Shown here: positions 1-48,597 of the stretch, in pieces
Position numbering within the stretch: position 1 is the first letter of the stretch
Layout of the letters: each line of letters begins with the position of its first letter
Origin: Leptolyngbyaceae cyanobacterium HOT.MB2.61
GTDB lineage: Bacteria > Cyanobacteriota > Cyanobacteriia > Leptolyngbyales > Leptolyngbyaceae
Reading direction: 5' to 3'
Assembly: GCA_023511615.1 (NCBI GenBank)
Contig: JAIMBL010000010.1
Span: forward strand, 1-48,597
Length of the DNA: 48,597 bases
Translations under genes and position numbers: made by a program
The notes under the pieces: generated by a model
Seen by the model: the letters and a program-made list of their open reading frames with translations, nothing else
What the model was told of the DNA's origin: nothing
Database searches by the model: none

Positions 1-51
1 CCCCTGACCCCTGTCTCCCCCCACCTTTGTTTGAATCATGGAATCTTAACG

Positions 52-651
52 ATGACGAGCAGAGCGGTTTTGTTGAGAGGATTTTGGGTGGGGTTGGCGA
101 TCGCTCTCCTGCCCTTGCAGCCGATTCATCCCATCCCTGTTCCTGCAAACCCACCTGCAAAAGCGATCAAGGATCAAACCCCTCGCTACATTCGTCCCCA
201 TGTGACCTGTCCCGCGAATGTGGAACTGCTAACAACGGCGATGCTGCGTGATTTGCCAGGCTACATCAATCGGCTCTATATCCGGCTTGTCCATCGGAAA
301 ACAGGAGGATTGCTGTATGCGATCGCCGCAACCCAACCCGACCTGGTGCCCTTACCGGCTGAATCCAGCGAATATCCCAATCCGGCAGACGAAAACCTGC
401 ACCAGATCTTTTTCACAGTCCTCGAACGACAATACTTCGGGCAACAAATCGTCGAATTTCAGCACTACCACTGGCTCTTTTTAACCAGAACCATCGATGG
501 CTGGAAAATTGCCCTCATGTTTTCTCGTTTCGGCTCTTACCCCGCCAGCGACCAGCCCATCACCCCCCCCAGAGATAGCAGCCAGAGTTTAACGGCTCAG
601 GCCATTCAGCTTTGGCTACGAGATTGCCAGGCAGGCTCAGTCAAATTGTGA
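52..651 (+). CDS. Secreted hypothetical protein
   Basis: Encodes 199 residues if started at the ATG at 52; an in-frame TTG at 31 would add seven residues but makes a less typical signal peptide. The N-terminus has an Arg-containing n-region and a hydrophobic stretch (about residues 9-21) followed by a Pro-rich segment, which suggests export. The rest is soluble-looking, with a Trp/Phe/Tyr-rich centre (about residues 110-160), and I recognise no catalytic motif. Two Cys residues (about 52 and 192) could form a disulfide after export. Similar short secreted proteins of unknown role are common in filamentous cyanobacteria. It stands alone, ending before a repeat element at 679. Function unknown. 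Confidence 0.6.
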   Translation: MTSRAVLLRGFWVGLAIALLPLQPIHPIPVPANPPAKAIKDQTPRYIRPHVTCPANVELLTTAMLRDLPGYINRLYIRLVHRKTGGLLYAIAATQPDLVPLPAESSEYPNPADENLHQIFFTVLERQYFGQQIVEFQHYHWLFLTRTIDGWKIALMFSRFGSYPASDQPITPPRDSSQSLTAQAIQLWLRDCQAGSVKL

Positions 652-678
652 AGAAGATGCGTATTCATAACCATCCTC

Positions 679-806
679 TAAGTAGCTGGGTGCAATTAAA
701 TTAAAGAGGTTTTTGGGGGGTGGAGGGGGTGAAACCCCCTGCCTGGGGGCAACGCCTCCACTCCCCTTTCTTCCAATTAATGATGTTAATGATGTCTACC
801 TACTTA
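679..806. repeat. Family B palindromic element, copy 1 (TAAGTAG ends)
   Basis: Starts TAAGTAGCTGGG and ends with CTACCTACTTA, so the termini are short imperfect inverted repeats. The first 29 bases match the start of the element at 20642-20759 almost exactly, and both copies carry a G-rich/C-rich centre around GGGGGCAACGCC. The TA at each end would fit a TA target duplication. Classed as MITE-like from the two copies; no transposase inside. Confidence 0.75.
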
Positions 807-889
807 TGCTGAGGGTTCAGCACTATTTTCAGGAATCTACTCAACTACACTTGTTGTCACTCCATGCAACTCGTCAAGGAGGAAGAACG

Positions 890-988
890 ATGACTGAACT
901 TCAAGGCGTTCAGGTCCTTGTGACCCTTCAAACTGGACAAACCCAAGGCGCAGAGAGTCCCGTTCAGCCCTCCCTTTGGCTAGCATAA
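890..988 (+). CDS. Possible 32-residue peptide upstream of rsgA
   Basis: A short reading frame starting ATG at 890 with a strong Shine-Dalgarno sequence (AAGGAGGAAG) 4-6 bases upstream. It encodes a 32-residue Gln/Thr/Val-rich peptide without a signal peptide or membrane segment. It lies between repeat element B1 and rsgA, 186 bases before the rsgA start. It could be a leader peptide, a small protein or the truncated start of a former gene. The case rests only on the ribosome binding site; I do not recognise the sequence. Confidence 0.3.
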   Translation: MTELQGVQVLVTLQTGQTQGAESPVQPSLWLA

Positions 989-1174
989 ACGTTACAGCAG
1001 CTTTCCCTACTGGCCATTACCTACCCCCCGCTGTAACTCTTCTCGGTGTTGCTGAAAAGCAGTATGAATCGAAACGAAGTTTCGAGCATACAGCATCCAT
1101 CTCATACCCGGATTCAGCAATGCCCTCTCCTCTGTGCGCCTTACCAAAACAGCACATTGAGGAACAAAATAACC

Positions 1175-2236
1175 ATGAATTTGAATTTACTGGGCTGGAG
1201 CAGCTTTTTTGCATCCAGTTTTGCTGCCTACAGTCAGGCAGGATACGCTGTGGGTCGGGTGGCGATCGCGTCCCGCACCCTCTACACCCTCTACACCGAA
1301 TCGGGAGAACTGACAGCAGACATATCAGGCAATCTCCAAAGCCGAGCGACTGCTACCCAGGATTTTCCCGCTGTAGGAGATTGGGTCGTCATCCGGAGTC
1401 GAGTATCAGAAAAACGAGCCACCATCCATGCCATCCTGCCACGCAAGAGCAAGTTTTCTCGCAAAACAGCAGGTGCCAGGACCGAAGAACAGGTTGTTGC
1501 CACCAATATTGATACCGTTTTTCTAGTTTCAGGACTGGATGGAGACTTTAACCTCAGACGGATTGAACGCTACCTGCTGTTAGCCTGGGAGAGCGGTGCT
1601 AACCCGGTCATCCTTCTGAATAAAGCAGACCTGTGCCCTGCTATAGACGAACGAGTGGCGGAGGTAGCTGCAGTTGCTCCTAGCGTCTCCATTATCCCAC
1701 TCAGTGCCACCAACCAACAAGGATTAGATGCTCTCAGCTCATACCTCCAACCAGGTCAAACCGTTGCTCTGCTTGGGTCTTCAGGGGTTGGCAAATCCAC
1801 CATTACCAACGAATTGAAGGGAGAAAAGGTTCAGGCCATTCAATCTGTACGGCGTGGCGACGACCGTGGTAGACACACCACCACTCACCGGGAGTTGATT
1901 CTGCTACCAAATGGTAGCTTGATTATCGATACTCCCGGAATGCGAGAAATCCAGATCTGGTCAGCAGGAGAGGGGTTGCAGGAAACATTTTCAGACATCG
2001 AAGCCCTGGCAGAACGATGCCGGTTTCGAGATTGTCAGCACCACCATGAACCCGGTTGTGCTGTTCAGCAGGCTTTAGAGAGAGGCAGTCTTGACGAGTC
2101 AAGATTTCTCAACTATCGGAAACTGCAAAAAGAACTGAACTACCTCACTCGCAGACAGGATCAGCGAGCTAGCCTGCTGGAAAAAGAGCGATGGAAAAAG
2201 ATCCACAAATCCTTACGGAATCAGGGTAAATGGTAG
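1175..2236 (+). CDS. rsgA: Ribosome small subunit biogenesis GTPase RsgA
   Basis: 353 residues from the ATG at 1175, preceded by GAGGAA; an open frame extends upstream to 1046 but lacks family-like sequence. RsgA is a circularly permuted GTPase that checks late 30S subunit maturation. Visible in order: OB-fold-like N-terminus (about 20-110), G4 NKAD (149-152), G5 region near SA (177-178), G1 P-loop GSSGVGKST (201-209), switch region with [14 protein letters not shown]3 DTPG (252-255), and the C-terminal zinc site Cys282, Cys287, His289, Cys295. The order G4-G1-G3 is diagnostic. The N-terminal sequence and length look like the longer RsgA subgroup found as a second copy in some bacteria. It is not beside the J-domain/DUF3143 pair here (20 kb away), so it may be a paralog; that is inference. 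Confidence 0.93.
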
Positions 2237-2299
2237 GAGACAGGTATCAAGGGAAGTGAGAGAGGGGGGGCAGGAAGAAGAAAGAACAAAGAAGGAAAA

Positions 2300-2422
2300 G
2301 GTTCTCCCAGCTTGCTGGTGAAAGAGTAGCGTACGCTACTCTTTCATCTAAAACAAAATTCCTGGACTACTGATTTTGTTTTGGTGATAAGCATCGCCTA
2401 TCACCAAACTCTCAAGAGAGCC
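2300..2422. mobile_element. Family A MITE, full copy 1 (123 bp)
   Basis: In inverse orientation to the copy at 36981-37103 and the same length. It holds three hairpins: the palindrome around AGTAGCGTACGCTACT, paired AAACAAAAT/ATTTTGTTT arms, and GGTGATAAG...CTATCACC. Ends are GGTTCTC and (opposite strand) GGCTCTC, a 6/7 inverted repeat. Flanked by AAGGAAAA (2292-2299) and AGGGAAAA (2423-2430), a 7/8 direct repeat. Non-coding. Confidence 0.88.
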
Positions 2423-2457
2423 AGGGAAAAAAGAATCCAGGAGTAAGAAATGGGAAA

Positions 2458-2550
2458 TATAGTCATCCTATTTGGATTGTGAGAAAAAGTTCCGCAAAAA
2501 CCCTTTCTCACAAAGCCTCTCCATCTCATAACTGATTTAGAACTGCTATA
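2458..2550. repeat. Family F palindromic element, copy 1
   Basis: Begins TATAGTCATCC and ends CTGCTATA, giving TATAG inverted ends. The centre forms a hairpin with TTGTGAGAAA and TTTCTCACAA arms. It aligns along its length with the reverse complement of 4302-4396 and with a truncated piece at 38271-38325. Confidence 0.75.
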
Positions 2551-2602
2551 CGTAGTAGGGAGTAGGCAGGTGGAAACTCAGAACTCAAAACTCAAAACGC
2601 TC

Positions 2603-3307
2603 CTACCCATCCCACTCCATCTCATCCAGTTTCTTGCGAACTTCCTGAATGTCCTGCCACATCAACCATTTAGGGCTGCCCTTCTCACGGGACTGATTTC
2701 GCAGCAAGTAAGCGGGGTGGAAAATGGGCATATACAGGCGTCCATCTCGCTCTACCCACTGTCCCCGAACTTTGGTAATTCCCTGTTTGATGCCCAGCAG
2801 GGTCAGCATGGCATATTTTCCAGTCAGCAAAATGATTTTGGGATTCACCAGACGAATTTGTTCGAGCAAATACCCTTTACAGGCTTCAATTTCAGCAGGC
2901 TGTGGGTCACGGTTTCCGGGGGGACGGCACTTAACCACATTGCAGATATAAACGTCATTTTCAGTTAATTTGACGGAAGCCAGAATTTTGTCTAAAAGTT
3001 GCCCGGCTTTGCCGACAAATGGAAGCCCGGTTTCGTCTTCGTTTTGTCCCGGTCCTTCCCCAACAATCATGATGGGAGCCTTTACATTACCCCGCCCGAT
3101 TACGGCGTTGGTACGGTTTTCACCAAGGGCACAGCGGAAGCACTGGTTGCAGTGAACTCGCATCTGTTCCATGGTTTGATAAGTGCCTGCTGGGATGGGC
3201 ACTTTTGCATCGGTTGGAATCAGATCGGGGTTAAATCCTTCGGGGGGAGAAGGTTCGCTGCTTGGGGAAAAAAGCTCAAACAGGCTGATCTGGTCTTGGC
3301 TCGCCAT
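2603..3307 (-). CDS. Uracil-DNA glycosylase, family 4 (Fe-S type)
   Basis: 234 residues from ATG. Removes uracil from DNA formed by cytosine deamination or misincorporation, starting base excision repair. The family 4 marks are present: GEGPG (83-87) followed by acidic residues and the PFVGKAG segment, VVKCRPPGNRDP (124-135), and the HPAYLLR motif (197-203). Four Cys that would bind the 4Fe-4S cluster are visible: Cys56 and Cys59 (C-x2-C), Cys127 and Cys143. The first 40 residues are a Ser/Pro-rich extension. The gene is divergent from the phosphoribosyltransferase and its stop lies in heptamer-type repeats (ACTCAAA units near 2580). Confidence 0.93.
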   Translation of the reverse strand: MASQDQISLFELFSPSSEPSPPEGFNPDLIPTDAKVPIPAGTYQTMEQMRVHCNQCFRCALGENRTNAVIGRGNVKAPIMIVGEGPGQNEDETGLPFVGKAGQLLDKILASVKLTENDVYICNVVKCRPPGNRDPQPAEIEACKGYLLEQIRLVNPKIILLTGKYAMLTLLGIKQGITKVRGQWVERDGRLYMPIFHPAYLLRNQSREKGSPKWLMWQDIQEVRKKLDEMEWDG

Positions 3308-3607
3308 AGGGGTTGGAAAAAGTGGTAGATCCAGGATTGGGAACGAAAATGGGAACGATCAAATCAATCAAAATCTTAAGAGAAAGCATCCAGATTCTAC
3401 TGGTTTCTCGCAAAGTTCTTAGATTCTAGGCTACCGATCAACCTTTTTAAGGCATCTTCAGAAAGATGTTAGGGGAAATCCCATGAGGCACAATTGAGTA
3501 TCACTTGATCGGGTTTCAGGGTTAATAAGAAAGATTCTGGAGATGGATTAACGTCTGACTTTTCAGCCATGATGGAATTGATCCCTTGCAGGCACCGGAG
3601 GGAGATT
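3308..3607. other. Intergenic region between divergent genes
   Basis: 300 bases separate the uracil-DNA glycosylase start and the phosphoribosyltransferase start. I see no gene, no clear palindrome and no repeat-family member; it presumably carries both promoters. A short extension of the downstream frame to 3569 lacks family-like sequence. Confidence 0.6.
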
Positions 3608-4294
3608 ATGTCGCTGTTTTCGTCATTTCAAGATGCGGGTGCAACCGTTCGATTTACGAACCGCCAGGAGGCTGGTGAAGAATTGGCGCGGGCAGTGTTG
3701 AACGAAATCTCAAAGCACCCTGCGCAGCAGGAAGAGAAGCGGTATGTGGTCTATGCTTTGCCCAGAGGAGGTTTACCGATCGCAGCCCCCATTGCCCACG
3801 CGCTTCATTGCCCTTTAGATGTGATTGTCGCCAAGAAAATTACTCGACCAGATAACAGTGAATTGGCGATTGGAGCAGTGACCGCTGATGGCCATGTGGT
3901 TTGGTCTCCCCACCGCCGGTTGATGATGCCGCCATTTCATCAGTACCAGTCTGCATTGGAGCATGCCCGCACCCATGCAGAGGCACAGTGGCGAGAGCTT
4001 TCACCAACAGGACCTCGGGCAAATCCGGCAGGGGCGATCGCCCTTCTGGTGGATGATGGCATTGCAACTGGAATGACAATGGCAGCGGCGGTGCGATCGT
4101 TGCACGCCCAGCAAGCGGCACAAATCTGGATTTGCGCTCCAGTGGCTCCCCCTGATCTGATGCCTTTTTTACGGGAACTGGGCGATCGCGTCATCATCCT
4201 TGCCACCCCCCATCCCTTCCACAGCGTCAGCCGTTTCTATGAAGAGTTTCCCCAAATGACTACCGAAGAAGCGGCTTCTTACTTGCAGAGCTAA
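3608..4294 (+). CDS. Phosphoribosyltransferase-domain protein
   Basis: 228 residues from the ATG at 3608, preceded by GGAGGGA; an upstream ATG at 3569 gives 13 extra residues without a better ribosome site. The type I phosphoribosyltransferase fold is shown by LPRGG (51-55), the KKI segment (77-79), and the PRPP-binding loop VDDGIATGMTM (148-158). The family usually moves ribose phosphate between PRPP and a base, but stand-alone predicted members of this sort are mostly uncharacterised. An insertion (about 100-140) between the second and third motifs is typical of the group. Substrate cannot be told from sequence. Single gene, followed by repeat element F2. Confidence 0.85.
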   Translation: MSLFSSFQDAGATVRFTNRQEAGEELARAVLNEISKHPAQQEEKRYVVYALPRGGLPIAAPIAHALHCPLDVIVAKKITRPDNSELAIGAVTADGHVVWSPHRRLMMPPFHQYQSALEHARTHAEAQWRELSPTGPRANPAGAIALLVDDGIATGMTMAAAVRSLHAQQAAQIWICAPVAPPDLMPFLRELGDRVIILATPHPFHSVSRFYEEFPQMTTEEAASYLQS

Positions 4295-4301
4295 CTTGAT
4301 A

Positions 4302-4396
4302 GATACAGCAGTCCTCAATGATTTGTGAAAGGAAAGGGCTTTGTGAAAAGGGATGCCGGTCGAATCCCTTTTCACAATCCAGATAGGATCGCTATA
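4302..4396. repeat. Family F palindromic element, copy 2
   Basis: Reverse-complement copy of the 2458-2550 element. The core is a perfect inverted repeat, TTGTGAAAAGGGAT and ATCCCTTTTCACAA, with a short loop (about 4341-4377). It lies just after the phosphoribosyltransferase stop and might also act as a transcript end, though no T-run follows. Confidence 0.78.
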
Positions 4397-4637
4397 GAAG
4401 CCAGAATCCTTTTCCACTTCTGACTCCTGGCTTCCTGACTGCATGGGGGCTGCTCTCTACACAGGTCATTGTCACTCCTTAGAAGGCAAACCCATAAACT
4501 TTAGCGGAAATATATCTGCTGAAACATACTGGCCTTGACCCTTAATCGGTATGATGACAGTCATTGGCAGTAGCAAGGGGTGATATTGCTAATTGCCAGC
4601 TTGACCAGGTACCACTCAGAGAAACACAGAACCTAGC

Positions 4638-6056
4638 ATGCAAATCCTATTTGTTGCAGCGGAGGCAGCTCCGATCGCCAAAGTCGGTGGAATGGGGGAT
4701 GTCGTCGGTTCGCTACCGAAAGTTTTGAAGAAGATGGGGCATGATGTGCGCATCTTTCTTCCCTACTATGGCTTCCTACCAGACAAGATGAAGATTCCTA
4801 AAGAACCCGTCTGGCAAGGTTCTGCAATGTTTCAAGGCTTCAGTGTCCACGAAACAGTGCTGCCCGGCAGCGATGTTCCCCTCTACCTGTTTGGTCATCC
4901 CTCCTTTTCTCCCCGACGCATCTACTTTGGGGAAGACGAAGACTGGCGGTTTACTCTGTTTGCGAATGGAGCCGCAGAATTTGCCTGGAACTACTGGAAA
5001 CCCCAGATTATCCATTGCCACGACTGGCATACAGGCATGATTCCGGTTTGGATGCACCAGTCTCCCGATATTTCAACCCTGTTCACCATCCATAACCTGG
5101 CTTACCAGGGTCCCTGGCGCTGGCGGCTGGAGCAGATAACCTGGTGCCCCTGGTATATGCAGGGACACAACACAATGGCCGCCGCCGTTCAGTTTGCCGA
5201 TCGCGTCAATACGGTGTCTCCCACCTACGCCAAACAAATTCAAACCGCTGCCTATGGCGAAACCCTGGAAGGGCTACTGTCTTTTATCAGTGGGAAACTG
5301 TCAGGCATTCTTAACGGGATTGACGTGGAATCCTATAATCCGGCAACTGATAAGTACATTACCCAGCCGTTTACCGCTGATACGCTGGATGACCGGGCCG
5401 TGAATAAAGTGGCGCTCCAGGAAGAACTGGGGCTGGAAGTGAATTCCAGCGCTTTCCTGATTGGGATGGTCACACGCCTGGTAGAACAGAAAGGACTTGA
5501 TCTGGTGCTGCAAATGCTGGATCGGTTCATGGCCTACAGCGATGCCCAGTTTGTGCTGTTGGGAACGGGCGATCGCTACTACGAAACCCAGATGTGGCAG
5601 ATTGCTTCCCGCTACTCTGGTCGAATGGCCGTCTATCTGCTCTACAATGACCCCCTCTCCCGCCGCATCTACGCCGGCTGCGATGCCTTCCTGATGCCCT
5701 CCCGGTTTGAGCCCTGTGGCATTGCCCAAATGCTGGCGATGCGTTACGGTTGCATTCCCATCGTCCGCCGCACCGGTGGATTAGTGGACACAGTCACTCA
5801 CCATGATCCGATGAACCACATCGGCACTGGCTACTGCTTTGACCGCTACGAGCCTCTCGATCTCTACACCTGTATGGTGCGGGCGTGGGAAGGTTTCCAT
5901 TACAAAGACCGCTGGCGAGAATTGCAACAGCGAGCAATGGCTCAAGATTTTAGCTGGGAAAAATCTGCCAGACAGTACGACCAACTGTATCGGGAAATCC
6001 TGGGCCTGCCGCTAGAAGAGATTGAACCCCAGAAGGCAACAGAACTGGTCACTTAA
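4638..6056 (+). CDS. glgA: Glycogen synthase (ADP-glucose type)
   Basis: 472 residues, full length for bacterial GlgA. Transfers glucose from ADP-glucose to growing alpha-1,4-glucan chains; GT-B fold, family GT5. The ADP-glucose-binding motif KVGGMGD is at 15-21 and CHDWHT lies near 129-134. The C-terminal nucleotide-binding half has [10 protein letters not shown] and [10 protein letters not shown] followed by the TGGLVDTV segment, all conserved. It matches the cyanobacterial synthases closely. It is monocistronic: no other glycogen gene is nearby. The stop codon lies inside a 16-bp tandem repeat (6050-6097). Confidence 0.96.
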
Positions 6057-6097
6057 GCAATCCGCCACTTAAGCAATCCGTCACTTAAGTAATCTGT
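6050..6097. repeat. Three 16-bp tandem repeats over the glgA stop
   Basis: Unit CACTTAAGCAATCCGC, repeated as CACTTAAGCAATCCGT and CACTTAAGTAATCTGT. The first unit contains the glgA stop codon TAA (6054-6056), so each further unit repeats a TAA in the same place. Confidence 0.9.
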
Positions 6098-6163
6098 CAT
6101 TCGATGAACAGAAAGAAAGGTCGGAGTTGTTCAGAGTTTGTAGTTCAAAGTTTGTAACTCCTA

Positions 6164-6266
6164 ATACCAATTCTTCCAAGAAGTCTACAGATGAAAAGGC
6201 TGAAACCCTCTCAGAACTTGGTGTTTGTCAATTCAAAATCGCAAATCCAAAATCGAGAATTGGTAT
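6164..6266. repeat. Family D palindromic element (ATACCAATTCT ends)
   Basis: Perfect 11-bp inverted termini, ATACCAATTCT (6164-6174) and AGAATTGGTAT (6256-6266), enclose about 80 bases with no coding content. TA dinucleotides border both ends. Shares the ATACCA end with the element at 25546-25662. Confidence 0.72.
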
Positions 6267-6276
6267 AAAAAACCTC

Positions 6277-6396
6277 ATACCAATTTCAAGGGTAAAGGTG
6301 ACACCTGGGAAGAGCGTGCCCTTTGCGTGGGGGGGCAGCCCCCACCCCCCACCACCCTTTAAGCCCAATGTCCTAACGCATTTGCGTAGAGCTATA
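6277..6396. repeat. Chimeric repeat: ATACCAA left end, family C right end
   Basis: The left part (ATACCAATTTC, then a GC-rich hairpin around GGGGGGGCAGCCCCCACCCC) resembles 25546-25612. The right part (AATGTCCTAACGC...GCTATA) is the end of family C. It looks like a recombinant or a nested insertion. Confidence 0.6.
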
Positions 6397-6438
6397 GCAC
6401 AATCCTCTAATCACAGCGTTCCAACTCATTGTTTCATC

Positions 6439-6918
6439 ATGCTTTTGAAGGTGTTTCATCCACTGAAAACCGCGATCGCTCTCCCTGCCCTTTCACTGGT
6501 TGTCCTACCCATTGCCTTAAGCACGGCAGCAACCTCCTCCCGACCAGGCAAAACGCTGAACCAGCCCGCCAGCTCAGAAAACCCGGTACTGCTGGCTCAG
6601 CGATCGCGCACCCAGCGCATCCGGTTTAAGCCCGGAGAAAGCTCTGCCAGTATACGAACTGCTGTTGTCAGAGGTACCCGCGATATTTATTTACTGGGAG
6701 CTCAAAAAGGGCAAATCATGACTGTGAAAATAGAATCCCTGGAAAATAACGCCGTGTTTGATGTCCAAGCCCCTCCCAACCAGTCAGGGCAGCGACGGGT
6801 GCTGAAGCAGGAAGCTCTAGTCTGGAGCGGAAAACTGCCCGATACTGGAGACTACCAGATTGTCGTAGGCACCACCCGTGGAAATGCCACCTACAAACTG
6901 TGGGTTGGAATCAAGTAA
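6439..6918 (+). CDS. Secreted protein, possible lysozyme-inhibitor-like (PliI-type) fold
   Basis: 159 residues from the ATG at 6439; the frame is open back to 6127 but that part is repeat DNA, so the late start with its signal peptide (hydrophobic about 11-29, Ala-rich cleavage region near 30) is preferred. The mature part runs RIRFKPGESSASI, then a DIYLLGAQKGQIMTVKIES segment, and ends in GDYQIVVGTTRGNATYKLWV. This is the pattern of small secreted beta-rich proteins often annotated as inhibitors of g-type lysozyme in cyanobacteria. That name is a recognition call without key residues, so the role (periplasmic or outer-surface protection) is uncertain. Single gene. Confidence 0.65.
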   Translation: MLLKVFHPLKTAIALPALSLVVLPIALSTAATSSRPGKTLNQPASSENPVLLAQRSRTQRIRFKPGESSASIRTAVVRGTRDIYLLGAQKGQIMTVKIESLENNAVFDVQAPPNQSGQRRVLKQEALVWSGKLPDTGDYQIVVGTTRGNATYKLWVGIK

Positions 6919-7414
6919 AAAAAGAGGTGTAGGGGGTAAGAAAGGAAAAAGTTGTTAGTTATTAGTTGTTAGAGAGAAGCGAGTCTTCTTCCTACGCCTT
7001 ACCTCTCACTAACCAATAACTCTATAAATTCTTAATAAAGTGTCACACCTGCCTCAACTTTCTGCTGACAGAGTTTGGAATAATGTTTGCTGGCTAACCC
7101 ATTGCTGGCAATCCCTTTCTGTTAGATTATGTAGCTTTTGAGGAACCCTGACAAAGTCCACTTAATATCGGCAGCTAGTTTCAAAGGCATAAGCTACTAC
7201 TCTGTCAAATCAAATTTGACGGGTAGCGAATGCCCAGGGAGTTAATGGAGGTTGAATTTTGAGGGTCTGCGACCCGTCAAAATTTTCCTGACGGAACACT
7301 ACTCTTTAATCCCTAGCCCCTAATCCCCTAGCCCCTTAAAGAGTGTGACTAATTCAACTGGAAAAACCCTGTAAGTCTTCGACCTTCTCTCACCAGTGGT
7401 AGAACAACACTGAT
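6919..7414. other. Non-coding leader region before the polysaccharide export locus
   Basis: About 500 bases without a credible gene. It holds heptamer repeats (GTTAGTT type near 6950-6975; CCCTAGCCCCTAAT type near 7311-7338) and a 94-bp palindromic element at 7204-7297. Promoter elements for the downstream operon should lie here but I cannot point to a convincing -10/-35 pair. Confidence 0.6.
7204..7297. repeat. Palindromic element with 8-bp flanking direct repeats
   Basis: Two hairpins: GTCAAAT/ATTTGAC (7204-7220) and AATTTTGA-GGGT/ACCC-TCAAAATT (7255-7285). The arms AAATTTGACGGGT (7212-7224) and ACCCGTCAAAATTT (7272-7285) can also pair with each other. Perfect direct repeats ACTACTCT flank it (7196-7203 and 7298-7305). 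Either a single-copy MITE or a leader RNA with alternative folds. Confidence 0.55.
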
Positions 7415-8278
7415 ATGCAAAAGCCGCGTCAACCACTGCACGAGGTTATCTACACACCAGAAAGCTATCTACGGCATCCGATTCGTCTGTTCAAGGAAAT
7501 GGGGCGCGATCTGCTAGCCGCACGAGAATTGGCCTGGCGCTTGCTGGTGCGGGATATCAGCGCTCAATACCGTCAGTCTTTTCTGGGATTTTTTTGGGCT
7601 TTTGTGCCACCGATTGTGACGGCGCTGGGGTTGACTCTGGCAAACAATGCCAAAATTCTCAACATTGGCGAAACTGACTTGCCCTATCCTGCCTACGTAA
7701 TGTTCAGCATGGCGCTCTGGCAGACCTTTGCAGAGGCGGTTAGTGGTCAAATTCAGGCAGTCAGTCTGGCAAAGCCAATGATGGTCAGAATCAACTTTCC
7801 TCGTGAGGCGATTATTCTTTCCCAGTTAGGGCAGGTTTTCTTTAACTTTGCTATCAAGTTGATCTTGATTGTGAGTTTGTTCCTCTGGTTTAAGATGCCC
7901 ATTGCCTGGACCGTGATTTTGGCTCCAGTGGCACTAATTCACCTGGTTATGTTAGGCACCTGCATTGGGCTGTTCCTGGCACCGATCGCCGCTCTATATG
8001 AAGATATTTCGAAAGGGCTAACCCTGGGATTGGGGTTTTGGCTCTTTCTCACGCCCGTCATTTACCCGGTTCCTCAAGAAGGAGCATTTGCGACGCTGGT
8101 TCGGTTGAATCCTGTGACGCCACTGCTGGTAGCTGTCAGAGACCTGGCAACAATGGGCCACTTATCTGATCCCAAGGGTTTTTGGTGGATGAGTGCAATT
8201 GCAATGCTGGGTCTGCTGGTGGGCTGGTTGTTCTATCGGATTGCCATGCCGTTTGTGGTTGAGAGGGTCAGTGCATGA
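7415..8278 (+). CDS. ABC-2 type polysaccharide export permease (Wzm-like)
   Basis: 287 residues. Inner-membrane half of an ABC exporter moving a lipid-linked polysaccharide (O-antigen or capsule type) across the cytoplasmic membrane. About six hydrophobic segments are visible after a cytoplasmic N-terminus (1-50), which carries the typical LLVRDISAQYRQSFLGFFWA entry. A family-typical NPVTPLLVAVRD stretch lies between the last two membrane segments. The stop overlaps the next gene's start (ATGATGA), so it is translated with the ATPase. First gene of the locus ending near 13307; the whole set points to surface glycan export. Confidence 0.9.
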   Translation: MQKPRQPLHEVIYTPESYLRHPIRLFKEMGRDLLAARELAWRLLVRDISAQYRQSFLGFFWAFVPPIVTALGLTLANNAKILNIGETDLPYPAYVMFSMALWQTFAEAVSGQIQAVSLAKPMMVRINFPREAIILSQLGQVFFNFAIKLILIVSLFLWFKMPIAWTVILAPVALIHLVMLGTCIGLFLAPIAALYEDISKGLTLGLGFWLFLTPVIYPVPQEGAFATLVRLNPVTPLLVAVRDLATMGHLSDPKGFWWMSAIAMLGLLVGWLFYRIAMPFVVERVSA

Positions 8279-9585
8279 TGATATCAACTCCAGAAAATCA
8301 GATTGCAGATCCATCCCCGGAGGAGGATGTCGTGCTCTCGGTAGAGGGCGTGTCTAAAAAGTTTTGCCGTAGTTTAAAGCGATCGCTCTTCTATGGAGTC
8401 CAGGATATTGCGAGTGAGTTATTAGGGCTGCGCCAACAGAACAATACGCTAAGAACCAGGGAATTTTGGGCACTCAAGGATGTTAGCCTGAAACTGCGGC
8501 GAGGTGAAGCATTGGGGTTGGTTGGTGCCAATGGCAGCGGTAAAACCACCCTGCTCCGAATCATTAGCGGCTTAATTCGTCCCGATACAGGTTCTGTCAG
8601 AATCAGAGGCCGGGTCGCCCCACTGATTGCTTTAGGGGCAGGATTTAACCCAATTTTAACTGGGCGAGAAAATATTTTTGCCAATATGTCCATTTTGGGT
8701 CTATCAACAAAGGAAATTAAGGCTCGATTTGATTCAGTAGTTGAGTTTGCTGAAATTGGGGATGCGATCGATTCCCCAGTGCATAGCTACAGTTCTGGCA
8801 TGGCCGCTCGACTTGGCTTCGCCTGTGCTATTCATACCAACCCAGAAATTTTGCTAATTGATGAAGTCCTGGCGGTTGGCGATATTCAGTTTCTTGCCAA
8901 GTGCCATCGTCGTTTGCATGAACTTAGGGAGCAAGGAATAGCATTTGTGCTGGTGTCCCATAATCCTCAAGCAATTCTTTCAATGTGTCAACAATCGCTC
9001 TACCTGCAAAAGGGAAACGTGGTTGCTTACAGTGATACCGAGACAATCATGAACCAGTATGAGGAAGATCTCTTTCTGGGAGCAGCCCAAAAAGTTTCTG
9101 GCTTGCTTAGAATGCCGGACAAACCTGCTAGTGAGAGTTTGGGTCTTGATATCACTTCACTTTGCTTTAAAGACACTAATAATCAAATATTGGAAGAGCT
9201 GATTAGTGGTGAAACCGTTCAACTTTGCATTGGTTTCACTTCCCACAAACTGTTGGATGATGTCAATGTCCGAATTTCAATAATAAAAGAGGGGCAAACA
9301 GTTCTATACTTTGGAGGATCTAACGATAAATTAACATTTTACATTCCCCCGGGCCATCATGAAGTTAAGGTTTTGCTACCTAACTTTGGACTTTCCCCAG
9401 GGGTTTACATCATGCGAGTAGATATTCGTAATAGTGCCCTTTTTATTCTGGATATTGTTGAAGCGTTTCGCTTTGTAGTACGAACGAATGGGCGAATGAG
9501 CAAATGTCTTTTTTGCCAACCAAGAAGTTGGGAACTGGCGACATACGGAAAGACTGCCAAGGAGGATGTGAATGCTTCTCCATAA
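8275..9585 (+). CDS. ABC polysaccharide exporter ATPase with C-terminal domain (Wzt-like)
   Basis: 436 residues. ATP-binding partner of the preceding permease. Walker A GANGSGKTT (84-92), the signature YSSGMAAR (172-179), Walker B ILLIDE (192-197) and the H-loop histidine (229) are all in place. After the nucleotide-binding domain (about 1-255) comes an extension of about 180 residues, beta-rich in appearance, in the position of the Wzt C-terminal carbohydrate-binding domain; in that family it recognises the terminal modification of the glycan. The following gene is a methyltransferase, which could supply such an end cap (inference). The ATG at 8275 overlaps the permease stop by 4 bases. Confidence 0.92.
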   Translation: MMISTPENQIADPSPEEDVVLSVEGVSKKFCRSLKRSLFYGVQDIASELLGLRQQNNTLRTREFWALKDVSLKLRRGEALGLVGANGSGKTTLLRIISGLIRPDTGSVRIRGRVAPLIALGAGFNPILTGRENIFANMSILGLSTKEIKARFDSVVEFAEIGDAIDSPVHSYSSGMAARLGFACAIHTNPEILLIDEVLAVGDIQFLAKCHRRLHELREQGIAFVLVSHNPQAILSMCQQSLYLQKGNVVAYSDTETIMNQYEEDLFLGAAQKVSGLLRMPDKPASESLGLDITSLCFKDTNNQILEELISGETVQLCIGFTSHKLLDDVNVRISIIKEGQTVLYFGGSNDKLTFYIPPGHHEVKVLLPNFGLSPGVYIMRVDIRNSALFILDIVEAFRFVVRTNGRMSKCLFCQPRSWELATYGKTAKEDVNASP

Positions 9586-10456
9586 TCAGGGAGAGAAAAT
9601 TAATCAGAAATCGCTAATCATTAGTGGATTTTTGGCAGTCTTTTTCCTTATATTCTCTCTATTGCTTTGGATATACCTCAAGGAACTTTCAATAGTTTTC
9701 ATCACAGCTGCATTGTTTTTTCTAATTACTTTTATCCAGCTCGAAGCCTATTACCGAAATCAAAAAGTTTCTCTACAGCAGAATGATCAATTATTTAAAT
9801 TGCTTGAGCTAAAGTCGCAAGCTGATAATCACTATCGACAAATCGAAGCACTGTTCTCAATTTTTAACTTATTGACTCTTCGTCAACCACTACCTCCAAT
9901 GAGGGGATGGGCAGTTTCTCCAGATTTTGTGAAGTTAATTATTAGCTCTGTTTTCGAACACAAACCCAAGCTTGTAGTTGAGCTAGGTAGTGGTGTGTCA
10001 ACTCTTGTTGTTGGTTATTGTCTTCAAACGCTTAACCAGGGTGAGGTCATCTCAGTAGATCATGAGGAGTCTTACACGGAAATATCTAAAAATAATGTAT
10101 TGAATCATTCGCTGCAAAATGTCGTTCAGGTAATTTATGCACCCCTGAAAAATATAACGATCTACGATAAGACATGGCTTTGGTATGACCCTGGTTTTCT
10201 TACAAATTTGGAGAAACCGATTGATTTGCTTATTGTTGATGGCCCACCAGGTGATTTACAAAAACTTTCTCGTTATCCTGCATTACCCCTCTTAATCGAC
10301 TCACTGAGTGATGACGCCCTGGTGCTTTTAGACGATAGTAACCGAGAGGATGAACAAGAGATTGTCAAACTCTGGAAACAAAGTTTTCCATTTTCTAAAG
10401 TGGAACAGATTGTAACTGAGAAAGGTGCCTGCGTCCTGCGATTGAGTAAAAAGTGA
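9572..10456 (+). CDS. Membrane-anchored class I SAM methyltransferase
   Basis: 294 residues from an ATG overlapping the ATPase gene by 14 bases, with AAGGAGG eight bases upstream. Two hydrophobic helices (about 14-36 and 39-57) anchor it. A linker follows, then a Rossmann methyltransferase domain with VELGSG (136-141) as the SAM loop, SVDHEE (161-166) as the acidic residue binding ribose, and IVDGPPG (221-227). In sequence it is like small-molecule or sugar O-methyltransferases of glycan loci. Its place between a Wzt-like ATPase and three glycosyltransferases suggests it methylates the exported glycan, perhaps as the chain-end signal. Base composition is slightly more AT-rich than neighbours. 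Confidence 0.8.
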   Translation: MLLHNQGEKINQKSLIISGFLAVFFLIFSLLLWIYLKELSIVFITAALFFLITFIQLEAYYRNQKVSLQQNDQLFKLLELKSQADNHYRQIEALFSIFNLLTLRQPLPPMRGWAVSPDFVKLIISSVFEHKPKLVVELGSGVSTLVVGYCLQTLNQGEVISVDHEESYTEISKNNVLNHSLQNVVQVIYAPLKNITIYDKTWLWYDPGFLTNLEKPIDLLIVDGPPGDLQKLSRYPALPLLIDSLSDDALVLLDDSNREDEQEIVKLWKQSFPFSKVEQIVTEKGACVLRLSKK

Positions 10457-10458
10457 TT

Positions 10459-11367
10459 ATGCCACCCACTATCAGTGTCTCAATGGCGGTTTATAACAGT
10501 GCTCCCTACTTGCAAGAATCAGTAGAGAGTATTTTGGGACAAACCTTTTCTGATTTTGAATTTCTGATCATAGACGATGGATCTACCGATAATTCCTTTG
10601 AAATCCTACAGAAATATGCTGCACAGGATTCTCGGATCCGTTTGACTGGTCGTGAAAATCGAGGCATTTCTAAGACTCGAAATGAGATGCTATTTCAGGC
10701 TCAGGGGGAGTTTATTGCTGTCATTGATGCGGATGACATTTCGCTGAATCATCGGTTTGCCCGGCAAGTGGAATTCTTGCGCCAGAATCCAGAGTACGTC
10801 TGTGTGGGGTCTTCCGTTGATTGGATTGATGATAGGGGTCGTTTTGTCGGCCACTGTTCGATGCCAGAAGACAATGATGAACTTCAACGCCTGATGCTGG
10901 GTGGGGTTTCGTTATTGCATCATTCTTCGTCTATGTTTCGGCGTATTGCAGCCTTAGGTGTTGGAGGATACGATGAATCTTTGCAAACCTCACTAGATTT
11001 GGATTTGTGGCTGAAGTTGGGAGAGGTTGGCAAACTGGCAAACCTGAAGGAAACCCTGATTCTCTATCGACTACATCAAAATTCAGTGACCAATGCCAGG
11101 CAAGTGCAGCAAAGTCAAGATGCTCTAACCGCCTGCCAAAATGCCTGGAAACGACGGGATGTTCAAGGGGAGTTCTTTCGACAGCCCGCAAACCACATGC
11201 ATCGGAGTGACTTCTGGTTGAGGTGTGGTTGGGAAGGATTTATGAGTGGAAAACGGGAGGTGGCGAGACGGTGCGGGTTGCGGGCGATCGCCATCAACCC
11301 CCTCTACCTAGAAAACTGGAGATTACTGGCCTGCGCGCTATTGAAGCCAACCCCTCAAACTGATTGA
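10459..11367 (+). CDS. Family 2 glycosyltransferase, paralog 1 of 3
   Basis: 302 residues from the ATG at 10459; a GTG two codons earlier (10453) overlaps the methyltransferase stop, but ATG matches the start of the paralogs. GT-A fold inverting transferase: SVSMAVYNSA at the start, DDGSTD (39-44), and the metal-binding DADD (90-93), then a conserved DLDLWLKLGEVG segment and a His/Asn-containing YRLHQNSVT acceptor-side motif. The last 70 residues form a conserved alpha-helical tail shared with the next two genes. Likely adds one sugar to the surface glycan; donor and linkage cannot be read. Confidence 0.9.
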   Translation: MPPTISVSMAVYNSAPYLQESVESILGQTFSDFEFLIIDDGSTDNSFEILQKYAAQDSRIRLTGRENRGISKTRNEMLFQAQGEFIAVIDADDISLNHRFARQVEFLRQNPEYVCVGSSVDWIDDRGRFVGHCSMPEDNDELQRLMLGGVSLLHHSSSMFRRIAALGVGGYDESLQTSLDLDLWLKLGEVGKLANLKETLILYRLHQNSVTNARQVQQSQDALTACQNAWKRRDVQGEFFRQPANHMHRSDFWLRCGWEGFMSGKREVARRCGLRAIAINPLYLENWRLLACALLKPTPQTD

Positions 11368-11415
11368 GCAGTGACCGCCGATGTTTGAAGAAACGTAACA
11401 TCTTACAGACTGAAT

Positions 11416-12333
11416 ATGAATCAACCTCCAAGCGTTTCAGTTCTGATGCCAGTTTTCAACGGTGGTCAGTATCTGAAGGAAGCGGTCGAGAGCATCCTCA
11501 ACCAATCCTTCACTCAGTTTGAGCTGTTGATTATTGATGACGGCTCCATTGATGATTCCCTCAAAATTTTGCAGCAGTATGCGGAAAGCGATCGCCGAAT
11601 TCGCCTGTGGAGCCGGGAGAATCGGGGGCTGGTTCAGACCTTAAATGAATTGATTGAGATGGCGCGCAGCCCATTTTTGGCGCGGATGGATGCGGATGAT
11701 GTCGCTTTACCAGATCGGCTGCTGCATCAGGTTCAGAAGTTAGAGAGGCAGCCCAACCTGCTCTGTGTCGGCGGCGCTTATGACATGGTGGATCAACAGG
11801 GAGAATGGTTGCTCCATGTTTCACCTGCCCTTCAAAATGACGAGATTCAGCAACGCCTCCTGTCGGGGAGTTCACCAATTCAGCATTCCTGTGCCATGAT
11901 GCGGCGGTCAGCCGTACTGCAAGTTGGGGGATACGACCCGGCCACTTTTCCTGCCGAAGACCTGGATTTGTGGCTACGTTTGGGCGAATTGGGGGAACTG
12001 GCTAACCTTCAGGAAACGATTCTCAAATACCGGGTTCATACTGCTTCGATTACATCAAAGCGGTTGAAGCAACACAGTCAGACGGTACGAAAGGTCTGTG
12101 AGCAGGCATGGCAGCGCCGCGGACTGAAGAATCTGCCCCACTGTGAGAAGGTTGAGCAACGCTATCAACAACTGATGCTCCGGTGTGGTTGGCAGGCGTT
12201 TCTCAACAGACAGCGAGAGGCAGCGGTTTCCTACGGAGTGAGAGCTGTGCAGGCACTGCCACTTGACCTGGAAAGCTGGAGGTTACTTGTTTGCGCCGCC
12301 ATCAAACCTTTTCCTAAAGGAGATTTGGTATGA
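11416..12333 (+). CDS. Family 2 glycosyltransferase, paralog 2 of 3
   Basis: 305 residues. Same architecture as its two neighbours: SVSVLMPVFNGG, DDGS (41-44), DADD (92-95), DLDLWLRLGELGEL and YRVHTASIT, then the shared C-terminal tail ending in ESWRLLVCAAIKP. It differs from the other two at the acceptor-side motif and around residues 70-90, so specificity may differ. It is 48 bases after paralog 1 and overlaps paralog 3 by 4 bases (ATGA), which indicates one transcript. Confidence 0.9.
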   Translation: MNQPPSVSVLMPVFNGGQYLKEAVESILNQSFTQFELLIIDDGSIDDSLKILQQYAESDRRIRLWSRENRGLVQTLNELIEMARSPFLARMDADDVALPDRLLHQVQKLERQPNLLCVGGAYDMVDQQGEWLLHVSPALQNDEIQQRLLSGSSPIQHSCAMMRRSAVLQVGGYDPATFPAEDLDLWLRLGELGELANLQETILKYRVHTASITSKRLKQHSQTVRKVCEQAWQRRGLKNLPHCEKVEQRYQQLMLRCGWQAFLNRQREAAVSYGVRAVQALPLDLESWRLLVCAAIKPFPKGDLV

Positions 12334-13307
12334 GCCCCACCGTTTCAGTTCTGATGCCGGTTTACAACAGTCAGCGGTATGTGGCGCTCGCGATCAAGAG
12401 TATCCTGGCTCAATCGTTTCAGGATTTTGAATTCATCATCACTGATGATGGCTCAACGGATGCTTCTCTGTCAATTTTGAAACGCTATGCTGAGCAAGAT
12501 TCAAGAATCCACCTCATAAGTCGGGAGAATCGGGGGATTGCCTGCACCCGCAATGAAATGCTGTTACAGGCAAGGGGCGAGTTTGTTGCTGTTATGGATG
12601 CGGATGATATTGCCCTTCCTGATCGCCTGACTCGCCAGGTCATGTTTCTGCGCCAGAATCCAGATGTGGTTTGTGTTGGCAGTTCTTACCAGCTCATTGA
12701 TGAGGAAGGACGCCTGTTGCTGACCTGTTTCCAAATGGCACAGAACGATGCCACCATTCAGAAGCAGTTGCTGGCAGGGTTTGGGTCCATTCACCAGCCA
12801 ACGGTAATGTTTCGCCGCGTACCTGCGATCGCCGTAGGGGGATATAACGAGACGATGCCAGTTTGTGAAGACCTGGATCTGTGGATGCGATTGGGGGAAG
12901 TTGGCAAACTGGCCAATCTGCCTCAACCTCTGGTGCAATACCGGCTCCATCCCAATTCAGTCAGTGAGAAAAACCCCACCCTGGAAATGGAAAAAGCGCG
13001 AGAGGCGTGTGAACGAGCCTGGAAGCGGCGAGGCATAGAAGGACGATTTGAAGCTGTTGGCGAATGGCGTCCCGGAAGTAGCCAGGCTTCCCGTCACCGT
13101 TTTATGCTGCAATACGGCTGGTGGGCATTTAACAGTGGTCAGCGTCTAACTGCAATGCTCTATGGATGGCGAGCGATTAAAATCCTTCCTTTTCATTTTG
13201 AAAGCTGGAAGCTTTTAGTTTGTGCGGCAATCAAGCCATTACCGACAGACCAAGCTGAAAGTTTTGCAAAGGATCGGTTGGATACAGTAGCAGGGGATAG
13301 GTGTTAG
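12330..13307 (+). CDS. Family 2 glycosyltransferase, paralog 3 of 3
   Basis: 325 residues. SVLMPVYNS, DDGSTD (39-44), DADD (90-93), DLDLWMRLGEVG and YRLHPNSVS are present. The first 100 residues are closer to paralog 1 (both carry a RENRGI...TRNEML stretch) than to paralog 2. It has a slightly longer C-terminus whose last 25 residues run into repeat-rich DNA, so the original stop may have been earlier. Last gene of the locus. A family C repeat follows at 13417. Confidence 0.9.
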   Translation: MSPTVSVLMPVYNSQRYVALAIKSILAQSFQDFEFIITDDGSTDASLSILKRYAEQDSRIHLISRENRGIACTRNEMLLQARGEFVAVMDADDIALPDRLTRQVMFLRQNPDVVCVGSSYQLIDEEGRLLLTCFQMAQNDATIQKQLLAGFGSIHQPTVMFRRVPAIAVGGYNETMPVCEDLDLWMRLGEVGKLANLPQPLVQYRLHPNSVSEKNPTLEMEKAREACERAWKRRGIEGRFEAVGEWRPGSSQASRHRFMLQYGWWAFNSGQRLTAMLYGWRAIKILPFHFESWKLLVCAAIKPLPTDQAESFAKDRLDTVAGDRC

Positions 13308-13416
13308 GGGACAGGAAGAAGGGGAAGCATAGAGGGGGATGGAGGAAAGAAAGCTTACCCTATCACTCCATCACCTGCTGCCCGTCGCCTGTCGCCTCCA
13401 ACCAGAAGCCAGGAAC

Positions 13417-13531
13417 TATAGCAGTAGTCATTGTGATTAGGACGGGGGACAGGGGTTCCACCCCTGGCTAGGGGCGAAGCCCCCACTCCCTCTCTCATTC
13501 CAATGTCCTAACGCGCCCGCGTAAAGCTATA
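13417..13531. repeat. Family C palindromic element, complete copy
   Basis: Ends are TATAGC (13417-13422) and GCTATA (13526-13531), extended by paired TTAGGAC and GTCCTAA boxes, with a G-rich/C-rich hairpin in the middle. 115 bp. Same family at 21841-22035, 40471-40675 and 46646-46755, and its right end at 6366-6396. Confidence 0.8.
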
Positions 13532-13559
13532 AAAGGCAACTGGTCATAACTTCAACTGA

Positions 13560-14363
13560 TCATGCTTTCAAGGGTCTTTGCACAGGCACCCCGACGGCAC
13601 GGGGAAAGCGGTTGGGAGTGGGGGCAATTTTTCGTAGGTAGACACAGTGGCGATCGCCCTCAGTCAAGGGCGTCTTAAAGGCTTCCACCGCCTCCACCTG
13701 TCCACCCAACGTCTTCGCAACAGGTTCCAGGGCAACCGTTTCCTCCACAGTCCACTGGCCCCGATAAAGAACCGCTACCCCACCAACCTTGAGCAGTGGC
13801 AGTGCATACTCGGCACAGGCAGGGGCGATCGCTACAGCCCGAATCAAAGCCAGATCGTAGGCTTCTCGCTGGTTAGGCTGGTGAGCTGCGCTTTCCGCCC
13901 GTTCAACCAGGGTGGTGGCATTGGAAAGTTCGAGCGTGTTCAGCAATTGATTGAGGAACTGAATTTTTTTGCGGGTGGAGTCTATCAACGTAACCTGCCA
14001 GTCTGGTTTCACGATCGCGATCGGCACGCCCGGAAATCCGGCACCTGTACCAATGTCGATCGCCCGGACTAAACTCAGCGAGTTGAATGTGAAATTTTCT
14101 CCGTCTTTCCCTGGTGGCTGCAAAAACTGCCGGATTCCCCGCAACGAGTCCCAAAGGTGCTTCTCCCAAAATTCTTGGGGGTCGGTGATGCGAGTCAAAT
14201 TGAGCAGACGGTTTCCCTCCAGAATTTGCTCATAGAGTTGCTGAAATTTTGTTTGCTGCTCGGCGCTCGGCTGCCAATCCAGTGTTGTTTGCCACACGTC
14301 TACCAGATCAGGCAGACATGCGAGGTCTGAGGGATGAGGTGTGGATTGCGTGGATCCATTCAT
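13560..14363 (-). CDS. rsmG: 16S rRNA 7-methylguanosine-527 methyltransferase
   Basis: 267 residues. Methylates N7 of G527 in 16S rRNA using SAM. Recognised from the N-terminal FQQLYEQILEGNRLLNLTRI helix pair, the HLWDSL segment, the SAM loop AIDIGTGAGFPGVPIAI (about 101-117), DSTRKKIQFL and the RAVA motif. The C-terminal tail of about 20 residues is longer than usual. It is convergent with the glycosyltransferase operon and starts only 10 bases after a decayed reading frame at 14373-14647, with which it may once have been co-transcribed. Confidence 0.94.
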   Translation of the reverse strand: MNGSTQSTPHPSDLACLPDLVDVWQTTLDWQPSAEQQTKFQQLYEQILEGNRLLNLTRITDPQEFWEKHLWDSLRGIRQFLQPPGKDGENFTFNSLSLVRAIDIGTGAGFPGVPIAIVKPDWQVTLIDSTRKKIQFLNQLLNTLELSNATTLVERAESAAHQPNQREAYDLALIRAVAIAPACAEYALPLLKVGGVAVLYRGQWTVEETVALEPVAKTLGGQVEAVEAFKTPLTEGDRHCVYLRKIAPTPNRFPRAVGVPVQRPLKA

Positions 14364-14372
14364 GCTGGCTAG

Positions 14373-14647
14373 TTACTTCTCCTCTAATACCCATTGATAG
14401 TGTGCAGGCTCGAAGTGCAGATATTTCTTAAAATCGTGGACGATCGCTCCTTATGAGCAATTAGCAGGTCACAGGATAGACAGTAACGGCAGGTTTTGTT
14501 CAGTGCAACAGGCTGATCCGGCGAGATATGAATAAACAATGGCAATAAACAATGGCAGCTTGTGCTGCATGGATGCCTGCACTGCTCCACGAGCCATTCA
14601 AGAAAAAGCATTTCGGAAGGGGTTAATTCCTTACTTACCAGAAGAAG
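14373..14647 (-). pseudogene. Decayed small gene with KTCRYC...CDLLIAH motif
   Basis: One frame (down to about 14440) reads ELTPSEMLFLEWLVEQC, then FIHISPDQPVALNKTCRYC, then CDLLIAHKER. I recognise a Cys-x2-Cys signature like the CRYCPxCDLLIAHQDE stretch of small conserved bacterial proteins of unknown function. The sensible continuation is in a different frame (DFKKYLHFEPAHYQWVLEEK, stop at 14373-14375), so a frameshift near 14440-14455 seems to split it. No good start is visible because the 5' end runs into the clpC terminator. Family recognition is from memory and moderate. Confidence 0.45.
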
Positions 14648-14658
14648 AACAAAAATGA

Positions 14659-14680
14659 CGGTAGGGAGATTTCCCTACCG
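14659..14680 (-). terminator. Rho-independent-like terminator after clpC
   Basis: CGGTAGGGA and TCCCTACCG form a perfect 9-bp stem with a 4-base loop, followed on the - strand by TCATTTTTGTTC. It lies 33 bases after the clpC stop. Confidence 0.8.
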
Positions 14681-14712
14681 CCTGCAATTTTAGAAAGAAG
14701 TGGTTTTCAGGA

Positions 14713-17184
14713 CTACTCAGCCGCTTGTGGTAACAACTCTCGCTTTTCACCCTGCAAGACTTTGACCTGTCCTTCCGTATCTACATCTACAACGGCAACA
14801 TCACCATTCTTGATGCGACCAGAGAGAATTTCTTCAGCCAGGGAATCTTCCAGCAGGCGCATGATGGCACGACGCAGTGGACGGGCCCCATAAGCCGGGT
14901 TGTAACCTTCTTCCACCAGGCGATCCTTGAATCGCTCGGTTACTTCCAGGGTGATGCCCTGATCCTTCAGGCGAGTGAAGACTTCCTTCAACATAATGTC
15001 GGCGATTTCCTTCACTTCGTCCTTGTTCAGTTGGCGGAATACAATAATCTCATCGAGACGGTTGAGGAATTCTGGGCGGAAGTACTGCTTCAATTCCTCA
15101 TTCACAAGAGAACGGATACGATTGTACTGAGACTCGGCAGCATCACCCGCAGAAAACTCAAAGCCCAGACCGCCGCCGCCTTTCTCGATCACCTTCGAGC
15201 CGATGTTCGAGGTCATGATCAGCAGAGTATTCTTAAAATCGACTGTGCGACCTTTAGCATCGGTGAGGCGACCGTCTTCCAGGATTTGCAGCAACATATT
15301 GAAGACGTCGGGGTGCGCCTTTTCAATTTCGTCAAACAGGACGACAGTGTAAGGACGGCGGCGAACGGCTTCAGTCAGCTGTCCCCCTTCGTTGTAGCCA
15401 ACATAGCCCGGAGGCGAACCGATCAGCTTGGAAACCGTGTGGCGCTCCATGTATTCCGACATGTCGAGCCGAATCATGGCTTCTTCAGAACCGAAGAAGT
15501 AAGCAGCCAGAGCCTTAGTTAGCTCAGTCTTACCAACCCCGGTGGGACCAGAGAAGATGAAGCTAGCGATCGGTCGGTTGGGGTTCTTCAGACCAACACG
15601 AGCCCGACGAATCGCACGAGATACTGCTTTTACCGCTTCTTCCTGACCAATGAGTCGCTGGTGCAGGGTGTCTTCCATGTGCAGCAGCTTCTCGGACTCG
15701 GATTCCGTCAGTTTGTTGACCGGGACACCAGTCCAGGAAGCCACAATTTGGGCGATGTCTTCCTCATCCACAATGGGAGAAGATTCTTCGCCCGTACCTT
15801 CATTCTTCTTGCTCTGAGCGATCGCCCGAATCTCAGCTTTGATTTCCATTTCGCGATCGCGCAGTTCGCCCGCCCGGTCAAAGTTTTGGGAACGTACAGC
15901 GTCGTCTTTCTCCTTGAGCACCTGGCGCAATTCCTTATCCAATTCCTTCGCGGCAGGAGGTAATTGGGAATTAATCAGACGCACACGGGAACCCGCCTCG
16001 TCAATCAGGTCGATGGCTTTATCGGGCAGGTAACGGTCAGAAATGTAGCGGTCGGATAGTTTAGCCGCCGCTTCCAGAGCCAGATCGGAGATCTTCAGCT
16101 TGTGGTGCTGCTCATAACGCTCCCGCAAGCCCCGTAGAATTTCAATCGTTTCTTCAACGGTGGGTTCGCCGACCATTACAGGCTGAAAGCGGCGTTCTAA
16201 AGCCGCATCACGCTCGATGTGCTTGCGGTACTCATCCAGGGTGGTCGCTCCAATACACTGGAGTTCGCCTCTGGCCAGGGCTGGCTTAAGAATGTTGGCG
16301 GCGTCGATCGCCCCCTCAGCCGCCCCTGCACCAATCAGGGTATGAACCTCATCAATCACCAGGATGACATTTCCGGCAGAGCGGATCTCATCCATGATTT
16401 TCTTCAGGCGCTCTTCAAACTCACCCCGATACTTGGTACCGGCAACCAGCAATCCAATATCGAGTGTGACGACACGCTTGTCTTCCAGAATGTCGGGGAC
16501 ATCGTCGTTGGCAATGCGTTGAGCCAGACCTTCGGCGATCGCGGTTTTACCAACCCCTGGTTCGCCAATCAGCACCGGATTGTTTTTGGTACGGCGACCC
16601 AGAATCTGAATGACCCGCTCAATTTCCTTCTGCCGACCCACTACCGGATCAAGCTTGCCTTCAGCGGCCATCTGAGTCAGGTTTGAACCAAACTCATCCA
16701 GGGTAGGCGTTTTGGTACGCCCCTGGCTGCCACCAGAGGTGACTTCTGCCGTCTCACCCAGCATCCGAATGACTTGGGTCCGGACCTTAGAAAGGTCCAC
16801 CCCCAGGTTTTCCAGAACCCTGGCGGCAACCCCTTCCCCCTCTCGAATCAAACCCAGCAGTAAGTGTTCAGTTCCAATGTAGTTGTGTCCCAACTGACGA
16901 GCTTCCTCCAGGGACAGCTCCAGAACTCGCTTGGCGCGGGGTGTAAACGGAATTTCAACCGCAACGAACCCAGAGCCACGACCAATAATTTTTTCGACCT
17001 CGATCCGGGCATCTTTGAGATTCACGCCCATCGACTTTAGTACTTTGGCGGCGACGCCGGTCCCTTCTCCAATCAGACCCAGAAGGATCTGCTCTGTACC
17101 CACAAAATTGTGCCCAAGTCGGCGAGCTTCCTCCTGGGCAAGCATAATCACCTTGATGGCTTTTTCTGTAAAGCGTTCAAACAT
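14713..17184 (-). CDS. clpC: Clp protease ATPase ClpC
   Basis: 823 residues starting MFERFTEKA at 17184; the frame is open to 17247, but this Met is the family start. HSP100 unfoldase that feeds substrates to ClpP and is essential in cyanobacteria and plastids; ClpC also works with adaptor proteins such as NblA in phycobilisome turnover. Two N-terminal Clp repeats (about 1-145), first AAA domain with Walker A GEPGVGKT (207-214), a UVR-like coiled-coil insert, second AAA domain with GPTGVGKTE (near 550) and a C-terminal D2 domain. The C-terminal tail is short and acidic. Monocistronic with its own terminator. nblA lies 24 kb away. Confidence 0.97.
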
Positions 17185-17352
17185 GGCGTGTTTCTGTAAC
17201 CTGCTGCGTGCCGGTACTGCTGATTTTAGCATAGCGAGATTTCCCATCTGCTCATATAGAGCGACAGGTAGATGCGCAATTACCGAACTTGCAGAAACAA
17301 GCCGTCCATGTGTTAGAAATTCCCCCGAAGGGAGATTGTTAACGGAAATGGG

Positions 17353-18018
17353 CTATTGAGTCAACCCTAATTTTTTAACAATTGCCTGATCCCAGTCCTG
17401 ATCGAGCTGCCAGCCACAGGTGTGCAGGCGATCGCGAATCATTTCCTGCCAATCTTGCAGGTTCTGCAAAAACGCTGGGGATTGTAGCCCTCCGAGCCAA
17501 AGTACCAATGCATCCTCCCCCGTATCCTGGTAGTATTTTTTTCGACGCCCAACTTCTTGAAACCCAAACTTTTGATATAGGGAAAGGGCTGATTGATTAG
17601 AAATTCTGACTTCAAGGGTTGCCCGCTCCAATCCCTGAAGGTAAGCAGACCGCAGCAGAGCGTAGAACAAAGCCTGTCCCAATCCCTGCCGATGATATTC
17701 TGGAGCAATCCCCAGGACAGTGATGTGGGCTTCCTCCAGGATGGCCCAGTAACAACCAATTCCGAGGAGGGGAGGAGGGGAGGAGGGAGGAGATGGTAGG
17801 GAGAGAGGAGTGGGGGAGTAGAAGGCTGCCTTTTTGTGCCTGCTCCGAGTTTCAACAAGTTCTTTCCCTGCTTTTAAGATCAGCAACGCACTGTTGGGGC
17901 TGTCGAGTTCCCGCCGATATCCATCCAGAGTCCAGAGCCCACCAAAGCAGCGTTGGTCAAGTTCAAAGGCGTCAGGTAGCAGATCTTCCGTAAGAGGTTG
18001 AAATGAGAGAAAAGTCAC
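17353..18018 (-). CDS. rimI: Ribosomal protein S18-alanine N-acetyltransferase with internal low-complexity insert
   Basis: 221 residues, against about 150-190 for typical RimI. GNAT fold acetyl-CoA transferase. The acetyl-CoA-binding region reads ITVLGIAPEYHRQGLGQAL, followed by LEVRISNQSALSLYQKFGF and GRRKKYYQ, all typical of RimI. The extra length is an insert of about 30 residues (near 58-87, Ser/Pro/Leu-rich, LSLPSPPSSPPPLL) between two core strands; on DNA it is a polypyrimidine tract on the coding strand (17760-17820). Conserved residues on either side are intact, so the protein may still fold. Divergent from lysA. Confidence 0.88.
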   Translation of the reverse strand: MTFLSFQPLTEDLLPDAFELDQRCFGGLWTLDGYRRELDSPNSALLILKAGKELVETRSRHKKAAFYSPTPLSLPSPPSSPPPLLGIGCYWAILEEAHITVLGIAPEYHRQGLGQALFYALLRSAYLQGLERATLEVRISNQSALSLYQKFGFQEVGRRKKYYQDTGEDALVLWLGGLQSPAFLQNLQDWQEMIRDRLHTCGWQLDQDWDQAIVKKLGLTQ

Positions 18019-18110
18019 AAAAGGTTCGAGAATTCCACAGGATAGACAGTCTGGAATTGTAAACTGGTAGATGGCTCACGCCTGTTGCAATAGAGATTAA
18101 GGACGATGTA

Positions 18111-19601
18111 ATGGTATCAACTCACGCTGTGGAGGGGCAGAACTCGGGTTGCCAGTATTTGCCCGATCGCAACTCTACCCAAGCAACTCCTTCCCCAAAT
18201 CAGCAGCTTCTGCCACTAACCGCAAGAATCAACGCAGATGACCACCTGGAGATTGGAGGGTGTGATGTAGTTGATTTGGTTCGTAAATTTGGTTCTCCCC
18301 TCTATATTTTAGACGAGGAAACGTTGCGATCAGCGTGTCGCCAGTACCGGGAAGCTTTTGCCCGTTACTATCCTGGAGAGGCACAGGTGTTGTACGCCTC
18401 AAAGGCGTGGAGTTGCCTGGCGGTGGTAGCGATCGCAGCCAGCGAAGGGTTGGGAATTGATGTCGTCTCTGGGGGCGAAATTTACACGGCCCTCCAGGCT
18501 GGAGTCAGCCCCACCAGGCTCTATTTTCACGGTAATAATAAGTCTTTCGATGAACTACGGTTTGCCGTCGAGTCTGGCTGCAACATTGTCGTCGATAACT
18601 GGCATGAGTTGAAACTACTGGTTGATTTGTCACAGGGGATAGAACCCGGGGAAAAGTTCAGCACTCCCATCACCCCTCACCCCTCACCCCTCACCCACGA
18701 ATTGAGTCAAGGGTCAGACATGGGAGCTGCTTTCCCAATTAAGGTGATGATTCGTCTGACGCCCGGAATTGAGTGCCACACCCATGAGTACATTCGCACA
18801 GGCCACCTGGACAGCAAATTTGGATTCGACCCCAACCAGTTAGATGAGGTGTTTGACTTCCTCAGTCAGCAGTCGGGGCTGAACTGTATCGGTCTCCATG
18901 CCCATATTGGTTCCCAGATCTTTGAACTGCAACCTCATGATGACCTGGGTGCAGTCATGGTGCAGTGGTTGAGCAAAGCTGCCCGGTATGGACTCCCTGT
19001 GCAGGAGTTAAATATCGGTGGTGGGTTAGGGATTCGCTACACCGAGTTTGATGATCCTCCCAGTATTGAGGAGTGGGTTCGGGTCGTGGCGCAGTCTGTG
19101 CAAGCGGCCTGTGAGACACAGCAGGTATCTTTACCCAGGTTGTTGTGTGAACCGGGGCGATCGCTGATTGGTTCCGCCTGTGTGACTGCCTACACCGTTG
19201 GTAGCCAGAAAATTGTTCCCGAAATTCGTACCTACATCACCGTAGACGGGGGAATGTCTGACAATCCCCGTCCTATTACTTATCAATCGCTCTACCGAGT
19301 AGTGACGGCCAACCGAATGTCTGCCCCAATGACTGAAACCGTCACCATTGCTGGAAAGCATTGTGAATCGGGAGATATTTTGATTAAAGATGCCTCCTTA
19401 CCCATGACTCATCCGGGAGATGTTCTCGTTGTCATGGCAACAGGAGCATACAATTACAGTATGTCCTCTAACTACAACCGCATACCGCGTCCGTCTGCTG
19501 TTTTAGTTAGAGAGGGAGAAGCGAATATCATTCTGCAACGAGAAACCTATCAAGACTTGATGCGGCAGGATCGTTTGCCAGAGAGACTGAAACGGGCATG
19601 A
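18111..19601 (+). CDS. lysA: Diaminopimelate decarboxylase
   Basis: 496 residues. PLP enzyme converting meso-diaminopimelate to lysine, last step of lysine synthesis. YASKAW carries the PLP lysine (Lys98); GLHAHIGSQ, GGGLGIRY and the CEPGRSL motif follow in order, and the C-terminal half has GKHCESGD with the partner-subunit active-site Cys. An insert of about 30 residues (178-209, including TPITPHPSPLTHELSQGS) sits before the RLTPGIECHTHEYI strand; the DNA there has at least three ACCCCTC heptamers. The start ATG at 18111 leaves a 45-residue N-terminal extension. First of the lysA-cdaA-uppS run on the + strand. Confidence 0.95.
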   Translation: MVSTHAVEGQNSGCQYLPDRNSTQATPSPNQQLLPLTARINADDHLEIGGCDVVDLVRKFGSPLYILDEETLRSACRQYREAFARYYPGEAQVLYASKAWSCLAVVAIAASEGLGIDVVSGGEIYTALQAGVSPTRLYFHGNNKSFDELRFAVESGCNIVVDNWHELKLLVDLSQGIEPGEKFSTPITPHPSPLTHELSQGSDMGAAFPIKVMIRLTPGIECHTHEYIRTGHLDSKFGFDPNQLDEVFDFLSQQSGLNCIGLHAHIGSQIFELQPHDDLGAVMVQWLSKAARYGLPVQELNIGGGLGIRYTEFDDPPSIEEWVRVVAQSVQAACETQQVSLPRLLCEPGRSLIGSACVTAYTVGSQKIVPEIRTYITVDGGMSDNPRPITYQSLYRVVTANRMSAPMTETVTIAGKHCESGDILIKDASLPMTHPGDVLVVMATGAYNYSMSSNYNRIPRPSAVLVREGEANIILQRETYQDLMRQDRLPERLKRA

Positions 19602-19707
19602 CTTACGGGCGACGAGGTTTGAATTTGAAACTGTTTGTAGTTGAAAACTCAACCCTCATCACTCAGAACTCAACACTTTAGTAGAGGCTCAGGGTTAATC
19701 CAGATCG

Positions 19708-20640
19708 ATGGGATATGTATGGAGGCAATGGCTGACAAACCCTGGCTGGATAGAGTCTCTGTCGCGTCTAATTTTGCAAAACCTCCGCTCATTCATTGAC
19801 ATCGGATTAGTGCTAGCTGTCACTTACATGATGCTGGTGATTATTGGTGAGCGCAGAACACTGTGGATGGTGCGGGGGTTCATCATCCTCATGCTGGCAG
19901 CCGCCCTCAGTCGTCGGCTGGAACTCCAACTGTTGAGTTTTGTCCTCAGTAATCTTGTCATTGGCTCGGCGGTTGCCATGGCCTTTATTCTGCAATCGGA
20001 GTTCCGCCGATTTCTGGAACAGCTTGGTCGGGGTCAGGTATTGCAAATGTTCCAGTCATCCCGGCGAACCAGCCTGAAGTCGGGAAGTGTGACGGATGAA
20101 ATCGTAGACGCAGTCAAAGAATTGTCTCAAAACCGGACGGGGGCCCTGCTGATTTTGGAAACGGGCAGCCCGATCGATGAGCGTGACTTCTCTGTTCCAG
20201 GGGTCAAATTAAATGCGGAGGTTTCTAAAGAACTCCTCCAGACAATTTTCCAAACTACAACGCTATTGCACGATGGTGCTGTTTTGATTCGAGATGGTCG
20301 GGTGGTGGCAGCGGGTGTAATTTTGCCCCTGTCAGAGCGAACCGCTTCTCGCCAGTTGGGAACGCGTCACCGGGCAGCGATGGGAATCACGGAGCGAGTA
20401 GAGAATTGTGTTTGTGTGGTGGTGTCGGAAGAAACGGGCTCAATTTCGTTAGCTGAACGGGGAATTCTAAATCGTCCCTTAACCAGCAGCAAGTTAAAGG
20501 AATTGTTGGAGGCCCGGTTTTCTCAAACCGTTGATCGGGAACCTGTTGCTCCCGACTTTCGCAATTTGAGTCGCCAGATTTGGGAACGAGCAAGAGCGCT
20601 GTTTTTACGTTTGCTGGGACGCTGGAAAAGAAAAAATTGA
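19708..20640 (+). CDS. cdaA: Diadenylate cyclase (c-di-AMP synthase), CdaA type
   Basis: 310 residues. Makes cyclic di-AMP from two ATP. Three membrane helices at the N-terminus (about 29-47, 54-68 and 76-95), then a DisA_N cyclase domain with DGA (189-191) and RHR (220-222), the two catalytic signatures. In many bacteria c-di-AMP controls potassium transport and wall homeostasis; in cyanobacteria it also affects night survival. The placement between lysA and uppS, a conserved order in cyanobacteria, links it to wall precursors. The C-terminal 35 residues are basic and not part of the domain. The stop is one base before a family B element. Confidence 0.95.
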   Translation: MGYVWRQWLTNPGWIESLSRLILQNLRSFIDIGLVLAVTYMMLVIIGERRTLWMVRGFIILMLAAALSRRLELQLLSFVLSNLVIGSAVAMAFILQSEFRRFLEQLGRGQVLQMFQSSRRTSLKSGSVTDEIVDAVKELSQNRTGALLILETGSPIDERDFSVPGVKLNAEVSKELLQTIFQTTTLLHDGAVLIRDGRVVAAGVILPLSERTASRQLGTRHRAAMGITERVENCVCVVVSEETGSISLAERGILNRPLTSSKLKELLEARFSQTVDREPVAPDFRNLSRQIWERARALFLRLLGRWKRKN

Positions 20641-20641
20641 A

Positions 20642-20759
20642 TAAGTAGCTGGGTGCAATTAAATTAAAGATGGTTTTGGGAATAGAGGGGGTGCAATCCT
20701 CTGCTTGGGGGCAACGCCCCCAATTCCCTTTCTCCCAATCAAGTATGTCTACCTACTTA
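20642..20759. repeat. Family B palindromic element, copy 2
   Basis: TAAGTAGCTGGGTGCAATTA at the left and CTACCTACTTA at the right. The first 29 bases match 679-707. It begins one base after the cdaA stop codon. Confidence 0.78.
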
Positions 20760-21095
20760 CAAAACAGAAAAATTGGATACAAGACAATGGATCGCTATTC
20801 ATGAAATGGCTAGGAGGATCTTGAAAAACATTAAGCCTGGGCAAAGAATTCGCGAGTCTGAAAGTAAAACCTTGACGCTATTGACAAAGCTAGCGTTAAT
20901 GGCTTTGAAAGCAGTCGGAAGGATTTAACTCTCGCTCAAGCGGTTTTTGTCCCATAAAAACCCACTTAGCTACCAATCAGGGCATCCTTGAAAGGAGTGT
21001 TCTCTATAACTGACTGCGTTACGCCGTTGCTGTTTGTGGGGCTTGAGCTGCCTTCTTTTCTCTAAGGTTTAATCGTCTGCTGTTTGGGAAAAAAA
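20760..21095. other. Intergenic region before uppS
   Basis: No gene seen. The cdaA-uppS gap is 455 bases including repeat B2, so uppS probably has its own promoter, but I cannot identify it. A weak inverted repeat (GCTATTG...GCTAGCGTTAATGGC) near 20877-20903 is not convincing. Confidence 0.5.
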
Positions 21096-21845
21096 ATGAC
21101 CGCAAATTCAACTGTTTTGCAAGAGTTACCTGCTGATCTTGTTCAAGAACGACTGCCCAGACACGTTGCTGTAATTATGGATGGTAATGGCCGCTGGGCA
21201 AAACGGCGAGGAATGCCAAGAATTATGGGGCATCGCCGCGGGGTTGATGTTCTAAAAGATTTGCTGCGCTGTTGTCGGGATTGGGGAATCGAAGCGTTAA
21301 CGGCCTATGCCTTTTCGACCGAAAACTGGGGGCGTCCTTTAGAGGAAGTGGAATTTTTGATGACTCTGTTTGAGCGGGTGCTACGGCAGGAACTGCGGGA
21401 AATGATGCAGGAGGATGTGCGTATTCGGTTTGTGGGAAATCTCCATGCGCTGCCGAATTCGCTGCAGGAAGAGATTGAGCGATCGGTCGCAGCAACTGAA
21501 AACAATCAGGGCATTCGGTTTACAGTGGCTACCAACTATGGAGGACGGCAGGAAATTGTGCAGGCGTGCCGGGCGATCGCCACTAAGGTTGAGCAGGGCT
21601 TAATTCAGCCGGACCAGATTGATGAAGCCCTGTTTGAACGCCATCTTTACACAACGGGTATCTGTGACCCTGACCTACTGATCCGCACAAGTGGAGAAAT
21701 GCGAATCAGCAACTTTTTGTTGTGGCAAATGGCCTATTCCGAAATTTACGTAACAGATACTCTCTGGCCCGATTTTGACCGCAAGGAATTTCATCAGGCA
21801 CTCTGCGCCTATCAGCAACGGGAAAGACGATTTGGCAAGCTATAG
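21096..21845 (+). CDS. uppS: Isoprenyl transferase (undecaprenyl diphosphate synthase)
   Basis: 249 residues from the ATG at 21096 (a TTG at 21084 is possible). Condenses isopentenyl diphosphate units onto farnesyl diphosphate to give the C55 lipid carrier for peptidoglycan and other glycans. [13 protein letters not shown] with the catalytic Asp29, GHRRG, AFSTENW, and [15 protein letters not shown] are all present and diagnostic. This lipid carrier also serves the kind of polysaccharide made by the 7.4-13.3 kb locus. The stop codon TAG is contributed by the left end (TATAGC) of a family C element, so the last codons may have changed on insertion. Confidence 0.96.
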
Positions 21846-22035
21846 CGGTAGTGATTGTGGTCAGGATGGGTACCAGGGTGGAGCCTCTGGTTGGGCCAAA
21901 CTCCCTCTCTAGTGCCAATGTCCTGACCTAGGTGGACCTAACAAGGTAATGATGAGCGGCGCTAGCCGCCATCATTAACGACTCAAAAATCATTACGATT
22001 TGGGCACTACTCTGACCCACCTGCGTAGAGCTATA
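21841..22035. repeat. Family C element with a nested palindrome
   Basis: Ends TATAGC (21841) and GCTATA (22035). A segment of about 90 bases inside (near 21929-22017) does not match other family C copies; it contains a strong palindrome, AATGATGAGCGGC/GCCGCCATCATT (about 21948-21976), and is bordered by TGACC on both sides, which suggests an insertion into the element. Confidence 0.7.
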
Positions 22036-22064
22036 TAGAGGTGGAAGGGGAAACTGACAACTCC

Positions 22065-22361
22065 TCAAGGTCCTGCAAAAACAGCGTCTTCAATATCTTT
22101 CCGACTGAGGGAGTACTTAAAGGCTCGTTGGATAGTGGATTGACTGGATTGTTCAGAGAGAGAGTCTTCCGACTTGAAATTGAAGTAGCGAACGGTTAGC
22201 TGATCAATATCCAGACACAGTTCTGCATTCCAATCCGGTCGCTCAATTCGCCAGCAGTGCAGTTCTGCTTTGTCCTGAACACATCCCTGACTCACCAGCC
22301 ATTGCTCAATATCGGGCAGGGGGTGGTTGTATAGTGGGGTTTCGGGAGGGGGAAGGGTCAT
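22065..22361 (-). CDS. DUF3143 family protein
   Basis: 98 residues. The small DUF3143 family is restricted mainly to cyanobacteria and is recognised by the LPDIEQWLVSQGC start, the Trp/Glu-rich ERPDWNAEL...ID segment and the C-terminal YSLSRKDIEDAVFAGP. No function known. It follows the J-domain gene by 22 bases on the same strand, the usual arrangement, so the two probably act together or are at least co-expressed. The ORF starts ATG at 22361. Confidence 0.85.
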   Translation of the reverse strand: MTLPPPETPLYNHPLPDIEQWLVSQGCVQDKAELHCWRIERPDWNAELCLDIDQLTVRYFNFKSEDSLSEQSSQSTIQRAFKYSLSRKDIEDAVFAGP

Positions 22362-22383
22362 GCGATCGCAACCAGGTAGAAAA

Positions 22384-23010
22384 TCAATCAGATCGAGCCG
22401 GAGCAGTAACAGAATTCGCCGGGTGAGAGAGTGAATGTTTTTTAGCCGCGGCTGGAGCGAGGGCTTTCTGATCTAAAGGTTTGGCACTGGTAACTTGTGC
22501 AGGCAGATCTTGAGCCATGACGGGTTGAAGCGCCGTTTCGCCACGAGTAATCCCAATCGCAATCGCCAGGACTAAGCAGGCTATAAAGGTGACTCCCAGA
22601 ATAAAGAGAGCAAACAATTCCCCTGGAGAGAGGGGACGATCGGTCGGGTCCAGATAGGCGGAGGAATACTGAGCGCGGGATTGGACAGAGGATTGTCGCA
22701 GATTTGGTAAAGGTTGAACCACAGGAATCCGAGAATAGCCAATTTTTTGATCGTACTTAAAGCGGCGCTCTGGGTTGCTGAGGGTGGCATAGGCTTCGTT
22801 CAATTCCTGAAACTTGCTGGTGGCGATCGCAGCAGGCAAAGAGGTGGTATCTGGATGGTAAAGCTTGCTCAATTCTCGATAAGCTTGCCGAATCTCCTGT
22901 GCTGACGCACCAGGCTGAACCCCCAGCAGACCGTAATAACTGGAAGAGACGATTTTTTGATACAGGTTTTTCTGCTCGCCATTATCTGGCGTTGATTTAC
23001 CTTGAGCCAC
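22384..23010 (-). CDS. J-domain protein with C-terminal membrane segment
   Basis: 208 residues from a GTG start. A J domain (about 24-90) with the HPD motif (52-54), which stimulates the ATPase of DnaK-type Hsp70 chaperones. There is no Gly/Phe region or zinc finger, so it is a type III J protein. A single transmembrane helix (about 132-154) follows a Pro/Ser-rich linker, and the tail is Ala/Pro/Ser-rich. Probably tethers Hsp70 activity to a membrane, with the J domain on the cytoplasmic side. Transcribed with the DUF3143 gene. Confidence 0.88.
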   Translation of the reverse strand: MAQGKSTPDNGEQKNLYQKIVSSSYYGLLGVQPGASAQEIRQAYRELSKLYHPDTTSLPAAIATSKFQELNEAYATLSNPERRFKYDQKIGYSRIPVVQPLPNLRQSSVQSRAQYSSAYLDPTDRPLSPGELFALFILGVTFIACLVLAIAIGITRGETALQPVMAQDLPAQVTSAKPLDQKALAPAAAKKHSLSHPANSVTAPARSD

Positions 23011-23162
23011 GCAGAACCCTGCCTCTCTTAAACCTCAATCAGATTTGACCAGCTTTTCAGATATTGTAACCGGGCAGATAGCAGATAGACGATAGGGGAT
23101 AGGCAACGGGCAATAGAGTGAAAGGTGAGGAGGATGAGGGGATAAGGAAATGGGGTATTCTC

Positions 23163-24590
23163 CTACTCCATCACTCCGTCACTCCATCCCTTCCCCACCT
23201 TCTTCTTCGTTTGAGCACACACTAACCCGAAAATTCCGGCTAACAGAAGCCAACCCAGTAGATTGATGCGGACGTCAAATAGAGTGATATCCAGCAGGCT
23301 AAAGAGTGTGCAACCCAGAAATGCTGTCAGATAGGTAAAGAGGATCAGGCGATCGCCGTTGTTTTGTGGCAGAGTGAAGGCTGGAGAACTTTCGATAGGG
23401 GCGAAGGATGGCCAGCGATAGACAAGAGAAGCCCCTCGAAACACCACCCAACCCACTAGAGCCAGCAACAACAGAGTGGCGGGGAGCCCAGTTTCTGCTG
23501 CCAACATCAGTAGCAGGTTGTGGGGATGGCCGATGAAAAATTGCATTTGCGACTGATAGAGTGGGCTGAAATTTCGCAACCCCCATCCCAGCCAAGGACG
23601 TTGCTGTGTCAGGGACCAGGCAAATTGCCACTGAGTTGTACGCAACTCAGCAAAGGGACGGTTTGGAAAGAGTTGGTCAGTTAACCTGGCCCAAAAGAAT
23701 GCAGGAACGATCGCCCTCAGTCCCTGCTGCAGAGGCGAAGGTGCAAACGCCGCCCCCAGAACAGCCCCAACTACCACAGCAACTCCTGCCAACAACCAGC
23801 GCCAGCCTTGGTAAAAAGCAAAGGCAAGACAGGCCAGGATGGCAACAGCCCAGGCATTGCGGGAATTGGTAAAAATGAGGGCGATCGCATTGCCAACCAG
23901 AACCAGGGCGAGGAAGAGGCGGAGATAGGGAGGGGAAACCGGGGAGGGGTGAATGGTAGGGGAGGAATGGCTGGTTTCCAGATCTTTCTGCTTTTCTGGA
24001 ATTGGTTGGGGACTGAGGCTGACTTCGACAAGAAGACCTAAGTTTAGAATGAAGCTAACGACTAGAAAGCTGGCCAGAACATTGGCGTAGAAGAAGATTG
24101 AGGCCATTCGACCAAGGGGATTGCCGCCAGGGTGAATTGTCCAGTTCACAATGCTGCCAAAAACCTGCACCGGCCCGGCCCAGCCCCAAAACTGTTGCCC
24201 AAAGCCAATCAAGACAACAGGAACTGAACTGATGACCAGAAGCCAGGCAATTCTGCGTAGTTGATGGGGAGTCTGAATTAGTTCACTCAGAGCCGCAAAG
24301 ACAATGAAAAAGGGCAGAAAGTTAGCCAGCCCCAGCCATGCTTCCGGTGGCTGATAAGCCAGGATGGAACTCAATAGCATAAGCAAACCAACGCCCCAAA
24401 GACCCCAGTTAACAGCCCGGCGAGCAATAGACTTGAAGCGAAACTTCAACAGAATGAGTGAAATTAGGGAAATTGCCACACTGCTCAGTAGGGAACTCAA
24501 TGGCAACAGTAGCACGGCCAGTTGGGTACCTTCCCACAAAGTTTGTAGTGAGGGATCGGGATGGCGCGGGAATCGAATCAGCCGTTTCAA
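23163..24590 (-). CDS. O-antigen ligase-like membrane protein (Wzy_C family)
   Basis: 475 residues from a TTG start that lies 2 bases after the preceding stop (translational coupling likely). About 10-12 membrane helices. The family hallmark is the long loop with the PWLGWGLRNFSPLYQ segment and GHPHNLLLMLAAETGL followed by two helices, as in WaaL/Wzy-type ligases and IctB-like proteins. In the middle (about 218-245) is a Ser/Pro-rich insert (ETSHSSPTIHPSPVSPPYLR) encoded by a polypyrimidine tract. It could join surface glycan to its acceptor; it is not within the export locus 10 kb away, so the link is inferred only. Some cyanobacterial relatives are annotated as bicarbonate-transport IctB proteins; I would not use that name here. 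Confidence 0.82.
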   Translation of the reverse strand: MKRLIRFPRHPDPSLQTLWEGTQLAVLLLPLSSLLSSVAISLISLILLKFRFKSIARRAVNWGLWGVGLLMLLSSILAYQPPEAWLGLANFLPFFIVFAALSELIQTPHQLRRIAWLLVISSVPVVLIGFGQQFWGWAGPVQVFGSIVNWTIHPGGNPLGRMASIFFYANVLASFLVVSFILNLGLLVEVSLSPQPIPEKQKDLETSHSSPTIHPSPVSPPYLRLFLALVLVGNAIALIFTNSRNAWAVAILACLAFAFYQGWRWLLAGVAVVVGAVLGAAFAPSPLQQGLRAIVPAFFWARLTDQLFPNRPFAELRTTQWQFAWSLTQQRPWLGWGLRNFSPLYQSQMQFFIGHPHNLLLMLAAETGLPATLLLLALVGWVVFRGASLVYRWPSFAPIESSPAFTLPQNNGDRLILFTYLTAFLGCTLFSLLDITLFDVRINLLGWLLLAGIFGLVCAQTKKKVGKGWSDGVME

Positions 24591-24592
24591 GT

Positions 24593-25438
24593 TTAGTAGG
24601 CAGGTTCAAAACACTCAGAGCGAGTCATGCGAATTTGGGCCAGAGCATAGATGATGGGAATGATACGCCCGTAGTTCGTTGCGATCGCCCGCCAACCCAG
24701 ATCAGCAAAAAACCAGATCCACAGAGCTGGACCCAGTACAGCAAAGAAGCCCCGTACCGTAGCATAGCGAGCGGCATTCACAGCCATTCCCCGACGTGCC
24801 ATTTGCAGGGCAACATAGTGCTGAAACTGATTGGCTGCCGCCGCTCCACCCAGGGCCATAGCCTGTTGAGCCGCTTGATAACTGGCAAACTGAATCGCGA
24901 ACTGGCGAGCAATATGCTGAAGCAACACTGGACGCAACACAGAGGTGACCGCCAGGGCACTGCTACCCTTAACCAGCAAACTGAGGGGATCTTGTTGCAG
25001 GGCTGAAGGTAACTGGGGCAGAATTTGGGAAAGGGTCAGCGATCGCTGCAACCGCACTCTCAAAGCTCCCTGCTCTGAAGCGGGCAACTGCTTCCAAGCA
25101 CGAGCCAGCAAATTCAGAAAAACCTCCGCTTCCAGATCGGTGGTTGACATCGAACTGCGATAGGGCAACTTCAGGTAGCGACAGACCTGGATTAGAATCT
25201 GGCGGTAGGAAAGCTGCCCCGTTTTGCGACTTAAAACAGTGACCCCATCGGCAGCCAGAAACCGAAAACGCTGCTCAATCGCCGCTATCCAGTCCTCCCG
25301 CTCCTGACTCTGAACTTCAAGCGGGTCTGGAGTGTTGACATAATCGAGGGGATTAAACTTTCGGCGGAAGAGAATCTCCGTCAGGTCTCGCAACTCGTCA
25401 TCAGTTGCCAACTCAAGCGCAGTTCTTAACTCATCCAC
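24593..25438 (-). CDS. YaaW (UPF0174)-like protein
   Basis: 281 residues from a GTG start preceded by GGGGAGGAG. The N-terminal part is helical (LTEILFRRKFNPLDYV, about 18-33), followed by a middle domain of about 100 residues, an Ala-rich region with AAQQAMALGGAAAANQ, and the C-terminal GRIIPIIYALAQIRMTR segment seen in YaaW proteins. A hydrophobic span near 229-245 (FFAVLGPALWIWFFADL) may contact the membrane. Function of the family unknown. The gene is 2 bases before the ligase-like gene and shares its operon. Confidence 0.8.
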   Translation of the reverse strand: MDELRTALELATDDELRDLTEILFRRKFNPLDYVNTPDPLEVQSQEREDWIAAIEQRFRFLAADGVTVLSRKTGQLSYRQILIQVCRYLKLPYRSSMSTTDLEAEVFLNLLARAWKQLPASEQGALRVRLQRSLTLSQILPQLPSALQQDPLSLLVKGSSALAVTSVLRPVLLQHIARQFAIQFASYQAAQQAMALGGAAAANQFQHYVALQMARRGMAVNAARYATVRGFFAVLGPALWIWFFADLGWRAIATNYGRIIPIIYALAQIRMTRSECFEPAY

Positions 25439-25545
25439 CGCTGACTCCTCCCCTACTGCGATTTCACCTCCATATTTTACTAAATGGACGTCAGAGATGA
25501 GGGGAATTGCAGCAATTAATTAGGGAAGAATTAACCCATCTTCGG

Positions 25546-25662
25546 ATACCAACCTAAAGAGCAAAGGGGGGCAGAGGGCATGCCGCCTTGCGTAGGGGCG
25601 CAGCCCCCACCCCCCCTCATCCATCGTGAATTCCATTTAAATTGGCATGAGTTAACTGGTAT
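25546..25662. repeat. ATACCA-ended palindromic element
   Basis: ATACCAACCTAA at the left and TTAACTGGTAT at the right. The GC-rich centre (CGCAGCCCCCACCCCCC) resembles 6277-6350. Its right end supplies the last codons and stop of the transporter fragment beside it. Confidence 0.65.
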
Positions 25663-25975
25663 GAGTTGAGGAAAGCGCATGAATGACTTTTGTCATCAGG
25701 GCCACGGCAATCAGTACCATTCCAGCCGCTTTAGTTAAGCCTGGGGTTTCCCCCAATTGCCACCAGGCAGCCATAACGCCAACTACCGGATTGAGCAAAA
25801 CCCCAAGCCTAGCGGTACCAGCCGGTAAACGAAATAGCCACAGCAAGGTAGCGATCGCAGAGGGCTCTCCTGAGAGTTTGGTGATAAGCTACTTTTCACC
25901 GGCAATCTGGAAGAACCCCGCAGAGATCCTAACGCCTTGCCAAAGTTCTGTATTCAAAAGGATTCTGACCATTTC
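25652..25975 (-). pseudogene. DMT/EamA transporter fragment broken by repeats
   Basis: Only the last two or three helices of an EamA-type drug/metabolite transporter are readable: ATLLWLFRLPAGTARLGV, then NPVVGVMAAWWQLGETPG and MVLIAVALMTK. Its C-terminus (THTS and stop) comes from the ATACCA element; upstream it is cut by the deleted family A element at 25863-25917. Beyond that, joining the flanks without the element and one target copy restores about 15 more codons in frame, ending near 25975. The rest of the gene (some 200 residues) is missing. Confidence 0.7.
25863..25917. mobile_element. Family A MITE, internally deleted copy (55 bp)
   Basis: Matches the first 27 and last 28 bases of the 123-bp element (GGCTCTC...GATAAGC joined to TACT...AGAACC), with the middle 68 bases gone; the junction falls at a shared GC. 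Flanks TCGCAGAG (25855-25862) and CCGCAGAG (25918-25925) match 7/8. Confidence 0.82.
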
Positions 25976-25984
25976 CCTTTCCCC

Positions 25985-26794
25985 TTATCCAGGCATTACC
26001 ATCATGCCTAGCAAATGGTCTGCACTCTCCAGGTTCCCCACAACCCGACGCACCGGAAGAGGATAAACCCTGACCAGCGTTGGAGTCGCCGAAATCTGAT
26101 CCTGCTCTGCCAGCTCAGGGTGCCGAGTCACATCAATCACCTTAAGGGTATAGGGATGGCTGAGAGACTCTTCTAGAAATTGATGCAGGCTTTGCAGAAT
26201 GCGCTCCGTCCCTCCACTGGAACCTGATACAAACAGTCGAAACACGTAGCCCTGTGGAGGTTGTGCAGGTTGAAGTGAAGTTCGGTGTAAGGGCTCAGGC
26301 ATAGATAGATCGGTGGGTGGCGGGGCAACTGTCATCGGTTCATTGACCTCCTCCAAATACCTGAACTGACTTCGGTTGCATTGGACGATCAGGTCATGGG
26401 TTTCCCAAAGTTGTGGAAACTGGTGGCGATAAACCGAGAGCACAACCGGGTCGCACAGGCCCTCCTGAAGTGAGGTGGCATGCCATATCAGATCACCCGT
26501 ACCAAATATCTGATTCAGAAGCGGTTGATATCTCAAAATGGCTGGAGCTGCCTCGGCAAAGGTTTGAACCTGACCGGAATAGGGCACAAGCCACCTGTCA
26601 ACCGTAGCGGTGTAGCAGGGAACTAGAAAATGAGGCGGCTCCGATAGCCCCAAAATATCCCGCAATACCATGCAAAGATGCAGATGCCAGCGTTTTTGCT
26701 TATTTGGATCAGAGCAGTAGACCAGATCTCCCCCTGGGGTAAATAGGGCAATTCCCTTAAATAATTCAGGGGAGTTTTTTGAAGAAAGGTCCAC
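25985..26794 (-). CDS. Protein with C-terminal KaiB-like domain and unknown N-terminal domain
   Basis: 269 residues from a GTG start. The C-terminus (about 182-262) has the KaiB/SasA thioredoxin-like pattern: YVFRLFVSGSSGGTERILQS, YTLKVIDVTRHPELAEQDQI, then SATPTLVRVYPLPVRRVVG, including the cis-proline-type TPTL. KaiB-family domains bind KaiC-like ATPases in the circadian clock; SasA carries such a domain. The first 150 residues have no motif I know, with Trp, His and Cys-rich patches, and are joined by a Pro-rich linker (157-180). The gene is 20 bases after pilT on the same strand and probably co-transcribed. Being paired with a retraction ATPase is the reason to suspect a motility link; there is no evidence it binds KaiC. 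Confidence 0.85.
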   Translation of the reverse strand: MDLSSKNSPELFKGIALFTPGGDLVYCSDPNKQKRWHLHLCMVLRDILGLSEPPHFLVPCYTATVDRWLVPYSGQVQTFAEAAPAILRYQPLLNQIFGTGDLIWHATSLQEGLCDPVVLSVYRHQFPQLWETHDLIVQCNRSQFRYLEEVNEPMTVAPPPTDLSMPEPLHRTSLQPAQPPQGYVFRLFVSGSSGGTERILQSLHQFLEESLSHPYTLKVIDVTRHPELAEQDQISATPTLVRVYPLPVRRVVGNLESADHLLGMMVMPG

Positions 26795-26814
26795 AGGTTT
26801 TTCCCTGATCTTGA

Positions 26815-28188
26815 CTACACACGACCTCTGAGAGCTTGAGCCATTTCGTTTGGTTTGGGCGACATCTCTAGTGCGGTTTCCTCAGTAATTCGCCCAGCTT
26901 CGTAAAGCTTATAAAGCGACTGATTCATCGTACACATGCCGTCAAAAGTACATCTGGGAATAATTTGTTCAATTTCCTCAATCTCACCCCGACGGATGTA
27001 GTCCTTGATGGCATCAGTATTGATCATAATGTCATGGAAAGCTGCCCGTTTACCATCCGTTGTCCGACACAACCCCTGAGCCACGACAGCAACCAGAGAC
27101 TCTGCCAGAGAGACTCGCATTGGGGCTTGCTGTTCGGGTTCGTAGAGTTGCAAAATCCGTTCAATTGTTTTAACAGCGCTATTGGTGTGCAGCGTACCCA
27201 TCACCAGGTGGCCAGTCTGAGCAGCTTTAAGAGCAGTGTTCACGGTTTCCTTATCCCGCATTTCACCCACCAGAATGATATCGGGGTCTTCCCGCAGGGC
27301 TGCTTTCAAAGCATTGTCAAATTTACGGGTGTGCATTCCCACTTCCCGGTGTTTGATCAACGCTTTTTTGCTGGTATGGACAAATTCGATCGGATCCTCA
27401 ATAGTGATGATGTGCTTTGGCATTTCGTTGTTGATGTAATCGATCATCGCTGCCAAAGTGGTGGATTTACCGGAACCCGTCGGACCGGTAATCAAAATCA
27501 ATCCTTTGTGATAGTGACAAATATCCTTAAAAACTGGCGGTAGGTTGAGTTGCTCAATAGTAGGAATTTTGAGGGGAATGAGGCGCAAGACCATAGAGGG
27601 ACCGCGCAGCGAATCAAAGATGTTGATCCTGACGCGGGCAAAGTCGTACTGGGTAGCGCCATCAAAGTCTAAATTTTCCTCAAATCTGCGAATCTCTTCA
27701 TCGCTGAGGATTTCGTGTAGCCAGCTATAAAAGGTTTCCCGATCGGTGACGGGCCAATCCGTGGGATCGATTTGACCCCGGTTACGGTAGCGAGGAACTT
27801 CACCCACTCCGACATGGACGTCTGAATAACCTTTGTCGTAGGCATGTTTAATAATTTCTGCCAGGGTTGGAGAGCCATTACTGGGCCCGCGAGGAACGCC
27901 TGGAATGGAAGGGGGGGTAGGACGGTGAACCGCTGGATGAGCTGGGGGAGCACCAGATGGCGGGGTAATGGTTGTATGACCAGGTACCTGGGGAGGAGCA
28001 GCGGGGGGAGCTGCTACAGTTGGGATGCCTGAACCAACAGATTGGGCCGAAACCATAGTGGGAATGCTTGCAGCAGGCGACATAACGGTTGTCGCTCCGT
28101 TCGCTGTCCCTCTGGCAGGCGGTGGGGGTGCGGGTGGAACGCGAGGTGGCGGCGGGGGCGAACTGGGCGGGCGCTGTTGTTCTGTCAT
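26815..28188 (-). CDS. pilT: Type IV pilus retraction ATPase PilT, Pro-rich N-terminus
   Basis: 457 residues. Hexameric ATPase that depolymerises type IV pili to give twitching motility. Walker A GPTGSGKST (235-243), IEDPIEFVH, Walker B-like DIILVGEMRD (near 305-314), the His box GHLVMGTLHT and AIRAGE-equivalent region are all in order. The first 105 residues are a Pro/Ala/Thr-rich disordered extension not found in standard PilT (about 345-370 residues); the second PilT paralog of Synechocystis and relatives has a similar N-terminus, so this is probably a PilT2-type protein involved in phototaxis (inference). Ends 20 bases before the KaiB-domain gene. Confidence 0.93.
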   Translation of the reverse strand: MTEQQRPPSSPPPPPRVPPAPPPPARGTANGATTVMSPAASIPTMVSAQSVGSGIPTVAAPPAAPPQVPGHTTITPPSGAPPAHPAVHRPTPPSIPGVPRGPSNGSPTLAEIIKHAYDKGYSDVHVGVGEVPRYRNRGQIDPTDWPVTDRETFYSWLHEILSDEEIRRFEENLDFDGATQYDFARVRINIFDSLRGPSMVLRLIPLKIPTIEQLNLPPVFKDICHYHKGLILITGPTGSGKSTTLAAMIDYINNEMPKHIITIEDPIEFVHTSKKALIKHREVGMHTRKFDNALKAALREDPDIILVGEMRDKETVNTALKAAQTGHLVMGTLHTNSAVKTIERILQLYEPEQQAPMRVSLAESLVAVVAQGLCRTTDGKRAAFHDIMINTDAIKDYIRRGEIEEIEQIIPRCTFDGMCTMNQSLYKLYEAGRITEETALEMSPKPNEMAQALRGRV

Positions 28189-28481
28189 ATGCTACTTCTC
28201 TACACGTCTGGGAGAGGTGAAGCCTGCCAATTCCAGTAAGTTCGTTGAATTGCCTGTGAAGGGTCAGATCTATGGACAGCGAGGAATGGCTGGATCACGA
28301 CCTGACAGGTAGCATGGTAGTGAACTCTTTGCCAGGCAGTGGTCAATTCCCCCATGCTTATGTTCTTACTAAAATAGCAGACGCCTCTCTATAGTGCAGT
28401 CTTCCCCAAAAGGGGTTCTCCCTATCAGATGGAGTTGCTAGTTCGCGAAGGAAGGAAGGAGGAGGAAGGAGTATAGGGAGT

Positions 28482-28676
28482 ATGAGTCAGACGGAAGGCT
28501 GGTATGTTGTGAAGCAAGAAAATGGGCAATGTGCAGTGGTGCCCGCGGATCAGGTTGAGGAGACACCAACTGAAGACACCTCTCGCTTGGAGCAATGGGG
28601 ACCTTATACTTCTCGAGAGGAGGCGATCGCTCGGCGAGTGGGGTTGATTCGAGCTGGAAAATGCCAGCCTGCTTAG
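28482..28676 (+). CDS. Small conserved cyanobacterial protein
   Basis: 64 residues with GGAGGAAGGAG-type ribosome binding sequence just upstream. N-terminal WYVVKQENGQCAVVPADQV and C-terminal WGPYTSREEAIARRVGLIRAGKCQP are conserved blocks I recognise from other cyanobacteria, sometimes misannotated as DDE transposase family. No transposase motif is present. Acidic in the middle, no membrane segment. Function unknown. Convergent with the protease gene, 27 bases apart. Confidence 0.8.
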   Translation: MSQTEGWYVVKQENGQCAVVPADQVEETPTEDTSRLEQWGPYTSREEAIARRVGLIRAGKCQPA

Positions 28677-28703
28677 AGAAAGAGGCGTATTGAGCGCTCT
28701 TCC

Positions 28704-30020
28704 TTAACTTTTGCTATCAGTTCTTCTGGGAATAGTCTGCTGGGCTTTAATTCGTTGGGTGAGAATGTCAAGTGCCCTGACGTATTGAGGATCGGCAGCA
28801 GTGCCAATTTTGTCACGATTGGTGCTCAAGTCTTTTCGCTGCTCATCGGTGAGCTTGACTTCCACATCCGGATCGATGCCGTGTTTGTTAATATCGCGAC
28901 CGCTAGGAGTCAGGTACTTGGCGATCGTGACTGCCAGACCGGCGCAGTTTTTGGAACTGGGAGTGGCGCAGTCTACACTACGGACGGATTGTACTAAACC
29001 TTTACCAAAGGTTTTGGTACCTACTATCACAGCCCGTTTGTTGTCCTGCAGGGCTCCTGAAAGAATTTCACTGGCACTGGCAGAACCGCCATCGACCAGA
29101 ACCACTAAGGGCTTATCAGTCAGGGCACGATTATTTGCCCGCTCCCGTTCTTGTTCGCCTTTGCGGTCAACGGTGGAGACAATTGCCCCCTCCCTGAGCC
29201 ACATACGAGCAATGTCAATGCTGGTATAAAGCAGACCACCAGGGTTAGAGCGTAAATCCAAAATATAGCCGTTCACCTGCTGCTTTTCTAACTTTTGAAT
29301 CGCATTCCGCATCTCTTGGGGTGCATTCTGGCTGAATTGAATCAGGCGAATGTAACCTATACCACCAATTGAGGTGTTCTGATAGCTATAGCGTACCGGG
29401 TGGATTTCGATACGAGCCCGCTTGAGATTAAATTCAAGTTGCTTATTTCCTCGCAAAATAGTGAGCTTAATTGGGGTTCCCGGTTGTCCGCGAATTAGCT
29501 TCACGGCTTGATCGACCGGCATGCCTTCCGTACTCTTGCCGTCAATATGGGAAATGATGTCTTTGGCCAGGATTCCAGCAGCGGATGCCGGAGAGTCTTC
29601 AATGGGAGCAATAACGGTCAATTTCTTTGTTTTTTCGTCTGCTGCCAGTTGAATCCCGACCCCGCTTAGTTCACCGGAGGTATCAATCTGCATGTTTCTA
29701 AATTCATCCGGGTCCATGAAGCGCGTGTAGGGGTCGTTGAGCTTCTTCAGCATCTCCCGAATGGCTTTGTAAGCCTCTTCCTTACTGGTATAGGAGCGAT
29801 TTAAGTATTCCTTGCGGACCGTCTTCCAATCTACCTGGTTAAAGGTGCCATCGACGTACTGCTGGTCAATAATCTGCCAGACTTCATCTACGAGTTCCTT
29901 CGGACTTTCACTGAAGAAGGCTTGCCCTGCAGATAAATGAAGCCCAGCTCCAGTGATAGTCACAGCGCTAACGGCAGCGGCGGTCGCGCCTAAAACAAGC
30001 CCACGTTTTGTGATTGCCAT
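28704..30020 (-). CDS. Carboxyl-terminal processing protease (Ctp, S41 family)
   Basis: 438 residues starting MAITKRG at 30020; the open frame to 30095 is not family-like. Exported PDZ protease; members process photosystem II D1 precursor (CtpA) or degrade periplasmic proteins. N-terminal hydrophobic signal (about 8-26), tail-specific protease region, PDZ domain (about 105-190), then catalytic blocks GGSASASEI (Ser) and GTKTFGKGLVQ (Lys). The N-terminus looks more like cyanobacterial CtpB/CtpC than CtpA, so the name is left open. Single gene, with 28-bp tandem repeat in its upstream region. Confidence 0.92.
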   Translation of the reverse strand: MAITKRGLVLGATAAAVSAVTITGAGLHLSAGQAFFSESPKELVDEVWQIIDQQYVDGTFNQVDWKTVRKEYLNRSYTSKEEAYKAIREMLKKLNDPYTRFMDPDEFRNMQIDTSGELSGVGIQLAADEKTKKLTVIAPIEDSPASAAGILAKDIISHIDGKSTEGMPVDQAVKLIRGQPGTPIKLTILRGNKQLEFNLKRARIEIHPVRYSYQNTSIGGIGYIRLIQFSQNAPQEMRNAIQKLEKQQVNGYILDLRSNPGGLLYTSIDIARMWLREGAIVSTVDRKGEQERERANNRALTDKPLVVLVDGGSASASEILSGALQDNKRAVIVGTKTFGKGLVQSVRSVDCATPSSKNCAGLAVTIAKYLTPSGRDINKHGIDPDVEVKLTDEQRKDLSTNRDKIGTAADPQYVRALDILTQRIKAQQTIPRRTDSKS

Positions 30021-30161
30021 AGTTCTTGAGCCGAAGGAAAAATTGCAAGAGATTATGCCCAATCTAGCACAGGCAATTTGGAGAAGACGCTGCAATAATT
30101 ACTAAGACAATAATTTTCTAAAGGGAAAATCGTACTTAAATTTTTGTTGAATTTCATAATT

Positions 30162-30190
30162 ATGATTGCTGAATCATGATTGCTGAATCA
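30162..30190. repeat. 14-bp tandem repeat (ATGATTGCTGAATC x2)
   Basis: Two exact copies of ATGATTGCTGAATC in the divergent promoter region between the protease and the U32 peptidase genes. Confidence 0.85.
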
Positions 30191-30291
30191 CCCTAATGAA
30201 GATGCCGCGATCGCCCATAGCCCTCCGCCCATCATTGGCAGCGATATGATGGCTATGGATCCTCCATACCAGGCAGGCTTTGTTAAACCGG

Positions 30292-32907
30292 ATGTATTCA
30301 ATCTCAAATCCTTCCCCTGACTTAGTTGTGCCAAATTTGCGGCGACCAGAGCTACTGTCTCCAGCCGGTCACTGGGACTGTGCCAGAGCGGCGGTTGAAA
30401 ATGGGGCGGATGCCATCTACTTTGGGCTGGAGCGGTTCAATGCGCGTATGCGGGCGCACAACTTTACAGAAGCTGATTTACCGCGCTTGATGGAGTTTTT
30501 GCACCGCCGGGGAGTCAAGGGGTATGTGACACTTAACACGCTTGTCTTTCCCCGTGAATTGGCCGAGGCAGAACACTACCTTCGTACCATCATCGCTGCT
30601 GGGGTTGATGCAGTTATCGTACAGGATGTGGGAATTTGCCGATTAATTCGCCATCTGTCTCCCGACTTTCCGATTCATGCCTCTACCCAGATGACAATTA
30701 CCAGTGCGGCAGGGGTAGAATTTGCCCAATCTCTGGGTTGTCAGTTAGTCGTGCTTGCGCGGGAATGCTCGCTCAAGGAAATTGAGAAGATTCAGAAACA
30801 ACTTGGAGAGCGGGGCATTTCACTGCCTCTAGAAGTCTTTGTACATGGAGCGCTGTGTGTGGCGTATTCGGGGCAGTGCCTGACGAGTGAAGCGTTGGGG
30901 GGGCGGTCTGCCAACCGGGGAGAATGTGCCCAGGCATGCCGGATGCCCTATGAGTTAATTGCGGATGGGCAACTGGTGGAGTTGGGCGATCGCAAATATC
31001 TGCTCAGCCCTCAGGATTTGATGGGCCTGGAGGTGTTGCCAGAGTTGGTGCAGGCGGGGGTAAGCTGCTTGAAGATAGAGGGCCGTCTGAAGACCCCGGA
31101 GTATGTTGCGAATGTGACACGGGTGTATCGCCAGGCTCTAGATCGGGCGATCGCATCGCTTCTGGATGTGAAAACACCAAAACCAAGGAACACAGAGCAT
31201 CGAGAGCAAATTGAAAGATTTTCCTCCTCCCTCCCTCCTCCCCCCTCCCCGGATCGCTACAATCTGGAAATGGCCTTTTCTCGTGGTCTGTACCCAGGCT
31301 GGTTTCGTGGGATTAATAATCAGGAACTGGTTCATGCCCGCTTTGGTAAGAAACGAGGCGTCTACCTGGGAGAAGTTAAGCGCATCAAGAATGACCAGGT
31401 CATCATTCAGCTTCATGCTCCAGTGAAACCAGGGGATGGAGTTGTGTTTGATAGGGGGCATCCCGAAACCCAGGAAGAGGGGGGACGGGTCTATGCCGTT
31501 GAGCAGCGGGGGCAGGAAGCGTGGTTGACCTTTGGGCGACGGGATTTGAATCTACAACGGGTGCAGGCAGGCGATCGGGTTTGGAAGACAAGTGACCCGG
31601 AGCTGGATCGGCAGTTGCGCCAGACCTTTGCTGGGGATGTACCTCAGTTTCAACGCCCAATCTGGCTGGAAATTTATGGCGAGATAGGGCAACCACTGGT
31701 GGCGATCGCCCGTGACGAGCAAGGGCACATCGTTCAGGTAGAGTCTGCCATGCCACTGGTGGAGGCCCATACCCGACCGCTGACGGGCGATCGCCTGCAA
31801 GGACAGTTCGGCAGATTGGGGAATACGCCATTTCGCCTGGAAAGTTTGGCGAACCATCTGCATGGGGCAGTGATGTTGCCTGTCAGCGAACTGAACCGTT
31901 TGCGGCGGGAGATAGTGACCCAGTTGGAGAAATTAAGAGCCCAGCCCAAACGCTGGCAACTGCGGTCCAATGTTTCGTTCAGGGATTTGTTGCCGAACCA
32001 GGGTGGATTGATCGAGAAACGCAGCAATCGCCTCTTACCTCTGCCCCACCTGATTGTACTGGTGCGGAATTTGAACCAGTTACAGGCAGCATTGAAAGCA
32101 GGAATTGAGACGCTTTACTGTGAATTTGAAGACCCACGGGCCTATCGGGAAGCGGTAAAACTCGTCAAGACTCAAGGGCACGAAAACTCATCTCCTCACT
32201 CCCTACTTCCTGCTCCCTCCCTTTGGGTAGCCCCACCGCGAATTACCAAACCAGGAGAACAGTGGATATTGCAACAGGTGCGATCGTCCAATGCGGATGG
32301 TTATCTGGTGCGCAACTATGATCATTTGCAATTTTTTGCAGGGGAACGCTGTATTGGGGATTTTTCCTTAAATATTGCCAATTCCCTGACAGTTTCCTAC
32401 TTCAAACAGTCGTTTGGGTTGGAGCGATTGACCGCATCCTACGATCTAAGCATCAGCCAGCTTGAAGACCTACTCAGAGAAAGTCCACCAGAGTGGTTTG
32501 AAGTGACGATTCACCAGCACATGCCCATGTTTCATATGGAGCATTGTGTATTCTGCGCCTTTCTGTCTACGGGCACGGACTATACAAACTGTGGGCGGCC
32601 CTGTGAGAAAAAGGTGGTGAAGTTGCGCGATCGCGTTGGGGCTGAACACATTTTGCAAGCGGATGCTGGCTGTCGCAATACCCTATTTAACGGAACTGCC
32701 CAAACTGGAGCCGAGTATGCTCAGCGTCTCTTAGATCTGGGTTTGCGCCACTTTCGGATTGAATTTGTTAATGAAACTCCTGAGCAGGTGGTGCAGATTA
32801 TTCAACGCTATCGCCAGTTACTGCAAAGAGAAATCACGGGCTCTCAGCTCTGGCAAGAATTGAAGCTACAGAGTCAGCTTGGGGTGACGCGGGGGCCATC
32901 CCTATGA
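30292..32907 (+). CDS. U32 family peptidase / RNA hydroxylation-type protein with DUF3656
   Basis: 871 residues from the ATG at 30292. The N-terminal U32 domain reads ELLSPAGHWDCARAAVENGAD, then QDVGICRLI, ASTQMTITS and LEVFVHGALCVAYSGQC; the conserved Cys cluster RGECAQACRMPY follows. Relatives (RlhA, TrhP, YhbUV) hydroxylate rRNA/tRNA bases or take part in ubiquinone hydroxylation, and the peptidase label is historical. A DUF3656-like middle and a second U32-like half with HMPMFHMEHCVFCAF come next. Two Ser/Pro-rich inserts (near 300-317 and 630-645) are encoded by polypyrimidine tracts (31190-31255 and 32170-32226). Overlaps the next gene by 4 bases. Confidence 0.9.
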   Translation: MYSISNPSPDLVVPNLRRPELLSPAGHWDCARAAVENGADAIYFGLERFNARMRAHNFTEADLPRLMEFLHRRGVKGYVTLNTLVFPRELAEAEHYLRTIIAAGVDAVIVQDVGICRLIRHLSPDFPIHASTQMTITSAAGVEFAQSLGCQLVVLARECSLKEIEKIQKQLGERGISLPLEVFVHGALCVAYSGQCLTSEALGGRSANRGECAQACRMPYELIADGQLVELGDRKYLLSPQDLMGLEVLPELVQAGVSCLKIEGRLKTPEYVANVTRVYRQALDRAIASLLDVKTPKPRNTEHREQIERFSSSLPPPPSPDRYNLEMAFSRGLYPGWFRGINNQELVHARFGKKRGVYLGEVKRIKNDQVIIQLHAPVKPGDGVVFDRGHPETQEEGGRVYAVEQRGQEAWLTFGRRDLNLQRVQAGDRVWKTSDPELDRQLRQTFAGDVPQFQRPIWLEIYGEIGQPLVAIARDEQGHIVQVESAMPLVEAHTRPLTGDRLQGQFGRLGNTPFRLESLANHLHGAVMLPVSELNRLRREIVTQLEKLRAQPKRWQLRSNVSFRDLLPNQGGLIEKRSNRLLPLPHLIVLVRNLNQLQAALKAGIETLYCEFEDPRAYREAVKLVKTQGHENSSPHSLLPAPSLWVAPPRITKPGEQWILQQVRSSNADGYLVRNYDHLQFFAGERCIGDFSLNIANSLTVSYFKQSFGLERLTASYDLSISQLEDLLRESPPEWFEVTIHQHMPMFHMEHCVFCAFLSTGTDYTNCGRPCEKKVVKLRDRVGAEHILQADAGCRNTLFNGTAQTGAEYAQRLLDLGLRHFRIEFVNETPEQVVQIIQRYRQLLQREITGSQLWQELKLQSQLGVTRGPSL

Positions 32908-34250
32908 GTGAAGCTTCGATTCGGCCAGCCCTAATCACTGCGGTGTTGCCGGATTCCATCGCGGCAGAGATTGGATTTGAGGCGGGCGATCGCCTGGTTG
33001 CCATTAATGGTCAACGTCCCCGTGATTTAATTGATTACCAGTTCCTCTGCGCCGATGAAGTACTGGAACTGGAAGTTCTGGACAGGAATGGCAAAACCCA
33101 CCAGATTGAAATTGAAAAAGACTACGACGAAGATCTGGGGCTGGAATTTGATACGGCCCTGTTTGATGGGTTGATGCAGTGTAATAATCGCTGCCCGTTT
33201 TGCTTTATTGACCAGCAGCCACCCGGAAAACGGGAAACCCTGTATTTAAAAGATGACGACTACCGGCTCAGTTTTCTCTACGGCAGTTACCTGACCTTGA
33301 CCAATCTCAGCTCCAGAGAGTGGGAACGGATTGAACAAATGCGGTTGTCTCCCCTCTACGTATCTGTGCATGCCACAGAGCCAGAGGTGCGGATTCGACT
33401 TTTAAAGAATCCCCGTGCTGGCAAAATTCTGGAGCAATTGCGGTGGTTTCAAGAACGGCGATTGCAAATTCATGCACAGGTTGTTCTTTGCCCCGGAATT
33501 AATGATGGTGACCATCTGACACGGACATTGCTGGATCTGGCTCAATTTCATGGGGAGGATATTCCAGCAGTTGCTTCAGTGGCGGTGGTGCCTGTAGGGT
33601 TAACGCGCTTTCGTCCAGAGGGCGATGAATTAATTCCAGTCACGCCTGAAAAAGCTCAGGAAGTAATTGCTCAGGTACAAGATCTGCAAGCCAAGTTTCG
33701 GCAGCAGTATGGCTCTAATGTGGTTTGGTTGGCAGACGAGTGGTTTTTGATCGCCAGGCAGGAGTTACCGCCGGAATCCCATTACGAGGACTATCCCCAA
33801 ATCGGTAATGGTGTTGGTTCAATTCGGCTATTTCTCAAGGAGTTTCAGAAGGCCGCCCGTAAGTTACCGAAGCGCCTGAAGTTGCCGCGTCGCTTTACCT
33901 GGGTTGTGGGAAATGCGGTGGAACTTGCTTTTCGACCCATTTTGCAGCGGTTAAATCAGGTAAAGGGATTGGAGGTGAGGATGGTGGCGATCGCCAGCGA
34001 GTATTGGGGCCAGACCATAACCGTGACGGGCCTGCTCACCGGACAGGACATTCTCAACGCTCTGAAAGACCAGGATCTGGGCGATGGCGTCCTCCTTCCT
34101 TCCCTCATGCTCAAGCAGGGAGACACCCGCTTTCTGGATGACATGACCATTGCAGACCTGGCCCAGCAATTGAATACTCGAATTCTGCCAGTTAATGGAG
34201 TGGAGGAGTTGATTGAGCGGTGTAAGGGGTGGGGGGTGGATGAGTTTTGA
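32904..34250 (+). CDS. PDZ, radical-SAM-like and DUF512 protein
   Basis: 448 residues. An N-terminal PDZ-like domain (about 1-85, with PDSIAAEIGFEAGDRLVAINGQ) is followed by Cys93, Cys97 and Cys100 in CNNRCPFCF, a C-x3-C-x2-C cluster as in radical SAM enzymes, then FLYGSYLTLTN, LSPLYVSVHATEP and the DUF512 C-terminal half. This combination is a known cyanobacterial family (FeS-oxidoreductase-like) with no known reaction. Gene overlap ATGA with the U32 gene suggests the two work on the same target, possibly RNA. The reading frame ends inside four GAGTTTT heptamers (34244-34269). Confidence 0.88.
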   Translation: MSEASIRPALITAVLPDSIAAEIGFEAGDRLVAINGQRPRDLIDYQFLCADEVLELEVLDRNGKTHQIEIEKDYDEDLGLEFDTALFDGLMQCNNRCPFCFIDQQPPGKRETLYLKDDDYRLSFLYGSYLTLTNLSSREWERIEQMRLSPLYVSVHATEPEVRIRLLKNPRAGKILEQLRWFQERRLQIHAQVVLCPGINDGDHLTRTLLDLAQFHGEDIPAVASVAVVPVGLTRFRPEGDELIPVTPEKAQEVIAQVQDLQAKFRQQYGSNVVWLADEWFLIARQELPPESHYEDYPQIGNGVGSIRLFLKEFQKAARKLPKRLKLPRRFTWVVGNAVELAFRPILQRLNQVKGLEVRMVAIASEYWGQTITVTGLLTGQDILNALKDQDLGDGVLLPSLMLKQGDTRFLDDMTIADLAQQLNTRILPVNGVEELIERCKGWGVDEF

Positions 34251-34269
34251 GTTTTGAGTTTTGAGTTTT
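34242..34269. repeat. GAGTTTT heptamer x4 across a stop codon
   Basis: Four consecutive GAGTTTT units. The first supplies the last codons and the TGA of the radical-SAM/DUF512 gene. Confidence 0.88.
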
Positions 34270-34317
34270 CACCTCCCCCCCTCACCCCTCACTTCACTAA
34301 CAACTAACAACTCTCTC

Positions 34318-36224
34318 TCAGCTCTTCTCCTGCCGCAGGGCTGAAATATCCCAGGCGAGATCGACTTCGTTGGTCAGTTCCTGATCATCGGCTTGCAGTA
34401 ATTGTTCTAGCTGCTGAGCTAACTGGCGCGATCGCGCAATCAGGACGGTTTCATCCCGTTTCCCGGCAAATGCCATTTCTTGCAGGGCTGCTTCATCGTG
34501 CTCTTTGAAGACAAGGACTGCACGGCGAGCTTTGTAAGACCGAACTCCCAGGAGTTTAAGGGCTTCCATCCCCATTTCCAGAGCCGAGCCAAAGGTTTCC
34601 CGTTGCACCCCATCCGCACCCCGCCGCATCAATTCGTAGGCATGGCTGCGGTCAATTGCTCGTGCCAATATTTTCAAGTGGGGAAAGCGTTTACGGGCCA
34701 GTTCAACCACTTCCAGAATGGTGTCGCGTTCATCAATCGCCACAACCAGTAGTTTGGCTCGTGCTGCTCCTGCGGTCTGGAGCAGGTCTATACGGGAAGC
34801 ATCTCCATAAAATATCTTGAAGCCAAAGCGGCGCAGCATCTCAATTTGCCCTGGATTGTGGTCCAAGATTGTGGCTTTGCAACCATTGGCTGCCAGCAAC
34901 CGTCCCACAATTTGACCAAACCGCCCAAACCCAGCAATCACAACCGGATTTTCGTTGTCGTCAATTTCGTCATCGTCGCGATCGGGGGTGAGTTCGGCAA
35001 AGCGAGGTTGTACCAGTCGGTCGTGGATGATCATTATCAGCGGGGTAAGGGCCATGGAAAGCGCCACAGCTACCACTAACGGATTGGCTACGGAAGCCGG
35101 AAGCACCTGATTTTGAGTGGCGAAGGAAAACAGCACAAAGGCAAATTCCCCTCCCTGGGCCAGAGCGCAACCGAAAAGAATACTCTGGCTCAGCGGTAGC
35201 TTGAAACATTGCCCCAATCCGAACAGGATGGTGAATTTAGCGATCGCCAGTCCCAGCACTACCCCCAGAATCAGAAGCGGCTGCTGCACCAGCAGATTGA
35301 AGTCGATGCTGGCTCCTACGGAAATAAAAAACAATCCCAGAAGCAACCCCTTAAAGGGATCAATATCGGTTTCCAGTTCGTGACGGTACTCGTTGTCCGC
35401 TAAGACCACGCCTGCCACGAAAGTGCCTAAGGCGGGCGAGAGCCCAACCTGCTGCATAGCAAGCGCGATCGCAATCACCAGAAGCAAGGCCGTTGCCGTG
35501 AAGATTTCCTTCAGTTGCGTGTCAGCAATGAAACGGAAAATGGGACGCATCAGAAACCGCCCAACCACAATGATGCTGCCTACTGTCCCCACCACCACTA
35601 GAGTCTGTAGCCACCCGGGGAGAGCGGCACCTTGCTCTGCCGCCTGCCCAGTTGCAACCAGGATCACCCCGTTGCTCATTAGACTGGTCGATGAACCAGG
35701 TTTCATAGCCAACAGAGGCAGAAAGGCCAGGATAGGGATCACCGCGATGTCCTGGAAAAGCAAGACTGAAAAAGCAGACTGCCCCGCTTCTGTCTTCATC
35801 AATCCCTTTTCGTTCAGGGTTTGCAGCACGATCGCCGTTGAGGACTGAGCCAGAATCAAGCCTACCGCCTGCGCCATTGGCCAGGACAATCCAGCAATGA
35901 TCCCAACAACCGCAATTACCAGCGCCGTTACCGCTACCTGCAAGCCTCCCAAACCCAGGATGGGAATGCGTAATCGCCACAGGAGCGCTGGTTGCAGTTC
36001 TAATCCCACTAAAAACAGCATCATCACCACGCCAAATTCGGCGAAGTGCATCACATCATCGCTGTGCTCCTGCCCCAGAAAGCCAAACCCAAAGGGACCG
36101 ATCAGGATGCCTGCAATCAGATACCCCAGGACTGACCCCAACCCCAAACGTTTGGCAATCGGAACCGACACAACTGCTGCCACCAGATAGACAAACGCCT
36201 GATAAAAAAGTCTCCGCTATGCAT
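34318..36224 (-). CDS. Kef-type monovalent cation:proton antiporter, apparent N-terminal frameshift
   Basis: Open frame from a GTG at 36183 gives 621 residues; but the real start is likely the ATG at 36224, which has GGAGGT nine bases before. From there the frame reads MHSGDFF and then breaks; one extra T in the T6 run (A6 on the + strand, 36204-36209) would give MHSGDFFYQAFVYLVAAVV and join the long frame exactly as in KefB/KefC. CPA2 exchanger domain with about 12 helices (1-390), LGSVLGYLIAG, HFAEFGVVMMLFLVGLE and SSTAIVLQ motifs; then a RCK/TrkA-N domain with VVIAGFGRFGQIVG. Such antiporters export K+ or Na+ in response to electrophiles or redox state. The oxidoreductase gene 17 bases upstream is its usual partner. 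Confidence 0.88.
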
Positions 36225-36240
36225 GGTGGGGCACCTCCGG

Positions 36241-36852
36241 CTACAAAATGAGTGCCAGGTTTTCATTCAGGAGTTTGACTTGGGAGAGCTTATCCCAGGC
36301 GATCGCACCATCCCGCAAAGCAACGATCGCCCTCCGGTAATCCTCTGCGTGTCTAGCAATCTGATCTTGCTCTCGCAACTGATGGGTGCCATGCACGACA
36401 AAAGGTGGCAGATATTCCATCCCGCAAAGGCGAGCCGTTTGCTCAAAGGGGACAAGCAACTCTCGAATTGTAAAGAAGTTATACCCCTGCCGACAGTAAG
36501 CCTTGTCGCTCCCGCCAGTTGTAATGGCTGAAAGAAACTTCTTACCCCGCAGGGCCACTCCTTCATGGCCGTAGGCAAACCCGTGCTGCAATACCAGGTC
36601 TTGCCATTCCTTCAAAATGGCGGGGCTGCTGTACCAGTAAAAGGGATGGTGAAACACGATAATGTCATGGGCCAGCAGCAAGTTCTGCTCCAACTTCACG
36701 TTGATGTGGAGGTCAGGATATTCCTCGTAGAGGTCATGGACCGTTACTGAGTCCAGTCCCCTGACGGCCTGGATTAGATGCCGATTGACTCGAGATTTTT
36801 CTAGCGCTGGGTGAGCGAACAGGATCAGGATCTGGTTGGAGGTTCCTAGCAT
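36241..36852 (-). CDS. NAD(P)H oxidoreductase, KefF/KefG-like
   Basis: 203 residues. Flavodoxin-like quinone reductase: ILILFAHPALEKSRVNRHL at the start, the DIIVFHHPFYWYSSPAILKEWQD segment, and GKKFLSAITTGGSDKAY are hallmarks. KefF and KefG bind to KefC/KefB and are needed for full antiporter activity in enterobacteria. It is immediately upstream of the antiporter and on the same strand, so the pair should work together. Complete, with ATG start at 36852. Confidence 0.9.
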   Translation of the reverse strand: MLGTSNQILILFAHPALEKSRVNRHLIQAVRGLDSVTVHDLYEEYPDLHINVKLEQNLLLAHDIIVFHHPFYWYSSPAILKEWQDLVLQHGFAYGHEGVALRGKKFLSAITTGGSDKAYCRQGYNFFTIRELLVPFEQTARLCGMEYLPPFVVHGTHQLREQDQIARHAEDYRRAIVALRDGAIAWDKLSQVKLLNENLALIL

Positions 36853-36980
36853 AGGAAAGATAGATGGGTAGTGTGAGGACAGGAGCAGGTTTACTGATAT
36901 TTTCGCGAGGGTGATGACCTGGCTGTAGCCCCCCTATACAATTTGCGGCATCTATTCAATCTGTAATTCTGAAGGGGCAT

Positions 36981-37103
36981 GGCTCTCTTGAGAGTTTGGT
37001 GATAAGCAAGGCTTATCACCAAAACAAAATCAATATTTCAGGGATTTTGTTTGAGATGAAAGAGTAGCTTACGCTACTCTTCCACCAGCAAGCCGGGAGA
37101 ACC
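36981..37103. mobile_element. Family A MITE, full copy 2 (123 bp)
   Basis: GGCTCTC at the left end and GAGAACC at the right, three hairpins inside (GGTGATAAGC...GCTTATCACC, AACAAAAT...ATTTTGTT, AGAGTAGC...GCTACTCT). Perfect 8-bp duplication AGGGGCAT on both sides (36973-36980 and 37104-37111). Same length as the 2300-2422 copy, opposite orientation. Confidence 0.92.
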
Positions 37104-37144
37104 AGGGGCATCAGGGGGTTAAGTGAGTGGTAGATGTTGAGCGC

Positions 37145-38131
37145 TTAAACTTCCCATCCCCAGGATAGACGGGCAATCCAGAACCCAATCAGGGCGGCGA
37201 TCGCCAGCCAATCCCTTAATCGCAGTCGAAACTGGTACCATTGCACCCGGTGCTGATCAGGGCTCGTGAAGCCACGCACTTTCATTGCACTGGCCATTTG
37301 TTCAGCCCGCAACAGCAGATTCTCCAACAGTCGTTCTGCAACGACTAACCAGACTTCGATACTGCGGCGCATTCCCAATTTGCGCCAATTAATGGCACGG
37401 GTGCTGACAGACCGGATCAGGTTCTGAATTTCTTCCAGTACCAGCGGAATGAAACGGAGGGAAAGGGTGAGGGTGAGGGCAACTTCGGTGACTGGCAGTT
37501 TGAAACGGCGCAGAGGTTCCAGGCAGTTTTCAATCGCCGCCGTGATTTCCTCTGGCGCAGTCGTTAACAGGTACAGGTTAGCGCTATAGATGAGGGTAAA
37601 CAGCAGGGTACTGAAGCGAATGGCCAGATCGAGCGATCGCCGCGTCACCGTAATTGGTCCCCGTTTGAATAACACGTAGTTATAATCCGTTGGCTGGCGG
37701 AGAGAAGGGTTGCGCTGTTCCCCTGGCAAAGGGGGGGGAGACTGGCCAATCGCAAAGGGATTCCAGGATGATTGGGGGGCTGGCGGCAACGTGGCGGGCT
37801 GATTCTGAAACTCCAGTTCATCCGCAGGCAATCGAGGCTGAGACCGAACCTTAAGCCCATCAGGCATAATGGCTGTCAGTCCAAAAATTAGCAGACTCAA
37901 CCCCAATAGCCACACCATCTGCTGCCGCCACACGCGCAGGGGGATCATGGCCGAAAGGGTGATAGCGATGAGCAAACCGACCAGCAAAATCCGCCAGAGG
38001 GGATTTGCCAGCAGAGGAGCAACCAGGAACGTCATCAACCAGGCCAGTTTGATACGGGGATCAAGCCTATGGAGCCAGGTAACGGGTTGTTCCAGGTAAA
38101 GCCCCAGGGGAAGGGAACGCAGCAGATCCAT
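37145..38131 (-). CDS. Energy-coupling factor transporter T component (CbiQ family)
   Basis: 328 residues. Transmembrane coupling protein (EcfT) of ECF-type ABC importers for vitamins or metal ions. Helices near 28-60 and 67-90, a cytoplasmic segment, more helices, and the two coupling motifs with Ala-Arg-Gly-like MKVRGF (about 286-291) near the C-terminus. The stretch 105-150, with SSWNPFAIGQSPPPLPGEQRN, is a Pro-rich insert that other CbiQ proteins lack; it comes from repeat-like DNA. No ATPase or S-component gene is adjacent, so it likely serves a shared system. Plastid-like cyanobacterial form. Confidence 0.85.
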   Translation of the reverse strand: MDLLRSLPLGLYLEQPVTWLHRLDPRIKLAWLMTFLVAPLLANPLWRILLVGLLIAITLSAMIPLRVWRQQMVWLLGLSLLIFGLTAIMPDGLKVRSQPRLPADELEFQNQPATLPPAPQSSWNPFAIGQSPPPLPGEQRNPSLRQPTDYNYVLFKRGPITVTRRSLDLAIRFSTLLFTLIYSANLYLLTTAPEEITAAIENCLEPLRRFKLPVTEVALTLTLSLRFIPLVLEEIQNLIRSVSTRAINWRKLGMRRSIEVWLVVAERLLENLLLRAEQMASAMKVRGFTSPDQHRVQWYQFRLRLRDWLAIAALIGFWIARLSWGWEV

Positions 38132-38227
38132 GAATGACTATCGAGTAAAACTCTCATGAATCAGGTTACTCTAATCTGCCAAACCTTGGGGTTGTTAGAG
38201 AGGAGAGAGGAACGAAAGAAGGAGCAA

Positions 38228-38325
38228 AGGTAGCACATGGGATCATAGGGAGGTATGCCCCCTGCGTGAGGAATCCCTTTTCAAAAAGCCATTTGCTGTC
38301 ACACATCATTCAGGACTGCGGTAGC
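38228..38325. repeat. Fused repeat pieces (GC-rich element plus truncated family F)
   Basis: From about 38271, GGAATCCCTTTTCA and the following 45 bases align with the second half of the family F elements (compare the reverse complement of 4302-4365). The preceding AGGTATGCCCCCTGCGTGAG is a short piece of the GC-rich element seen at 6330 and 25600. Confidence 0.6.
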
Positions 38326-38350
38326 CGATAAGAACCAGAGGCTCAGGTCT

Positions 38351-38626
38351 TTAACCACCAGCGATCGCTGGAATGATACTGACCTCGTCCCCATCTTTAA
38401 GGGGGGTATTGGCACCATCCAGAAAGCGGATATCTTCACTATTGACGTAGAAGTTGACAAATCTACGTAGTTCGCCGCTTTCATCGCACAAACGAGTCTT
38501 GATCCCAGGACAGCTTTGCTCGAGCGATTCCAGCAGTTCAGCGATCGTGGTGCCATCGCATTCAATCGTCGCCTGGTTGTTGGTCAGTTTTTGCAGCGGA
38601 GTCGGAATGAGAACTTTGACGGCCAT
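38351..38626 (-). CDS. MoaD/ThiS-like sulfur carrier protein
   Basis: 91 residues, beta-grasp ubiquitin-like fold, ending in Gly-Gly, the residue pair activated as a thiocarboxylate. [12 protein letters not shown] at the start and [16 protein letters not shown] at the end are typical. It is on the same strand as and 117 bases after threonine synthase. A carrier of this type (CysO) donates sulfur to a PLP enzyme (CysM) in mycobacteria, and the pairing with a PLP enzyme here recalls that, but a molybdopterin or thiamine role is not excluded. No moaE or thiG nearby. Confidence 0.88.
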
Positions 38627-38742
38627 AGTTGAGAATTTTCAGGTTTGGGTTTAAGGGGGATGAGGGAATCGGGGATAGGGGCCAGGGGGTAGGGAGCAAG
38701 GGAAGTGAGAGGCCAGGAGCAAGAAAGGGGATCAACAATTCT

Positions 38743-40044
38743 CTAAACAAGCACTTGCTGCCACTCCAGGCGTTCTAGCGTGCGGGAGCGTTCCAGGGCC
38801 CGCTCAAAGCTGTCTAACTTGGGTTCAATCGTGAGCGGTTCGCCGATATAGCCCTGAACAGCTTCTTGAGTTTTCAAGCCGTTGCCAGTGATGTAAACAA
38901 CGGTGGTTTCATCGGGATCGATTTTGCCGGCTTCCACCAACTTCTTCAGAACAGCAATTGTGGTTCCACCAGCGGTTTCGGTGAAGATGCCTTCTGTTTC
39001 AGCCAATAGTTTAATGCCGTCAATGATCTCAGCGTCAGTGACGGCCTCGATATTGCCGTTTGTCTTGCGAGCAATATCAACGGCATAGACCCCATCGGCT
39101 GGGTTACCAATCGCGATCGATTTCGCAATCGTGTTTGGCTTCACAGGGGTAACGAAGTCCCGCCCTTCTCGATAGGCCTGGGCGATTGGCGAACATCCTT
39201 CTGCCTGGGCACCACTGAAGCGAACGGGCTTGTCTTCCACCAGCCCAACTTCAACAAACTCCCGAAACCCCTTATAAATCTTGGTGAACAGGGAGCCAGA
39301 CGCCAGAGGTGCAACAATGTGATCGGGCAAATGCCAGCCTAACTGTTCCGCCACTTCGTAACCCAATGTCTTGGAACCTTCAGAGTAATAAGGACGTAAG
39401 TTGATATTGACAAATCCCCAACCGTGGGTATTGGCTACTTCAGAACAAAGCCGATTGACCTGATCGTAATTTCCCTGGACGGCCATGACCGTTGGGCTAT
39501 AGATCAACGTACCCATGACTTTACCGGCTTCCAGATCGGCTGGAATGAAGACGCAACAGTCCAACCCAGCATGGGCTGCGATCGCCGCCGTTGAGTTCGC
39601 CAAATTTCCAGTGCTGGCACAAGACACCGTAGAAAATCCCAACTCCCTTGCTCGTGTCAGGGCAACCGATACCACCCGGTCTTTAAAGCTGAGGGTGGGC
39701 ATGTTGACCGCATCGTTTTTGATATAAAGCTTATTCAACCCCAACCGGCGAGCCAGACGATGGGCCTGCACCAGAGGCGTCAAGCCAGTTCCCACATCGA
39801 TCGGCTGATTGGTCTCAACAGGCAGAAAGGGACGGTAGCGCCAAATGGAGTGGGGTCCTGCCTGAATACTTTGGCGGGTCACTGTTCGACGTAGAGTGCT
39901 GTAGTCATAGGCGACTTCAAGCGGACCAAAACAAAACTCACAAACATGAATCGCTTTGGGCTCATACTCCGCTCCGCACTCTTTACACTTGAGGGCCCGG
40001 AACGTAGCCGTTGATCTGGGTTGCAGTTGGGTTACCTGAGTCAT
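38743..40044 (-). CDS. thrC: Threonine synthase
   Basis: 433 residues. PLP enzyme converting O-phosphohomoserine to threonine. N-terminal zinc-ribbon-like CKECGAEYEPKAIHVCEFC (about 20-38), the PLP lysine in LSFKDR, the CASTGNLANS phosphate loop, and the C-terminal ETAGGTTIA segment all fit the plant/cyanobacterial type. Length is usual. The MoaD/ThiS-like gene follows on the same strand. ATG start at 40044; a stem with seven-T loop (40132-40152) lies 90 bases upstream. Confidence 0.92.
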   Translation of the reverse strand: MTQVTQLQPRSTATFRALKCKECGAEYEPKAIHVCEFCFGPLEVAYDYSTLRRTVTRQSIQAGPHSIWRYRPFLPVETNQPIDVGTGLTPLVQAHRLARRLGLNKLYIKNDAVNMPTLSFKDRVVSVALTRARELGFSTVSCASTGNLANSTAAIAAHAGLDCCVFIPADLEAGKVMGTLIYSPTVMAVQGNYDQVNRLCSEVANTHGWGFVNINLRPYYSEGSKTLGYEVAEQLGWHLPDHIVAPLASGSLFTKIYKGFREFVEVGLVEDKPVRFSGAQAEGCSPIAQAYREGRDFVTPVKPNTIAKSIAIGNPADGVYAVDIARKTNGNIEAVTDAEIIDGIKLLAETEGIFTETAGGTTIAVLKKLVEAGKIDPDETTVVYITGNGLKTQEAVQGYIGEPLTIEPKLDSFERALERSRTLERLEWQQVLV

Positions 40045-40131
40045 GCGTCAAAGTCCCTTGGGAAGCGATCAGTAGGTTTTGATAGTCAATTGCAGCCGAT
40101 ACTAACATGGGCATAACCCCCCGTCAAATAT

Positions 40132-40152
40132 ACCCGACAAAAAAAGTCGGGT
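40132..40152. other. Stem-loop ACCCGAC...GTCGGGT upstream of thrC
   Basis: Perfect 7-bp stem with an A7/T7 loop. It could be a leader element or the end of a small upstream transcript. No T-run follows on the thrC strand. Confidence 0.5.
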
Positions 40153-40303
40153 TTCCGAAAAGTAGCTTTTGTGCCCAAACAATGAGTTTCTGATCAAAAG
40201 TGTTTATAGGGAACTGCAAAATCTTCAGGACTTAGACAAAACTCTTCTAAACCTGATTAGAGTTTCTTCTACCACAAAGCTGAAATGCTTTTTGATGAGC
40301 ATA

Positions 40304-40474
40304 TATAGCTGAATGTCACTGACTGAGAAGCCTTGAGATCAATCTCAGGCTCAAAGCAGAAACCTGTTAAAACAGGTTCAAACCCCAACAAATCTGAGTT
40401 TCAGTCAGTTTCAACTGACTTTAGCTCTGAGCCAGAACTTTAGTTCTGAGCTTATTCAGTGCCATTCATCTATA
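40304..40474. repeat. Four-hairpin element with 19-bp terminal inverted repeats
   Basis: Ends TATAGCTGAATGTCACTGA (40304-40322) and, on the other strand, TATAGATGAATGGCACTGA, 17/19 identical. Inside are four perfect hairpins: TGAGAT-ca-ATCTCA (40334-40347), AACCTGTT-aa-AACAGGTT (40361-40378), AGTCAGTT-tc-AACTGACT (40403-40420), and CAGAACT-tt-AGTTCTG (40433-40448). Every loop is two bases. No other copy in the window. Confidence 0.7.
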
Positions 40475-40675
40475 GCTCTACACAGGTGCGTTAGGAGATT
40501 GGAACTAGGAGGGAGTGGGGGCTTTGCCCCCAGCCAGGGATTCCACCCTGCACCCCGTCCTAACCACTCTACGAAGGTGTGTTAGAACATTGGAATTAGG
40601 AGGGAGTGGGGGCTTTGCCCCCAGCCAGGGGTTCCACCCCTGCACCCCGTCCTAGCCGCAATGACTACCGCTATA
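40471..40675. repeat. Tandem pair of family C elements
   Basis: Two head-to-tail units of about 84 bp (each with GTGGGGGCTTTGCCCCCAGC and CACCCCGTCCTA), between TATAGC (40471) and GCTATA (40675). The left end shares TATAG with the four-hairpin element. Confidence 0.8.
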
Positions 40676-40981
40676 AACTCTGATAGATAAGCAATTCAGA
40701 TTGGATTCCAAGCATCTACTGATGCAAGGGACCTAAGGTCTGGAAACCCTTATGGGTAAAGAAAATTATCCTTTAGGGTCAGGAGTCTCTAACAAATTAC
40801 CCACACAGGGGTATGTGCATTTTGTCAAACGATTGTTATATTCTGTAATACAAAGTGTTGCTAGTTTCCAGATTCAGGGAACCCTACTGGATAACTTGGC
40901 AGTCGTCGATAACAAAACCACTGCTCTAGGCCTCTGGATCAGTGGGGATTAACCAACTCTCTCTCATATTGGAGTCGAAAC
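40676..40981. promoter_or_regulatory. Upstream region of nblA with a putative promoter
   Basis: TTGTCA (40822-40827) and TAATAC (40846-40851), separated by 18 bases, are a plausible sigma-70 pair; the TG at 40844-40845 would extend the -10. Another AT-rich box TATATT lies within the spacer. I found no clear GTA-N8-TAC site for NtcA, although nblA is usually nitrogen-controlled; a degenerate one at GTATGTGCATTTTG (40811-40824) is not convincing. Leader length to the ATG is about 120 bases. Confidence 0.45.
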
Positions 40982-41179
40982 ATGGACAAACCCATCGAAC
41001 TGACTTTGGAGCAACAATTCAGCATTCGCTCCTTCGAAACCCAGGTTCAGAAGATGAGCCGTGAACAGGCTCAGGACTTTCTGGTTAAGCTCTACGAGCA
41101 GATGGTAATGCGTGAAAATATGTACAAGCATTTCTTGAAGCACCAGTGGGGTTTAGAGCCTGGCCCTCAGTTCCAGTAA
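40982..41179 (+). CDS. nblA: Phycobilisome degradation protein NblA
   Basis: 65 residues. Small helical dimer that binds phycobiliproteins and the Clp chaperone to direct phycobilisome breakdown during nitrogen or sulfur starvation. The sequence ELTLEQQFSIRSFETQVQKM followed by SREQAQDFLVKLYEQMVM is the family pattern. GGAG lies eight bases before the ATG. It shows that this organism has phycobilisomes. The proposed partner ClpC is encoded at 14.7-17.2 kb. Region upstream is described as the promoter entry. Confidence 0.96.
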   Translation: MDKPIELTLEQQFSIRSFETQVQKMSREQAQDFLVKLYEQMVMRENMYKHFLKHQWGLEPGPQFQ

Positions 41180-41522
41180 AGCTAGTCTAGCCGCAGGGCG
41201 ACCTCTATCTCTTGCTTTGTTTCCTGAGGGGAAAGAGCTGGGGCGAAGGGGCGTCAAGCGACTCATGACGTTCTTTAAGCAATTTCTTTTGAGCGATTCG
41301 CCAGCTTTTGATCTTGAAGTAGTTTAATTTTATAGTTCTACTCTTATCGTTCGCTCCCAGTTTATCTGGCTGTTACTAGTTGTTATCTCATCTTGAGAGC
41401 GCCTTGAAAATATTAAAGACGATAATTATCTTTACCTAATGGAACTTCCTCTAGCATTACTTCGGACGCTATAGAGTGCTAGTGTTAGGGACAGGTTGAC
41501 ATTCATCTCGCCGTCTGAATTC
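41180..41522. other. Intergenic region downstream of nblA
   Basis: 343 bases, AT-rich in the second half, with no gene that I can support. Small palindrome GATAATTATC (41420-41429). No T-tailed terminator stem is obvious after nblA. Confidence 0.5.
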
Positions 41523-42401
41523 ATGTTTCAGCGTTTGCTCTTTTGCACCGACTTTTCCGACGGGGTGCATCGTCTTGCAGGCTTTGTTCCCCATCTGGCA
41601 AAGACCGGGGCTAAGCAGATTGTTTTTCTTCATGTGGTCCCTCTGGAGGGTGGAACAATTCCCAGGGTCGATCAGGCTGCTGTAGACCGGGCTCGTGAAC
41701 GGTTGAGTGTGGCTTTGCAGAATGTTCCAGCAGGGGTGGATGTCAAAGTGCAAGTTGAGTCAGGTCGCCCCAGTGACCTGATTTTGCAGACCGCTGGAAA
41801 TTTAGGAACGGACCTAATCATCCTGGGGATGCCGTTTCGGGGCCGCATTACTGAGAAGTTGTTTGGCGGTACGGCTATAAGGGTCTGCGAACGGACAACA
41901 ATACCGGTGATGACCCTTCGTCCCCAATTGCTTTCAACCTACACCTCGGAAGAACTGGAATTGCGCTGCCAGCATTTGTTCCGTCATCTGCTGATTCCCT
42001 ATGATGGCAGCGAACCTTCTAAATACCTCGTTGAACAAATCAAAAAACGGGCGACAGATAGACCTGCCAATTCTCTCCAGCAATGTCATCTCTGTTGGGT
42101 GGTTGAGGATGTTACCCGGAGGGGCTTGCCCAAAGACTATCAGGTTGAGCCTGCTCGTAAGGAGTTAGCCGGTGTGAAAGCTGAACTGGAGTCTATCAAT
42201 TTGATGGTAGAACCCATTGAAGTGCGTCAGGGTGACCCAATTGTTGAGATTCTGGAGGCGGCACAGATGGCGGATGTCAGTGCGATCGCCATCACTTCGG
42301 GCAGTATGGGCAAATTTCAGGAGTTATCTATTCCTAGCTTCACCCGAGAACTCTTACACCGAAGCTGGCATCCTATTCTCTATTTCCCACCTGGACGTTA
42401 A
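41523..42401 (+). CDS. Tandem universal stress protein
   Basis: 292 residues from the ATG at 41523; a TTG at 41496 is less likely. Two UspA domains: the first begins FQRLLFCTDFSDG and has DLIILGMPFRGRI (about 96-108), the second LLIPYDGSEPSKYLV (about 157-171) with a C-terminal AIAITSGSMGKFQEL stretch. UspA domains bind ATP or other nucleotides through G-x2-G-x9-G(S/T); the first domain has part of it (GMPFRGRI...FGGTAIRV), the second looks less complete. Single gene, convergent with the kinase. Confidence 0.88.
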   Translation: MFQRLLFCTDFSDGVHRLAGFVPHLAKTGAKQIVFLHVVPLEGGTIPRVDQAAVDRARERLSVALQNVPAGVDVKVQVESGRPSDLILQTAGNLGTDLIILGMPFRGRITEKLFGGTAIRVCERTTIPVMTLRPQLLSTYTSEELELRCQHLFRHLLIPYDGSEPSKYLVEQIKKRATDRPANSLQQCHLCWVVEDVTRRGLPKDYQVEPARKELAGVKAELESINLMVEPIEVRQGDPIVEILEAAQMADVSAIAITSGSMGKFQELSIPSFTRELLHRSWHPILYFPPGR

Positions 42402-42426
42402 GGGGGTATGGGTAGTCCCCTCACTC

Positions 42427-43980
42427 CTATGAGATATGAATTGAAGCGTCAAGAGAGTTCTTTTCTAGTTCTTCAGAAATTCTGGGTTTGAGTTTTTCGA
42501 GTTCGGCTTTTAGCAAATCTTTACTAAAAGTGGGTTTACCGACGGATACCCAGGACTGACTGGTAATTGCCCAATGCTTTAATTGGGAACATTGAGAAGG
42601 ACTAATTGCAACGGAGATGGAGTGGGAACAATGCTCTGGGGACTCCAGAGCAAACAACAGAACCTGATACTGTCCTTTGTCGCCTAGCAAACGGCTCATT
42701 TCCTGACCCTGGGAAGTTTTTAGGTCTAAGTAGCAGGGCATCCAGCGGGGCCCCTGATCCTGCCCATGCAGGCGGTTATAGACTGCGGTAACCCACAGCA
42801 ACATGGGATGGGGCTGCATGGAGCAAAGGAAGTTTTTATAAATCCGGTTATAGAGTTTGTTGACTCGCAAACTTTGAATTTCCTCTTGAGGAAGCATAAC
42901 CCAAATGGCAGGCAGGGGGCCCTTGCTGCTGGTCAGGGTTTGAGCGAAGACAATTTGGGCAATGGGCTTGTTTTTAGGCCAGGTCGCCAGGCGGCAGACT
43001 TCGTCCAGTAGAGGGGATTGCCTGGAGGGAAGTTCCAGAAGGTCAGATTTTTTGGCTAAAACTTCCCCAATTCGGTAGCTGATATAGCGGCTGGCACTGT
43101 AGCGCTGTTCTAAGGGCTCCAGCGCTTTCAGAACGTCGGTTACGGATTGGGGGCGATCGCTAGGCGACTTTGCCAGACAGCTCATCACCAGGTTTTCCAG
43201 CACTTTGGGTAGCTTCAGGCTGGGATTAGCGGATTCAAAATTGCGGGGAGGCTGGAAGTGGTGGACTTTGTACCAGGCACCAAAGGAATGAGTTTCAGCT
43301 TGCAGAGGCATTTTGCCAGTCAGCATCTCAAACATCATGACGCCAAGACTGTAAATGTCGGAGCGGGCATCCAGTTCTCGACCTTCCATCTGCTCTGGCG
43401 AAGAGTAGGCCAGGGTACCCATAAATGAGTTGGTTTGTCCGCTATCTTCTTGAATTAGCTTGGCGATACCAAAGTCTAGAATTTTCACCAACTCTCCCAG
43501 GCTGGAGTCCTGGCTGACCAGAATATTGCTGGGTTTAATGTCTCGATGAATGATGGGACAGACTTTGCCATCTACTATGACTCCCTGATGGGCACATTGC
43601 AACCCCAAACAAATTTGACGGGCCAGACTAAGAAACCGAGGAAGGGGAATGGGCTGGGCGTTGATGATGTCGCTGAGGCTTTCTCCCTGCAAATACTCCA
43701 TTATGTAGAAGGGAATATCCTGATCATCTACTCCGTAATCAGTTACGCGGACAATGTGGATGCTTTTTTGTCCCAATTGTGCGCAGGTGCGGGCTTCGGC
43801 TTTGAAGCGATCGCGCATTTTTTTGTTCAACAATGCCTGGGAGAGAAGTTTGACCGCAATCACCCCTCCCAGGAGAATATCTTCTGCCCGGTAGACTTTT
43901 CCCATAGCCCCCTTACCGACCAGTTCCACAAGCTGGTAGCGGTTTGAGAGCAGGCGTCCGATGTAGGGATCTGTGGTCAT
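42427..43980 (-). CDS. Serine/threonine protein kinase
   Basis: 517 residues starting MTTDPYIG at 43980; the frame is open to 44052. Hanks-type kinase domain (about 11-320) with GKGAMGKVY glycine loop, Lys44 in AVKLL, HRD (145-147), DFG (169-171) and APE-like SPE (near 191). The C-terminal 200 residues are cytoplasmic, rich in Trp and basic residues, without a membrane helix, and look like the regulatory C-terminus found in several cyanobacterial kinases, but I do not know the family. No sensor domain is visible. Ends 25 bases from the stress protein stop, convergent. Confidence 0.92.
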   Translation of the reverse strand: MTTDPYIGRLLSNRYQLVELVGKGAMGKVYRAEDILLGGVIAVKLLSQALLNKKMRDRFKAEARTCAQLGQKSIHIVRVTDYGVDDQDIPFYIMEYLQGESLSDIINAQPIPLPRFLSLARQICLGLQCAHQGVIVDGKVCPIIHRDIKPSNILVSQDSSLGELVKILDFGIAKLIQEDSGQTNSFMGTLAYSSPEQMEGRELDARSDIYSLGVMMFEMLTGKMPLQAETHSFGAWYKVHHFQPPRNFESANPSLKLPKVLENLVMSCLAKSPSDRPQSVTDVLKALEPLEQRYSASRYISYRIGEVLAKKSDLLELPSRQSPLLDEVCRLATWPKNKPIAQIVFAQTLTSSKGPLPAIWVMLPQEEIQSLRVNKLYNRIYKNFLCSMQPHPMLLWVTAVYNRLHGQDQGPRWMPCYLDLKTSQGQEMSRLLGDKGQYQVLLFALESPEHCSHSISVAISPSQCSQLKHWAITSQSWVSVGKPTFSKDLLKAELEKLKPRISEELEKNSLDASIHIS

Positions 43981-44167
43981 ACCTTGATAGAAAGTGACAG
44001 CCTCGCCTTGACATTGAGAAATCAAGACCCCGACGCAGGAAACTCTGGGCAAGGAGTCAGGATCTGAACGTTTACCCCAATGATAGTAAATACATCGATA
44101 TTCTTAGTTATCCCGTAAAGTGATGGTATCAATCTACTGTCCCCTAATTGATTAAGGCAAATATGGG

Positions 44168-44614
44168 TTATTCCGGTTGACGTTCCAGAACTGCTTCCAT
44201 GGTGCTGGTGAGGTAGTGGCCTGCCATGATGCCACTTGAGAGGTAATAGGTGTCATCGTTCATGCGGTATAGGGTTTCGAAACCGCTTCGCCGCTGGCGA
44301 TCGCCTAGCACCCAATAGCGCTGAACAATCGATTCGGGAGCCACCCACCCTTCTCCTTCAACCCGGCCCAGCAGACTGTGCTGTAGCACAAAGGTATATT
44401 GCCGCTCTCCTGCATCCATACGTCCACGATACTGAAACGAAATTTCCTCCCGGTCAGTACCCGGAAAGGCAAGCTTTGTCACCATTGTGAACCAATCGTC
44501 ACGGCTCCAGCCCACCAGCGTTCTACCTTTTACGGTAATGGGGGCACCATTGCGTTCTAGCCAGCTACCCTGAAAGGTCCAGCGTCCTGCCTGCATTAAA
44601 AAGGTGTGAGCCAC
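44168..44614 (-). CDS. Conserved cyanobacterial hypothetical protein
   Basis: 148 residues from a GTG start preceded by AAGGGATAGG; an ATG at 44596 would remove six residues. Rich in Trp and Tyr; the phrases WTFQGSWLERNG, GRTLVGWSRDDW and MNDDTYYLSSGIMAGHYL look like a beta-barrel lipid-binding or chromophore-lyase-type fold, but I do not assign it. No signal peptide or membrane helix. It sits between the kinase and anmK on the same strand with short gaps. Confidence 0.75.
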   Translation of the reverse strand: MAHTFLMQAGRWTFQGSWLERNGAPITVKGRTLVGWSRDDWFTMVTKLAFPGTDREEISFQYRGRMDAGERQYTFVLQHSLLGRVEGEGWVAPESIVQRYWVLGDRQRRSGFETLYRMNDDTYYLSSGIMAGHYLTSTMEAVLERQPE

Positions 44615-44680
44615 AGCCCTATCCCTTGCGTTGATTGCGTTTCGCCATGCCAGCGGTAATTCATGCTATCACGCAGTTGT

Positions 44681-45931
44681 TCAGCTCACCTGGTGAATTT
44701 CCCCTAAAAGTACGGCCTTTCTTGCACCCGTTACGTCTGGGAGATTCCCAGGGATGCCCTTTTGCCGCCAATAGGCTAGCACAGCAAAGGCGATCGCCTC
44801 CTTAAAGTCTGCACTCAAACCAACTTCATCCGTTGTTAAAACGGAAGTCTCTCCCAGATGAGCTTGTAGCCGCTGTTTTAAGTATAGATTCTTGCTGCCG
44901 CCTCCACATAGTAGAACTTCATCGGGTAGTTGGGGGAGAAAGCGGTGGTAGCTATGGGCGATCGAGGCTACGGTCAGTTCAGTCAGGGTGGCTAATATAT
45001 CGGCATGGTTTAGTGAATAGGGTTGCGCGTCTAGCAGACACTGTTCCAGATAGGCTGGGCTAAACAGTTCCCTACCCGTAGACTTTGGCGGTGGAAGCTG
45101 AAAGAATTCTTGCTGTAGCCACTGCTGTACCAGTTCCTGACAGGGAGTACCGCTGGCTGCCCAGGCCCCACTCTGATCATAGGTTCTACTGCCGTTAGAG
45201 AATTTTTGCACAGCCAGATCGAGGAGGGCGTTGCCGGGGCCAGTGTCCCAACCAATGACGGAAGGGGCTATGCCTTCGTGCCTGCCGGGGGGAGAAGTAG
45301 TGGATGTTTGAGATCTGGCTGGGAGGTAGGTTACATTTCCGATGCCGCCGATGTTTTGAACGCAGCGGTTGAGGGTTGGGTGGGAGAGGAGAGCAAAATC
45401 AACGGCTGGAACGAGGGGTGCTCCTTCGCCACCTGCGGCAATATCGGCCGCCCGGAAGTTGCTGATAGTGGTTCTACTTGTGAGGTGAGCGATGAGGGCT
45501 CCGCGTCCTAACTGGAGGCTGTAGCCAAGAGGGAAGGAAGGGGTTGGAGGGGGATTTGGAGAGGAGAACTTTGTTTGGTTTTGCGGATCATCGCCCCATC
45601 TTCTTATGACTCCACCTTTGCCCGGTGGGCGATGGAACACTGTTTGTCCGTGGGAACCGATTAGCTCGGCGGGTGAATGTTCTAACTGGAGGGCGATCGC
45701 CGCTTCTGCGAAGCACCGGGCAATCTGGTCATCCAGTTCTGCCAGAGCTGCCATTGACAGAGGTTTCCCGGCATAGACGGCCAGAATTTGCTCTCGCAGG
45801 GTCGCTGGGTAGGGGAAGGTGTTTCCAGCTAGAAGGTCAACTTTCAGGTCCTGGGTCAATCCAGAAATTTCGACCAGAGCCGCATCGATGCCATCGACTG
45901 AGGTGCCGCTAATCAGACCAATTACACGCAT
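44681..45931 (-). CDS. anmK: Anhydro-N-acetylmuramic acid kinase
   Basis: 416 residues. Phosphorylates 1,6-anhydro-N-acetylmuramic acid, recycling peptidoglycan fragments. Start [47 protein letters not shown] and LLCGGGSKN are family hallmarks. Two Ser/Pro-rich stretches (near 118-136, [16 protein letters not shown], and 207-222, [14 protein letters not shown]) are longer than in bacterial relatives of about 370 residues and are encoded by polypyrimidine tracts. The ATG comes two bases after the stop of a gene remnant. Confidence 0.94.
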
Positions 45932-45933
45932 GG

Positions 45934-46131
45934 TTAGGGAGGTTGTTTTTCAGTTGCGATGATAGGCACATCAATCGGTTTGAGCAAGGGCAGCAATTTT
46001 TGGGTGAGTGAACTGCTGAGGAGAATTTTCCAGCGCGATCGCTGGCTTCCCCCAATTAATTCCATACCAACTGGAGATGCATGATCGCCACCTGAGTGCA
46101 ATCGTGCACCTCCAAAAGCGTTTGATTAGCC
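45934..46131 (-). pseudogene. C-terminal remnant of an unidentified gene
   Basis: About 63 codons open to the stop at 45934-45936: FGGARLHSGGDHASPVGMELI, then GGSQRSRWKILLSSSLTQ and [17 protein letters not shown]. The last part resembles the final strand and helix of a universal-stress-type domain. No start codon upstream within the conserved part; the 5' part has been replaced by transposase DNA. The tight spacing to anmK suggests the lost gene was its operon partner. Confidence 0.45.
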
Positions 46132-46180
46132 GGGATTCTGAAGTTTTCCAATTAAGACGTCTTACCCCTTTTCGGTCACT

Positions 46181-46647
46181 CTAAGGAGATGAAAAGATGA
46201 TTTGCAGGTTCAACTCATGCACGAGTGGACCAATAAAGGTATTCATCTCCTGGTATCCCTCCGGGTTTTGCGGTAACCCCAGGGCATGATTGCCACAAAT
46301 CGCCGGGATATAGGGCAACTTCAACTCGTCTAGGACATTGACACAATTGACTTTGCTTTCACCAGACCAACTATCGGCCAGCACCAGTTCAACCATGAAT
46401 CCCATGGCTTGCAGTTGGCGAATCATGTGGGCGGCGATCTGCGGTTGACTTTGATACTCCTGATTCTGCTTCAATCGTTCTCGCGGTTGATACACCTCAA
46501 AGGTCAATGGAACAATCATCCCATCAACTAACCCATAGGCGGTCACAGCCACCGTCCCGTTTTCTTTCTTGCCGACATTACCAATGTCTTGCCGTTTGAC
46601 ATAATCGGTACTTTTGCCCTTCGTACAATCGCCCGTTTCATCAATTA
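46181..46647 (-). pseudogene. Transposase fragment (IS701/IS4-like DDE family)
   Basis: About 155 codons: VIDETGDCTKGKSTDYVKRQ (containing the first catalytic Asp), NGTVAVTAYGLVDGMIVPLTF, then LVLADSWSGESKVNCVNVL (second Asp) and ICGNHALGLPQNPEGYQ. The third acidic residue and both ends are missing; the 5' end stops exactly at a family C repeat (46646). A later, GTG-started reading frame (46552) is only part of it. Not functional. Confidence 0.85.
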
Positions 46648-46755
46648 CAGCTTTACGCAGGTGCGTCAGGACATTGGAATTAGAAAGAGTGTGGGGGGCG
46701 AAGCCCTCACTCCCCTTTTAAGCCCAGTGTCCTGAGCAATCTGGTGACAGCTATA
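46646..46755. repeat. Family C element at the transposase edge
   Basis: TACAGC at the left (variant of TATAGC) and GCTATA at 46750-46755, with GTGCGTCAGGACATTGGAAT and AGCCCAGTGTCCTGAG inside. 110 bp. Confidence 0.75.
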
Positions 46756-46760
46756 TCGGC

Positions 46761-48497
46761 TCATTCAGCCTGGAGTATTGGTTCCCGGTAGAGTGGAAAT
46801 TCGACCCGGAAGGTTGTGCCTATATTCTCCTGGCTTGTAAAGGTAATTTGACCTTGATGGAGTTCGACGCATTGTTTGACGATCGCCAGCCCCAATCCTG
46901 TGCCCCGGACGGTGTCTGCATTTCTGGCTCGGTGGAATAGTTCAAACAGCTTGGGTTGATCGTCTGGGGGAATGCCAATGCCCTGGTCTTGAATTTCAAA
47001 GTAAACATTTTTCTGTGAACAGAACAGAGCAAATCTGACAATACTGCCCTGGGGGGAGTATTTAATTGCGTTAGATAGCAAGTTGGTCAGAATTGAGCGG
47101 AGCAATTTTGCGTCCAGGCAGGCGTGTTGACAATTTCCTTCACAGGTGAAAGTAATTGTGTGATTGGAGCCGACTCCCAGCTTTATTTCGTCGAGAATTT
47201 CCTGGCAAAATTCTTCCAGATTTAAACGGATGGGGTTAAACTCTAGTTTTCCGGCTTCTGCTTTACCAATCGTTAGAACATCTTCCATCAACTGATTAAT
47301 GTTCTGGATTGCCGTTCGAATTCGTCGAAAATATTCACGCTTTTTCTCTTCACTTGCCACATCCCCATACTGCTCAAGGATCTCAGTTGCTGTTCTGATT
47401 GCCGTGAGAGGCGTCCGAAATTCGTGGGAAGCAATGGAAACGAAGCGCGATTTGAGTTCACTCAGTTCTTTTTCTTCTTCCAGGGCACGGCGTATTTCAT
47501 CCTCTGCCTGCTTTCCTTCTCGAATCTGTTGCTCACGGGTACGGATGCTATCGATCATCACCTCAAAGACTTGAGCCAGAGTGTTCATTTCATCAGGAAA
47601 CCAGCGTTGTTTTGCAAAGGAAAGAACCTGGTTGTAGTTGCCAATAGTGATGCGTTTAGCGGATTCTGTGAGTTCAGTCAGATGTTTGGTCAACACTCCA
47701 GACAGAATGTAGACCAGAATGAATAAAACGCCGTAGGTCGAGACAAAAGAGAGCAGTACTTTATCTCGAATCTCTTGCTGCACTTTGAGAACGTAATCGG
47801 CTTGAATATCGACTCCCAGGATTGCAACCACTTTTCCGCTGGAATCCTTAAGGGGTGCGAAGGCTGAAAGCCAGGTTCCCCATTTGTCGGTGTAAATATC
47901 GGGGGTTTCTGCGATCGCCCCCCGTTGAATGACCTGCTCAGTCACCTGTCCTGGCACCCCCGCCTCAAGAAATCGAACTGATTTGGCTGGATTGTATTTC
48001 GCCCACAGGTCAACCAGGTAAATGATCTCTAGCTGGTCGGGTGCAACAGCGGGTTCACCTATTCGACGATTATATTTGGCTTTGCCGAAGGTATAGGTAT
48101 AGAGCCAAGCTCGTGGTTCTATACTGTGAACCATTTCAAACCAGGCTAATTGATGCTGAAATCGAGGGTCGTCTGAAAAGCCATGGGCATTGGGTTTTCC
48201 GTTGATGTAGAGAGCAAGTAATTCTTTGACATCAATTCCATTGGCAGCACCAATCAGGGTAGATTTCATATCTGCTCTCAATCGAGAGATAGTCTTTTCA
48301 GTTGTAAAGGTATAAAACCAATAGAAAGCCCCAGCAAAAACGATGCTGAACACCATGCTGAAACCCAAGAGAATTTTGACCCGCAGACTGATGAATTGGT
48401 TGTGGTGTTTCTTTGGATTGGTGTTTGAAGCCTGACGGCTTTTATTTAGTTGATGTTGCGACAAACCCACCTTATGCAACCCTGGAATGTGCTTCAC
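46761..48497 (-). CDS. Membrane sensor histidine kinase
   Basis: 578 residues from a GTG start; the only later Met before the first helix is inside it. TM1 about 42-63, an extracytoplasmic sensory domain of about 180 residues (64-245) that ends with PLKDSSGKVVAILGVDIQAD, a PAS/Cache-type hallmark, TM2 about 248-267, HAMP about 268-320, a coiled coil, HisKA with phosphorylated His358 in SHEFRTPL, and HATPase_c with LLSNAIKYSP, QDQGIGIPPDD and RGTGLGLAIV. No receiver domain. No response regulator lies in the window. The signal is unknown. The end is 6 bases from a family C element. Confidence 0.93.
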   Translation of the reverse strand: MKHIPGLHKVGLSQHQLNKSRQASNTNPKKHHNQFISLRVKILLGFSMVFSIVFAGAFYWFYTFTTEKTISRLRADMKSTLIGAANGIDVKELLALYINGKPNAHGFSDDPRFQHQLAWFEMVHSIEPRAWLYTYTFGKAKYNRRIGEPAVAPDQLEIIYLVDLWAKYNPAKSVRFLEAGVPGQVTEQVIQRGAIAETPDIYTDKWGTWLSAFAPLKDSSGKVVAILGVDIQADYVLKVQQEIRDKVLLSFVSTYGVLFILVYILSGVLTKHLTELTESAKRITIGNYNQVLSFAKQRWFPDEMNTLAQVFEVMIDSIRTREQQIREGKQAEDEIRRALEEEKELSELKSRFVSIASHEFRTPLTAIRTATEILEQYGDVASEEKKREYFRRIRTAIQNINQLMEDVLTIGKAEAGKLEFNPIRLNLEEFCQEILDEIKLGVGSNHTITFTCEGNCQHACLDAKLLRSILTNLLSNAIKYSPQGSIVRFALFCSQKNVYFEIQDQGIGIPPDDQPKLFELFHRARNADTVRGTGLGLAIVKQCVELHQGQITFTSQENIGTTFRVEFPLYREPILQAE

Positions 48498-48597
48498 TGA
48501 GACTGAACTTTTCTGTCGTAACCTGAAAGGATGAAAGCGTCAACTTTTACTTCGAATTCGTTTCAGTATTCATGAGGCAGGGGGAATGGTGTGGGGG

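Follow-up and report, generated by a model that had tools for sequence, protein, structure and literature searches.

A 123-bp MITE family that very probably bears the ends of an ISL3 insertion sequence in a Leptolyngbyaceae cyanobacterium

The window, meaning the whole analysed stretch of 48,597 nucleotides from Leptolyngbyaceae cyanobacterium HOT.MB2.61, contains three copies of a short, hairpin-rich repeat, which raises the question of whether these are the remains of transposition and, if so, which transposase moved them. The first full-length copy of 123 bp (2300..2422, + strand) is situated between rsgA (1046-2236, +) and a uracil-DNA glycosylase gene (2603-3307, -), and it is flanked by aaggaaaa (2292..2299) and agggaaaa (2423..2430), which match at 7/8 positions. 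The second (36981..37103, - strand) lies between a cbiQ-like gene (37145-38131, -) and a flavodoxin-fold gene (36241-36852, -), and atgcccct is found on the minus strand at both the left end (LE) side (37104..37111) and the right end (RE) side (36973..36980), an 8/8 match. A short form of 55 bp (25863..25917, - strand), in which LE is joined to RE at GTAGC followed by TTATCACC and ~67 bp of the interior is missing, is bordered on its own strand by ctctgcgg/ctctgcga (7/8; RE side 25855..25862, LE side 25918..25925). The original prediction had described two nearly identical 123-bp copies with GG ends in opposite orientation and flanking repeats of 7/8 and 8/8, respectively, and a 55-bp derivative with 7/8. 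Coordinates, lengths, ends and repeats were all confirmed, and the near identity was measured as 91% between the two full copies.

Copies, target duplications and age

The home genome (5.29 Mb, 383 contigs) harbors ~260 dispersed copies in both orientations, accounting for ~0.6% of its sequence. The LE pattern was matched 128+128 times at <=2 mismatches (134+132 with a slightly wider pattern) and the RE pattern 117+126 times at <=3 mismatches, and a reversed-pattern control gave 0 matches. The first scored set retrieved with the 123-bp query comprised the window copies and ~40 other full copies at 89-93% identity, and the density in the window (three copies in 49 kb) is near the genome-wide expectation.

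Target duplications were assessed in the window plus 100 further stretches (1.57 Mb), which were picked for holding copies and are hence biased towards them. This sample contained 142 full-length copies, 139 of which had both flanks readable; the 8-bp duplication was perfect in 62 of these, matched at 7/8 in 35 and at 6/8 in 15. A duplication of at least 7/8 was therefore present in 97/139 copies, compared with 0.8 expected when the right flanks were shuffled among copies, and no perfect duplication of 9 bp or more occurred among the 139. Exactly 94 of them are 123 bp in length, and the similarity among copies stops at the GG..CC termini. A genome-wide search for what would speak against transposition, namely copies lacking 8-bp duplications or similarity extending past the GG..CC ends, came out in favour of the proposed MITE with 8-bp target duplications. 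The family displays the features by which a MITE is recognised: it is short, non-coding and present in many sharp-ended dispersed copies, its outer 8 bp, GGYTCTCC, are inverted at the two termini, and its target duplication has a fixed length of 8 bp. Both ends share a further imperfect similarity, GGTGA-A, at positions 18-25.

All 96 copies of exactly 123 bp differ from one another in sequence. Their mean divergence from the consensus is ~6.5% outside the variable columns, with mutations being mostly transitions, and copies with perfect duplications carry 9.1 changes from the consensus versus 11.8-12.6 in those with damaged ones. Four copies were later invaded by another MITE. The sister species (G001), ~76-78% identical in DNA at the genes compared, retains a single truncated left end of the family, and taken together these traits speak for an old burst. 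In that species the orthologous cbiQ-flavodoxin spacer is without the MITE but unalignable, and no precise empty site could be matched to the window insertion.

The ISL3 connection and known relatives

From the GG-starting ends and the 8-bp duplications, the original prediction had inferred a link to the ISL3 family, of which a full-length member might mobilise the element. These two features alone are not unique to ISL3. A PF01610 profile search detected ISL3 transposases in 21/42 genomes of the family, and ISL3 elements of 1246-1247 bp in two of them (G015 and G023) combine a perfect 8-bp duplication with ends of the type GGCTCTTCCGGATCCGGGGTGAAAA / GGTTCTCCCGTTAGTACTGTGATAAC. A scan of ~85,000 species genomes yielded 80 loci; many of those belonging to this 1.24-kb clade, from named filamentous cyanobacteria, showed 8-bp duplications together with the same end pattern. 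Asymmetric ends of the matching type, together with perfect 8-bp duplications, were recognised in elements of 1236-1257 bp from Tychonema (L112), G015 (L072, L088) and G023 (L074) and at L113, L115, L124, L127 and L142. The ISL3 protein, tested on L072, matches the Pfam families DDE_Tnp_ISL3, Zn_ribbon_ISL3 and HTH_Tnp_ISL3.

The MITE ends GGTTCTCCCGGCTTGCCGGTGAAAG and GGCTCTCCTGAGAGTTTGGTGATAAGC fit those of the 1.24-kb elements left to left and right to right, the common asymmetric pattern being GGyTCTyC..GGTGAAA on the left and GGyTCTyC..GGTGATAA on the right. The 1.24-kb clade agrees with the MITE ends at 35-38/50 positions versus 21-30/50 for the other ISL3 clades, whose ends have TATGC where the 1.24-kb clade has GGTGA. 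The best end matches accompanied by a transposase reach ~18/25 positions on the left and ~19/27 on the right, a partial identity of about 70% (L112, L072, L074, L113, L127), and no transposase-encoding element with ends near-identical to those of the MITE was found. The element of Tychonema sp. LEGE 07203 (L112, ~1.24 kb) illustrates both sides of the comparison: it shares the 8-bp duplications and presents GGCTCTTCTGGCTTTTTGGTGAAAA on the left and GGCTCTTCTGGAGTCAAGGTGATAAGC on the right in register, whereas it carries a transposase and is devoid of the internal hairpins of the MITE. In this clade the transposase is encoded in two overlapping frames, which hold the Zn-ribbon/HTH and the DDE parts. 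The overlap lies near an A-rich stretch in several genomes (L072:1053-2205, L069, L071, L074, L090), which suggests programmed frameshifting.

The family is thus very probably a MITE bearing the ends of an ISL3 insertion sequence, with the same duplication length of 8 bp. A MITE of another transposase family with GG-starting ends and 8-bp duplications, for instance an IS1595- or IS256-like one, would account for the lack of a detectable ISL3 transposase in the host genome, but it is most unlikely, since the agreement exceeds GGYTCTYC: left positions 18-24 read GGTGAAA and right positions 18-25 read GGTGATAA, both in register with the 1.24-kb ISL3 clade and showing its left/right asymmetry.

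A transposase source in the same genome, which is usual but not defining for an ISL3-derived element, was not detected. The transposase search of the home genome covered the ISL3 family, and PF01610 found no member in either the home genome or that of the sister species; a tblastn search of the 1.57 Mb of home-genome sequence read directly was likewise negative. The home assembly is fragmented, several of its contigs ending inside MITE copies, and may on that account lack an autonomous copy. A presumed autonomous element of 851 bp with two facing left ends on contig C5 resolved into an ordinary MITE and a separate, solitary fragment of a left end, and a left-end-like match in G258, a possible 1191-bp element, encodes no transposase and was ascribed to chance. 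A plasmid search with the first 12 kb gave no match. The proposed mobilisation by a full-length relative fits relatives elsewhere but not the home genome, no ISL3 transposase having been found in it or in the sister genome.

Judged from the ends and the duplication length, an ISL3-family DDE transposase of the ~1.24-kb cyanobacterial clade would have acted in trans on an element composed of two non-identical recognition ends of ~25-30 bp each and a non-coding palindromic filler. It would have bound the GGTGAAA-type left and the GGTGATAA-type right end, excised the element at GG..CC and integrated it through a staggered cut of 8 bp. Insertions have survived almost exclusively in intergenic DNA. 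With no ISL3 transposase found in the home and sister genomes and with copies ~6.5% diverged, the family looks like an old burst followed by decay, its engine apparently gone; because the transposase is missing from the assembly, the copies are probably immobile at present.

The pattern search for the MITE ends gave matches in 7/388 genomes of the class. G057 (locus L106), which belongs to another family of the same class, harbors ~20 copies of a diverged 123-bp MITE having the same length, end motifs and 8-bp duplications, with H1 and H3 correspondingly placed; it differs in sequence and copy number, and its genome keeps one partial ISL3 transposase. A 112-bp element in G028 has the same kind of ends and an 8/8 duplication. 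An ISL3-linked MITE of 187 nt with 8-nt duplications has been reported in Microcystis aeruginosa PCC 7806 (PMC11448079), which resembles the 123-bp family by description in being cyanobacterial, non-coding, stem-loop-forming and mostly intergenic, and whose ends start with GGCTCTTCG, as in an ISL3 element (PMC11448079). In contrast with the 123-bp family, in which all copies are different, the Microcystis MITE has 31-33 identical copies, was recently active and shares its genome with ISL3 (PMC11448079). Nezha is likewise a cyanobacterial MITE, with a likeness to the 123-bp family by kind alone. In view of the Microcystis report, the ISL3-driven kind of MITE is already known, and the 123-bp family itself seems to be undescribed, no published description having been found in a partial literature search that did not include ISfinder. 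Its ~260 copies provide a large, clean set of a probably ISL3-driven MITE whose transposase seems to have been lost before it.

Hairpins and genomic placement

The three hairpins of the original prediction are real. On the + strand of copy 1, they are H1 (TGAAAGAGTAGC..GCTACTCTTTCA, 2319..2346), H2 (AAAACAAAAT..ATTTTGTTTT, with a 13-nt loop, 2350..2382) and H3 (GGTGATAAGC..GCCTATCACC, 2383..2406), and the consensus folds at -58.7 kcal/mol with H1 at positions 20-47, H2 at 51-83 and H3 at 82-108, closed by the terminal repeat. It is plausible that putative read-through transcripts across the element would be strongly structured.

Such hairpins, their intergenic placement and the same hairpin layout in the diverged relative of G057 might indicate that the repeats are retained as functional RNA or DNA structures, such as terminators, mRNA stabilisers or protein-binding sites, rather than as transposon remains. 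This explanation would also be served by the compensated double changes in H3 (12 versus 2.35 expected by shuffling), those in H1 being not significant (7 versus 4.3). However, most stem changes break pairs (79-81 cells versus 7-12 compensated), and concerted arms can also be obtained from shared ancestry or arm-to-arm template switching. Moreover, the exact 8-bp duplications, the single truncated copy in the sister genome, the lack of orientation bias and the lack of any Rfam match in the window all argue against it, making retention as functional structures a highly improbable account of the repeats.

The H2 loop of one copy (L060, G000:C103:4677, +) is reversed and complemented within an intact stem, and the H1 loops of the G057 relatives occur in both senses (L293 and L295 versus L106) with their stems intact, which suggests that hairpin loops are inverted or arms copied now and then, rather than that selection acts on an RNA. 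Reverse-complement symmetry of the H1 loop exceeds the column-shuffle null (19 versus 10.2), an excess for which shared ancestry may account; the corresponding symmetry of the H3 loop was rejected as evidence of inversion (34 versus 32.5 in the same type of null, p 0.37). Inverted loops of this kind may preserve traces of template switching within palindromes.

For placement, 112 insertions were compared with genes called by a simple codon-usage gene caller. Intergenic insertions made up 99/112 versus ~22% expected, the intragenic ones were found largely at the margins of genes, and copies between tandem genes showed no preferred orientation (25:23), a distribution that fits random insertion filtered by selection. 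The family also cautions annotators that transposon remains account for many of the intergenic hairpins of this genome.

The short form and other repeats

The original prediction had treated the 55-bp element as a single derivative with a 7/8 duplication; the duplication stands, and the element is one of at least ten of its class. The ten short copies of 55-56 bp (eight found by pattern, the window copy and L203:3480) have one junction in common, and each has its own 7-8/8 duplication. The favoured and fairly probable account is that one deletion derivative transposed independently; the version with only the two ends seems to have been mobile too. The same deletion might instead have recurred inside inserted 123-bp copies with no mobile short element involved; in-situ loss would likewise preserve the duplications, sequence variation among the short copies is about as great as among the long ones, and GC is common to both breakpoints. 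Recurrent deletion nevertheless appears the less probable course, as a 2-bp shared sequence hardly fixes a single junction, which is identical in 10/10 copies, and the sole further large internal deletion observed removes 72 bp. The naturally minimal form predicts the end bases needed by the transposase. A bolder and doubtful conjecture is that a bare element of ~31 bp on the left and 25 bp on the right transposed at least ten times, its ends alone being a sufficient ISL3 substrate, and that two cyanobacterial families have preserved the 123-bp arrangement of three hairpins because subterminal hairpins aid transposition or survival of the element.

Several other repeats occur in the window and elsewhere. 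A second MITE family of ~81 bp (GGTAGACCTAACAAGG...TTTGGGCACTACC) with apparent 8-bp duplications has 42 matches in the 1.57 Mb, including window 21931-22011 (+), L226:915-994, L217:10270-10350, L223:3862-3942 and L198:5406-5485; four of its copies interrupt H2 of the 123-bp element, within or beside the A/T-rich arms. A third family of ~95 bp (TATAGCGATCCTATCTGGATTGTGA...AGGACTGCTATA), which has palindromic ends at TA and looks like a TA-target (IS630-like) MITE, occurs in the window at 2458-2556 (+), directly adjoining MITE copy 1, and at 4300-4396 (-), with 24 matches in the 1.57 Mb of the home genome and ~38 in the sister genome. Repeats of 73-75 nt with TGGGGGC..GCCCCCA-type palindromes lie at 712-786 and 20674-20748, and at 40476-40548 and 40567-40639, of the window. 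Finally, a MITE copy at L193:4700-4890 is split by another small element, which has GGCTTTGTTGCA at its ends and TGTAAGCG as its duplication.

Follow-up and report, generated by a model that had tools for sequence, protein, structure and literature searches.

Heptamer repeat tracts in enzyme loops of Leptolyngbyaceae cyanobacterium HOT.MB2.61 and their likely origin in intergenic repeats filtered by stop codons

Results

Extra stretches in conserved enzymes of the window

The window analysed here (48,597 nucleotides) is one whole contig of the 5.29-Mb draft genome (383 contigs) of Leptolyngbyaceae cyanobacterium HOT.MB2.61, labelled G000; G001 is a same-genus relative, and G004, G006, G028 and G032 are other relatives. 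Profile searches confirmed the genes of interest as RimI (TIGR01575), LysA (TIGR01048), an O-antigen ligase family protein (PF04932), peptidase U32 (PF01136), CbiQ/EcfT (PF02361) and AnmK (PF03702). An earlier note on this DNA had proposed that all of them carry extra Ser/Pro/Leu-rich stretches encoded by polypyrimidine or heptamer tracts. Each tract was scored for lag-7 self-similarity and pyrimidine content against random stretches of the same contig, and its length was judged by comparison with orthologs. The sites are the following:

17770-17868, minus strand: RimI insert (aa 51-83), rich in Ser and Pro and flanked by beta strands; 96% of a 45-nt stretch of its coding strand is pyrimidine
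18633-18734, plus strand: LysA (diaminopimelate decarboxylase) loop insert, aa 175-208, with a (CCCCTCA)n array at 18666-18695
23919-24020, minus strand: O-antigen-ligase-like protein loop, aa 191-224; pyrimidine-rich, not heptameric (lag-7 p 0.30)
31153-31257, plus strand: U32 peptidase family protein loop 1, aa 292-326, with an array at 31223-31249
32173-32229, plus strand: U32 loop 2, aa 632-650; weak heptamer signal (p 0.02)
37682-37864, minus strand: EcfT Pro-rich loop of near-constant length, no lag-7 array; not an insert
45263-45322, minus strand: AnmK loop 2, aa 204-223; neither heptameric (p 0.93) nor pyrimidine-rich (p 0.68) in this genome
45524-45625, minus strand: AnmK loop 1, aa 103-136; pyrimidine-rich, not heptameric in this genome (lag-7 p 0.66)

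The clearest array lies in LysA, where (CCCCTCA)4.4 reaches a lag-7 score of 21.7 (p ~0.001) and the insert region contains the peptide ITPHPSPLTHELSQ. The corresponding segment measures 69 aa, compared with 43 aa in G001, which has no heptamers there; the loop is empty in that relative, with insert ends that cannot be defined at 83% protein identity. A short stretch also aligns at the insert position in Mycobacterium LysA (1hkv). In RimI the aligned segment is 60 aa long, compared with 33 aa in most orthologs, and its tract is exceptional in pyrimidine content (p 0.001) rather than in period: the lag-7 signal is weak (p 0.035), and lag 8 fits better (score 16). Both LysA and RimI have intact frames and keep their conserved residues despite the inserts. 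Loop 1 of the U32 protein (array score 14.1 at lag 7, p 0.007) has 65 aa where 37-50 are typical, and loop 2 has 47 where orthologs have 35-37. The ligase loop, measured as gaps between aligned pieces, is about 34 aa long, with 3-9 aa in most orthologs, ~31 in G006 and 82 in G004. The two AnmK loops measure 51 aa (typically 24-36) and 43 aa (30-34 in orthologs).

Thus the proposed extra length holds for RimI, LysA, the ligase, U32 and AnmK, every examined site but EcfT exceeding its length in most orthologs. EcfT was rejected as an insert case: its loop has 60-67 aa in 30/30 orthologs and, judged from these sequences, is ancestral and nearly constant in length. The proposed heptamers were confirmed in LysA and U32 loop 1 and weakly in U32 loop 2 and RimI, while in the lag-7 test in this genome period 7 was absent from EcfT, the ligase and both AnmK loops. 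Among the named sites, assignment to STRR-type heptamers is therefore confident only for the LysA and U32 tracts. For tracts lacking period 7, relatives with heptamers in the same loop would point to a heptamer origin: AnmK loop 1 is heptameric in G032, G028 and G004, and loop 2 in these three and in G006. In the present genome itself, such an origin for AnmK loop 2 is unsupported by either test.

In AlphaFold models, the RimI insert lies between two beta strands with pLDDT 59-67, in a core mostly at 91-98, and LysA aa 181-205, which join a helix to a strand, fall below 50. As the LysA model has other low-confidence parts (mean 74), the RimI model is the better evidence. Both agree with the earlier suggestion of disordered loops.

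Heptamer arrays across the genome

Arrays were counted in 1.5 Mb of G000 and in 0.4 Mb each of G001 and G004. Their density in G000 was 103.6/Mb at lag 7, compared with 2.0-11.8/Mb at lags 5, 8, 10 and 11; lag-7 density was 107.5/Mb in G001 and 320/Mb in G004. An array was called in-gene if both flanks scored as coding in the same frame, a definition that left a single case in G001, too few for use. The 173 arrays of G000 comprise 128 intergenic, 28 in-gene and 17 edge cases, a strong depletion within genes, as called genes make up 71% of this DNA. The families are AACTCAA, AGGAGTC, CCCCTCA and GTTGTTA. These tandem 7-base units, dispersed and mainly intergenic, match the STRR-type heptamers of cyanobacteria. 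Intergenic DNA near the enzyme tracts contains them as well, as had been noted, at the following places (no strand assigned):

2549-2597: heptamer composite, purine arm followed by AACTCAA
6950-6971: GTTGTTA array
19648-19676: degenerate AACTCAA array, downstream of lysA
23074-23112: purine-rich heptamer array
34241-34311: heptamer composite TTGAGTT - CCCCTCA - TAACAAC

Two other repeats were encountered: at 40476-40654 of the window, outside called genes, stand two tandem copies of a 91-base unit (90% matches), and contig C13 of the same genome begins with a run of 67 C (L165:1-67) at the contig end, probably an assembly artefact.

Strand composition and the stop filter

The earlier note held that the coding strand is never the purine-rich complement. 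This is true of the sites it listed and false genome-wide: tested over 1.5 Mb of G000, in-gene inserts also occur in purine orientation, with 11 arrays purine-rich, 10 pyrimidine-rich and 7 mixed on the coding strand. In G004 the counts were 5, 8 and 0 (0.4 Mb), and in the RimI, LysA, AnmK and U32 loops of orthologs 18, 23 and 9. Purine-rich in-gene arrays are translated, for example, as EGKGARGQGPGVRSQE or EGGREKGKGERKELEARSQEP.

Seven is not a multiple of three, and an array of at least three units is consequently read in all three frames, so that within a gene it survives only if its sense strand holds no stop triplet at any phase. CCCCTCA and AACTCAA are stop-free as written, and so is the purine-rich AGGAGTC; the complements of all three contain TGA. 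GTTGTTA contains TAG and its complement TAA. By this stop content, arrays of the first three families can persist in a single direction and those of GTTGTTA in no direction. AACTC units were indeed sense-directed in 8/8 in-gene cases of G000 (8:0), and GTTGTTA arrays made up 0/28 in-gene and 24/128 intergenic arrays there; pooled with G004, the class stands at 0/41 and 43/224 (p 8e-4).

Among the in-gene arrays of G000, 20/28 had a sense strand free of stops in every frame, compared with 63/256 intergenic strands (p 1e-6), a partly circular count given that the gene caller requires an open frame, which the all-three-frame and antisense comparisons soften. The antisense strand of the same arrays was at background (5/28 open), and in G004 12/13 in-gene arrays were open, compared with 62/192 intergenic. 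The antisense and heptamer-type comparisons are less circular than the count of open sense strands. Intergenic openness alone predicts pyrimidine shares of 0.59 (G000) and 0.64 (G004), and 10/21 and 8/13 were observed. The existing strand bias is the stop filter, and no pyrimidine bias remains to be explained.

Recurrence in the same loops

A survey of 94 RimI, 102 LysA, 30 AnmK and 30 U32 proteins found 50/55 heptamer arrays, two of the 50 belonging to G000 itself, inside the same loops across many genera (RimI 19/22, LysA 15/15, AnmK 10/10, U32 6/8). The loops make up 8-20% of each protein; with the two own arrays excluded and longer loops allowed for, binomial p values are 7e-8, 3e-12, 1e-6 and 4e-4 in the same order. 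Loop length ranges from a few to more than 100 residues of unrelated sequence, and the loops are short in most genomes. The arrays vary by lineage, with CCCCAGT in Trichocoleus LysA (L059), CCCAATT in Symploca RimI (L098), and ACACCCC and AGGCAGA in loops of G004, while some Nostocales LysA loops carry other repeats of GDTE or DKG type.

Inserts at the same place in unrelated cyanobacteria were one of the two findings that the earlier note had set against its own proposal. They do occur, although their sequence and length differ, and the same sites with differing content therefore point to recurrent insertion at tolerant positions and not to a shared old loop.

Some neighbouring observations concern the same proteins or similar inserts. 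At the same site in RimI of G032 (L022), the loop carries a six-residue SHAAPA repeat (18-base unit) in place of heptamers. U32 has a further insertion site at about position 380, where two genomes have heptamer arrays (L240, L242). Two large genes on one stretch share a near-identical heptamer composite insert (L189:5181-5414 and L189:10581-10743). In AnmK of G006 (L341), loop 2 contains a purine - AACTCAA - pyrimidine composite whose stops and frame shift break the gene into ORFs of 258 and 207 codons. Cells can usually do without AnmK, a recycling enzyme. The break is either a truly broken gene, as expected of an unguided process, or a sequencing error.

Composites, order and folding

Loops and intergenic elements share the same purine - AACTCAA - pyrimidine composite. 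A purine array precedes a pyrimidine array, 5' to 3', in 45/46 pairs within 150 bases (18:0 in 80 named cyanobacteria, 22:0 in G004, 4:1 in G000 and 1:0 in G001), and within enzyme loops the order is 10:0, in a set that partly overlaps these pairs. The order reads alike from either strand. The stop filter does not require it.

Inverted-repeat arms explain some cases and not others: own arms outscored swapped arms in the 80 named cyanobacteria (13.2 vs 8.3) but not in G004 (9.5 vs 12.6), so that true arms were rejected as a general account. A hairpin or foldback element was likewise not general, with z below -2 against dinucleotide shuffles in 8/42 intergenic and 1/14 in-gene elements and an in-gene mean z of +0.58. 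Some purine arrays hold four G-runs.

At three places in G004 (L319:16887-17041, L326:1512-1620 and L335:5590-5664), a conserved stretch AGAAGGAGTCAGGAACGGCTCATGCA and its variants stand between GTTTTTA and CTAACAA arrays. It looks like a small dispersed repeat (SDR). SDRs are reportedly embedded in cyanobacterial heptamer arrays (Elhai et al. 2008), and the G004 stretch is placed like them.

The purine-to-pyrimidine order agrees with a report on Nostoc and Xanthomonas (PMC4692102), in which G-rich heptamers that follow a stop codon lie on the sense strand and those that precede a start codon on the antisense strand.

Discussion

Origin of the inserts

Taken together, these observations make it likely that heptamer repeats already resident in the genome enter genes without guidance, pass a filter for open frame and loop tolerance, and then diverge. 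The enzyme inserts would be pieces of the repeats that fill cyanobacterial intergenic DNA. Copies would arise in or enter genes regardless of strand or frame, and purifying selection would then eliminate nearly all of them. The copies that survive lie in a few loops tolerant of extra residues and are read through without a stop. Such loops then change fast, as their variation across genomes shows, probably by slippage or array exchange, and because they change fast, congeners differ in loop length and sequence. The inserted peptide is probably a neutral, disordered loop, given the low model confidence and the depletion of arrays within genes. Among the genomes compared, which include no strain-level pairs, an insertion event together with its target site was not observed.

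Arrays could instead be born locally: a chance seed in each loop would grow by slippage, and nothing would be copied from other parts of the genome. Slippage accounts for the variable length, and weakly constrained loops are where it survives. However, in-gene heptamers are shared with the intergenic set of their own genome at 0.59 (G000) and 0.71 (G004), compared with 0.35-0.55 for other genomes' intergenic sets and 0.10-0.13 for random coding DNA, and composites of intergenic type within loops are hard to obtain by independent slippage. Local birth is thus improbable, though not negligible. The same match to the genome's own intergenic heptamers supports the suggestion of the earlier note that a single process adds repeats across the genome and that selection filters them.

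Perhaps selection favours the inserts, for instance because purine or pyrimidine tracts affect the structure of mRNA or DNA. The four G-runs of some purine arrays would fit, as would the quadruplexes that related G-rich Nostoc heptamers form in vitro, as described in the passages of PMC4692102 on these repeats. Strong depletion within genes and the lack of excess stable RNA structure in in-gene elements (mean z +0.58) make this quite unlikely. Slightly less likely still, the loops would be old functional linkers conserved for a purpose, which fits EcfT with its near-constant length and is contradicted at all other sites by the variable, unrelated and mostly short loops of RimI, LysA, AnmK and U32. 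That enzymes gain pyrimidine-strand tracts through a directed or strand-biased process, as the mostly pyrimidine-rich coding strands of the tracts listed in this contig might suggest, is hardly credible, being refuted by the purine and pyrimidine counts in G000, in G004 and in the relatives' loops.

Beyond unguided entry and filtering, it is conceivable, if rather doubtful, that the heptamer mosaics form composite elements of fixed order, purine before pyrimidine, that still spread by copying and repeatedly land in the same permissive enzyme loops in separate lineages. The loops would then be natural insertion hotspots that mirror the repeat dialect of each genome.

Significance and comparison with known repeat systems

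The case shows non-coding repeats becoming protein sequence in bacteria under a simple quantitative filter, the absence of a stop at any phase of the unit. The loops of RimI, LysA, AnmK and U32 are places where nature has tested insertions many times. The case also warns that a low-complexity stretch in a cyanobacterial protein is often debris of repeats rather than a functional domain. Loop recurrence and the fixed purine-to-pyrimidine order are the parts that deserve specialist attention.

Cyanobacterial heptamer repeats, among them intragenic ones, have been described before (PMC4692102). In Nostoc PCC 7120, 68% of heptamers are intergenic and about 32% therefore intragenic, as stated in the passages on heptamers in Rehm et al. 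2015 (PMC4692102). The repeats described here resemble cyanobacterial STRR and, by those passages, the G-rich heptamers of Nostoc in having seven-base units that occur genome-wide and mainly between genes, while their families differ (AACTCAA, AGGAGTC, CCCCTCA, GTTGTTA). In-frame reading, a stop filter and recurrence in loops across genera are not described in these passages. The literature searched did not describe heptamers inserted repeatedly and in frame into the same enzyme loops of different cyanobacterial genera; this is weak evidence, as subscription papers were largely outside its coverage.

The Rickettsia palindromic elements (RPE) offer a second comparison. These small repeats have entered various unrelated metabolic genes in frame and persist there as extra peptide (PMC10969869). 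Unlike RPEs, which are palindromic elements of about 150 bp, the tracts in cyanobacterial loops are heptamer mosaics with no general hairpin, as the positive in-gene mean z shows. Like RPEs, they are inserted in frame and leave the protein intact, as seen in the frames of LysA and RimI and in the absence of the LysA insert from a relative.
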